DNA of 64,000 bases. It comes from Pipra filicauda (lineage: Eukaryota > Chordata > Aves > Passeriformes > Pipridae). A program made the position numbers and the translations under genes. Of the stretch, positions 1-64,000 are shown one piece after another. The number at the start of each line of letters is the position of its first letter. The stretch's first letter is position 1. The notes under the pieces are model-generated. The model worked only from the letters and a program-made list of their open reading frames with translations. It did not search any database and had not been told where the DNA came from. The DNA lies in contig NW_024104311.1 of NCBI RefSeq assembly GCF_003945595.2, forward strand, positions 186,001-250,000, read 5' to 3'.

Positions 1-325
1 AAAGATATTAAATAGTTCTTCAAGAAAAATACAAGAGAACCACAGACTATTAGCTATCAGTTTGGGTTACGATGGCAAATCAGTATTTAAATAGATTTCA
101 GTTTTTGCATTTCACATGCACACCATACGCATTCACAAATTTCCATGATTTCCACAGAAATGTACCATCATAATTAATTTAGCATACATGAAGTTTCAAT
201 CTTTAAGGTCAGTGGTTAAGGGAAGCCAGGAAATATTCCTGTAAAGTACAATGGATTATTTCCTTTTTCTTCTAATAGTTAAATTTAAAAAAATAAAAAT
301 ATCAACATTTCTCAGTTTATCTTAC

Positions 326-388
326 CGTTTGCTTTTCCTCTGAAGCTGCTCTTCCTGAGACTTTGCTTTCATGTTTTCCTAACTCCAT
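326..388 (-). CDS. MLIP: MLIP first coding exon (long isoform), 21 codons
   Basis: Encodes MELGKHESKVSGRAASEEKQ plus T, then a strong donor (ACG|GTAAGA). Human MLIP, from memory, begins MELEKREKRS and has EEKLT at residues 18-21 before its next segment. The bird frame has the same start, the same EEK-x-T end and the same 21-codon length. MLIP encodes the muscle-enriched lamin A/C-interacting protein of nucleus and sarcomere. In mammals it lies directly downstream of LRRC1 on the same strand, as here. The ATG has G at -3 and G at +4. The rest of the gene lies below position 1. Confidence 0.72.
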
Positions 389-418
389 TTCCCAGGGGAA
401 TAAAAACCACTCAATATC
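389..418 (-). other. MLIP: In-frame extension upstream of MLIP ATG to a splice acceptor
   Basis: The 30 nt before the ATG are open in the MLIP frame (DIEWFLFPWE) back to an acceptor-like ATCACTTCTGCTCAG. Read this way, 326-418 would be a 93-nt internal exon, phase 0 at both ends, matching the phase of the PDZ-unit exons. The simpler reading is 5' UTR. Confidence 0.3.
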
Positions 419-3400
419 CTGAGCAGAAGTGATTCAACCTGACCACATGTTCTATATGCCTGTACTTTTGGAGTTAGGAGAGAAAAGTATCAGGCAGCAC
501 TGTGGTGATTTCTGGTCAGTGCATGTTTCCAATTATAGCCAACGAAAATCCACAAATAGAAGCGTGAAGAAAGGGCAGACAGCTGCCTCTGATAACAATA
601 AACATTGGTTTGGTATCACAGCAAATTGTTCAGGAGGGATTTTGGTTACTGGCCCCATTCACTCCCTCTTTGCCCCCTCGACCCCAAAAGCTCATACCAG
701 AAAAGTCCATGAAAATTAAAAGCTATGTCTGAGTAGCACTAACTTGTGTTCACAGAGATTACTAAGCAAGTAAAATGATGAATATAATTAACTGGCACCA
801 CATGTTGTTATGTAGACATGAAAGCATACAGGAAAATACTTTAAAACGGTGCTTTAGCATGACTGTTGGTCTTTCCCTGTTGAGTGTTTGGAACTGAGCT
901 ATTCCCATATTCCCTCATGCAGAGTGTAGTCTCCTTTTCTAATATCAGAACATGACATCTTGCACTTTCAAAATGCAGAAAGCATTGCAAAATTTTCAGC
1001 AGGTACCATGAAGAAATGACCAGTGAACATCTAAAATGGAGCTAATAGCCATATAGAACCTGGTTGTGGAATCTGTTAGTGGACTGTAGAACAATAAATT
1101 GGCTCTGGTTCAAAGTGAAAAGGTCAGGAGGCCAATATTAGAAGTTGCAGTACTGGAGGAACCTCTCAGTGTCCCTGCTAAGAATGCCAAGGTATATAAC
1201 ACACCCTTTTGTTGCCACATCAACTGGGCTCATGTTGTCTAAGGACCGATCCACACACAAGGCTGGTTCTGCATGCACCAGCATGGGAAGGGGAAGCATG
1301 ACAACACAGAATAACACAGAAAATGTTTGCTTCTGTTAAACGAGAATGTGCTCTCTGGTCAATCTGTGGTTCATTACGAAACTGTAAAGCTGGCATTTTA
1401 AGCACCTCACTAAATCTTAGTAAACACACATCCTTTCCACCTCTTCCTCTCAATACATCGGTAAAAGAAGACTCTGTAAAATAAATAAATCAACACATAG
1501 GGCAAATAAATAATATGAAACTCTTGTTTATCTATCATTTTTCAACAGTCCAAACTAGGCACACTGCTTTCTGCATGTTTCTTGATAGATGTGATACTCA
1601 CGGAATCTTTAGAGCCTTAGATAGGAAGAAAAGGCAACCAGTTGACCCCCTACAGTCTATACAGTTTACATATGAGAAGTTGACAAACACCCCCTTCAAA
1701 CCTTAGATTGTACCTTTTCTGAAACATTCTTTAGAACAAAGAAAAAGTTACTTCAGTGACAATTATTTTTCTTTAGTTTTTCTTTTACCTCTCTTTTCAG
1801 AAGAATAAGACAGCCAGCAGAAGAGTAAATGTGGCAAAGCAAAAGCAAAGAACCAGTCAAATCTGCAAGGGCTGCCATAGCGGAGGGAATAAATGTGAGC
1901 TTGATGTCATGAAAGTAAAAATACACCCCACTGTGTCTCCTGGAAATGCTGGGATAAAAGGAACTAAAGTAAGCAACATAATACCCAGAGGAAAGCTGCA
2001 GTTCTCTACTCTTCAGCAAGAAGGCAAGCAGTAATAAGAAGTTCATATCTCCAAAATCTTTTCTGTGAGGTTGAAACTTATCCCTGAGGCAAGAAATTTG
2101 CATAATGTCTTTGCACCACTTACTGACCTCAAAGGAGGTCTTCAGTGGGATCCAAACTGCAGCTTACATTACACTGCTGCTTACTGTTACTGACCATTCC
2201 TATGGGAGGTGAAAAAACCTGAAGCACCTCCACTCCCATTAACCTGTCCATTTGCAATAGTTTTCAATCACAGACAAGGACTGGAGCATCTCAGGTGGTC
2301 ACATTCAACTGCTTCTGCTTAGTGTGCTCCCAGCCCTGTCCCACTAGTGGTAGGGATACCCTGGTTGGCAGCAGGCTTCCAAACGTCAGCTCCCAGAGAG
2401 TCACTCCCTCCTCAGGCTGGGGAGCAGATATCCATGTCCTAAAGGAACAGGCTGTCAGTAGAGCAATGAAGCAGCAATACAGGACTCGAGACATATATAA
2501 GCAAGCAATGGCAGATTTTTATCTGGCATTTGTGCCATGTGTTACTAAGCACTCATCCTAACTACGCTAAAACTTCATCTTCAATCACGTTTATTGTCTC
2601 TACTTTCAGGGTCTTATACTGTTTCCATGTGTCAGCTCACCCATGTCAAAGATGATCACTACAGAAAGACCCAAGGAAGCGACTATTGGAGTGACTGTAC
2701 TAAATAATTTTAACGTAAGATGGTGATGAGTGTATGTAGTTTCACAAGTAGGTTTTCCCTTAGCATTCTTGTAAAAGCACCTAATAGCATTCACTTGAGA
2801 AGCTCCACTTCTCATGAATGGAAATTTATATTCTGGATGCATCATGCTGCTCACTGTGCAACTGCAAGGGAGTTGAAGCAAACTGCATTGGAGATGGGAA
2901 CAGGAAAAAAAAAAGCTGTGAATGCAAGAGAGTATGACACCAAACTTCATGCCATCATGCTTAAATCAGGGAGCCCAGGAAATACTGGATGCAGGGCTCT
3001 TCTGTAGCCTGAATTATATAAGGACGCTGGAGAGATCATAGAAAAGTTGACATCACCTTATTATCTACCACAGCTTGCTCAGTATGATATTTCACCACTA
3101 AACCTGAGGAAAGACCATGATCCTAACCATATGAGAATTTGGTTTTATATAATAATGAGAGTATATTATTTCTTACATAGAAATAATGGTTATTCTACTC
3201 CAGGGACTTTCTGAGACAGTAACTGTATATTTCCTGTTTTACTTTGCTAGGGAAAACATAGCAAAGAGGTGCTGAGTAAAAGCATGTTCTAGACATTGCC
3301 TAAATTACTGTGCTATTTTCGATTAATTCTTTTTATTACAGTCACTCCTCTCTTGACACTTGTTTTTCTTCTCAGAGCAGGACCTAACAAGAGGCCAAGA

Positions 3401-4243
3401 GATGAAGTTGATGAGGGGGAAGGCTGTGAGTTCTTTTGTAAGAGGCAAGTGCTGAATATCCCAAATAGCAGTATTGTGTAAAGAAGCCGTTCAAGCAGAT
3501 GTATTTTCTGTGCTCATTTGATCTGCTGTTGTTAGAGAATGAAGCCAGTGACTATCATGATGTGTGCCTGTCACTCTTAGCTGTTTTCACTCATGTGGCT
3601 TCCATAATTCTTTTACTTTGCCTATTTTCATTTCCAGCCTGGCTCAGTGGTAGCCCAGGGCTGCCAGCCAATGGCTGCACCACACATCACACATCTGCAC
3701 TCCTGCTCTTAAGCCCATAGCTTTTATTTGCTCTGCATTAGACACACCATAAGCTTTCAACAGTTAGAAGTGTTAAGTCTGACCCTGATGTGGTCAATTA
3801 TATTATACTCAGTTGAAACCTATGTGACTTAAGTCACATATATCAGCTAAAAACCCTAAGAGTAATACAGAAATCACACCCACAGTGATTTTTAAAAGTC
3901 TAATGTGGAGAGAGTTCCCGTCCCACACTTAAATCAAAAAGTTGAAAGAAAAAACAACCACAAAACTCAGTAGGCTGCCTCACTACTTGTAACTGCCAGT
4001 CTGGCAGATGCCACAAGTTGAGCTTTCCGAGTTATTTCTGGTGCTCACCCTTCTCTCAGTCCCATCGTGCAACACCAGCAAGCAATCCCTATGTTACTCC
4101 AGGTCACATGAACCCAGGGTCACATGCACATGCCTGGAAATGACAGGACCCCAGCAGCGTTTCTAGCTGGCATTTCATGGCATGATCCTTGCAGAAATTA
4201 AGAGCACAGCAGAGTACTGGACAGTAATACAAAGCAGGCTTAC
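419..4243. other. Noncoding, upstream of MLIP exon
   Basis: Would contain the MLIP promoter if the ATG-containing exon is the first exon. I see no convincing TATA box, CpG island or conserved coding block. The open frames here lack splice context and recognisable domains. Confidence 0.6.
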
Positions 4244-4359
4244 CTTCCAGGCAGCCAGGAGCCAAGGGTGGGAAGCTGATCCTTAAGAGAGGTGGGTCCA
4301 CATTCCTGCCATGGCACCCGGCAGCTGCTGCTGTCACTCCCGGGTCCACCCCGATCGCT
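4244..4359 (-). other. Possible noncoding or 5' exon upstream of MLIP
   Basis: A relatively GC-rich 116-nt block lies between an acceptor (CTGAGTGTTTGCAG) and a perfect donor (GAAG|GTAAGC) on the minus strand. Frame 0 reads SDRGGPGSDSSSCRVPWQEC and stays open to the donor. Another frame, covering 4,104-4,421, is open too. It may be an upstream MLIP leader exon, or an exon joining the PDZ unit to MLIP. No homology is recognised. Confidence 0.3.
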
Positions 4360-7300
4360 CTGCAAACACTCAGGGAGCAGGAGGTGGCAGGCGTGGAAAA
4401 GGAGGAAAACATCACAGGCACTGCCAGTCTCTGCTTTACATGTGAGGAAGCAGAATCCTACGTGTCACGTACAGGGAGCAAGAGGCTCCTTGACAAAGTT
4501 TCTCCAAAGGGACAAGTTTGTATACATTTGAGCATGAAAACTAGGAAGGTTATTTCAACATTATAGCAAATTGATTCCAAGAGCTCTGAGCCTTTTCTGA
4601 CGTGGAAGTCCATGTAAGCTGTAAGCACTTTCTTCTCTTTGCAGGTCTTCTAAGTCAATTGTTCTGAAGTGGACTATCCTTGTGCTGGCAAGATCCTACA
4701 TCTGCTGTCCTCCAGGAGTACATACGGGAGTGGAACAACAGATCTCTTTTCTGTCAAATACCCATTGTTTCAGCTATATATACATGATGTCCCTGAATAT
4801 TACTGCTATATCCCAGCAAACCAAATTATCCTGGGCTGTAAAATATATTTCAATAGATGAGTTACACACACACAAAAAAAATCTTCCCTCCCATATTTAT
4901 TGGTACTGTTTGCCATCCCTTCCTCCACAACGATGGATGTGAAAATGATGAGAAGTGACTAATTAGGAAAGTATTAAATACCTTTGTAGCTATCTTTTAA
5001 ATGATGTGGCAGCTGTTCCGTATAGAAAATGAGTGGCTGCTCCATAGCCAGGCAGTGGGTTTTTTTGAGTCACTTCCCAGGTCACCAGGAAGCAAGAGCA
5101 CAGGATATGAGCTGTCATTAACAGACCAACTCCCATCCCACCGTCTCCACCTTCTGTCTCTGCCCACTCTTATCGAACAGCCAAACCTCAAAAGAGACAT
5201 TACTCAGTAACGCTGATAAGGACACCAGCATCTGACCCGCACCTCTGCCCCTCTTTTGCAGAACAAAAGCGGAACATAATCACCTGCTACTGCGGAGATT
5301 TTTTCATAATAAAAACTTGAATAAGCATAGGCTTTGATTGATATATTTTGCAGAGCTGTGTGTCCATTTACATAAGTATTTGGGTTCATTTGTCAATGTG
5401 TGTTCAATTTTTTTCCATAGAGAGGTTACTACTGTAAGTTTATAACTACAGCAAAATTCTCTACACTGCCATATGAAGTTTGCCTTGAAAAAAAGTTCAG
5501 TTGAAAAGAACAGATAAATATCTAAGTGTTTAAAAGTTTCCTGAATGGCAACAGCATTTGGTTAAAAGATTGGAATTTTGATAGCAAACGTTTTGACACA
5601 CCTATCTATGAGAAGGAAAAAAAATACAATACAGAGTTCTCAACAGAACTCTTATTTTACTAACTCTCAATTACTACTTATTCTGCAGCCAAGGGTTGGT
5701 TTATAACAGCTGAGTTTATTTTTTTCTGCAGTGTAGTAAGAGACAAAAAAACAGTAATAAACTGTACAGTACTAGCTAGATTGCCAAAGTGTTTGTGGGT
5801 TCTGAGGTTGATATTTTTGCAATATGCATTGATCAAACATTAAGTCATGGTGGAAGAACCCTGTTTATTTTGGAGGAAGAAAAGGGATGGGAAGCAAACA
5901 TTTTAATATTATTTCATTTATCAACATCATTTAAGATAATGCTTATGCACATAATATAGTCTTTAATATTAAAGTCATAGCAGATTCTAAGATGTTCATT
6001 TTGCAAATGAAAGAAACTAGCTTAATATTCCTACTGCTATCTTCAATTAAAATGCAGATGTACAAGATAATGAAAAAACCACAGTGGATGCAGTTGACAT
6101 GATATCATAGTGTTATTACAAACCTATCTTTTCAAAATAAAATATCTGTTTTGTCAGTAGGAGATGTTGTTCTAACTCTGTGACAGCCATACTCTCCTGG
6201 GAACTTCATAATTCTGGAAAAGCCACATGTCAGCATTCATTGAAGTTATATATGAATGATCACTTTAGAAATCTTTCAGAATGGGAATAAAAGATGGGAT
6301 TTACCAGGCCAGAGTTGTGCTATATTATATTTACAGGAAAAGAAACTGTATAAACATCATAAAAACCATCAATGCACACTTCATGTACATGAAAAGGAAG
6401 TAATGACATTCCAGTCTAGCAGGGCCAGACCTCACCTCTGAGTTAAGGCAGTACTTTGGAACTCTACATATGTTTATTAAACATCTCAAAATGCACTAGA
6501 AATCTGAATAGCAGTGAAGAGAATTAAAGGATTGAACACTTGTACAGGAACATTTTCTTTTAAATGCTTACCTCATATATACACACACACATACATACAT
6601 GAAATACTGGCATACTGCAGTAAGGCAAATTAAAGGTGCTCTGCTTATATGCAAATCAGGAGGAGAAATAAAAGAGTCTCAGACAGTTCCTCAAGCATAA
6701 GAAATTGCTTCTCAGTTCACTCTCAGGTACATAGTTGCATAAGGTGCCTCCTGCATTTCGATCTAATAAAATGCAACTTACAGGTCTTGTTCAAATCTGA
6801 TATATATTCACATTACTGATATACCTGGAGAAACTATTCTTTATTACACTAGAATGAGATACAGAATTCCAACACAAATAACATTTCTCTGTGGGTAAAA
6901 AACCCCAGCACTATTAAAGACAGAATTTTTTTTTTAATTCTCATAGAAAACAACATTAAAAGGGATAATTCAAAAGAACATGGGGGCAGATAAAAGGATG
7001 GACACAAGATTTTAAAAAAACCAACCAACTATACAATTATTTTCACTGTGTTTCCAAATGGGTAAAGTACCTTCTGAATAAAAATCACCTGCTTTTTTCA
7101 TCATTGTATTTAGGTGCTGTAGGACACTCACAAGTGGATACTGAAACACATGGTGACATTCACATAACTTTACCCAGTGCATTTTGTTTCAAGTGCTGGC
7201 CAAAGGAAAGTTCAAGGCAAAGAAAAACAAACAGGGTTCTGCTCCCCCAGCTCAAATCCTTCCTCCATTTAATGGTTTTCGCTATAAATAAGGCATAGTG

Positions 7301-7370
7301 GTTCAAGTACTACACTAAATGTAATCAAACAATGGGAGAGAAAATCACCCATTAACTCTTTCCAGAGAAG
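4360..7370. other. Noncoding AT-rich intergenic or intronic DNA
   Basis: Nothing supported apart from the short microsatellite near 6,590. No coding block has convincing splice sites. Confidence 0.6.
6574..6600 (+). repeat. Short TA/CA/CATA microsatellite
   Basis: ATATATACACACACACATAC then ATACAT. A compound dinucleotide/tetranucleotide simple repeat. Confidence 0.85.
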
Positions 7371-7379
7371 TACTTTATT

Positions 7380-7386
7380 AGGGAGG
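7380..7386 (-). terminator. AATAAA hexamer at the end of exon F
   Basis: Minus-strand CCTAATAAAG overlaps the exon F stop region. A GT/T-rich stretch (TGGGTGATTTTCTCTCCCATTGTTTG) follows within 50 nt, as expected of a cleavage/polyadenylation element. The overlap with the stop leaves almost no 3' UTR before the signal. Confidence 0.4.
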
Positions 7387-7387
7387 A

Positions 7388-7535
7388 TAAAAAGCGCTGC
7401 TCAGACAGTCCGAATAGGCATGGCCTCCTGCGCCGCCAGGCTCCTCAGGCTCAAAGTCTTCAGGGTCTGGGGGCAACTGGTCGGTATCTTCATCAGAAGT
7501 GGAAGGGCGCGTGAGGATTATCCGAGGTATCTTCA
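7388..7535 (-). CDS. Possible terminal coding exon F with stop and overlapping polyA signal
   Basis: Open from the acceptor (TTTCACATTTTGCTGAAG) in phase 0. Begins IPRIILTRPSTSDEDTD, continues with an acidic Pro-rich segment (LPPDPEDFEPEEP), and ends AYSDCLSSAFYPP and TAA. The stop overlaps TAATAAAG, so AATAAA lies directly at the end of the frame. CpG content is high for the region. The frame stays open about 60 nt upstream of the acceptor. I do not recognise the protein; the composition suggests a disordered acidic tail. It is the last plausible coding block before MLIP and could end the PDZ-bearing transcript. A CR1 copy starts only about 130 bp upstream. Confidence 0.5.
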
Positions 7536-7667
7536 GCAAAATGTGAAAGATTTCAGAGAAAAGAGTCAGATCAAGAGCAGGGAAATGCTTAAAGGGGGTA
7601 TTTTAGAGGTACAGGGAAAAGAGGTGATGAGAAAAACATGTGAGAGGTGTAACACCACAGAACTTCA

Positions 7668-9300
7668 AAGATTCATAGAATTGTTTAGGTTGGAAAGATC
7701 TTTAAGATCATCAAGTCCAACTGTTAACCCAGCACTGCCAAGTCCACTACTAAACCATGACCCTAAACACCACATCTACACGTCTTTTAGAGATCATCAG
7801 GGATGGTGACTCAGCCACTTCTCTGGGCAGTGTGTTCCAATGCTTAACAATCCTTTCTGTGAAGATATTTTTCCTAATGTTCGATATAAACCTTCCCCGG
7901 CACAAATTGAGGCCATTTCCTCTTGTCCTGTCACTTGTTACCTGGGAGAAGAGACCAACCCCTACCTTGCTACAGCCTCCTTTCAGGTAGTTGTAGAAAG
8001 CAATAAGGTCTTCCCTGAGACTCCTTTTTACCAAGCTAAACAACCCCAGCTCCCTCAGCCACTCCTTATATGACTTGTGTTCCACCTCCTTCACCAGCTC
8101 CATTGCCCTTCTCTGGACATGCCCCAGCACCTCAGTGTCTTTCTTGTAGTGAAAAACTGAAAACACAGAATTTGAGGTGTGGCCTCACCAGAGGAATGAT
8201 CTCTGCCCTGGTCCTGTTGGCCACATTATTTCTGATACAAGCCAGGATTCCATTGGCCATTTGGCCACCAGGACGCACTGCTGGCTCATATTCAGCTGCT
8301 ATCAACCAGCACCCCCATGTCCTTTTCCACTGGGCAGTTTTCCAGCCACTCTGCCCCAGCCTATAGCACTGCCTGGGGTTGTTGTGACACAAGCACAGGA
8401 ACCAGCACTTGGTCTTGTTGAACTTCACACAATTGGTCTCAGCCCATCAATCCAGTCTGCCCAGATCCCTCTGCAAAGCCTTCCTGCCCTCAAGCAAATC
8501 AACATTCCCATGCAAATTGGGGTCTCTGCAAACTGGCTGAGGGTGCTCTTGGTTCCCTCCTCCAGATCATCAATAGAGATATTAAACAGGATTCATCCCA
8601 ATACTGAGCCCTGGCAAACCGCACTAGTGACTGTTTGCCCTCTGGATGTAGCACCATTCATCACAACTCTCTGGGCCCAGCCACTCAGCCAGTTTTTGAC
8701 TCAGCAACAGTGTCCCCATCCAAGCCATAAGCAGCCAGTTTCTCCAGGAAGATGCTGTGGGAAACAGCGTCAAAGGCTCTACTAAAGTCTGGGTAGACAG
8801 CATCTACAGTCTTTCCCTCTTTCACAAAGTGTATATCATAGAAGATCAGGTTAGTCAATCTCTAGTGCCCTGGCTCCTCCTTCCAGCCCCTCTTCTAGAT
8901 GGGCATCACATTTGCCAGCTTCCAGCCACCTGGGACCCTCCCAGTTAGCCAGGACCACCAGTAGATGATGAAAAGTGGCTCAGTGAGTACTTCCCCAGCT
9001 CCCTCAGTACCCTTGGGTGAATTCCATCTGGCCCCATAGACTCATATGTGTCTAAGTGCTGTGGCAGGTGCTGAACATTTCCCCTTTGATTATGGGAGTT
9101 TCATTCTGCTCCCTCTTCCTGTCTTCCAGCTCAGGGCACTAATACCCAGAGAACAACTGATCTTGCTATTAAAGACTGAGGCAAAGAAGGCATTAAGTAC
9201 CTCAGGATTTTCCTCATCCTTTGTCCCTATGTTTCCTCACACATTTAACAAAGGACGGAGATTCCTCTTAGCCCTTCTTTTGTTTCCAGCTTCCTGACAG
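7668..9300 (-). mobile_element. CR1 LINE, 5'-truncated, about 1.6 kb, minus strand
   Basis: The 3' end (ATAGAATTGTTTAGGTTGG read from the plus strand) and the body match the avian CR1 consensus in reverse. An uninterrupted 138-residue minus-strand frame at 7,750-8,166 carries the C-terminal reverse-transcriptase region: [63 protein letters not shown]. Further 5' sequence to about 9,300 still matches but has frame breaks. The copy is truncated, as most CR1 copies are, and lacks ORF1. Confidence 0.93.
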
Positions 9301-12300
9301 ACTAGATGTTCTATGTCAAAAATTGCATTGATAATTAAAGCAAAATTGGTGTAAACTACCTTTTCCATTCCTTAGCTAATCTTTTAAAAAACCTTCCATA
9401 GGTAAAAAAAAGATAAAAATATTTCAAAAATAAAGACAAGAAAATATTAAATATATACATCTATTTTAATTAAACTTCATTATTCATTTAATTCATGCAC
9501 CTGAAAGCAATAAGGGATTAATTAAGTACCACAAAGCGTATCAATTATTGATGTTTGAAAAATTGCATGTTCTGGTTTCTTTCCTGACAAAGTATATTTA
9601 AAGGAAACATTAAGACAAAATATTAATGTTTCAATTTGTCAGTAAAATAAGCATACATGGATTTGATTCATGTCAATTTTTTGGCCAAGAACTTTGTGTT
9701 TTTGAGAATTACATTACAATGTTTTAAAATTAATTTAAATTCTGTAACTGAGAAAAAATAATGTCAGGCTCTTGGTGTTTAGTCAAATAATGTATCAGTA
9801 ATGGCTTGTATCAATTAATGGATTACTACAAATAATTACTCTGATGCACAAAATCATCCTACTTTTCACTAATTTTAAAAAAATGTTTAACATGTAATTG
9901 AAAACAGATATAAGAGTGCGTCAATATATCTAACAAATAGCTAATATAATAATGTGTAATAAATAAAATGGCCACCTTACAAGTAGCCTAAAATTATTCA
10001 GGAACTTCTTATTTATCAGCTGCTTTGTTGCATTTCTTTGCATTTTATAAGAACATTTCATGTTGACACCACAAATTCAATTGTTTTTATATTATTTCCT
10101 TGCTGTACATTATTTGATTTAGGAAATTACATGAGCAAATAGATGCTTCGTGGCTGTTGAGCTAGACAGCCAGGAGGCTTCTGCATTGAAGTAAAATGAA
10201 TTATTCCCCAGGCTCCACTGACATTAGCTCCAACTCCACTGACTGTTGGGAGGCCTGGCAACCCCCTGGCTCACAGCATACTACACACAGACACCAAAAT
10301 GGAGGTGTCAGTTTGGAGCTGAATCTCACCCCTGAGAACTGTAAACTAATTTTAAAACTAGGCATAAATTTAGTTATATTCCTTGATGTACTGAGTGCTC
10401 AATTATATCTTTCTTTTTTTTTTCCTTCCTTTTCTGTTGCTTAAACTCAGAAGTTTCTGGAATCTTTAAATAACCTATATAGATCCTAAGTACTGGCCAA
10501 GGTAACAACTCCTGTCATGCACATGTGACAGCATTTATAAGCATTCTATGCACTGGATGTTTCTCTTGGTTCTGTTCATTGCTGAAAGATGCTTCTTGCT
10601 TAACAACAGCCAGCAGACAGCTGCTTTGCACTCCAGCAAATGCACATCCTACACATACAGGTGATTTACTGGGTCACATAATGAAATTCTGACACCTCAA
10701 AAACTAGTGTGAAGGTCTATGCCCTACCTGAAGTTACCTATAGCCATATCCAGGACCAGATTTGGCATTTCATTGAGCTGTCTGTTCAAAGCTCACAGAA
10801 GACCTTTCTTTGTGTACTGTGCTATTCAAAAATAGACATATGCACATCTCTCCACAACCAGACATGTATTCCATTAGCCATGAAGAGTCATCAGTACCTA
10901 TTCTTCCTTTTGAAGAATAAACCTTAGCCATTTTGAATGTCATTTTCTAAAATACTCTTTATCAGCATGGTTTCTACTTCCCAGGGATTCCACTTCCAAG
11001 GAATCAAAATCAATTTTCTAAAAAAGCTTTTCTTTAAACATTTCATGAGTTCTTTCATACTATCTTTCAAATATTATGATGAGACTAGGTCTTGCAATCA
11101 TAAAGTGAATTTAATTCATGAAAGTCACTCGTTCAACATTTCTACGGTAATTGTATTAACTGCTTCCACAAAGTACGTGGTGTTGGGGAAGTCTTACAAT
11201 GAATCTTTCATGTTGCTGCAGATAAAGAGGAACCAGCACTAAATGACCAACCAGTTTTCTACAGCAGATGCTGAACAGCGTCTCAGCCCAGAACTGCTGC
11301 AAAGGCCGGAAAACTGGACTCCCAAGAGAAAAGCAGGCTCAGCTCTGATCCACAGTAGTCCCTCTATATCCTCTCCAGGCAGGTGAAAGCTCACATATAT
11401 ACAGACTCACACTGATTTGGAGACATAGTGTTGAGTTTTTGTAACAAATCAAATGTTCTGGTCCAAGTGCAGCTGTATTCTCTGTCCCTCTGCTTTCTGC
11501 ACATCTCCCTGCCCACCCTCCCTCTGAAGCTTCATGTGAACCCATACCACTGCTTTCCCTTTACCCATCGCTGCTCCTTCCCCTGTGGTCAATTATCCTG
11601 CTCTGTGTCGTTCTCCCTGATGGGATGCTGAGGAGCCCTGATATCCTCAAATCTGAAACATAGGTACCAATGACAAAACAACTCTTGGTTGTGGATTGTG
11701 CCAACTATGCAATTGCAAATCCAATTAAGTAACAGAGTATGCATTTGTACAAGTCTAATTCAATGAAAAGAATCTCAAGCCTCTACTCTCCCTCTCCTAA
11801 GCATCAAAAGTTATCAATTAATTTCCTCTATAAACCAAAACCAACACAAAATGAATGTAAGAAACACGCATCACATTTCTAACCACAGTGGCCTTTCCAT
11901 CTTCACCTAACCATCCCCTAGGAATCCAGCACTCTCTATCACTGCCTTCACATTCACCCTAGCTCCAGGAATATCACAGTATAAACCTTATCAGATTCCT
12001 TTTGTTTTTCAGTTTTGTTTAAAAAAAACCCACATAAACAAAACAAAGTAACAGCAATAAAACTCAACAACTTGAAACTTGCATTATATTTTGTTACATC
12101 CTTTTCTCAAACTCAGTGCTTCTCCTTCTAGAACACCAGGAGGGATTTCAGATTTTCCTTCTTATCTTCATTGACCTCAGCTTTACTCTATTAAATAGGC
12201 TAGCTTTGCTCTTGGAGCTTTTCTTTACTCTTCATATTTGAATGTACATTTCCTTGTGCAGCATGACCAAGGGAAGACAGGAGAACAGACTTCCTATGTG

Positions 12301-14449
12301 AAAAAATGGCACAGCAAAGAGGAAGCAAACTCTATCCACTGCCCATTAAAGACAAGGCAAGAAAGAGACATTTAGGATGGCAATAAGGAAAACCTTTTCA
12401 GTACAGGCACCTGATCTCAAGTTGCTTGCCTAAGGCATGTGGGAAGGTGTGAAATTTCCATCTTCTATATGTAACGCTTCAAAAAAAGTTGATGCTGGTG
12501 TAGGAGGACAAATTATCCAGATTCTCTAGTATTCCATTGTTTTCTCCACTCATTACTGAATAGTGTTTGAACTTGTTTAAAATACTTCTACTGAAATAGC
12601 AAAGTCCTCCTACTCACTTTCCATCATCATGCACTCATTATTTAAATAATATTTGAACTACCATTCAATCCCGATCCGCCAAAATATGTAGAATACTTTT
12701 TCACAAAAATGTATAATTAGTAATTTTCCATTTTCCCCTGAAATTTTATTTTCAGTGCCTAAAAAGTAAGCTTCACTAACAACATGTCCGGTACTACACC
12801 AGTGTACAGTACAGTAACTAGAACCAGTGGGTTCACTATGGATATTTCTTCCACTACCTTGTTCGTGTCTTTCTTACACTTTTTTCAACATAAAAGTGAA
12901 GACTTTGTACACTAAAAAGATTCACTAAAAAAAAAATTTTTGTTTGAATCAAGCATAACTAAATAACTAAAAATCAAATTATTTCAGACACTCTCATTTA
13001 ATGGAATTAACAGCCTCTACTGAAAGCTAGAGTCCTTCAACTGGAGCACAGAGAGGGGCTGCCTGTGCACTCCTAGTCCTCTGCAGCAAGCAGTAAAATG
13101 AAGCCATCTAAATAACCTCGGGCAACTCAGCTGCAATGTTGGCTGTAAAAATTCTTTCATATTGAAATAGGATAGAAATAAACTCACAACTAGCTACGAT
13201 GCTTCAGTTGAAAGCAGCTTCTTAAAGAGTGATAAGATATCCTGCCAAGAGGTTGACATCCAATCATTTTTAACTTCCAGATGTGCACATATGCTTTCCT
13301 TGTCTACTTCTAATAAAAATGTTTTGTCCAAAATATTGCAGAACAGTCCATACAGGACAGCTCATTATGTCTTCTTATAATTTTTTCAAAACTAAAACTG
13401 AACAGAAAAAAACCCATCATTTTTTTTTCTTCTATAAGCCTTTCCCTTCTTCTCACCTCCCCCCACCACAGGTCCATACTCCACTCTTAGCAGAAGAAAG
13501 CTCTCAAGGCAACAGTCATGGCTAAAACCCAAGCTTCACATCAAAGGCATAAACAGCAGCTACAGGGCAAAGCACAGCTGGCAGCAAGGTCAGCCACTGG
13601 GGACAAAGGCTACAAATCAGAAGGTGATAGGACACATGAAAAGCCAAAGTTTGATGGAATAGGGGCAGGGAAAAAGAATTTAGATTGGCCTTTTGGAAGA
13701 AAACCAGACATACTTTTAACCCTAGTTCAAATAGATAACTTTCTAAAGAAAATATTCCCCAGTTAGAAAATACCTGTAATAGGGATGTCTGCCTAGCTCA
13801 GCTCTGTATATCTAAATAGTACATATTTTTGAAATTTGACTTAACAGCTGATCTTCACTGACACCAGTGCTAAAGTTGGTACCCATCAGTTGGTGGAAAG
13901 GGGAAAACAAAATTATCTACTTGGTTGAGAACATTTGCAGGGGTTTACATACTTCATGAATAATGTTTTCATGATTTCGTACTTAGTCTTACCTTTTTTG
14001 TCATCACTGGTGATGGAAGTAAATTTTTAAACTTGAACAGGAAATTCAGCCTTCTCACTAAACAGTGAAAATGTGCCTTTGCTAGGTGGAAAAGGTCATA
14101 TTTGCTGATGACTGTATTCATAGCAGAAACTGTCTAAATCAAATTTAAACTGAAGAAGGGCTTAATCATGCCTAAAAAATGTAACGCAGCTGTATTTTTC
14201 AATAAAAGTTTTAAAAAGAAGATGCCAAAATGCATCCAACAAAAACAGCAGAGAACAGGCAGATCAACTGCTGCATGGTTCATACCAAGCCGGCATCTGA
14301 CAGCTTTCAAAGCTGAAGCGATGAGATGTTTTCCTCCCAGAGTCAGAGACAACAGATAAAAGCAACCTTCTCCCCAAAAGAAAACAAGTAAATACAAGTC
14401 GAAGAGGGAGAATGAGATCTAATTAATTTCTTGTGTGTTCGTTACTCAC
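9301..14449. other. Noncoding AT-rich DNA
   Basis: Very AT-rich between 9,300 and 10,150. Open frames such as 10,196-10,444 and 10,937-11,242 (plus) show no domains and no gene-like context. No repeats are recognised. Confidence 0.6.
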
Positions 14450-14509
14450 AAGCACCGCCACCGCCAGGCGGGAGCGGGCACAGCAGCCAGGGCACAGCGG
14501 GGACAGTGG
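14450..14509 (-). other. CpG-rich exon-like block, 20 codons
   Basis: A GC- and CpG-rich island of about 90 bp in AT-rich surroundings. On the minus strand an excellent acceptor (CTCGTCCTTGCCCCAG) precedes 60 nt, and a perfect donor (GTGAGT) follows. Frame 0 reads PLSPLCPGCCARSRLAVAVL. All three frames are open, so coding cannot be judged from the reading frame. It may be a phase-0 exon of the PDZ unit, or a small promoter/first exon. No domain is recognised. Confidence 0.3.
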
Positions 14510-15229
14510 CTGGGGCAAGGACGAGGTGGGTGTGACAGAAAGCCCCTAATGCAGAGCTGCCTGTATGAAACCATATGAATTTGCAAACCCCGTCTAGGCA
14601 TTCGACACAGTTTCCCTCTTACGGCGTATCAGGAACATTTTAACCAGCACGTGTTTCATGGTGCACTTTCAACTTTCCTGCTCTTGGAAACCCCTGGCTG
14701 CATCCCTTTCCCTGGCACTTTACAGTGCAAATATTTTACTGCTGTGGAGGCCTGTGGCAAAACTCCAGAAATGGTGAAGTCAGGTGGAGAGAGAGATATA
14801 ATCCTCTTCTGCACACTGGGGAAGATAAATCTACGGTCAGGCATGGCTGAAGTGCCTCATTACACTTGGCTGCAGAAGACCTCTGCACAAGGAAAGCAGG
14901 TGACCTGTGCTTCTGCGCTCATGAAGCAATAGGCTCGTGATAGCACCTCTTGTCAGTTGGGGTTGGGAGAGGGAAGCACATAATTCAGTTCATCCTTACA
15001 TTTGGAGCAGCCACACTACTCTCAAGCACAGCCAGAGAAGCTTTGGCACCACACTTTTAAAAGTGCTGCCTGGGTTTTGTGTGCGGCAGCTTGGTGAGAG
15101 TCTTGAGCAAGGTCTACCCAAACAGCCCACCCTTATTCCCTGACCTTGTTGCTATTCCCACATGTGCCTGGTGATTTTCTCCGAAATCTAATGCAGCTCA
15201 GCATGATTTCCTGGAAGTTCAGTGCACCA

Positions 15230-15424
15230 GGCAGGTGGTAAAACACTGGAACAGGTTGCTCAGAGAGGTGTGGATGCCCCATTCCTGGAAATATTCAAGG
15301 TCAGGTTGGATGGGGCTCTGAGAAACCTGTTCTAGTTGAAGATGTCCCTACTCACTGCAAGGGGGTGGACAAGATGACCTTTAAAGGTCCCTTCCAAACC
15401 TAACCACTCTATGATTTTATGAAA
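15230..15424 (+). mobile_element. CR1 LINE 3' fragment, plus strand
   Basis: Begins GTAAAACACTGGAACAGGTT (the KHWNRLPRE region), has ATGCCCC...GGAAATATTCAAGG, and ends GGTCCCTTCCAAACCTAACC then ACTCTATGATTTTATG. This is the terminal part of CR1, about 195 bp. Confidence 0.92.
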
Positions 15425-18400
15425 ATTTCCTCTGTGGGAATTTTCTAGATATCAATATATTTTACAGCTCAGGTTTAAAATCAGGTATTTTCTCTACTTC
15501 TTGGAACAGCAAGAGAACATCTGGCATGTTTTATTTGTCTTCTAGTGTGTAGCATATATAACATTTGGCCATGTCACATTTAAAGTAAAGCCCACTTTTG
15601 TTTTTCCTCTCCAGCAGCTCAGTGCCTTCCAAAGGCAATGCACAAGGCAAGAAAGGTGGAGTTCCGTCAAACTCACCACAACAACGGAAGATCAATGTCC
15701 ATCATGTCATATTTGCATTGCCATTAGACACAAAAGGCTTCTATATGATTTCAATTGCATATGAAAATTGTCCTTGCTCCATTTCTTTCATCTACTAATG
15801 TACCACTGAATAGTGACTTCCCTGCCACTGGAACCCGATAGAGAGATTTTCATGTAAGTGCTTTCTGTGTAATCATTTATGGCCTGATGCTATAAAAATA
15901 TTGAAGAAAATGTATTGCTTTGATCACACTGGGAGACTTAAAAGGTACTGCTCCCATAAGCAGTGCTACCCACAGCCCAAGTTACCAATCCTTTGATTTT
16001 TAAGAAAGGTCATCACCCCTACAGAAGGCAGTGGCTGTATCTGAATGCTTGCAGGAATTCAGTACAGTCTCTTCTCCTGCTGAGCTCCTGCAGAGTCCAT
16101 GAGGGCATCTTTTACAAGGGGAGATGTTGCTGGTAATCTGTGTGGTTGTTTGAATATTTATCCTTTTTTATTCTCCAATAGTATGCTATGTCCTACAGCA
16201 TAGTTCCAGGTGCCTTGCTTGAGTCTTCTTGCCTGTTGCACGTGTTTTTGCTTATATTGTCTGCAGTGCTTATATTGTCTACCATATAATGGGTTTATTT
16301 TGTAGATTGTTTTTCTCTAACTTTGAGGTATTTTAATGTGGTGTCTTGAAAAGATCAGCTAATGACTTGTCTTTTTTAAAGGTTTTTCATATTTAGCATT
16401 TTTTACTTACAAGCTCTGCAAAATCCAAGAATTTAAAGTTTGAAGTGAGTCAGCTCTGACCAAGTCCTGTGAGAAAACTACTTAAAAGGAAGAGAGGAAA
16501 AAAGTTACACTGTGCAAACAGAAGCATTTGTTGGGAGCAGGAACTTAATTCCAAATTCACAAAATAAGTTCCCCAACCACTACACTATAGAGGTAAACAC
16601 AGTGTCTACACCACACACCTTTATGTTTCATCTTTCATCCTGACTCAGAAATAATCTGTTGCTCAGATAAAAGCAGAACCAAACTAGCAGATGAACTGGA
16701 GAAGGCAATCACATGGCAGATGGGTGCTTACACTCCACTGAAGCTCACACGATGACTACAAGGTTAGCTAAACCAATGAGGCCATGTGCATAGGCTTCTT
16801 TGCAAACATACATAAACCTGCACAAGATGCAAGGCAGTGAAGAGTCAGACTCCTGATTTCTAAAACTAACTTAGTTTGTCAGAATAGAAAACAAAACAAA
16901 CATAAAAACACCAACGCCCTTAACTGACACGATTCAGAGTCGTGAAAATGTTTTGGAGAAGGGATAAAGCAGTTCCTCATAAGAAACTTGAAGTATTAAG
17001 TCTTATAGTGCTATGGGAACAGGTCACTCAAACACTGTATGTGATGTGAGCAAGGTCTTTACTGTTTAAAACAAGCTTCAGAAGAAACGTGGCTTTGTTG
17101 ATGATAGGAACTGAATCACTCTTTAGTTGTCTTCTTTTACACTGTTTTTCTGATTTGAGTACTCCATTGGCTTTGCTTTTAAAATTGAACAAAGTAAGAT
17201 GATGACTAAAGAAATAAGAAAGAAATTCTATTATGTTTATGTTGTATGATTTCAGTTTTCTGATATGTTTAAAACTAACATGCTCTGATGAATAAAGGGT
17301 TTGATATTTAGATTTTTGAAGATTTTTTTAACTAGTATATGTGCATCAAGTTTTTTTCCTGAAAAGTCTGTATCAGCTGGAAATGAAGAAGGTAGACCTG
17401 CTCGGATTCCCATCCATTTAAGGTTTCTCACAGCTTGTATACAAACAATGTGAGACAGAAGCAGAAAACCAGCAACCTATGTATTGTGGAAGCATGGTAT
17501 ATATGCTTATTCACTTTCTGCAGGCACGGGAGCATTTCACTTTGATACATGTTCTCATTCACTGAAGATGTGTGTTTTCTCACTGTAGTTAGGAACACTT
17601 GGAATCTCTGCATTTTTAAACAAAACATCCAAAACATTTGGTTTTTTTAGCTTGATGAAGTTCTTCAGATTTTTCCAATACTGTAAGCTTTTTTTTTTAC
17701 ACAATCACTTTTAATTGATAATTCTTACTTTAACCTTCCTTGAAAATCTTCAGTATAAGTGACATTTGTACCCCCAGTGAACTACATGAAAAAAATCTAA
17801 CTGAGGGAATTCCCAGGGCAAAGGTATAAAATTAGATAAAATAATATGGTAAGAATTGAAGTGAAATATCTAAGACTTGAGATTAATTATGAAGTATTTA
17901 ATATCCTTAAGATATTGATAGGGCCAAAAATGGATCAGAGAAGACGACATGATGATGAAGTGATATGAGATGCTGAAATCTGTCAACACTCACCATTCAG
18001 TCAGACAAAAATCCATTAGGAATTTCAGTCAGAGCTTGAATAAAAATATTTATGATACAGAAAGATTTTGAAGAGTTGGCTCTATGTTTGAGAGCATGGA
18101 TAGGAAACAACAGAAAACTGGAAATGAAAACTCCAGAATCCAAGTTAAAATTCCTCCTGTTATAGTCAGCATGGGGCACTGTGTTTGCAGTCCTGATTTT
18201 TCCACCCCTGTAGTTAGATATGCAGTATTTTACTCACAGTCTGCATGTAGACAGCCATATCAGCTGTGATTTTAATCTCTTATAGTTTGATGAACATCTT
18301 TACATAGTCTTATTTTAAGATCACCATTTTAAAATCCAAAGACTTGGTTTAAGTTAACTTACAATATTTTTCTTTAGATATATACATATTAAACAAAGTA

Positions 18401-20953
18401 AAATAAACTGTTTTCATTTTTTTGAGGTGTGATTAGCATAACTGAGGCAAGTCTAAAAAATATTGTATTTAAAAAAGCATCTAATTGTAATTAAAGTTCT
18501 GGTGCCTCTACATTTCAGTATAATACTCAATCATAATTAAAACCAAGCGAGATTCTCATTTTTCCTTTGCAAAACTGTGACTCAGAGTGAAAGAACATTT
18601 CATTTGTCCAATTAATTACTGGTCATTCACACTGTCATGAAATCTTAAAGCTGGCAAAAAGGGTTTGAAATTGAGTTTGGTTGGATGAGTTAACAGTTCA
18701 AATGAGCCTTTTAAAAACAGTCAGAGCAACCAAGCCCAAGGCAAACCTGGACCTGGCAGCAGCATTACCCTTCGTAATATCAGAGCACCAGGCTCAGAGA
18801 CAGGATGGGCAATAGCAAGAGATGGCTAGAAGGCTATGGCTAACAAGTTCAAGACAAATATTATCACAGATAGCATATGCAAAGAGAATGTTTATTAAAA
18901 TGCAATAAAAATAAATAAATGAAGAAAGTATCTGCTGGTGGGCAGAGTGATGACATGGAAGAGAGGGAGAAGGAAGACAGGCACCATCCAGCACACATTC
19001 AGTTTTTGCAGGAAGAATAATAGAAGTCTTTGGTTTTTCTGCCATCGTGCTTCTCTCCTTCCCTCCCTAGATATAGACGCACTCATCTTCTTGTGAAACC
19101 TGATCAGAAATACAAAGGAAGCAAACCTTCCTATATTCCTAGCACAGAACAAGATTCTGTATTAAGGTCCTACTGCCACCTGCTTATCTGAACATGCAAA
19201 GCAAGTCCTCCATAAGAAGGCAGGCTTATCTTTCAGATAAGACAGTTACTGAGGAATAAGAGAAACTTCAAAGCAAGAGCAGATGAGATACTGAGAGTTC
19301 CAAAGTCAGCAGGATACTCCCAGCAAGTCCATAATCCCTAAGATTGATGAATGCTGCTCTAGGTTACAGGTGATAACATACACTATTTGCTACAGCACAA
19401 AGATTTTGATTTCAAAAAAGAAACAAAACCAGAAATGCAAATGTTTCTTCACAAAAGAACTTGTACATGGGCTACTTTTGACACTTGGAACATATTCAGC
19501 CAGTTGACTTCCTCTGTGTATGGTGCCCTAAGTTAAGTGGTTTGGCCTTATCTTCCTCCTCCTCCCTCTATAGCTGAAGAATTTTAAAGGGAGGCATTAT
19601 TTTCCAAAAGGCATACAACATAAAAATATGGTCATTTCCTCTTTCAGGATGAAAGCACTAGAAGTCAGATACCCCTGCAAGAGATCCAGGACACTAGCAA
19701 TGTGTGAATAAACCCTTTCAAGAGTGGTTCCTCTAACAGGAAGCCTCACGCTTCCTGCAATGCTGGTTAGAACCATAAGAAACAGCTACCAAGTAGAGCT
19801 GGACAAAAAAAACCCCAAATTGAAGGAAGTGTTTTCATCTGGAAAATAAAACTGGTCTAAATGTTTCACAAGATGATGTTGAAGACCAGAGGCCTCAAAA
19901 TAAGTTTCTTTAAGCAACTGAATAGAAAACTTTTCTTAGACCATATTATGGACAAATGCTGCAGCTCAACCTTTCTCAAACAGTGATTAACAGAGAAAAA
20001 CAGATTTGCATGGTCAATTTGCTCACTTTTGCAGTCAACTAACAAATCACATTATTTTAAAAAATCTGAGTGGCTATTAAAACGTGAATATGGTCTTTGA
20101 TTATAGTCTTTTATATAATATATGAATTTCCATTTTTTGCCACTAGCTGGGTTTTGAATGGTATTCATGGAAAAGGATAAAAAAAGGCTGGAAGAAGAGG
20201 AATCAAACAAAGCATTCCTCTGGCATTTGCTGTAGGAGAAACACTTTTTCCTTCTTGGTACTTCAGGTTTCAAAAAAGTAGAATGCTTTTTGACCTTAAT
20301 TTTTCAGATACCTTAATCTTATTGTATCTTCCTAGTAGAACCATAGTTTCATGTGTGCAGGTAGATGAAAAGATTAGGGTAAGTCTTCAGAGAGTTTTAT
20401 TTGCTAGAGAAGTTCACAAAAGTGACTCAGATTTCTAAAAGCTACCCTGCAGGCTCAGCCATTTCCCTTAGTAAGCAATAGGCTTACTCTCGTCTGACAC
20501 TGGTCACCTAAAATATGGGCATGTCTTAGCCTGTTGCACAAGTTCCCCCTCCAGTCAAAAAATGAAAATTGTCACCTCCAGGTAGCAGTTCAACCTCTCC
20601 CTCCTAAAAGAGGGACCCTGGAAATGCTGCCCCTTCCATTAGCTAGAGAGAGAGTCCAGACAATATAATAAACACTTAAGCAGGAGGGAATGGACACCAC
20701 CCTCAAAGTCCCCAAACCAGAGTGCTTCAAAAGCTCTGGTCTGCTACACTGATGCCTACCCAGGAGCTGAGCTCCTCCAGAAGCCATGTTCCAGCTGCAG
20801 TGACAGCCAAGGAAACGCCTGGTAGGGTCTCTGATCATTGGTATGTGTCTTGCTACTCATAAGATCTGTGCCAGTCTTAATTAGCATTAATGCCAGACAA
20901 CACAAATTACTTAGGTAAGAATTATTTGTTATTTACTGGGCCATCTTACTTAC
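15425..20953. other. Noncoding, presumed intron or intergenic
   Basis: No exon with both splice sites and an open phase-0 frame was found. An acceptor/donor pair near 20,800-20,765 gives only 35 nt, and I rejected it. Confidence 0.55.
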
Positions 20954-21049
20954 TGTTATGATGTGATTTACTGTTGGGAAGTGGCTGCCCTTGGGTGAAG
21001 CTTCAGTAGGACCAGCATCAAGGACAGCAGGTTCTGAAATGAAGGTAGC
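20954..21049 (-). CDS. Exon-like block E, unknown
   Basis: Thirty-two open codons, phase 0-0. Encodes ATFISEPAVLDAGPTEASPK and GSHFPTVNHIIT. The acceptor is a run of T ending in AAAG, and the donor is a perfect ACA|GTAAGT. Both other frames contain stops. It follows the PDZ exons by 1.7 kb but does not look like the missing PDZ second half: there is no H-x-x-AV helix. It could be linker or a chance exon. Confidence 0.45.
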
Positions 21050-22772
21050 CTTTAAAAAAACACACCAGAAACACATACTTTTATTCTGAATGCAGAAGAG
21101 CAATTCCCTCCCTCTTAGGTTAGTATACAAATACTTTGCCCTATTGTTATATGTGGTTGCACAATGAAAGCAATCAAAATTGTAATTCTTGCTGTTCCCC
21201 ATTTTTGATGAATTGTATATTTGAACTGTTGAAATTATCCGTTCAAGAATAAGAAGTTGTAACACACAGTTTCAAGAGAAAAATGCTCATTATTTGTACC
21301 CAGATTATCCCTGTGGTCAAAACATTAGGATTCCTATAGTACATCTGATTGCATTAATTCCTTTTCATCAACCACACACACAAAAACCAGATTCATTTTC
21401 TGTATTCTTTAAACAGATGAATGATTCTGCCATCTTGTGGGAGATGGAGAAATCCTAACTATTTGTATGATAACAACAGCAGAGCACAACAATATGGAAA
21501 AGAAATTTCCTGTATTTTTCACTTGTTTCAATACTGATTAAGTGAACAGATACTAGCAGTTATTATATTCCAAATAGCCCCAAAAATAAGAAATTAATTA
21601 CAGCCTTGTGGGGGAACCTGACAAAAGGGGTTCATTTTTAAGATACTGAGTTTATTAGAAACTCTGCTCAGAAGGTAAAGGTACAGCAACTAAAAATCCT
21701 GATTTTTTTTCCCCTGATGATCTGATAATGTGAAATATGTAAAGAATTATTTAAACTCTCACATCTGTTAAAATACCTTTCATAAAAGAAAAATTGTAAA
21801 ATTATACAGAATTTTATCTATAATTAACCTTTTAAAAACTGTTAAACTAACACGGTATATGGATTATAGAACACAATTCTCTGCTAATAATTCTATAGCA
21901 TAGTTTGACAAAATTAGTAGATTAATTTATGATTAAATAGTCTTGGGCTGACAGAGGTTGTATCCATATTCCTGACAATTTAACAGACATACAGTGCTGT
22001 TTGCTCTATCTCATCTTAATTCGACATGGAGTATGCTGCAGTAAAGAGTATTCATTTAAGCAAGTATAAATGACAGTTTAAGAGAAGGAGCTGAAAAGAA
22101 GCCATGGACCAGTTTCACCTCAAAGCAATTTTGTAGAGGTTCCCCTCCTACTCCACTATTTTCAGTAGGTAGAAACCAAACAGTACGTCTAAAATATATA
22201 TCACAAAACTGTATACGTGCTCTTGGGAAACTGAAGATCAAGACAGTGGTTTCTGCTGAGAAAGATGAGGCTTGAGGTGGAGCAGCCCGAGAGACACATC
22301 TATCCCTTGGGCACTTGGCACTGCAAGCCTCCATCAGGGGAGTTGTTTTGAGCTGTTCTCTCCCCATCAAAAATTACCTTGGGGAAACAAGCTCACCTAG
22401 TTTATATTTCTTTGTTACAACTGCAATGAACTCATCTAGTAACTCTAAACCATGACATAGGAAAGCTTCTTGGACCAGGTACAACCGCATTTGTTCTTAC
22501 ATAACTGCTTATTAAGACCATTATTTTCCTATGTGAATCAGTCATTTAAGTGAATAATATTTTGTTAAGCACTTTGAACATAAAGATCTGACAACCAGAA
22601 TATATTAAGAAGGAATACGACAATTTAATGTTATTATAATTTCTTCATAATAAGTATCTAAAAAAGCTAAGGCAAGCCTAAATCTGGATCTCAAATTCCC
22701 CAACTCTGAGTGATTTGATTTAAAAGACAACAACAAGAGAATACACTCCGCATTGACAAAGAACACATCTAC

Positions 22773-22850
22773 CTCAGCCACTCTGTCTCCTGCTTGTACT
22801 CCAGCCAAGTCTGATGGGCTGTCTTTCGGCAGCCGTGCAATCAAGATCCC
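22773..22850 (-). CDS. PDZ domain exon, middle part
   Basis: Twenty-six codons, phase 0-0. Encodes GILIARLPKDSPSDLAGVQA then GDRVAE. This continues the preceding exon as PDZ strands beta-C and beta-D: G-[IV]-[FL]-[IV]-x-[RK]-[VL], then SP(A/S)...AGVxxGD+[VI]. The acceptor is GTCTTACCAG. The most likely donor is GAG|GTAGAT, where LAP-type PDZ domains continue with V/I-N-G. Read-through beyond the donor (VDVFFVNAECILLLL) does not resemble PDZ sequence. The alpha-B helix and last strand must come from another exon, which I could not find. Confidence 0.78.
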
Positions 22851-23527
22851 CTGGTAAGACAAAAGACAGGTTTTAGACCTGACAGAATTTCTTCTATTGT
22901 TCTTAGATGTAAAAAGCAAATGGGAAGTAATTAATTTTCAAGACTTGTTGTTCTGTTGCCCCCTATAAAATTAAAACCTAAATGCCTTAGCACATTAGCA
23001 AGGCCAAAAAAAAAAGTCTCCATGGCTGACACATACAATAATGAACAAAAGTCAGTAATTGTTTACACTGTGCCATGGGGGACAGATTGGGAAACAAAGA
23101 TTTATTTAAATGATAATTCAGTGAGAAGTTGTGAGAAATACTTCTCTCAAGTCTAGTTAGTTCCTGGGAATTAGCAAATGGGAGGGAGAGCATGTGGATT
23201 GCCAAGGGAGTGACCTCAAATTGAAGCAGAAAATGGAAATTAGACAACAGTGTTTCAGCCATCAGGTTGCCTCTGGAAAATCATTGGTTTACCTTGGGTT
23301 TTCTCTCCAAAATCATCCCTCCAGAAGCTTCCCCATCAAAAGCTAGTGTCAGCTCCTACTTTAGGAAATAAGTTACGCATGTTTACCCTTGCTAGCTTTA
23401 TCACAAAGACAATAATGTTACATGAAGGACAACCTCAGAAAGAAAACAACAAAACACAATAGCTCAAAGAACTACTCATCGGTCTATTTCTAATGATCAG
23501 TAGATAAATTTTGAATAAGAAATGCAC

Positions 23528-23617
23528 CTCATCACTGTCTTTACACGAGGGTGAGCCCTTTCCACCAGCAATGCTAATACCAAGGCTCCCCATTTGGCTG
23601 CACACAGTAATGGTTAC
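23528..23617 (-). CDS. PDZ domain exon, N-terminal part (Scribble PDZ1-like)
   Basis: Thirty codons, phase 0-0. Encodes VTITVCSQMGSLGISIAGGK followed by GSPSCKDSDE. The carboxylate-binding loop is SLGI in place of the classical GLGF, followed by the beta-B strand ISIAGGKGS. This is nearly identical to the first PDZ domain of Scribble (GGLGISIAGGKGS). The acceptor is TTCTTTACAG and the donor GAG|GTGCAT. The exon ends at the DE|GI junction, where the next exon resumes the PDZ fold without a break. Nothing in mammalian LRRC1 or MLIP, as I know them, corresponds to it. Confidence 0.8.
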
Positions 23618-24870
23618 CTGTAAAGAATTACAATGGGTGAGTAGTCTGATTAATCAAAAACATTGCCAACATTAGCATTGAAAATCTACTTCTCACTCTG
23701 AACACCAGCAGACATGACCCTAGAGAGCTCAGCCCAGAGAAGAATGGTGCTACGCTTCAACACTGGCACATGCAAGACTAGTCTTTACTCTTCAATAATA
23801 CCAAGAATGCATGATTTCTCCAGGTGTTAGAGTCATGCCAAAACCATATAAGGTTGTTTATAAGGCTACTGACCAACCAGTTGCTTCACAAAACCCACAG
23901 ATTCACTAAGCATTCACGATGGCAACAATGCCAGTCAGTACACAGGAGAAGTGAAGAGTAAATATTATTTGATAAATTTATGAAAAATCTTTGCTTTTAA
24001 CAAATTTATGCAAATTTAACAAATGTATGCAGTTACTCTTGCACATAGAAGATACTCATCTGAAATTCCTAATTCCTAAAATATATGAAAAGACCATATC
24101 AGCCAAATGAAAACCACTCTGCCACATGTGGCTTACACTTAGCATTACCTGAATGCTCAACACTTCACAAGTCCGTGACTGCCAGCAGTGCTTTGGTGAC
24201 AGGTCCCAGCACCGGTGCCACTTTTGGGCAAGCTACCTTTCCTGGTGCTGCATCCTGTCCCACAGGCAGTCAGCAGAGGTGTGCCTTGTACCCTCCCAAG
24301 AGACAATCCATAAAGTATGTTTCCTCCTCATGTCCTCCAAAGCATGCCAAGATGGGATATATCCATTGAATTCAGACCATAGCTTTTTCATAACTTTCAG
24401 CCAAAATCTTGCAGTTCTCACTGATAAATTTTCACTTGAACATTCCCACTCCTTTTCACAGGATGGAGGCTTTCTCATGCCATGAGGGTAAGACCATGCC
24501 ACTGCTCCAAAACCGTGGACTAAATAAAGACTTAGCTGAGTGCCCACCTGCACAAACTCTTGACTTGAGCTCACAAAACCAAAGCTGGATATATAAAATG
24601 AGATGCATGGCTACAAGGAAAGTGAGTTTTGTCAGTTTTTTTTCAAAGGAAAATTCTTTTTATACATAAACCAGGGGGAGCAAGGATGACCTTCAGCTTA
24701 CCCTCTCTAAGTCTCATGAAATCTACCATGCAATGTCCCCCTTCTATGCATATTTTATAAACTGCCACACACAAGAAGAGGACTTACCCCCCACCCCCAA
24801 CGCATGGACTTCCCCACAGAAACACAGAGCCCCTCCACCAGCAAGCCCAGCCCATGCAGCAGTTCAATAC

Positions 24871-25107
24871 CTTCAGTGGGGTCTGTGGCACATCCATCAC
24901 CCTCAATTCCTCTGGGATCCGGCTGCTCTCACTGGGGAAGCTGCCTGCTGAGGAGACAGCTGGCTGCACCTTAGTGTTAGTCCCTGGAGGATTCTTCCCT
25001 TTCATTGCCAACTTGTGCTTTTCTTGAAGAGTTGTTCTGGTATTTCTTTGATCTCTCATGCCACCATTGCTATCAAAAAGACTGCCGGAAAACTTGGAAA
25101 TAGGTTC
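24871..25107 (-). CDS. Exon-like block B, Ser/Pro-rich linker leading into PDZ
   Basis: Seventy-nine open codons, phase 0-0. Begins EPISKFSGSLFDSNGG, passes through a basic stretch (EKHKLAMKGKN) and ends SSRIPEELRVMDVPQTPLK. The acceptor is TTTAACCCCCAG and the donor AAG|GTATTG. The composition suggests a disordered linker. Its last residues sit where Scribble has the segment just before the first PDZ beta strand (a RIEEEEL-type motif, from memory), and RIPEEL is a weak match. No stop occurs across the block. Confidence 0.62.
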
Positions 25108-27291
25108 CTGGGGGTTAAAGATGAAAAAGGTAAACACAGCAACGGCAAGGATAATACCTACCTGATACACAGACCCTTCTCATGGTAACCTGGATTTGTT
25201 CCTCACTATCCCATTGCTGTATGGTAGCATTTGTTTCACTGAAGACAAAACTGTAACTTTACAGCAAATGTACAAGTATTTCTTTTACCATTATTTCTCT
25301 GGGCATGTTTTGCCCTTGAAATCAGGGTTGAACTTGTGGGAACAGGGAGAGCACTGTGATTCATATAGCCTTTCACTAGATCCCCAAGCACATGCACAAG
25401 CACATGTAACACACATATACCCAACTAAATCCTGCAATGCCCTATGAAAAGGACAGAGCATGAGAACAACACTGTTTTGGCCAGCCTCTGGCATTTCTGT
25501 AGCACTGAATCTACTGTCCCAGGGCCAGGAATCACACACTTGAGGCAAAGACCTTTCCATACAGAAAATAAAACATTTCTCATAGTACCTCAAGGTGCAC
25601 ATTCCATTTTTGGGACCATAGGTGTGAGAGGGAAGGTAAGCCTATATCTTGCATCTATGACTCTAGACTTTGTTTCAGTAAGTGGATTGACTTTATTCAG
25701 TTGCAAATGGCAGTTAGTGGAGACCTGCAAACTAAAGTGAGTTAGGAATTCCTCTGGAAATGGAACCTCAAAGGTGAGGTATCCCAAAGGCTGCTTTGAA
25801 GCCTGGCTCTAGGCTGCACCTCTGAGATGCAGTGAGGAACTGAAAACGTCACCCTGTGCTTAGCTAAACCACAAGGGCTTAAAAAGAGAAATAACTAAAA
25901 CACATCCAATTAAAACACATCCACCAAACAATTAAAGCTTCAGATAAGTTTAACAGCAGAACACAATGACATTTCCCAGCCATCAGTTATGTTTGGCAAA
26001 GGGTTAAATGAAATTCAGACATAATGCCCAAATTCTGTTCATATTTTATGAACGCTTTGTTTATGTTTAGCTGACTTTTGCTCCCTACTTTGATGGGTTA
26101 AGGTCGAATCAGACCTTCCTATTGCCCAAATCCTTCTAACTTCAGTTGGCAGTAAAATGATGTAGCAAACAGATCAACATCTCCGAAAATAAGCCCCATA
26201 AACTTCCCTAAGCTTGGAAGTTTAATAGCAGAAATAAAAAGCAGTGGCATTACCTTGAACATCTTTGCAAAAACCCCAGTAGACACTTGATTTTTCAATC
26301 TATATTGGTGCTTTCCCACAATCTCTTTTTGGTTGGGTAGAAAAAACCATTGCCAACCCCAGGGAGAACATACAAGGCATGATTGCTTCCTATTTTCACT
26401 TAAAAGGGAATTTGTTTAGCTTTAACTCACATAAAACATTCATTATCTTTCTTCTCTTGAGAGAGATTCCTCTTTACGCTGCCAGGCTGACTAACCCAGA
26501 CCCATCAGCAGTGCTACAATGCCATGGGTGCCAGGGAAAAAGGTCAGGAGCAAGAGCCAGGACTGGGGGTTGGAGCAGAGGGCACATCAGCAGCACTCAC
26601 AGGTGCTAGGAAGGAAGCAGACGTCCTGAAAGAAGAGCAGGAGCCCAAATTCCTCTCTCATTTCCCAGAAAATTTCAGAAGAAAAGACTGGTGAGCAATG
26701 CCCTGACAGGAGAAGGTTGCAAGAGTGCACTGACAACCTCCTTTTTCCAGGCTATAACCAAGAAGACAGCCAGGCTGCCACATAGGTGACAGACATCTGG
26801 CAGGTACAGGCTAGAGAAACCACAGCACGCAGGGTTTCCCAAATATCACCATCCTAGAAGAGCACCACCCAAAACTAAACATGCAGTGGAGTAGTACTGC
26901 AACCTCACTTTTCTACCATCCAGTCCAAGGGAGACACTGAGACTCGAGTGCTGCTAATCTCCTACTTACCTGAAAGAGATGGAGGGAGGGTGGTAACTGG
27001 GGATATAAGTAGGATTAAAGTAAAATCATATCTGTCTCATCCTTATTCAGGTTATTCATTGTAACCTGCAAGTTAAACTGTACTCCTGAGGGTTGCATGG
27101 ATGAATTGTAGGCAAAGTAAAGGAATAAAACATTGAACACGGCACTGTACCCCCTGCACAAGCAAGGATGTAAGAGTATAAGCAATGCAGCCTCCCACAA
27201 ACCCAAAGTGCTCGGCTGTACAGCACTGCAAGCAGTTGAAGACTCTTGATGGATACACATTTTCCCTCCTGATTTCAAGGAGACTACCTAC

Positions 27292-27495
27292 ATCATCAGG
27301 ATCCTCGAGTTCCTCTGCTTCTTGCTCAGGACTGCTCCTTCCTTCCCTCCATTTTCCATTAGCAGAGCTGAATTTGTACAGGTTACCACCATGAAAACTT
27401 TCCTTTCCTTTCAATGAGGCCCAGCGAGAGCCCTGAGAGCTCCAGTTATGGCCACTGTACAGTTTAGGAGACTTGGGAAGCCACTTAATAGAGTC
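27292..27495 (-). CDS. Exon-like block A, acidic linker upstream of PDZ exons
   Basis: Sixty-eight open codons, phase 0-0. Begins DSIKWLPKSPKLYSGHN, has a Ser/Gly/Trp-rich middle (SSQGSRWASLKG) and ends in an acidic run (SPEQEAEELEDPDD). The acceptor follows a long pyrimidine tract ending CCCCTCAG, and the donor is GAT|GTAGGT. I do not recognise a domain. An acidic, low-complexity linker between LRR and PDZ1 is also present in Scribble, so its position fits, but I see no firm alignment. It would be the first block downstream of LRRC1 in this unit. Confidence 0.6.
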
Positions 27496-30400
27496 CTGAG
27501 GGGAAGATGACAAAAAAAAAAAAAAGACAAAAAGGCAATGAATAGATTTTAAGAAAGTGATTGAAGTGTGTAAGTGCAGAAACTGTCTGGCAAGTTCTGC
27601 TAGGCATTTTTGTATCTTGTAAATATTGGATTTCCCGTTTTTACCTTGAGAGGTACCTTCAGTCCCAGAGAGACACTTTGCCAGTTAATGGGCAATGCTG
27701 GTGATACAAAGAGCAAGCAAAGGCTGCTGAAAATAATGGAAGCCTTTAGGGGCTTACATGAGCATGGAACCAAGCCTACTTTCAGAATCGTAAAGAAGAA
27801 TTAATGATCAACAACAGTCTTCAATAAAGTGTACTATTAAGAAAACAAACAAGAGCACTTAGACCTTTAGTGGCCATCTTGTCTCATGACCTAAGTTAAA
27901 AAAACCTAGTAAGTCACTCCCCTCTTCATTATTCATTAAATAAAATGTTTCATTTTTTTAATGGTCCCAATAGAAAGTACAGCACTGAATTGATCTTTCA
28001 AGATTGCTGATTTTCAAAGTGATTGTAGTCCAGTAATCCCCAAACATCCATTACTTATTTACATCCAAAATACTTCACCTCTCTCACTCACACACAAAAG
28101 TTCATACATGACAAGTTGTGCCAAGGTTGTCTATGTACCTTAATTTCATTGAACTTCAGAAGCCATTTTTCAAACTAACCTTTATCTTTCTTTTAAGCTT
28201 TCTTTTAATCTCACCTCTACATTTTCTTACAGTGATACAAATCCAGTAGCAGAAAGCAGCCTCATGTCATATAAATATACGGCACATTAAGGCACGTGCT
28301 CCAACAAGAAAGAGAGATGGAGAACACAAACTAACAAAAACAATTATCAACAAGCTTATGGTGGGGCTATCAGCAGCACACAGTGACCTTCACATTGTTT
28401 AAACAGATATTTGATTCATATTTAACAATTCTTTAAGTTCCCATTTTCCTTTTTAAATGAAGAATGGTTATGTTCACACACATACACAAACACAGATTTC
28501 TCACTGCTACCAGCAACCCAGATGTCACAATCTGTATAAGATCTAAGGTTGATAAAGACAGGGAGGCAGGACAAGGCATCTTATGCTGGACATACTGATT
28601 CATCTTCAGGTGCCAAAGGAGCTCCCCTTGGGATTCTTAATTTCCTTTTGGTTTTAGCATGGCTGAAAAGACTAAGGAATGCACAAGGACAATATCTCAG
28701 TATCTCACTGGAAAACATTGTAGACCTTTCTGTGAGTCTTGAAAAGACTTTGTTAACCTCAACAAAGGATTATTTGGATTGTACAAGGAAGGTATGATTG
28801 GCCTCTGCAGGAAATTTGCTGTTAAACCATATTTTGAACTGCACTGACACTCAGTGACACTGCTATTTGCCAATAATAGCCCATATTTCTGGTTATTCTA
28901 AACCACATTGCTCAGAACACTAGACCTGATTGCCAATTTAGTTGATCAATGCAAAAGCAGCACAATCAATCACGACACAGCAGTAGATTGCATTTCTCCT
29001 GACTATTCAAAATGCGAGGCAGGATCCTGGTATTTCTTTACACTTGTCTTGAATAAGGAAACAGAAACTTTGCTTTCTGTGAATATTAACTAGGTGAATA
29101 GCAATTCTAATCAGACAGGTAAACAGCACACTAGGTGAAATTGTTTGCTAGTGGTCTGGTCTGTTTTATTTCAGAATAGCTAATGTGACACCTCCTAGTG
29201 TTCAGGGTACTTTCAGAGACACTTTAAATCCTTGTCAACTTTTAAGCTCATTAGGAAGTCATAAAGCAATTTCACCCTAAAAATAAATATGGGTACAGTG
29301 AAGCATTTAACTTCTTCCAAGGAAATATCTCATCTTTGTTTGACCCTGGTCCCTAATTCTAAACAACAGCTTCTCAAACCCAGCATGCCAAATTCTGTAA
29401 GACCAGGCTATTCTTTCAAAGTGACAGACAGAGATTTTTAATTAAACTAAATGCTGTCAATCACTTCATCATTTTAGGCATGCATTCAACTGCAGTGGTA
29501 GCCTCCTGTATGCATGAGGAGCAAGGTGATGAGCATCAGTAAATTTTACATCCCTATGTCCCTTGCAGCTCAGCTGGGAATATAGAGTTACAGGGCACTC
29601 CTGCTCTCTGTCTTCTCCTATGGCACAGGATGCTTTTCCTCATGCTGACATAAAGCTGTAAGGAAAATTCAGTACCTGTTCAACACCTTCTGTAACCTGA
29701 GAGATTTTTACTACTTCAAAGTAAAATAGAAACAAAAGGACAATTCCAGGAAAGAACTCTTCACTTTTTCACTAGGTCTATACAGTACCATGGCCTTATC
29801 TTTATGAGAGTAGTTTCACAGTTTGGTTATAGCAACGGCAAAAGATGGAACAAGACAACCAGAAAGTCTTTTAGCCTGTGCTTCCACATGAGAGTTATAC
29901 TTTCATGAAATAAAATGGAGAAACAATGCCAATGAATGCTGGTGCTGGGAGCACTGGCTACCATTACTTTGAAAACAAATCTTAATCCTCAATCTTTTTT
30001 ACAACTTGATACTTTTTGATGAAAGAAAAGGGTGAGGGGGTAGAAATAGGAAGATAGTGAACTTTTAATCCAGCGTTCAATAGCAATATAAGGTAAGGAA
30101 CAGAGAAATCCAGAGATGCTGGAATGCCACTGCCAGGGTGTTATGGTGCCCAGCTTTTTCATCTTTTTGGACAAAGCCAAGAGTAGCCAAGGTGCTACGC
30201 AGTGCTGCAACGTCTTAGCAAGGCTAGTCGTGTGTAGTTTGCCTCAAGGAAGAGATGGAAGGTACAGCCCTGTTTGCTGTTCTTTAAGGCAAAGTAACCC
30301 CTCAATTTGTTTTTTTTACTGGATTTTGTTTTCCCTCCCAAAAATAAAACTAACTCCCTACTCTGATGTATTAAAGAAAATTGCTTTAAATGGGCAACAA

Positions 30401-32597
30401 GCTTCCATCAGCCTTCAAGGTAGTTCAGCTAACAGACAGTAGATTTGTACTTCAAAAATAAAACTATCTTAAAAAACTTCCAGTAATTTATTAGCTCATT
30501 CTCATTATATTAGATACTATAGGACCATGCTTTTAGACAAGAGGTTACTGGCAAATACCCTAATATGAAGAAAGAAAAATCAGCTCTCCTTGCAGAAATT
30601 TACAGATTATTGGTCTTCTTCCTGCCCAGGTAAGTTTGGAAGTTCTTTCTTGTGTTTCATATGTGGGGAAGCTAAGACCCAAAAAGATGAAAAACATCAT
30701 TGTTTTAAGTCATTAGTATCAAACACAGAGTGAGATGCACATAGATTTACGTTCTCTTAATAACTGGAACAAAACAAAAAGGCAAATTCAGTATTTATGA
30801 CTTTAAGCTTCTCATAGGTATGTAGGCTGTGTAACACTGATGTTTTTGTAAATGCAGAAGTGTTTGGAGAGAGAAAATATTTATCAGTCTAGAAGTTATG
30901 TTCCATGGAAACACATTGTCTTCTCCCTTCATGGTTAACAATCTTAACTGATTGGTAATAGATCATTTTGCTTCAATGTTTCAGCAGCAAGTCAGGTGGG
31001 CTCCCTTTTGCCTTCTTTCAACATGTTTTTCATGTTTTAAAACGTAAATACTGCTTTGTATCATACCCCTGTCCGTTCTCATAAAGTACAAGGTGTCTAT
31101 TCTGGTAAGATCTCACTAATAAATCTTCTACAGAATTAATTTCCTCCAGGCAACAAAGGTATGTAAATGCTATGTATCACCCTAAATCATTCTCATGAAT
31201 GAAAAAGAATCCTCAACACTAACAATAAAAGCCAAAACATGAAAGCCACCTACATCTCTGAAGTACCACACTGAAACCACACAATGACAATGAAACCCCC
31301 TGCTTATGGCCACCATCGGCAAGTAGAATCCAGTGCTTTCAGTTACAGAACACTTCAATGGTCATACACCTGCTACTACAACTCAACTCAAAGCCCCAAA
31401 CACACATTCTCACCTATTTTTCTGTTTAAAAGATGATCTGCTTAAATAGCTCAATTATGACAAAGAAAATGTCTTTAAAGATGCATTTCAAAGAACATAA
31501 ACACTCTCTTCCTTTTAAATACACTACACATAACACATTCTATTAATTCAAAATTATTTCAGATTCATTCCTTTTTTATAGTACAAAAGGCCATTTCTAA
31601 GAAAGCTTTGTGTAATTCGCATGAAACAAGAATGAAAGCTAAACAAAATGCTGCTGAAACAAAGGCATCCTTGAATATGTGTTTGCTGTAGGAGGGGCAA
31701 CAAAGCTGCCTGAACAGATAATGGAAGCAAGCCTTATATGGGGAAACCTTGCTAGCGTAAATACATGACAATGTCAAACTTAGATGTTCAAGTACTGAGT
31801 AGCCAGATAAGATTTTTTTAATTTCCTGGAAACACCATTAAAAAAAATTGCTGTACATTGTCCTAAAAACATCCACTATGCAAATTCTATTTAGACTTGT
31901 AGTCTTCTCCCCTTCTGAAAGAAAAAAAAAATTCATCAGTAATATTCAAACAAACATTCTTTTTGTTAGTTAGTTTAGATTTTGTTTTGGTTTAAGTTGC
32001 TTAGTGGAAGTCCATGATGTCATCAATGAACTATTAATAAATTCATGTTTATAATCATGTAGTCATGTAGTGTCCTGTTCAATCTTCCAGAAATACGGGA
32101 CAATCATGTCTCCTATGAGCTACTTCAGACTGGTTTAAAGCAGCCAATTTATTTTAGGTTTGGGTAAAACTAGCAAGTTATTGGGAATGATCATAGAATC
32201 AGACTGCTTACAACAAGAGCACATCTCCATAACTTGCCCAAGTTTGCTTCAAAAGAAGATAGTTTTAGCCCAATACAAAACTAACTTCACTCTTCAAAGT
32301 CCTGTCCCTGCATTATACTGAATCTGAATATAATCTGAAATCCAACCTGCTGATGTTTTAGTGGTATTTGGAAGATGTGTGCATCTGTGGATTTTGGGGA
32401 AAGTTACCACAGTCAGTACTCGTTGCTAACATTTTGGGTTTGGATGTTACCACACCTCCAGAGATTTCAGTCAAGACAACATTCTCCAGCAACAGATGAG
32501 CACATTATAGAAAAAGTGTCAAAGGTTACTGGACATCAGGTGTCCACTTCCTGGTACTAATGCCAAGAGAGATTTGCTAAAACTCTTCTCTGAAACA

Positions 32598-32665
32598 TCA
32601 CTGAGGAGCCACAGAGTTCTTCCCACGGACAATATTGATGCTGTACTTCTCAGAGACGACTTCTC
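32598..32665 (-). other. Possible small alternative terminal exon
   Basis: After a good acceptor (GTTTATCTTTGTACAG), a frame starting two bases in reads EVVSEKYSINIVRGKNSVAPQ and TGA. A minus-strand AATAAA lies about 450 nt further on, near 32,147-32,152. It would need a preceding exon ending after one codon base; LRRC1's exon at 41,177 ends that way. A second frame is also open here, and no domain is recognised, so this may be chance. Confidence 0.22.
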
Positions 32666-35009
32666 CTGTACAAAGATAAACTACTTTCTTAAGATCTCGG
32701 TGTTAATAGACTAAAAACATCAGTGTTAAGAGGCAAAATACCCTGAACAACTTATAAATTCAAAAACAGACTGCCATGAACCCATGCTCCTGAAGTTAGT
32801 ACACAGTCCAGCTCCAGTCACTGAGGTCCTTCCTCAAAGCCCTCTGCTCTGGCAGAGCCCATGACTGACCAATTGTTTGCCACAAGAACCATGCACGTGG
32901 CAATAAAACAAATAGTGTCTCCAACATCCACCAGAAAAGGAAATAAGACAGTTCCTGCAAAGCAGCCCACAGAGGCATCCTCAAACCAGGCATGTGCTCT
33001 TCCACTTTGGGGTGGAAAAAAAAATCACATTTTTCATTCAGCTGGTGGAATACTGATTATATTCCTGACTTTAGCATGAAAGAGCAAGGCACTGGCCCTT
33101 TGAAAATTTCACAATTGGTTCAGAAGGAAGGGAACACCCAAAACTATTACTTATAGTCAAGACCAGTCGGTTTTTGTCATATTCTCTGATAGCAATCCAA
33201 GCGCTGAAACATATTTATGCATTTGATGGAAACTGAAGAGGGGAAACACTCATATCAAGTCAATTGAAAAAGTAATTTTATTTTTGGAGTCAAGGCAAAG
33301 AATGGCAGTGAATTCTCCATTAACAAAAGACATTTACATTTACCTGGGTAGGATCAACTGATATACTAAAAATACACTTTTTAAAAAAATCAAATTCCTG
33401 CTGTCACTACTCTCCTCTTAAAAGCTGAAATCATGAGCAGCCAGTAGCTAATCATCAAAAAAAATGTTCACTCAGCACCAGTAAATTTCTAGTGCTAGAC
33501 AAAAAGCAGGCTAAGCAGGATACAAAAAAGTTACTTGCTGGAAAGGAGAGCATTATGCAAGTTTCCAATATGCACTTTCCTATAATATGCCATTTATAAA
33601 AAATATGGAATTTGAGCCAGAAAAATAATCTTAACACATAAATTATATGGAAGCTGTGAGAAAAGCCTGGAGCAACACAGAGGGGATGGAAAAATCCATT
33701 GCTACACTAACAATGGTAGCACAAGAGTGCTTTTTTTTTCTCCCCTATTCTTTCAAGACTATGGAATTGTGACTTTCAATAAAGAGAACTTGCATGCAGT
33801 AAATGACAGGTTAATATTAAATCTACTCCACCACTACGGTCAGTTGATTTTCCCTGGTTACCTGTTTATAGCTAATAAAACAGGATGCAAATTTTGCCTT
33901 TCCTTGTATTAAATCCACCTCCCAAAAGACTTACAAAGGGAAGTGGAAAAAGTTCATAGAGAAAAAAGTCAGTCATGCTTACAAAATCATATTCACTACT
34001 CAAGCTCCTCACAGCATCAGCAAAAGAAAAAAGCCAAACAGAGACTAGGGAGGGCTCATGCTTTCAATGACACATGCTGCTTCATCAGAATATCATCAGT
34101 TTTTTCTGGTTATAAAACACAATTAAAACTGCCTGAAGCGTTATCAACACTGTTGGGAAGAGAAGCATACCTAAACCACTTCATAAAATGGCACACACAT
34201 GGACCAGTCAAGAGATCAGAGGGACTTCTGGGGTCTCAGCTGCTGGAGGTTTGATCAAGCAGAATGACATGCAAGTCACTCTGAACCAGCATTAGGGGGA
34301 GAGAGGGTGGACATTTGCCACTGTTTGCACAGCAAGTCTCCAAACATCTTTTCAGCCCTGAAGCACAAATGACACTTCAACTGCTATTATCCCACAACAC
34401 CAGCAGCTGTTGCCATACCTCAAGGATTCACTAGGCGGGAAATTACACTTATTGCTAGACTCAAACACTGCACTACATTTATACACTGCTGAACTACCTG
34501 CAGCAGGGCAAAATCTTTAATTGTCTCACCCAAGAAACATTAAAAAAAGACATTAACGACATACAGTGCTACACAGTGTTAGTGTAGAAGACTGAAAAAT
34601 ACACCTCTCCTCTTTTAACTCTCCCCAGATACTGACTGAAAAAAAACAATGAAAATCCAGACTTCCATTGCACAGATTCACAAAGTGAAGACAGATGGCA
34701 GTGAAAAGCAAGGAACACCAACACTCCTTCAGGGATTGCAGCTGGATGGTCTGATGATGGACTACAGCTCCAATAACCTCTCATTAGGCAATTACTGGAT
34801 TCTAGTCTGAGCTCCTTTTATTTTCTTTTACAAATGAATGGATGCAAACACTTTCAATAAGCAATTCATACCACCCACCTTTGGCTGAGATGACAATACC
34901 AGCACTCCTGGGTGCAGGAGTGTGAAACTGTCCCAAATGAAGGCAACAAGCCTGGTTCACCCATTTTTCTACAGCCAGAGAAAGCACAACAAATATTCCT
35001 CTCACTATT

Positions 35010-35092
35010 AACAACAAAAACAAAACAAACAAAAACCCAAAGGAAAAACACAACAAAACCCCCAAACAAACAAAATAAACATATAAAAAAAA
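35010..35092 (+). repeat. (CAAAA)n-like low-complexity tract
   Basis: A/C-only stretch (ACAACAAAAACAAAACAAAC and onward) in the region downstream of the LRRC1 stop. ORFs predicted across it are low-complexity artefacts. Confidence 0.85.
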
Positions 35093-36454
35093 ATTGACTG
35101 CTGACCAGTTACTTCATGCCAAAGCAGATGCAGCAAACCTGTCTTCTGGTAGGTTTGTGGGCTGCAGCACAGTCTCCACAAGCCTGCTGGAATGTATAAA
35201 AAGCAACTGCCGAGCAACCAAGCACCTATCACAGAGTTATAACAAGATTTACGTCTTGTTCTGCCTGTAGCAGGAGGGAGTAGGTGCACAGGGGCAGTTA
35301 ATTATTTTCATCTGGTGGCATGTCAGGCAAGGCCCAAACCCAGGCTTTACACATTCATCTTGCTGATGGAGCAGACACTAAAAACAAAACAAACCACAGC
35401 TTCCAAATGAAAAATTGGCATCACAGAGTCTTGCTGCCTTTGGCTATTTTAGGAACTGTCTATTTTAGGAAAACTTTTCCATCTCAAATGGGTTTGTTGA
35501 GGTTTACTTGCACTCTGGGTACATTTTTAAACTTTTGTTGTGTCAATTCCATTAAGTACTTTAAAAAGAAAATTCTATCCAGGGTTGGAGTCAGCTGTAC
35601 CAAAAGCTCATTTTCTTTTTGGTTTTATTTTAACAGAGGCTTACCGAGAACAACCAGGAGAGCTCTGCCTTGGAAAGAATAAAACTGCACTACCCCTGAA
35701 CTGACCTAATACCTAAAAACCTGCAGCATCTCCCGCAAAGAAACCATGTTTTTAAGCTTAAATGAGGAATCTTTGGGATGAGAAATGAAAATTAACGTAT
35801 TGTGCCAGATTAGATTTAAACACTTGCAGATGGCTTGCAATACCTACCTGTTCAATATCAAAAAGAAAGCAGTGCCTTTTGTAAAAGCTTCAAATCAAAA
35901 TTTAAAAAGTTAAAGCAAAAAGTTATCACATATTGCAGGTATTAATTTGAAAACACAAGTTATTAGGACTTCCCTGATCTCTTCTTTTCCTATCTTCTCC
36001 CAAAAATCCTCATACAATTCACACTTTCTGGAAGAAACATTCAGCAGCAGAAGGGGTGTGGTTAGCCACTCATGAAGTGCCAGATATTTCATTTTGTTCA
36101 ATATGGGTTCATTGTATCATCTCACACCAAATATGTGAAATTTTTGCTGTGAACTCTGACTACTCAAGTCCCTGCACTGAACCAGTCAGTGGTCTTTGTC
36201 AGCTCATGGCACATACACAACCCAGAGACCCAACAATCTTTATCAGCCTTTTGCAAAACTGTTATTTACCGAATTCAGTTAATACTTACCTTTAGAAACA
36301 AACCAGAACCCACAGATTTAATAAGACCTTGAAATCAGCATTGGACCACTGGAAGTGCAACACAGCAACAATGATAGTAAATTCCAGTATTAATTGATAC
36401 TTTAATTGCTGTTTTAATGATACAATGAATCTACTGAAGCTTTCAAAGATTTTT

Positions 36455-36460
36455 TTTATT
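36455..36460 (-). terminator. LRRC1: Possible LRRC1 polyadenylation signal
   Basis: TTTATT on the plus strand reads AATAAA on the minus strand, about 1.03 kb past the LRRC1 stop. ATTAAA variants also occur nearby (around 36,316 and 36,374). It is the best hexamer I noticed in the first 1.2 kb of 3' UTR; actual use is unknown. Confidence 0.35.
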
Positions 36461-37489
36461 ATGGTTTTATATATTTTTATAAAACCACCAAAGCAGTTTA
36501 AAGAATCATGCTTTCTTGTGTAATACATAAAACTAGTTTCATACTGTGCTTCTGAAAGTCTATCGTGCTGTTTTTTAAGTTATTTTACAGATGGCACATT
36601 TGAAAAAAACAATGGAAGCATGAACTTCTAGTGACTGCAATGCAACACGGGATCCAAACCAAGATGTTTCATTACAACTAAGTTAAAGTGTGAGTGCATT
36701 ATGTAATAAACAATAGCAGTTTGGTCATTTAAATCTTAATTCTCTTTACAACAAAACTAACATTTGTGCTTCATGACCTAAGATTCCATAATATAAACAT
36801 AAAGTTCTCTGCTGTAAAATTCCCAAAGTCTGAAAAGAAAGACATATCTAAAGCAGGAGACCAAATCTACTCACTTTCCTCAAAAATTGTTATATTTAAG
36901 ACTAATATGACATACAAGACACAATAAGGCACAATGGGTGGTACAAACAAATGATACAGCTGTCCATGAAACTTGTTCTCTTCCACAAATACTAAAATAT
37001 GTACCGCTCAAGATAAATTTTCTCTTAAAAATGAAATACATCATCTTGTTATGAAAGTCCTATACAAAAATTTAAAATTTACACCATCTGAGCTGCCAAA
37101 AAAATAAAAAAGTGTATCAATTTCCCACAAAACTATATTTCTCACCAGCACATCCAGCCACTGGGAAGAAGATATCCCAGCACTCTGGAAAAGAAAAGCA
37201 TTATTTCCCCTGTGTTTAAGACAAAAATATTGTATTTTGCATACAGTAGTGTATTAAACTTTAAAAAGCCTAGGACTACTAAAATTACAATATTGATTTG
37301 GAAATTATTGGTTCACTGCCTGGATGAAATAAGGCACTTTCTTCCAGTGGGCCGCATTTTTCACGTGTATGGAGACGATGAATCAGGTTCTGGTTAAAAA
37401 CAAAAAGGGGCTCAGTGAGGTCCCAGAAGACGACAGGAACATTTCAACAGCAGGGGAAGACACAGGAGGCAAAACCTGGAGATGAAACT

Positions 37490-37648
<159 letters not shown>

Positions 37649-39049
37649 CTAAAAATAAACAGTGCAATAAGTGGTTTTGCCTTCGTCTCTTTGCAAAAAC
37701 AACATACACTTTCAAGGCTTCAGCATTCACATACCAAATATTAGGTATCTTTCTTTTTCTTTTTTATCCCCCCTTTTCCTTTTCAAACTATGATGTTCTG
37801 TGCTGAATATGCCTTTCATAGCTGCTTGTTTATGAAGATAGTGAAAGAGGTTTTAAGAACTGTCTAGAAGCAAATTTTTTCCTCTTTTGGCCTACTAATC
37901 TGAAAGCCACTCAAGTGAAGTACAATTACAAGTTATGAAGTGAAGATTCTTTCATAAATGTAGTTGGGGATTTTTTTTTCTCCCAAAAGCATGTAAGTGA
38001 TTTAAGATCACATTTCAAATAGAAAACATTCATCTGATTTTGAAAGAATCCCACAAGAGCATCAAATACATGTTTGTGTGAGGTTTTGTATGTCTTCCAG
38101 CCCCACCACACAGTTTGGTTCTCTTGTCAATTGAGAACAAGCGTCCTGAGAGGATGAAGAGGGAGTATTTCTCTCCCCTCTTAAGACACAAGAATGTCTA
38201 ACATCATTGTGCTGAAACCTTTACAAGGAAAACAAAATTTACAAAAACTGCAGTTAGCATCCAGGTTGGAGACCAACAGAACACCACAAATATAAAATAC
38301 GTATAATAAACGTATACATGCAGTTACTTTTTAGTGGCATACATGTAAACTGTGCACATTATGGATGAACTGATGACCCATAAATGGATGCTTTAGTCAA
38401 GACTGCTTTGGAAATCTGCCCTTCCTTCTCCCCAGTATGATCATAAACCCTTTTTTCCCCTAAAAAGGTCCTTGCCTCAGATCAGGCTGTAATACCATGA
38501 CTGAAAGCAGTTGACTTTAACACAGGAGCCCTCGCTACTGTATGGACATTCTCAGGTTGGCACAGTTTTTAAGCAGCATTATTCTGAACTCGCTTATTAG
38601 TCAGTCTACGAACGATGCTTGTTAAGAGACATCTAGTTTCTGCTGCTTTGGAGTAAGCAACTACCTTATTTGTTCATTTACCTTACTAACTAGAAGTTTT
38701 TATAGTCACTTTTTAAAGTAAAACAATCCATACAGTGCCCTGAAGTATCTCAAGCTGAGATCTAATGAGGATCACCAGCAACTTTTTAGAGCATCAGAGA
38801 AGTAAACTGGAAACGTGATTGAAGAAGTCTTATTCTTTACAAAGAGTTATAATTGTTAATAGAAGTTAGTAAAACTACAGATCACGTTGCATTTTGATCT
38901 TCAGGACATGCAGAGTCCAACTTAATGGAGAGGTCTTATAAGTACAGTGACAGATGTTCCCACATCCTTTGTTTAAGTGGGAAACTAATGAGCAACATTT
39001 TTTCTGTTTATGGACACACTGGTTGTTTCATGGCAAATGGTGGAGTTCA

Positions 39050-39090
39050 GAAAAAAAAAAAAAAGAAAGAAAGAGAGCAAGAAAGATAGG
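39050..39090 (+). repeat. Poly-A/GAAA microsatellite
   Basis: Fourteen A residues followed by GAAAGAAAGAGAGCAAGAAAG, in the intron between the LRRC1 exons at 41,177 and 39,640. Confidence 0.8.
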
Positions 39091-39380
39091 AAATAGAAAT
39101 CAGAGAGACAAACGATGGCAAACTTAATGGAGACACATGCCAGAGTGCTGGAATGTTAAATTAGACCCTAAATACTTTAAGGCAGTAAAGCTTCAAAGAT
39201 GCAGAGAAAGATCCTATCTTCTTTCTGCAAAGAAAACATCCTGAGCAGACAGAGGAAAACAAAGCAAAACAAAGACTGCCCTGCATCAGAATATAAAAGC
39301 TATATTCAAAGCAGAAAAGAAAAAAGGCATTTAAAGTCAATATAAAAAGTTTCAGCAGTCAACATGAAGAGTTTCTGCTA

Positions 39381-39740
<360 letters not shown>

Positions 39741-40925
39741 TCACTCATTCAAGATTTACAAGTGGTTATTTCTACTTTTTTTGGCAGAAAAAAGAACTTG
39801 CATTTATTTTCTGTTATTGAGGACACACACTAAATAGTTTATGCATAAATGAGATATTTCTATACTTGGACTGTTTCAGATTTTAGAGTGTTGATTATAT
39901 AATTTAATATATGTGGCTTTTCTTCTGGATCATGGCTGCCACCTGACATTAGCCAGTTCACTAAATGGATTTCCTAACACAGGATCATTGCTTTTACTGA
40001 CTTCATCCTTTTAATACTATCAAGCATACACATCCAACAATCCTAATTCCAAGCCTTCTCTGCTTGAAGCTATGAAATTCACCTGGAGAGGCGGAAATCT
40101 AATTTCTAGTAGTGTGGTCCTTAGAGAAAGTCAGTCTACCTCAGTTCCTCTTCTTGAAGTAGCTTAATTTTCTCTAAATCTAAACAGGTTGATTCATTTA
40201 CTTATTTTAATTCTTCATGGAATTTGTATTCTTAAAATCCAGAAGCTGAGATAAAACAAATACTTCTACACTCCTGCTGCTTCAATGGTTTCTATTTGCT
40301 CCAGCCACACAGGACTGAAACACTGGAATTAAGCCTGGGTACCTACAATACAGATATCTACAGCTGAACTTTTCTCCTCAGGCCCCTTTTGGACTCAATG
40401 GAGAAGAATCTACATGATTTTCTTTTAAAGTCCATTCTTGCATGGGATAAATTACTTTCCAGTGATTACACCAGAAGTTTAAATATTAGCTCAGACGAAT
40501 CCCCTCCAATGTTCACACACAGCTTTAAAACTTGAGGACAAAAAGCATTCAAAAGTTACTGGAGCAGCAACCCAGCCAACAGTGAAAAAGAGTTTATGGT
40601 TCCACCTGACCCAGAGGCAAGTTTCAACACAAAAGGTAAACGCAGCTTATAATGCAATTCTACACTTGTTAATTAATATAATAAAGTTATTGTACAGCAT
40701 ATTTGCTTGAAAGAAAATTAGCTTGCTAAAAAGTAAAATGTCTACTGCTTACTACTCGCTATGCAATTCATTTTTCTGGTTAAAAAAAAGCAGAAAGGCA
40801 CTAATTTTCACAACATATATATGTATTTAAGATGTATAATCAATGTGCACAAATATGGACACCACTACATGGCCCACTGGCAAGCCTCAGAATAATGATC
40901 TAAGTCTTTTTCTTTCAGATCTGTA

Positions 40926-40960
40926 TTTTATTTATTGTATGTATTGTATTTATTGTTGTC
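40926..40960 (+). repeat. TTTATTGTA tandem-like tract
   Basis: TTTATTTATTGTATGTATTG continues with TATTTATTG. Imperfect tandem of TTTATTG/GTATTG in an LRRC1 intron. Confidence 0.6.
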
Positions 40961-41144
40961 ACTGTATTTTCAGTAACACTTACTGCCAAGTTTTCAAGTC
41001 TTCTGAAGACTGATTACAGAAAAAAAAAAAGTTTAATAGTGAAAATTCAACCAGAACTTTGGTACTCTGCTCATTAGAGCTTATGAATCGTTTACAAACC
41101 TTTATGGAACAGACAACAAAGTAAACAAAGAAGTAATATTTCTA

Positions 41145-41354
<210 letters not shown>

Positions 41355-42211
41355 TTAAAAAAAAAAAGTAAAAAAGTCAGGGCAATCTCTAGGAGACTTA
41401 GTAGAGACTCATGAAGTTGACTTAAGTATATATCATTGAGTTAGAATAAATAGGATTGAAATTATTGCCTCTAATAAAAGGCATTGCAGTAGTCATCAAT
41501 TCCAACTATTCCGTTCTTTAGAAAAAAAATAAATCTGCAGCTTAACTTTATACCATAATCCTCTGTAGCTGTGAGTAACAGGTAAAACTATGCTGAGCTT
41601 TCTCTACTGCAGTAAAATGCCCTGGAAGGCAGACGGCTGCCTCTGCTCAGGAACGTTACACATAAACAACTGTCAGACCAGTAACATGTAAGTGCCTCTG
41701 AGACAATTACTTTGCATAGAAGAAATAACATTTGCTTTTCCTCCTTTTTTTGTTTTTTCATTTAACTCCCTACTAAGCAACTAAACTAATTTGTTGGTTT
41801 ATGCTTTAATCCACTCATTTTTGCATGTTGATGTCTGAAGCACACTAAGACTGATGAGAAGCTACAAGGTCAAACTGGCTTTCCTTGATACCTTCACTGT
41901 ATTGCAAAGATAAGACACTCGATATTAGTGTTACTCAGTGTTATGGCTGGTAGTTTCAGCTGAAGCTCTAGCAGTTGCCTAGATTCTCAGTTTCAACTCC
42001 GAAATATACAAATCCAGACGGTTTTTTTTAAAATCCTATCTCTTCCTCAGAGTCAAAGTAATCAAAAAAATCACACTCATGAAAACACACAATTTATGCT
42101 ACTTTTGGCCAAGGGGAAAGACTACTTTCAGAATTTCAACCATAACACTAACATAAATGTCATAACTGGTTTTTATTACTTCATTCTTAGAGGTAGTATC
42201 TTTTGCTATCA

Positions 42212-42379
<168 letters not shown>

Positions 42380-44176
42380 CTATATCAGAGAAGAGGGGGG
42401 GGGAAAAGTCTGGTTTTGTTGCCATACGACAGTATAACAAAGGCATGCAGTACTGGTCACAGAGTATGCCACAGCACATTCAAGCTACAATGCCTGCCAG
42501 ACACTTCACCCAGAGGTACAGACTGCAAACAAGTGTTAGTTTAAAAGAAGTCTGACCTGAAGCAAGTCTGTTGGAGCCATGTCTTGAACATCTGTATCTC
42601 TGTATCTTTACAAATAGGTTGCATTCTACCTACCTTTCAGAGCCTTCTACACAAGGAAAAAACCAGTAATCACACACAGGCTACTCTGTAGACAACACTC
42701 ACAAAACCCCCTACCCTTAACTTTTTCTAGCTCTGCATTTTACATATTAATTCATTCTTTCCTCTCAGTAACTTAGGTACAAACAATGGGGCTTTTGGCA
42801 AAGCAAAATGCTAAACACACCAACCAACTCCCAACATTTATTGAGGCCACAAAGAGTAATGAAGAGTTCACAAGAAGCAGAAGACTGAGTAAAATCTTTG
42901 ATGCCCTGAGTCGTTAAAAGTATCTCATTTCAAGATGATTCCCATATGAATTGGTCTTCTTTAATCTATTGTAATCTAATATCCTCTGTCTCTACCCATT
43001 TATCCAAATGTAAGCATTTGCATTCTTAAGCTAGTTTTCTGGGTGCAAAAGATAGTAAGTTTTCCGTTTTACCCTTAAAATACCTATATTTTCCACCAGA
43101 AGTAGATGTCTTCAGAAAAATAAACATTCTATATTTGATTTTAAAAAACCATATTCCAGTTTTATGTTCCAGAAGGAGCTACTCCTATAAACATCAAGAT
43201 TATTAGCTGTAGTAACTCAAAAGCTGCTTCAAGTAACTCTTTGTTCCTATTCACAAAGAAAACCTACCTTTGTTTGCTTATCATACGGAGTTTTCAAAAA
43301 GCACTGCTGTTTGTTTGCGTGTTCCAAAACCCACCATAAGAAGAGGAAAAAAAGACGTTTCTTTTCTTACTCCAAGTATTAGAGGCAAAATATCCCAATG
43401 CCTTTGGAACCTTTCAAGTAAAGTGGACTTGGAATCTAGCTATAGACACCAAACGTAGTGGAAGAGCTTAGTTCAAAAACTGGAGGACTTCTATAGTCAC
43501 ACACATCTAAGAAGGGTTTCCTCTCAAAATATAGCCAGCATGTTGCTACACTGTGCTCAGGAGTCCCCAAATCTGAGCCGAAATTATTCATGCGTTCTTG
43601 TTAACTGTCAGTTGTGTTTTTGCAAAATCCACAATTCAGTCCAAATCCAAGTTTGAGATTACAAACAACTACCATGAAAGATTTTTAATTGGTGAAGTAA
43701 AAATAATGTTGATTTAACCTACACTATTTACAAGGAAAAAGCCATTTTTAAAAGGATGCAACTCCGACTACAAAATAAAACAAATACACCATTCACCTTC
43801 CTTTGTATCATAAATGCTTTTTAATGGAAGAAAGCAGCAATCAGCTGCTCAAGGCTTCTGATTCACAAGCTATTTACAGCAAAAAGTTACAATGCAACAT
43901 TCTCTTGACAAAAAAAAATCTGTGATGTTTCCCCTAAATCACTGCACTCTTAAAGAATGCAGCTATTTCACAAGATTACCAGCTTTCCTGGTCCTGTGTG
44001 TACAACAGAAGCATCAACCTTGTTAGCCATTTTAGCTTGTGAATCAAAGCCCTTAGAAACCAGTGCTCAAATCGTGAGCAAACTTTCTTAATGCAAGAAT
44101 TCTGCTACTCATATTAAAGCGTGTATAGATTCTTAAATAATGTGCCTTCACATATTCACAGAATACAGTGCCATTT

Positions 44177-44198
44177 AAAAAAAAATATATATACACAC
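44177..44198 (+). repeat. Short A/TA/CA microsatellite
   Basis: AAAAAAAAATATATATACAC, a compound simple repeat within the largest visible LRRC1 intron. Confidence 0.75.
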
Positions 44199-47100
44199 TA
44201 AGTGTCTAATTGGTGTTTCTAACACGAGGAGCTGTGAAAAGCAAGAAATACAATTAGTGAATGTTGATGAGCTGGTAAGTGATGCCCTAAGTGTACACAA
44301 GGTGTTAGATTTTCATGAATGAAGTTTGCGTTATTCAGTCTTGGAGCATGGAGATCCAAACAGTTTAGCCAAACAAACAAGGGAAAGCCATGCAGCCCTG
44401 ATGAGACCAAAACTTCTATACTTCTGACAATGGAAAAATGCAGCAGTGGAATCGGACGGCCCGAGTCATCATGCATTTAAAGCAGTTTAATGAAAGGTAA
44501 CAGTAGAGCCGTGGACTGAATAATACTTACAGGGTTATCAATTTACCTGACCCATAATTTTCCAAGCGGCTAACAATTAAGAAAATACAAAAGATGTTCA
44601 ATTTATTTTTCTTTATCCATACTGGATACATGGACAAGAGCATGCCAACAAATGGGAGACAGAACACACATTTTTTTACTGCCAAAAAGAGGGTTACAAC
44701 TCCTAAATTATTTTAACTTCTGTTAATTTAACTTTGCACTATCACTCAACAGGCAGTTGTTCAAAGGTTTTGTTTCATTCAGAGGTAGTGAATTTTCCTA
44801 GGGTAGTGGGGTAGACAAAAAAAGAGACACTGAATTTTTTTTAAGTAACTGTTTTAGAAAATGAAGACAGCATCTAACGAGCAGTATCAGGTGAGATATC
44901 ACAGAAAAAAAAGACAAGCTGACAGTTCAAAATAAACTAAAATCTTTGTCATTTCAAACAAAGATGGCACCCATCCAGCAGTACAGAAAGATGTCAGGTC
45001 CAACGTTTGAAAACCTGAACATGAAGTCGTACCACTGAGGCAAAGTGCACACACTGCATGGCATGCTGAAAGGAAAACACTGCTGTGACCACCGTGAAGT
45101 AATACGGTATCAGAACGTCGCTGGTTTGGCTGAGAGTCATTAACTGGGGAGGAGCCATGCTTTCCAAGGGTCTGATCACATGCTTACAACAAACTTTGCC
45201 AAACCACAGCATATGCACCAAGTACACAGTTGAGGCCACAAGCCCATGTAACACTTAAGCACACAATTCATTTCAAGCACAGACTTCAATTAATGGGGAC
45301 AAGCATGTGCTTAGTTCTAGGCACATGAGTAACTGTTCCAAGGACTGGAGGCTTAAAGAAGTCCTCACATTCTTCTGCAGTGAGCAAGACATCAGGAAAA
45401 GATCTCAAACGAGTTGTGCATGTCTAAGTCATACTCCTGAGATTTAGTTCATTTTAGCAACTTTAATTTAAGGGTTATTCCCTTGTCACATCACACCAAG
45501 TCCAACAGTAAGCCTAGATAAAAACCAAAACCAAAACCCACACATCAGTCAGGTAGAAAATGGTCATTACTACAAAGTGCTAATTTCAAGATCACTGATA
45601 CTATGAAGTCAGAATAAAACTGCATATTTGCAATTCAGATGGACTTGCTTGAGAGGATGAGCATCACTAGGACCCCTCTGGGTTCCACACAAAACTATAC
45701 CTATGGAGGACCTTTCTGATCTTTCCTTCTATCTCAGTCTGAGGCTCATCTTTCTAACAGCTTCCTTGTTCTGGAGAAGCAGTAAGGTTTGGACGTACAT
45801 AGGCAGTATGTCATCTTGGCTACTAAAGCTCCCCACTATGTTCTGATCATGGGAAGCATTCAGCACTTCAGCCCCCTGCTTTTTTGACATTCATATACCT
45901 GCTACTAGTCCATCTTAGACAGTCCTCTAGAACTGCAAGTCTTAACACATCACTTCTCTGCTTTTGTTTCTGTTGACTCTTAAGTATATACCAGCAGTTG
46001 TTAACTACTCAAAAGCTATGAATCAATTATCCTGTCCTTTACCAGTTAGCATCTTTCACACAGGTATAAGCAATGAAAAAAATTACGATATTATGACAAA
46101 TACTATAATCATTATTCTTCAGCATGTGACTAGTTAAAGTCCAATGACACATCTCTTTTATTCAACTCTCAAAACAGCTGTCAGCGTCAAGAACTCTCAC
46201 AAGGTTTATACAAGCCTGATAAACATATTGGCAATTTAAACACAGTTCCTCTTGTGTTATAAAACCTTTTCCAGAGTGTCACATCCAAAATTTTGTTTGG
46301 TTTCAAAGTAAACAAGGTCAGAATTTTCCTTGGCTCTACATAAAGTATACTACTTCTTTAACTGCAAGCATAGAATACATTTAGAGGTGGAAGAAACCGG
46401 CCAATTCACTATTATTAACTATTATTCAGTTATTAATAACTTTAAATTGGCTAGGAAAATCTTCAGCAAACTCATTTCAACACCCCCTGCACCACTGGTG
46501 AATAGTAGAGGAGGAGGAGCATAGCAAGGGAGCTGCTCCGCCCTCTGTCTCAAGACAAGTTTTCCTGCATTTTTCCTCAGTGCCTTTTTTCCCTCTGAGA
46601 TGCACAAACACATACTTTTACACAAATGAGGGAAGGGACAGGACATCTGAAGTTAAAACCAGAAACAACAAAGCAGTCCCACTTATTTGAAAAACAAAAT
46701 TAAAAGACGGTTACTGCCAAAAATACCTGCAGTTTTACCTACTGGAATAATAATTCTCACAATATACCTCAGAGCCAGGAAGGACACGTTACAAGATCTC
46801 TGCAGGTTGTAAAGACTCATTAACAAAAGCTGGAAAACATTCCAAGGAGGTTATTTATGCAAGTGCCAAAATCAACACACCAGTTTCACCAGCGCTCCTG
46901 TGCCAGGGTGAGATTTCAATGCCTGAGAGTCACCAAGCAGGTCTTTCAAGTTTAAGGGGAAAAACATTTCTAACTATGAACAGGTTTAGACATTCTCAGT
47001 TCTTGCTGAAGTTTGTTTCACCACTTGGTTCAGTAAGAGAGGGATCAAGCTACAAGATGAGATAATGAAAATGAAATCTGTCAGTGACTCAAGTCTTGGT

Positions 47101-48959
47101 CATGCATTCAGCTGTTCCACATTTTACCTTTATTGGCACACAATACAGAAGAACCTCTGAACCAGGAAACTTTGAAGGTGTATTTGCATAAAAACTCCTC
47201 AATAATCCCAAGTCAGAAATCTTACACCAAAAGATAGAGAATGGTTTTACAAACGTGCCTTGAAACAATCTGGCAATGTAATGGTTTAACAGATTTAACC
47301 AAAAGCCAATTCCCTTAAACTGCTAACAAAACAAAATCAAACCAACATTCCCCCCGACACCCTTCCCCCAAAACTACAAAAAAAAACCCTACACTGCCTC
47401 AGAAAAGCTAGAACTCAGAGATTATCTCACCAGGACACATTAGAGCAGGCACATACTTTCTGCCATCCTATGTATAAAAGTTCTCTTTGCTACAGGAATA
47501 ATTCTGAATGAAAGGAGAGATACCAGCAAGCAGATACTGTATTGGTTACATGTGCTCTTCTCCCATTTTTTCCAATTTTTTTTTTTACATGCATGTTACC
47601 AGACTCCGTGTCTTTGTCCCTCTCCAACAGAAACCAGTAATAGCCTGTCATACACCCATTACTTATAAGGATGAAGACCACAAATGCACAGTGTTCTAGC
47701 ACTCTGTAAGGCAGGGGAAGAATGAAAGAGGTAAGGAAAACAGCTAAAGGAAAAGAGGGGAAGATAAATTAACAAAAATATCTGTGGTGCACACTCTACT
47801 TCTGCATCTGGCTCTGCTTCTGTGAAGGGGGAACCAGTGTACAAGTACTAACACTGACTGACGTGCAAAAGTCCAAGACCTCAGTCTTCACCATACTGTC
47901 TCAGGAGACATCTTAAGCAACACACAGCAGGCATGGGTATTGAAAATGACTACTGTCAGAAGCTTGTGCCTGGCTTTAAGTATTAATTAGTTGGTTTAGG
48001 ATGAAAATAAATGGAAAATATAGTATGATTCTCTCACTGTCAAGCAGAGCCTTCCAACAGACAGAAAAAGGGTGACGCATTTTTCAGTTTTCTTTAAGTG
48101 TTCTACCAATGCATTTTCTATTACTTTTTTTTCCAAGTCAGTAATGATGAGAAGGAAAATGGAAATCGAACACTTCACCCAAGACACCAAATTGTTCCTC
48201 CCTGCCATCCAAAGGGAAACTGAGAATTGGGATCTCTGCCATTATCAGCACACCTGAAGCTGCTCCTGTGGATGCTTTGCGTAACAACAAACAGTACTTG
48301 TTATACCTGTGCACTCAGTTTACACAGAACATTTTTCTTTTAGAGCTATGAAACATATCTCTTCACTGAATTCCTCTGAATTTTAACCAGAAAAATTACA
48401 TTACAGAAATGTTCATGTTTAGTTTAAAGCACAATGCTATTGGTTAAGAAGAACACTATACAAAGAAAATGCAGTTCCGGGAACAGACGAAAACATGAGC
48501 AGAGAGCAGTAGATTCCTCTGTTTTTGAAACTAGCATTTCAGCATTGTTAGAAGGCAATCTAAAGAGGGAAAAGCATTTTACTGCACAGCCTAAGCTCAA
48601 GGAATTCAAACTGAAACTTGAAAAACTGAAAAGCCTCGTTAGCTAGACGGCAGGTTCTGCAATACATGCACATTAACAGTATTTTTGAGACAACCTATTG
48701 CATCGGTGGTTTATGCTTTCTATTTGTCACATTACCAGCTTGGAATTCCAATGCACTGATCTAGAGGGTGGACATGACCCTCCAGTTAGAGAAGGACTGA
48801 CTTCCTTTAAAAATAAACAATTAAAAATTAAAAATCCACAGAGCAAAATATAAAATCTTACATTACATTAATTTCAGTATTTGCTCTAATGAATCAGACA
48901 TATTGGTGTGGGCACCTTTAAAGGAAAAATAAAAATTCTATTTCAAAGAAGTGGATAGG

Positions 48960-49490
48960 GAGTCAAGGAACTCTGCTTCCTCTGTTTCTCTGCCAAGCTC
49001 CCTGGGAACCACCCTCTCCCATTTTAATTTCCTGGACTCCATCAACTCCCCAGCTCACCTCATTCCAGATACTACCTTCCATTTCCTCATTATCCGCCTT
49101 CTCCAAACACAGGCTCATTCCTGACTTCCTCCCACTGCTGTTCAGTTGTCCCCCTCTGTCCCTCTCATGTGCACTAATGTCCTCTTCACACACTCTCATT
49201 CTTCACCCTTGGATATCCCCAACTCCTTCACCAACTGAGCAACATTTTCCACCTCTGAAACTCATTGCTGGTTCCATGTCTCCAGTATCTCGCTCAGCAT
49301 TAATCCCTTTATTGTTCTGCACTGAGCTCTCAGCTCCATTATTCCCTGTAGACCTGTTCCATATTCATCCTGCTTTACCTGCTTCTGAAATCAAGCCTTC
49401 TCCTTTCATCTGCTCCTGTCCCTGCTCCGTCCAAGCCACACTGCTTGCCCTCATGCACTGTCTCCAATATCATGTACTTCACTAAGAAAA
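48960..49490 (+). other. Pyrimidine-rich block in LRRC1 intron
   Basis: About 500 bp of strongly C/T-biased plus strand (CTCCCTGGGAACCACCCTCT, TTCACCCTTGGATATCCCCA, CTGCTCCTGTCCCTGCTCCG). Open frames on both strands (49,177-49,485 plus, 48,963-49,199 minus) follow from low stop-codon density. No domain is seen. It may be an old unrecognised repeat. Confidence 0.5.
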
Positions 49491-50924
49491 GTGCTTATAC
49501 ATTACATAAGCTATTAATGGATAATCTGGAAATAAAGTCTACCAGTAAAATCTACATGCTATAACGAACTCAGGGCAATTCTGCTTAAAGGTAGAGTAGA
49601 CATAAAATTGTACAAATCTCAAGTTCAGATATTTTAGGACACCTGTGTAATGTATTAACTTAAAGTTCTTTGTACAGACATGGAAAGTTTTCTGCTGAAT
49701 GAGCATAAGATCAAAATTGTCATCACATACCAACCCAGAAACACAGTTTTCCCAGGGTCTTGCCTCTTGCCAGCATTCATGGAACCTGTCTGGGTACACC
49801 CTCTGCAGTTTTCTGTTCAGAACCAGCGGCACCTCTGCAGAGAAGACACTGTCCTGCTAGAGAAACTGCAGTACTCACATCTTCTCTTCCCTCCCCATTA
49901 GGTGACTGGCCTGTGGCAGCTCAAACCCAGGACACTGGAATTGTTACTGCCAGTGCCACAGCAGCATCCTCTGTCCCTGCTTGACCCCCCTCTCCCATCT
50001 GCGAGTTGCCTGCCACTTTGTTTCCTTCTCATACCACCTCCTTGAGCTGTCCAAGCTCCATAAGGAAGAGAGCCAGAGCTGATACTCCTCTCAATTTCTG
50101 TCCATTGGCTGCCACCTGAGTACACATCCCTCCTGCTCTTGAAGTAACTGAAAGTGGTGAAGAAAAGCTTCAAACTCAGAGCTATATGTTATAGATAGAT
50201 AAGAAAATTAAGAGGGAGAATTACTTGGACAAAGATTACGGAGAAACAGTAGTGCAAACCGAACCAACTCACAGCCCCATGCTCCAATCACAGGATGCTG
50301 CTTTCCCTGACCTCTTTCCACAATTTACAACTGAATTAAACTTCTAAGGCTTTCGTTACACTTAGTTTCACAACAGAAACTCTAGCCTAATTTCATTCCA
50401 CCCACTGTTACAATACACAAGAAGTCCCAGTGATCATAGCTGTAAGATTTGAGGTATATTGGTCACATCAGGTCCTCACAGTTAAGGGCAAAAGCGGTCC
50501 AGAGATCTTCAATAAGACTGTCAAGACAGTCTCTGAGTCACTTTTCAGAATATGAAACTTTCCCTTTGCTATTGCTCCCTAGAGTGAGGTGAGGAAGAGG
50601 CTGACAGTACTTTTATACTACATGCACAAGAGGCATATTGGTGTTTAAATGCATTTCACCTACCAGAAGTCCAAGTGTTCAAATAGTGCTGGACCTGACA
50701 CCCACACTGGGAATTGCCAGTTACAAGCTAATTAGATCCAAGCCTTCCTGTTCAACTGCAAAGACATTTTGCACTTCCAAGCCACCAAATCACCAGAGCT
50801 GCTGTTCGGATCTAATGGACAAGTTCCTGGTTATGATCAGTTTGGAAAGAATCCCCAGTGCACCAAAGCTGCCTGCTACTTCTTGTAGGTATTTGAAACC
50901 AAGAGTCTTCTGCTTGTACTATCA

Positions 50925-51077
<153 letters not shown>

Positions 51078-51971
51078 TCAGAACAAAACTTCTCTCACTT
51101 TAAAAATTAAGTAATATTCTGATCCACTTTCAAAATTGAAGTGTCTTAGTCCTCATTTACTGCCAGACCTTCCAAAGAAGATCTAAAGGTTTATATTGCA
51201 GAACAAATATCTAGGAATGTCAGTTTCTAATACAAATTCACTCATGAAATATCTCTGCACTAAGACAATAGTCACACAAGAGCTGTGTACAGAATGTACG
51301 TATGCAGAATGCCCATATCATCGAACTTCAGGTTTTCCAAATTAATGGAGAAGCAATCTCCTAACTTAGGTGCTATGAACTGACTTATGGAGAAGCATCT
51401 TTCCATCAGACTTATGACCCTAACTCAATCATACCAACTGAACTTAAATGCTCAAACCTAGATCTTTATAGAGACATCTACTCTCCAAGTGTCAGTGTCA
51501 TGTGAAGACAGTTCCAAAATAATGGAAGGAAACACCTAACAGAAGGAATTCTTATTTATTTTAACTGACCACATATCGTATTTAATATCTGGCTGGAGTA
51601 CAGCAGCAGAGCAAGGAGCAATACAACAGAAGCTCTGCAGCGCTCGGGGCTCCTATTCAGTTCCAGCAAGTCTGATCCAGATAATGCACAGGAAAAATTG
51701 GCAATAACACAATACAGCACAAACCCCCCATTAAAAACACAACAAAGTAAGTGATACCTGCACTCCACATGCTCCAATTCCCTTACTGGTCATGAAAGAT
51801 TCAAGAATGAATATGTAATTGCTGAAGCATTTGAAGGGCATATTGTTACTACACACAACTTGATCTCCAGCATTCATTGAACAGGTAAGAAATAAGATGC
51901 ATTTAAAGAAAACTTGCTAGTTAGCAGGAGCAAGGGTGAGTAATCTAATGAGCTAAGTGATTCAGCACCTA

Positions 51972-52172
<201 letters not shown>

Positions 52173-52869
52173 TTAGTATCCTCCAGTACCTGCTTTAATT
52201 ACATAAAATTTTACTGCTGCAAAACTTCTAGAAATCCTCTAAAACAATGAATTTTTTCAGGTAAAAAAAAAGAACTCAAGCACTGCTTCACTTGGTGCTT
52301 GCACTATATTAGGAAGTTTTAACATCACTGAGTTCATATTCAATATAAATATTCATATCCAACATTTAAGCCTAAGAAAATTGCAATAAATTTGCAATCT
52401 GAACATATTCCAGGTAAATATCAAGGATGTGTCTACCCAAAGGCCTATAAACACGTGAAAATTATCAGGTTTTTCCGCCATTATACAACATCTATTAATA
52501 AAAAAGTGTGCAGAAGATCACCTACACCTAACTCAGCTACAGTGAGAATGGCTTGCAGTGAAGTGACAGCCCAAACCCAAACTGGATTAAGGTCTCCTTG
52601 TCCTCATATAGAACCCAGTTAGTCAGACATGAAACCCAATTTTATTCTTTAGACTAGAAATCAAACTTCTTTGAACGTGGTCTTCCCATGAAGAACAAAA
52701 TACCATTTCAGCACAGAAAGCTCACCTTGTTCTTCTTTGCAACAGAATGGGGAGAGCCCAAGACAGAGAATTCAGGAGATATCACTAGCTGCTGACACCT
52801 CCCTGCCATCCCTACATAGTCCAAAACAGCTGTAATAGGCTGGCATATCAAATTCACTGCTGATGCTAA

Positions 52870-53620
52870 ATCGTGAAGAGACATCTGATATGCAGAAAGA
52901 TAAAAACCTAAAGAGAAACTCAAGGTTTAGCACAGAGAAGTGCAGAGCTCTGCAACCAGGCAGAATAAACCTGTGCACCAGCACCGCCTGGGAAATGAGG
53001 GCTGTACAAGAGTTCTACTGGAAGGGACCTGGAGACTATCGAGGGCACCAGGCTGAACATAACTAGCAGTGAGCTCTCACCAGAAATAAACACTAGCTGG
53101 ACTACATTAGGAGAATTAAAGTCAGCAGATCAATAGAAGTTGCTATATCCCATCTACCTGCAAATAGTGAAACCACACCTGTAAAATCATTCTCAGATTC
53201 ACGTCATGTCCTGGCTTTCCCGTGTTCAAATGATGAGGGTCCAGTAGAAAGCTATCAAGATGGCCAGGGCACATGTGAGCTGAGGCTGAGGGAGCTGGCT
53301 TTGTTGACTCCCACCAAGAGGCAGCCGAGGAGATATCTAGGAACTACATATCCCGTAGCTACTTGAAGGGCAGTTACAGAGATGACAGAGGAAAACTCCT
53401 CCCTGTAGTGGCAGGTAAGACAGCAATGGCTGTAAATTGAAGCATGGAAGATCCCAGCTGGACATCAGAAGCAGCTTCCTCAATAGGAGGTGATGCCCGG
53501 GGTGCTGGAGCCAGCTCCATTAGGGCTTTAGAGGTTTGGTGAGACATGGCATGACCCACTGGTGCTGACGAGAGCCCTGCTTCAAGGGCTCTACAGATCC
53601 ACCAATCCAACCACCAATTC
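52870..53620 (+). mobile_element. Old CR1 LINE fragment, plus strand
   Basis: Diverged but recognisable: TTTAGCACAGAGAAGTGCAG, CACCAGGCTGAACATAACTA, GTCCAGTAGAAAGC..CAAGATGGCCAG, CTGAGGCTGAGGGAGCTGGC, CAGCTGGACATCAGAAGCAG. These occur in the order of CR1 ORF2 3' sequence, with many substitutions and small gaps. Boundaries are approximate. It lies in the LRRC1 intron between 52,142 and 54,715. Confidence 0.75.
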
Positions 53621-54638
53621 AGTGATCAGCTGAGCAACTCCCAGGAGCTTTCACATTAGACCAGCAAGGTTCACTTCTGCCAACAAGCTCTATCTAGCAG
53701 ACTTCATGGGCTGTTACATTTAAGAAGGTACAGCTCCATTTCTGATGTACAACAACTGTGCTGGCCAGCTCAGGTCATCACAGCGGGCTGCTATAACTCT
53801 CTATCAAACACACATTAGCCAGCTGTAGGACCCACACGACTCACCCCACCTCCCCAAGCTGAACTTCTAGAGAAACATTTCTTTTCTCATATAGCATACA
53901 GGGGAAGGGGGAAGGTCTGTCCATTCTTTTCCACATGTTAGATGTAGTTAAACCACATTCACAAGTCCTCTTTATCCTACAGCTTTATTTTGAAAGAAAA
54001 AAAAAGTCTTCTCAAGAAAGTACACTCGTACACTCTTGTAATGTGACACTTTCCAGAAAAACAGCTCATGAGCAGCAGAGAAAAAATGCTTCACTGACTA
54101 CTTGTGACAACTACTGCATGGGTAAAAACATGTACCTTAAAAAAGGCACTGGTAGTGCTTCAGAAAATATTCTTCAGTTACTGAACCTATTTCTAAGGGG
54201 TCAGACACAGAAAGATTGTAGTTTGAATATTCAAGGGCAAGGAGTAATGGGCTGAAGTGCAACCAGTCATCCACTGGGTTCAGTATAGGATTAATCACAT
54301 TGTCCAACTGGAGAGAAATACACATCCCCCATTAAAAATTCTGTATTTCTATGGTGATACTGTCAGTCAGTCTTATCAAGTGACCCACAGCACATTACAA
54401 GTTAAAATTCTACAGTGTTAAAGGAGTTTATGATGGTGACATGGATACAGTGGAAACCAAAAGGACATATTAATTTTTATTTTGGTTGGTAGGAATCAAG
54501 TGAAGACTGAAAGAGGATTATGAGGTAGTCATGTAGAGAATAAAAATGCAAAGTTAATAGAATTATGCATTTCATACTAAGTAAAAGGAAAAAAAAACAA
54601 ACCTGAGACAAGCTCATCTTTTGCACAAAAAGACTTCA

Positions 54639-54881
<243 letters not shown>

Positions 54882-56274
54882 TTAAGTCATGCTCAAACAC
54901 GTAAGAAAGCAATTTGAAAAATGTACCATTGCAATGAAATTCCACAAAGTAAAACAATTATCTGTATGACCTCTAAATTGGCCGTTCTCTACATGACCTC
55001 TACATGCAGAAAAAAAAAGTAAATAATTACACTTTACATATGCTAAACCAACCAAGTGATTTAGTCACAGTTTCTTATTCTAGCTATTAAGACTGCCTTC
55101 AGTAGTCAGACAAGGGATGCTGAGCTCACTGAGGCAAACAGCAGCCAAACCTGGAGTTTTCCCTCAAGTAGACTGCACAGTTGTTTTTTCAGAAAGGCGG
55201 ATTATCAACCTGCACATAATTAAATCTACCCCTCCCAATTAACCCTAGGCAAATTAGGATTAGTCTCTCCTGGCTGCTACAGCAACGTGCCATGACATCT
55301 AGGGATTTCATATCTTCACATCTCCCAACTACAACAAATGTAGAAACAGGAATTAGGAGTGTTGCTCTAGCAAGCATATTTGAACTGCCAAGTTATGCTG
55401 CCATCATCTGCAATTATTATTGACTACTTAAGGTTTTTACAATGGTAATCCAACAATTAGACAGAGAAATGCCTTTGTCCCTACTAGCTATCAGAGCACC
55501 CTCCCATTTCCCATGTACACAGACACCTCTATACATGCTTGAGAATAGTTCTTACTTTAGTCATTCACCTTTCAGAGAAGAGAACAGCTGGGGCAGAACT
55601 GCCCTTTACTTTTACATATATGAAATTTTCATACAGTGACAGCCATGATCCTAACTCACAGGATCAGTTCCTTTACTTTTGAAACATCTGCCTCTCAAGA
55701 GGATCTTTCATTAAACACATACACATACCCTTTATCCTACAAGTTCATCTTTTGGCCATTAGACAAAATACACAATAACGGCCAGTTTCAATAAAAACAG
55801 CATCTAAAGTCAAACTTGACCTTTTATAAATGATTATTTCTACTTAAAAAATTATTAGGCCAAGCCAACAAAAACAAAGTCAACTAAGCCCACTAAACTG
55901 TAACTGATTTCCCAGGTACACAGTTGACAATTTGATCAATATATGAAATAACAGCAAACTGCAGGAGGAACTGAAGAAAAATCAGGTTTTGACATGTCTG
56001 TAAAGGAAAAAAGGGAAAAGGACCCATCCCCCATGTTATCAACAGTTCTTAAAAAAAGGAAATTTGGAGTGCTGTAAGCTTTAAATGCTAAGGCCCTCAT
56101 CCTGTGAGTGATATCAGATAGGGGATTTGCCTGAATAAATCAAAATTTCTATTTACAGCAACAGTTCTGTTACTTCTCCCTAACACTGTGCTTCAGTGGA
56201 TGAAGATGACTGCAAAAAGCAAGGAATCATACTCAGAACTATTAAAACTGCAATTTAGATAGATAAACAGGTGA

Positions 56275-56345
56275 GGGTTAGCTCAGATGGCTAGTGGCTC
56301 CCTCATCATTGGGCAAGAACTGTAAACGGTGGGTGTGTCATCCTA
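56275..56345 (+). repeat. tRNA-like SINE relic
   Basis: GGTTAGCTCAGATGGCTAGTGGCTC contains a perfect Pol III A box (TAGCTCAGATGG, 56,279-56,290), as in tRNA-Ile and tRNA-derived SINEs. The expected B box is too degraded to call (GGTGGGTGTGTCATCC). It does not fold as a functional tRNA by eye, so I call it a decayed tRNA-derived SINE or tRNA pseudogene. Confidence 0.4.
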
Positions 56346-56533
56346 AAAATTTAACAGTGCAGCTATTAGGAAACAATTCCTTTGACAAAATGCTTAAAAG
56401 AAAATTTCTGACAATATATAGTATCATGGCCAATCCCTTATTAATTTATTAAGAGAAGACCCTTACACACCCAAAGCCAAACCCAGGCAAAGTGAACTGA
56501 GAAATCTATTCCATTTTAAAGCACTTCCCTTTA

Positions 56534-56674
<141 letters not shown>

Positions 56675-57429
56675 CTACAACATAAAACATCATAAAGTTA
56701 AGTAGCATAGCAGCTTTAAGTAAAAAACAAATGGCCACCTTGCAATTACAATATAAGTAAACCAATTCTTATGCAAGCACTAGTTAGAGGTACCTTGATT
56801 AAATGCAGCAAGGGTGACTGTAAGCTTTTGGGACATACAAGTTAATTGCTATAGCTTAACAAATTACCATTCTTTACCTGGCATTAACTAACAAATTGCA
56901 TGCACACTCTTGATCAACTGCAAATCCAGCATTTAATTGAGTCAGACTTCATGGGATATGAAAGATATCTTTTTGGTAGATCAATCTGCGACAATGTAGG
57001 ACCCTGCAAACCTCAACAGTTTGCCTCAGCCCTTTTACAAAGATTCCTACTCTCACCCTGAAAATAAGTGAGCTTTCATCTGTGCTCAGCTCATCCAGCT
57101 CCTGACAGAAGCCCATGTATTCATTGTAACTGCAAGCGCAGACAAGAGTTTGTGCCCTTCCACTCCTTTTTACTTCCATAAGAAAAACTGTGCAGTGATC
57201 TCATTTTCTAGAGATCACCAGCAGTTTTTTGAGTAAAGTGATATTGTACTGAACAAGACTAAGCAGATACAGGAATCACCAGCTCACTGCCAGAATTCAT
57301 CTGTGCATACAAAAAGACTCTCCCTCCACACATTTTTCTTTCTTCAATTTTGGACATCATATAACCTATTTAATCTAAATGATGCATAAAACAAGACCAA
57401 TGTGCACTTTCAGTGGCATGTTCTCTTAC

Positions 57430-57493
57430 CAAGTGATAAAGTTCATTGTTTCCTAAATCAAGTTCTTCTAGTCGCTGCAGCTGGGCAAGTGAT
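57430..57493 (-). CDS. LRRC1: LRRC1 coding exon, residues about 168-189
   Basis: Encodes SLAQLQRLEELDLGNNELYHL after completing a GA-A Glu codon from the previous exon. This is a canonical LRR with the LDLGNNEL signature. The acceptor is TCTCACAG and the donor GTAAGA. It is 64 nt long and ends in phase 0. Confidence 0.93.
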
Positions 57494-59072
57494 CTGTGAG
57501 ATAAGTCAAAGCAAAACCACATTAGACTAAACCAACAGAAACCCTATGTATTTGAATGAGCTCATTTTACTGAAACTTGAATTTCAAATTACAGTGTACT
57601 GAAGGCAGACAGCTATTTTACCAGGCATAGACTATTTGCAGTAATACCTTACTGAAAAAATAATTTGGTTTGTCAGTCTAACTGTATTTCTTTGAAACTT
57701 AAAACTTAGAACAGGCAATCAGATCATTTTTTTTTTTTTTATTTTAACCGTAAGTCCCTTGGGGTGGAAAATGCCACATAGTCTAGTACAGTTAGTTAGA
57801 TTTATTTTTAGGGGAAATTTACAGTTATACAACTGGACAAAAATTCCCCATAGTGTAACTATGTGACTCAAGACTCAATAAATCCATTATTTATCTTCTC
57901 AGCATGATCCATCCTTTTCTGAAGTATTTCAGGTTGGATTCAAGACTGTAAACAGAGGGAAGCCCAAAAGGATGTAAAAGAAGTTCTCTGAACATAAAGA
58001 GACACAGAGAGCCACCCTTCTCCTTCAAAAAACAGTCTGTTGCTTACCTTCCCCAAAGTCACAGTAGCATGAAAGCCAGCAAGACTTCTCAACTATGTTA
58101 CTTGCAGTCAGAAATTTCCAGGAGCAATAAAACTGTCAATATTCGCGATAGTTTCATTCTGACACTGCATGACAAAACTTAGCTAGCGATTCCTATCTTC
58201 TGATCACGGACATTTAAAGTGCCTTGTGGCTCACAGCTATAAACAGCCACAGCCAAGGCAGTGGGTAGACTGACAGGAAAAAAGGAACCCAAAGCAACTA
58301 GGGATGAGATTCTGATTAAAATAGGTTAAATCTTTTACAGTATCTATTAGATTATCTAAACAAGCAAAATAGGAGTCACCAAAGCTCCTGCAAGAAGCAG
58401 CCAGTCAGTGAAGGAAGGAAGCTCCTTCATTAGAGAAAGAAAAGGCTTCTTCTAGGCAGACAAAAAGGATTCCCAAAATATAAGATACAAAATTAATCTT
58501 AAAAAAGACCACAAAGTCCTCTGCCACAGATAACACAGAGACACCTATATAACTTTTTTCCCCAAAAATCACAGTAGGTGGAGTCAGACTTCAGACATCA
58601 GTAGGCCTAGTTTGCTACTGAGGCTTTAGAAGCCTCCAGGTTTTAGAAGCTTTTGGTTACTCAGCCCCAAACGCAAACACTTATTTAAAAGGTCTAGAGT
58701 GGAAATCTCCAAGATCTTGTTACCCTACTTTCGCGGTTATGAAATTTCAGCATGAGAACAACCCAAACCACCACTCCCACTGCAGACACGCTTGTTCAAT
58801 GAGTGCAAGAAGTGTTTGGTGCTGCTGCGTTCTATACTGAATATTTTTTATAGAGCAAAGCCAATCCACACAAACTGCAAGCTCCAGTAAATAATCAAGT
58901 ACAACTAGGAATAATGGATGCAACTAGATGTGGCTAAAAGAAGGTTGTATCTCATACATGTCGTCAATTGGCACTGAATATTTTTCTAGCTGTCATTCAG
59001 TTTCACATGTTAGCAGATTTTAAGAATAAGAACATTTTGTTAATATAATCAAACACACAAAATGTCACTTAC

Positions 59073-59129
59073 TCAGGTAAATACGTCAGCAAGTTTTCTC
59101 TCAGTTCCAGTGAAGCCAGGTTATAAAGA
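59073..59129 (-). CDS. LRRC1: LRRC1 coding exon, residues about 150-168 (first in window)
   Basis: Encodes LYNLASLELRENLLTYLP, an LRR unit. The acceptor is a T-rich tract ending in TTTTTAG at 59,131-59,130, and the donor is GTAAGT. The first base completes a codon begun in the previous exon, probably Asn, and the exon ends after two bases of a codon. Length 57 nt. The exon before it is more than 4.8 kb upstream, outside the window. Confidence 0.93.
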
Positions 59130-59967
59130 CTAAAAAAAACAAACAAACACATTTTAATACAATCTTACTTTTCAGAAGTGTGTGTTTACACAGTTTAAAA
59201 CAAAATTGCTGTAAAGTGGTTTTTTGTTGTTTTAGTTCAACCAGTCCCTGATGGGAAAGGCAGAATACAAAGACTAAGTTCTTGCATGTTTCTCTGTGAT
59301 AGGCAATAGATTAAAGCTAGAAAGTAAACAGACAAAACACAAATTTCCATTTGTTAAGAGGTCTGTAGCTGCAATTTACTGAACAGAGCATACTCATTTG
59401 AATTGCATTCACTTACTTGCTTTCAGAATCTGTCACGGGCTACCAAAGTTACAGAGCACCAGGTAAACCCATCACTGTTCTAATGACGCCTGCTCATTAC
59501 TGTGAGTGACATTATGCTTCTAAGCGGCTCACTTACTCCATATCCCGGGCTTTTACTAACATCACCATAGCAACATTCAGATTTCTCAGGGGTTTATTTA
59601 TGACTAAATGGAACACAAGGAGTCAGACATTATCCCAACACTATAATCTGCTCTAATCCTCCACCATCACAGGGAAAAACAAAAATCAGATATGGTGATT
59701 GCAAATAAGGAGTTTTCTGCAACAGAATATGTTCCATCCCAGTGTGCACAGAAGGGGGACAGTGGTTAGGTCTTAAATAAAATCTAGTTTAGAAACAAGA
59801 ATTCCACTAATTTTGAAACACATTAAGTCTAAATGTGTACACCTTAGGAAAAAAAAGAAGCCCTTACATTTACACCATAAAAATTTAATTTTTTTTCATC
59901 TCACACAGTACCAACATACTGAACTACAGGATCATTAGTTAGCCCCAGTAAAAAATCAGCTCAGTAA

Positions 59968-60062
59968 AACTAAAAAAAAAAAAACCCAAAAACCAAACCA
60001 AAACAAAAAAAAACAAACAAAACAAAACAACAACAAAAAAACCAAAACAAAAAAAAAAAATC
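59968..60062 (+). repeat. A-rich low-complexity tract
   Basis: Nearly pure A with interspersed C, in (CAAAA)n/(CAAA)n style, inside the LRRC1 intron. It may be a degraded poly-A or simple repeat; read on the minus strand it is T-rich. Confidence 0.85.
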
Positions 60063-61821
60063 TTCACATGCAACTCCAATACAGCTATCTAAGCAGAGAA
60101 AAACAACAGAACTGATATAATGACTTATCAAAAAGAAATGAAAATTTTTCATGGATTGACTCCGGATAGTGTCTGAAAAATAAATCCTTATTTCAAACAC
60201 ATATTTTGTAGTGCATTCAGAAAATAGTGAATGAAATCTCAGGAGTTTTGATTACAGTCTCAGCAGCCCTCTCCAGCTTTTAAAATAAACACATTTTATC
60301 CAGTGGGTTCTGTACTCCTTCAGAAAAAGTACAGTTTAAATATCCCATATAGGTGAAGAAGCCTATTACAAATCCAATTAAAGGTTAAGTGAGAATAACT
60401 CAGCTACCGCCACTCAAAATCAATGACAGAAAGAAGGTAATAAGGTAGCCATCATTCCAACAACACAAGAGAAAACTCACATGTAAAAATTTTAACACTA
60501 TAAAACACAAGTCAAGATGGGACATGGTATTTGACATCCTCACAGAAACCAAACAAGTGAAGGGAAAGAGGGAAGGGGTGATGGAGAACCATTTATATCC
60601 AAGAGGAATGTGAGTCTGATCTTACTCACATTGACACCCACAGACTGCCATTATATTTTTGTTTCAGGTTTTCTAGAAACCTAGTCCAATCTTCCTTTAA
60701 ATTTTGCACTTTCTCTTCAAACTCATATTAGGTGAGGCCTATGACTCATTTTTATCAAGAGAATACAAAAAGGATGCACACACCGACAAGCTGCTTTGTA
60801 ATCTTGTGTTTACACATCACCCACCATCTACTTATCTCCCTCCTGGTCACACTGAAGCGTTAATGAGTAAAATGGTGCAATCTCTTAATTTCTTTTCTTA
60901 TCTCAGACACCACTTTGGCTGAGGCCAAACAGAAATCTTTGTTAGGAAAACCATGTTCAACAGCAAGAACTTGGGAACCACCATCTTAACCAGCCTTATA
61001 GTATCATTAAACTGGGCCAGGCCAGTGAATCAGCTCAGGAAATTGATCTTGTTTAAAAATATCCCAGCAAGGAGAGTAACACAGATCCCTAATCCAACAC
61101 AGAATAAATCCCCTTAAACACCTGGGTTAGTATGAGTGCCAAGACGGTGCAAGGAAGGCAGCTGTACTGCAGTGCTGTGGGGACTCCCTGGGTAGCTGTG
61201 TCCTTGCAAGTACCCACACACAGCCACCTCTGCACTCAAACACATTCCATGCATTTTGGAGACTGTGGCCCACCACAGTCCCAGGTGAGTTCTCTTCTTA
61301 CGGGATTAAACTACCTATCAGGTTATGTTTTCATCTCTAATGACACAGCTTTCTGAAGGATAAATGCTTCATTTATTCTACAGCTATTCTCACCCACAGC
61401 ATGCTCACAACCCTAACTCTACCCTGGAACAAAAAAAAGACACTGCCCCACACTCTTTACTCTATTCTTTCTACTTCTTCCAAGGTCTTAAGTCCAAATC
61501 CAATGAAAGTCGACCCCAATAAGAAACATGAAGCTAGCCACCAAGTAATGTAAAATACAGACTAAGTCTATTAAGTTTAAACCAGCAAAGCTGCACCATT
61601 AGACTGAAATGTTATGTTTAAGGTGGATCCATCTGACAGAGAGGTCAGAAAATTAAAGGAAATTTGTGACTCATTATTCTTAAATTTTGACCAGTTAGAG
61701 AAACGGCTCCCAGCAAACCTAGGTGCAACTTAAAATGTGAAAATCTGAAAGCTATCACATAAAATAGCATTGTAAAATACCACTTATTCAGACGACACGT
61801 ATGTAAAGGTACAGTACGTAC

Positions 61822-61902
61822 CTTCAAGATAGGCTCCTGTTCCAAGACACTCCAAAAAGAAGCCTCTTTCTCTTCTCCTCGCTTCATTGACTGTATCACC
61901 AA
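61822..61902 (-). other. Exon-like block in LRRC1 intron (possible poison exon)
   Basis: Eighty-one nt between a good acceptor (GGGTCTTTGTGCAG) and a donor AAG|GTACGT. Frame 0 reads LVIQSMKRGEEKEASFWSVL and continues to EQEPILK. If inserted before the LRRC1 exon at 59,129, whose upstream neighbour ends after two codon bases, the phase would give an early TGA and truncate LRRC1 inside the LRRs. It lies next to a CR1 fragment. Real use is unknown. Confidence 0.25.
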
Positions 61903-61954
61903 CTGCACAAAGACCCTGAAAAGACCAATCTCTAAACTCCAGCCCCTAGATCAA

Positions 61955-62390
61955 CCATATCCTGGACTGCATCAAAAAAAATGTGGCCAGCAGGTTGAGG
62001 GAAGTGATTCTACTCTGCTCTGGTGAGATCCCACCTGGAGCACTGCATCCAGCCCTGGGGGCCCCAGCACAGGAAAGGAACAGACCTGCTGGAATGGGTC
62101 CAGAGCAGGGCCACAAAAGCAGTGAGAGGATTAGAGCACCTCTCCTATGAAGACAGGCTCAGAGTTGGCATTGTTCAGTCTGGAGAAGAAATTTTTTTAC
62201 AGTGAGCGTTGTGAGACACGTTACAGGGTACCCAGAGAAGTTGTAGATGCCCCACCCCTAAAAGCATTCAAAGGTCATGTTGTAAAGGGCTTTGAGCAAC
62301 CAAAAGAAGTTTCTGTCCATAACAGGAAGGTTGGACTAGATGATCTCTGAAGTTCCCTTCCAACCCATTCTACCAAATTCTACCAAGATG
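61955..62390 (+). mobile_element. CR1 LINE fragment with internal deletion, plus strand
   Basis: The 5' part reads [20 protein letters not shown] and [12 protein letters not shown] as far as CTGGAGAAG. The sequence then jumps to the [20 protein letters not shown] region and the 3' tail (AGGTTGGACTAGATGATCTC, CCTTCCAACCCATTC). About 200 or more bases of the usual element are missing between the two parts. Confidence 0.9.
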
Positions 62391-64000
62391 CTTAAACTTG
62401 GATGGTTTCAAGAGTTCCTGTAGCAGAGTTAACTACCACTTCAGTTCTTCCCTCAGTCTGCTGTATTTCACCCACAACTACTCTACCTGCCAGCAACATA
62501 TCTTGCCTCAGTGTCTGAACAACCAGCTCCATGTGGATTTTTGGTGTAATGATATTTTCAATGCAACAAAAGCAACATTAGCCATCTAGGGAAGCCATAT
62601 ATGCTTCCTGAACATGCCATATATGCTTTGTGAATTTCCTAAGAGTCTCTGAACACATAACCATGTAGTTCATGGTCTATATGCTTAAGGTATGGATTTT
62701 GCCCTTCTTCTTACAAGGTTCAACACTACATGCTTATTTGTTTCCAACTACTGCATAATGCTGACATACAATTAGACAAAGTTACCATGAAAGAACCTAA
62801 CAATTCATATCCATTATACGATAACCTACAAATAATACAATAGTCCTGCCTTGGTTATGCTTTGGTTACAGAAACCTGTTTTACAGTGTGAATGATAAAG
62901 AGCACTGATAAATCTTCATAAAATTAATCTGGTAGAGTTGAAAGACAGAGACCTGTCCACACCATGCAATATGGGAAAGATATTTTTGCAAATTCTTAGG
63001 TAATGAATCTCGCAAAATCTTATGTGAGCCAGAAATTACAGGAAGTATGAATTTCCAAAATGAGGGCACTACCAAACTATCTTCACACACATGAAGTCCT
63101 ATAGTTCTACCTCAGAATACAAGGGAAGTTGAAAAAACAACTAGAAAGCAAGGTAACTAGATTTGGTTTGATGAAACTGTTATTATGTCTCACTAGCATT
63201 ATTAAAAACCATTCATCCAGAAATCATCTTCAAGAGCTTTCCCCCTCCTCTTTTTTGGAGACAGAGTAACTTGATGTAACTTGTATCGAAATTACACACT
63301 CTTCTTCCCTCTCAAATTTAAGTGTATCATATTCAGGGGAAAGGTACATATGGTTTTCTTTAGCAGCTCATTTCTGGAGTTTGACAAGCAGAGCAGCATT
63401 TTAGTAAGAACAATTCTCATAACAAAATCTGAAATTAAGGATTATGGTCTTAATACCTGCCACTTTCTACAGAGCTGGGAGAAGTGGACACAAATTACAG
63501 GAGGGAAATACTCCTTCCTTGGAAGACTAATTTTAAACAGGCACAAAAAAAGTAAAGCTAATAATTTTTTCATCCTAGACTTAAACAGCAAAGGCATTGA
63601 AAGCCAGAGAAAGAGCATTGCATAGTTAGTTACTTGAATTGAATTGTCAATATGATTAATTGGCTTGTAAAAATCTACAGATCTTCCACAAGTAAAAACA
63701 GGATAAAAAACCAGTATCTTTCAGCCACTCTCTGGAGGAAAGCCTAAACAGATCACCAGTAGTACAAGTAACATACAAATTTTAAAAACAGAGTAAAGTT
63801 CCACAGTTTATGGCCAAGGAATTCGCTAAATATGTTACGGAGGTAGTCTAAGATGCTAGTTAAGACTAGCTTTCTACATAAGCTTGGCTTTCAAGCTCTG
63901 CTCTCTCTCCCTCACGCACAGCAACACGCATGGACCAAAAGAATGGACAGGAACCCCTCAAAAGGCATAATCAAGAAGAAAAGAGAGATTCATAATTACA

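Follow-up and report, generated by a model that had tools for sequence, protein, structure and literature searches.

Mammalian LRRC1 has been described as having no PDZ domain, and LANO is said to be the sole LAP protein without one (PMC12731447). MLIP (muscular LMNA-interacting protein, PF15274) is presented in two reports as a muscle-enriched gene that is restricted to amniotes and has a unique sequence (PMC7998221; PMC11240681). In Scribble (SCRIB), leucine-rich repeats (LRR), a PDZ1-type domain and a C-terminal GRET..NPF segment follow one another in the same order as the LRRC1, PDZ and MLIP segments discussed below; there are, however, four PDZ domains in Scribble and one here, of which only half is found in sauropsids. 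We take MLIP to be the next gene after LRRC1 in both birds and mammals, and Santoni 2002 reportedly contains a LAP phylogeny that may bear on the question of how LRRC1 and MLIP relate to Scribble.

Results

LRRC1 and its six-exon tail

The minus strand of the window, i.e., the whole stretch of 64,000 nucleotides of Pipra filicauda DNA that was analysed, holds the part of LRRC1 that runs from residue ~149 to the usual terminus, in exons that carry the LAP-type leucine-rich repeats of a LAP protein (77–88% identity per exon by tblastn, the query being human LRRC1). Further along the same strand lies a tail of six exons, named A to F:

39505..59131, minus strand: LRRC1 leucine-rich-repeat exons, residues ~149–470, in several exons; last donor after 39504
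37490..37648, minus strand: LRRC1 'ATPHP' exon; the short form reads through to the stop at 37490
27292..27495, minus strand: tail exon A (DSIKWLPKSPKLYSG...EDPDD), 204 nt, phase 0-0
24871..25107, minus strand: tail exon B (EPISKFSGSLFD...PQTPLK), 237 nt, phase 0-0
23528..23617, minus strand: tail exon C, 90 nt, phase 0; PDZ beta-A to beta-B and carboxylate-binding loop (SQMGSLGISIAGGKGS)
22773..22850, minus strand: tail exon D, 78 nt, phase 0; PDZ beta-C, alpha-A and beta-D (GILIARL...GDRVAE)
20954..21049, minus strand: tail exon E (ATFISEPAVLD...TVNHIIT), 96 nt
7378..7530, minus strand: tail exon F, terminal coding exon (IPRIILTRPSTSDED...YSDCLSSAFYPP*), stop TAA; 78% to crane P0006 by tblastn

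All six tail exons are phase 0 at both ends with AG/GT borders, the tail junctions keep phase 0 with LRRC1, no stop occurs inside any tail exon and the reading frame is kept. An earlier reading of this DNA, made from the sequence only, had placed exons C and D as two minus-strand phase-0 exons with good splice sites about 14 kb downstream of the LRRC1 stop on the same strand, and it was accurate in their positions, phase and splice sites, which are AG acceptors and GT donors, as well as in the distance (13.9 kb from the stop at 37490). The three junctions it proposed (39504 to 27495, 24871 to 23617 and 23528 to 22850) match peptide joins in P0001 and P0013, although exon E, the terminal exon F and the route through the exon at 37648 had escaped it.

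Two routes would lead into the A–F tail, either from the internal donor of the 'ATPHP' exon, after 37529 (LDSNKNE, then gtcaat), or by skipping of that exon from 39504. The internal donor is used by long-form models, with the joins KNE/DSIKW in owl P0074 and KNE/DSLK in sharks P0047 and P0062. Further downstream, exon E is a branch point in the models of other species, being joined to MLIP in P0046 and to exon F in P0006.

The stop TAA of exon F overlaps an AATAAA (7374–7380, minus strand; TAATAAA, with AATAAA from 7379), an overlap that would make for a short 3′ UTR if a poly(A) site follows. Upstream of exon A, 27788–27645 (minus strand) has 85% identity to the N-terminus of crane P0006 and is a possible alternative first exon, which begins with I and has no Met in this bird. 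No Pfam match at E ≤ 0.1 was obtained for six large ORFs, taken from both strands, or for the one that covers exon A; the tRNA and Rfam scans found nothing, and ~15405–15240 (minus strand) is a putative bird CR1 LINE fragment, judged by the resemblance of its sequence.

Half of a PDZ domain in sauropsids

The splice pattern of exons C and D alone proves nothing, because 121 comparable open candidates (phase-0 exons of 60–300 nt with a pyrimidine-rich AG acceptor and a GT donor) were counted in 36 kb. The case is carried by homology and by database gene models, by which C and D are predicted to code for part of a long splice form of LRRC1. Joined, they encode a peptide of 56 aa whose top match is human SCRIB PDZ1 (E 4.9e-13, phmmer against PDB) and whose Pfam PDZ score lies above the cut-off (25.5 bits against 23.2); the sequence-only reading, which had seen a beta-A to beta-D segment closest to Scribble PDZ1, had anticipated both results. 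The motif G.[LI]G.S[IV].GG has a single occurrence when all six frames of the window are translated. Clade support for the closeness to SCRIB PDZ1 is weak: in the PDZ-domain tree the LRRC1 PDZ stands beside SCRIB PDZ1 and PDZ2, and LRRC1-PDZ monophyly is weakly supported (64/76; 59% of bootstraps).

The peptide spans only Pfam PDZ positions 8–50 of 81, and this bird has no complete C-terminal PDZ. Among the matches listed, the alpha-B/beta-F segment was present in 0 of 57 sauropsid proteins and in 89 of 89 shark and ray-finned fish proteins, a count over 146 proteins sorted by name (61 from the exon search plus 85 new ones from the best 120 of 195 profile matches). Judged from these predicted proteins, birds and other sauropsids keep half a PDZ; the likeness to SCRIB PDZ1 stands, and a whole domain is wanting in all 57. 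A PDZ that includes alpha-B is found in the shark and ray-finned fish LRRC1 models P0047, P0050, P0062, P0069, P0184 and P0233, and in sawshark P0062 it covers Pfam PDZ positions 5–80 of 81.

A shortening of exon D by a cryptic donor within a longer exon was considered and rejected, the read-through peptide being no closer to alpha-B than shuffles are (742–2478 of 5000 shuffles reach its score against the alpha-B segment of four references, window and hoatzin peptides taken together), and no alpha-B remnant was found 3′ of the exon D donor. AlphaFold2 returned a mean pLDDT of 48 for crane P0006 (half PDZ) and of 45 for skate P0056 (complete PDZ, control), neither of which is usable. A canonical peptide groove would not be expected in half a PDZ without alpha-B.

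Tail-bearing relatives and joining to MLIP

The joined bird exons, used as query in a search where only proteins of about 307–978 aa could appear, gave 61 matches. By segment, these comprised LRRC1 with the tail in birds, turtles and lizards, stand-alone tails, shark LRRC1 with a whole PDZ (P0047 and P0050), and tails joined to MLIP. The profile search contributed 85 new proteins in the best 120 of 195 matches, mostly from ray-finned fishes with a whole PDZ and exon F; among the matches listed, LRR and PDZ stand together in proteins of Labeo (P0233) and Albula (P0184). No mammal or amphibian was seen by name among the 61 matches or the best 120 of 195, which are limited by length. The longer LRRC1 form that had been proposed is contained in bird, turtle and lizard models of the databases, which splice the tail onto LRRC1, and a crocodile LRR-tail model exists too; as a trait of this bird it does not hold, the tail being as old as the sharks. 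The turtle tail model P0036 (Lepidochelys) bears a reverse transcriptase domain (PF00078), probably a model error.

With a shark LRRC1-PDZ joined to a shark MLIP as query, the best 120 of 1048 matches were considered, most of them SCRIB. LRR, PDZ and MLIP are predicted in one transcript only by two of the models listed, sawshark P0062 (1879 aa; LRR 2e-27, PDZ 8e-17, MLIP 4.6e-43) and owl P0074 (1034 aa; LRR, a sub-threshold half PDZ, and MLIP 1.6e-153). All comparison proteins are predicted models, and these two, from UniRef only, could be merged neighbours. Besides them, four elasmobranch models and four from birds among the matches listed join PDZ or linker exons to MLIP; MLIP, which the sequence-only reading had treated as an unrelated neighbour, is linked to the tail exons by models of sharks, rays and birds. 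In the window, no MLIP coding exon (PF15274) was found when human MLIP and models of bird MLIP served as tblastn queries. The LRRC1 and mlip models come from equally long source contigs in Mustelus, and likewise in Chiloscyllium, and this same listed size suggests that the two genes lie on one chromosome in these sharks.

MLIP models are present in several sharks and rays among the matches listed. Whereas MLIP has been called amniote-only and unique in sequence, here it is found in elasmobranch models and is SCRIB-like, and the best reading of these predicted proteins is that MLIP is older than amniotes, contrary to both reports (PMC7998221; PMC11240681). The shark MLIP model P0068 (Chiloscyllium) bears the name 'mucin-5AC'.

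The same joins enter an explanation that we consider unlikely, in which the exons, under a promoter of their own, would chiefly serve as the 5′ exons of MLIP or of a separate PDZ-tail gene and would reach LRRC1 transcripts by occasional read-through. The bird MLIP models P0030, P0032, P0046 and P0048 start in or before these exons, stand-alone models of 300–380 aa exist (P0004–P0006, P0008 and P0010), and the first exon of P0006 maps to 27788–27645 in the window. However, the tail follows an LRR part in models from birds, turtles, crocodile, lizards, sharks, Albula and Labeo, every tail junction is in phase 0 with LRRC1, the terminal exon F closes the protein before MLIP, and the mapped alternative first exon opens with I, not M, in this bird.

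Conservation of the tail

Exon identities were obtained between the window and 20 species chosen by hand, 16 of them sauropsid. Exon A has 88–97% identity in 8 birds and 74–85% in turtles, crocodile and lizards (74–75% in lizards alone). Exon C has 80–93% in 12 of the 16 sauropsid models, including 83% in the three of four lizards that contain it, and is absent from the Corvus, Pitangus, Crocodylus and Podarcis models. For exon D, identity ranges over 46–100% in 15 of the 16 sauropsid models, with 46–69% in lizards and absence from Crocodylus, and for exon F it is 72–90% where present (72–80% in lizards), with absence from the Motacilla, Pitangus and Chrysemys models. Exons B and E vary more among the compared species. 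Conservation of A, C and F as far as lizards suggests that the tail is constrained in part, as had been proposed for the PDZ exons; nonetheless, part of it may be drifting, because exon D decays in lizards, where it appears loosened, and because many models lack C or D.

Among the compared species, exons B, D and E are nearest Pitangus P0007 (94–100%), and the LRR part is nearest Corvus and Athene (98.1%), identities from which a suboscine passerine may be suspected.

That the whole tail is a decaying relic, i.e., leftover exons that are rarely spliced and were rescued by gene predictors through homology, appears very unlikely. The incomplete PDZ in all 57 sauropsid proteins among the matches listed, the low lizard identity of exon D and the several models that skip C or D speak for it, but the lizard identities of exons C, F and A would hardly have been kept if unconstrained, no exon contains a stop and the frame is kept.

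Homology of MLIP with the Scribble C-terminus

A profile built from 15 MLIP C-termini, without LRR or PDZ, matches 76 of 106 SCRIB proteins at E ≤ 0.01 (best 3.1e-10 for 100,000 sequences), leaving 30 unmatched at this threshold, and has 0 matches in 212 shuffled or reversed sequences. The match is ~60 residues long and has in common GRET[KR][YF]A...T[RK]PGVI[RQ]P...NPF, a segment that in SCRIB lies 3′ of the PDZ domains. In the reverse direction, a profile of 40 SCRIB C-termini recovers 14 of 17 MLIP proteins at E ≤ 2e-5, with P0072 at 0.1 and P0032 and P0055 missed, these three being without one or both halves of the common motif; it has 0 matches in 141 other proteins and 0 in 187 decoys. 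An hhalign comparison of the MLIP and SCRIB C-termini gave 96.8% and E 2e-10, for a single comparison, and the two SCRIB proteins tried against the Pfam MLIP model (P0117 and P0150) were unlisted. Reciprocal profiles and decoys thus support homology of MLIP to the SCRIB C-terminus.

An unrelated PDZ gene inserted beside LRRC1, with the absence of a PDZ domain from mammalian LRRC1 (PMC12731447) as its only support, is scarcely credible. Proteins of sharks and ray-finned fishes largely refute it, since P0047, P0050, P0069, P0184 and P0233 carry these exons behind their LRR part and the PDZ is SCRIB-like.

Discussion

The predicted proteins show an LRR part with a complete PDZ in sharks and ray-finned fishes, LRR, PDZ and MLIP together in the sawshark, and an MLIP akin to the SCRIB C-terminus. 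Exons C and D are very probably the sauropsid remains of a PDZ1-type domain in an ancestral LRR-linker-PDZ-MLIP-like Scribble paralogue, now part of a long LRRC1. LRRC1 and MLIP are likely to be the N- and C-terminal halves of one LRR-PDZ-MLIP Scribble paralogue, with the PDZ exons as hinge, halves that would still be joined in sharks and some birds. Automatic LRRC1 models already include the exons; the two-halves reading was not found in the literature searched (without most subscription papers), where no title or abstract opening among those listed ties MLIP to Scribble or assigns a PDZ to LRRC1.

Under the two-halves reading, the ancestral paralogue would have had LRR, linker, PDZ and MLIP-like C-terminus in one gene, which would then have come apart into LRRC1 as the 5′ half and MLIP as the 3′ half with its own start. 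Mammals would have lost the middle part, and the product of the paralogue is presumably divided over two genes in them. At the 3′ end of bird LRRC1, splicing would pick either the short TTSV form, which would bind PDZ proteins, or the long form with the A–F tail, to judge from gene models. The long form, without TTSV, could not bind MAGUK PDZs through it, and canonical peptide binding is not to be expected of a half PDZ that lacks alpha-B and beta-F; for this last reason, the selected function would probably lie in linear motifs of exons A, C and F.

If true, the muscle lamin-binding MLIP would be a piece of a cell-polarity scaffold and no amniote invention, and a Scribble origin would place it in a family, date it further back and point to partners that can be tested. 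Sauropsids would offer a natural experiment on a half-lost, still partly conserved PDZ domain. A reason is also suggested for the description of LANO as being without a PDZ domain (PMC12731447), namely that the PDZ exons lie 3′ and the short form stops before them.

The long form shares the gene and the LRR part with short-form LRRC1 and differs from it in bearing the A–F tail with a partial PDZ where the short form has TTSV. This TTSV end (37648–37490, minus strand), which we take to resemble a PDZ ligand, is sequence 3′ of the donor used by long-form models, and the LRRC1 half would end early in that same sequence. Since TTSV follows the long-form donor (KNE, then gtcaat), the LANO PDZ ligand may derive from retained intron sequence.
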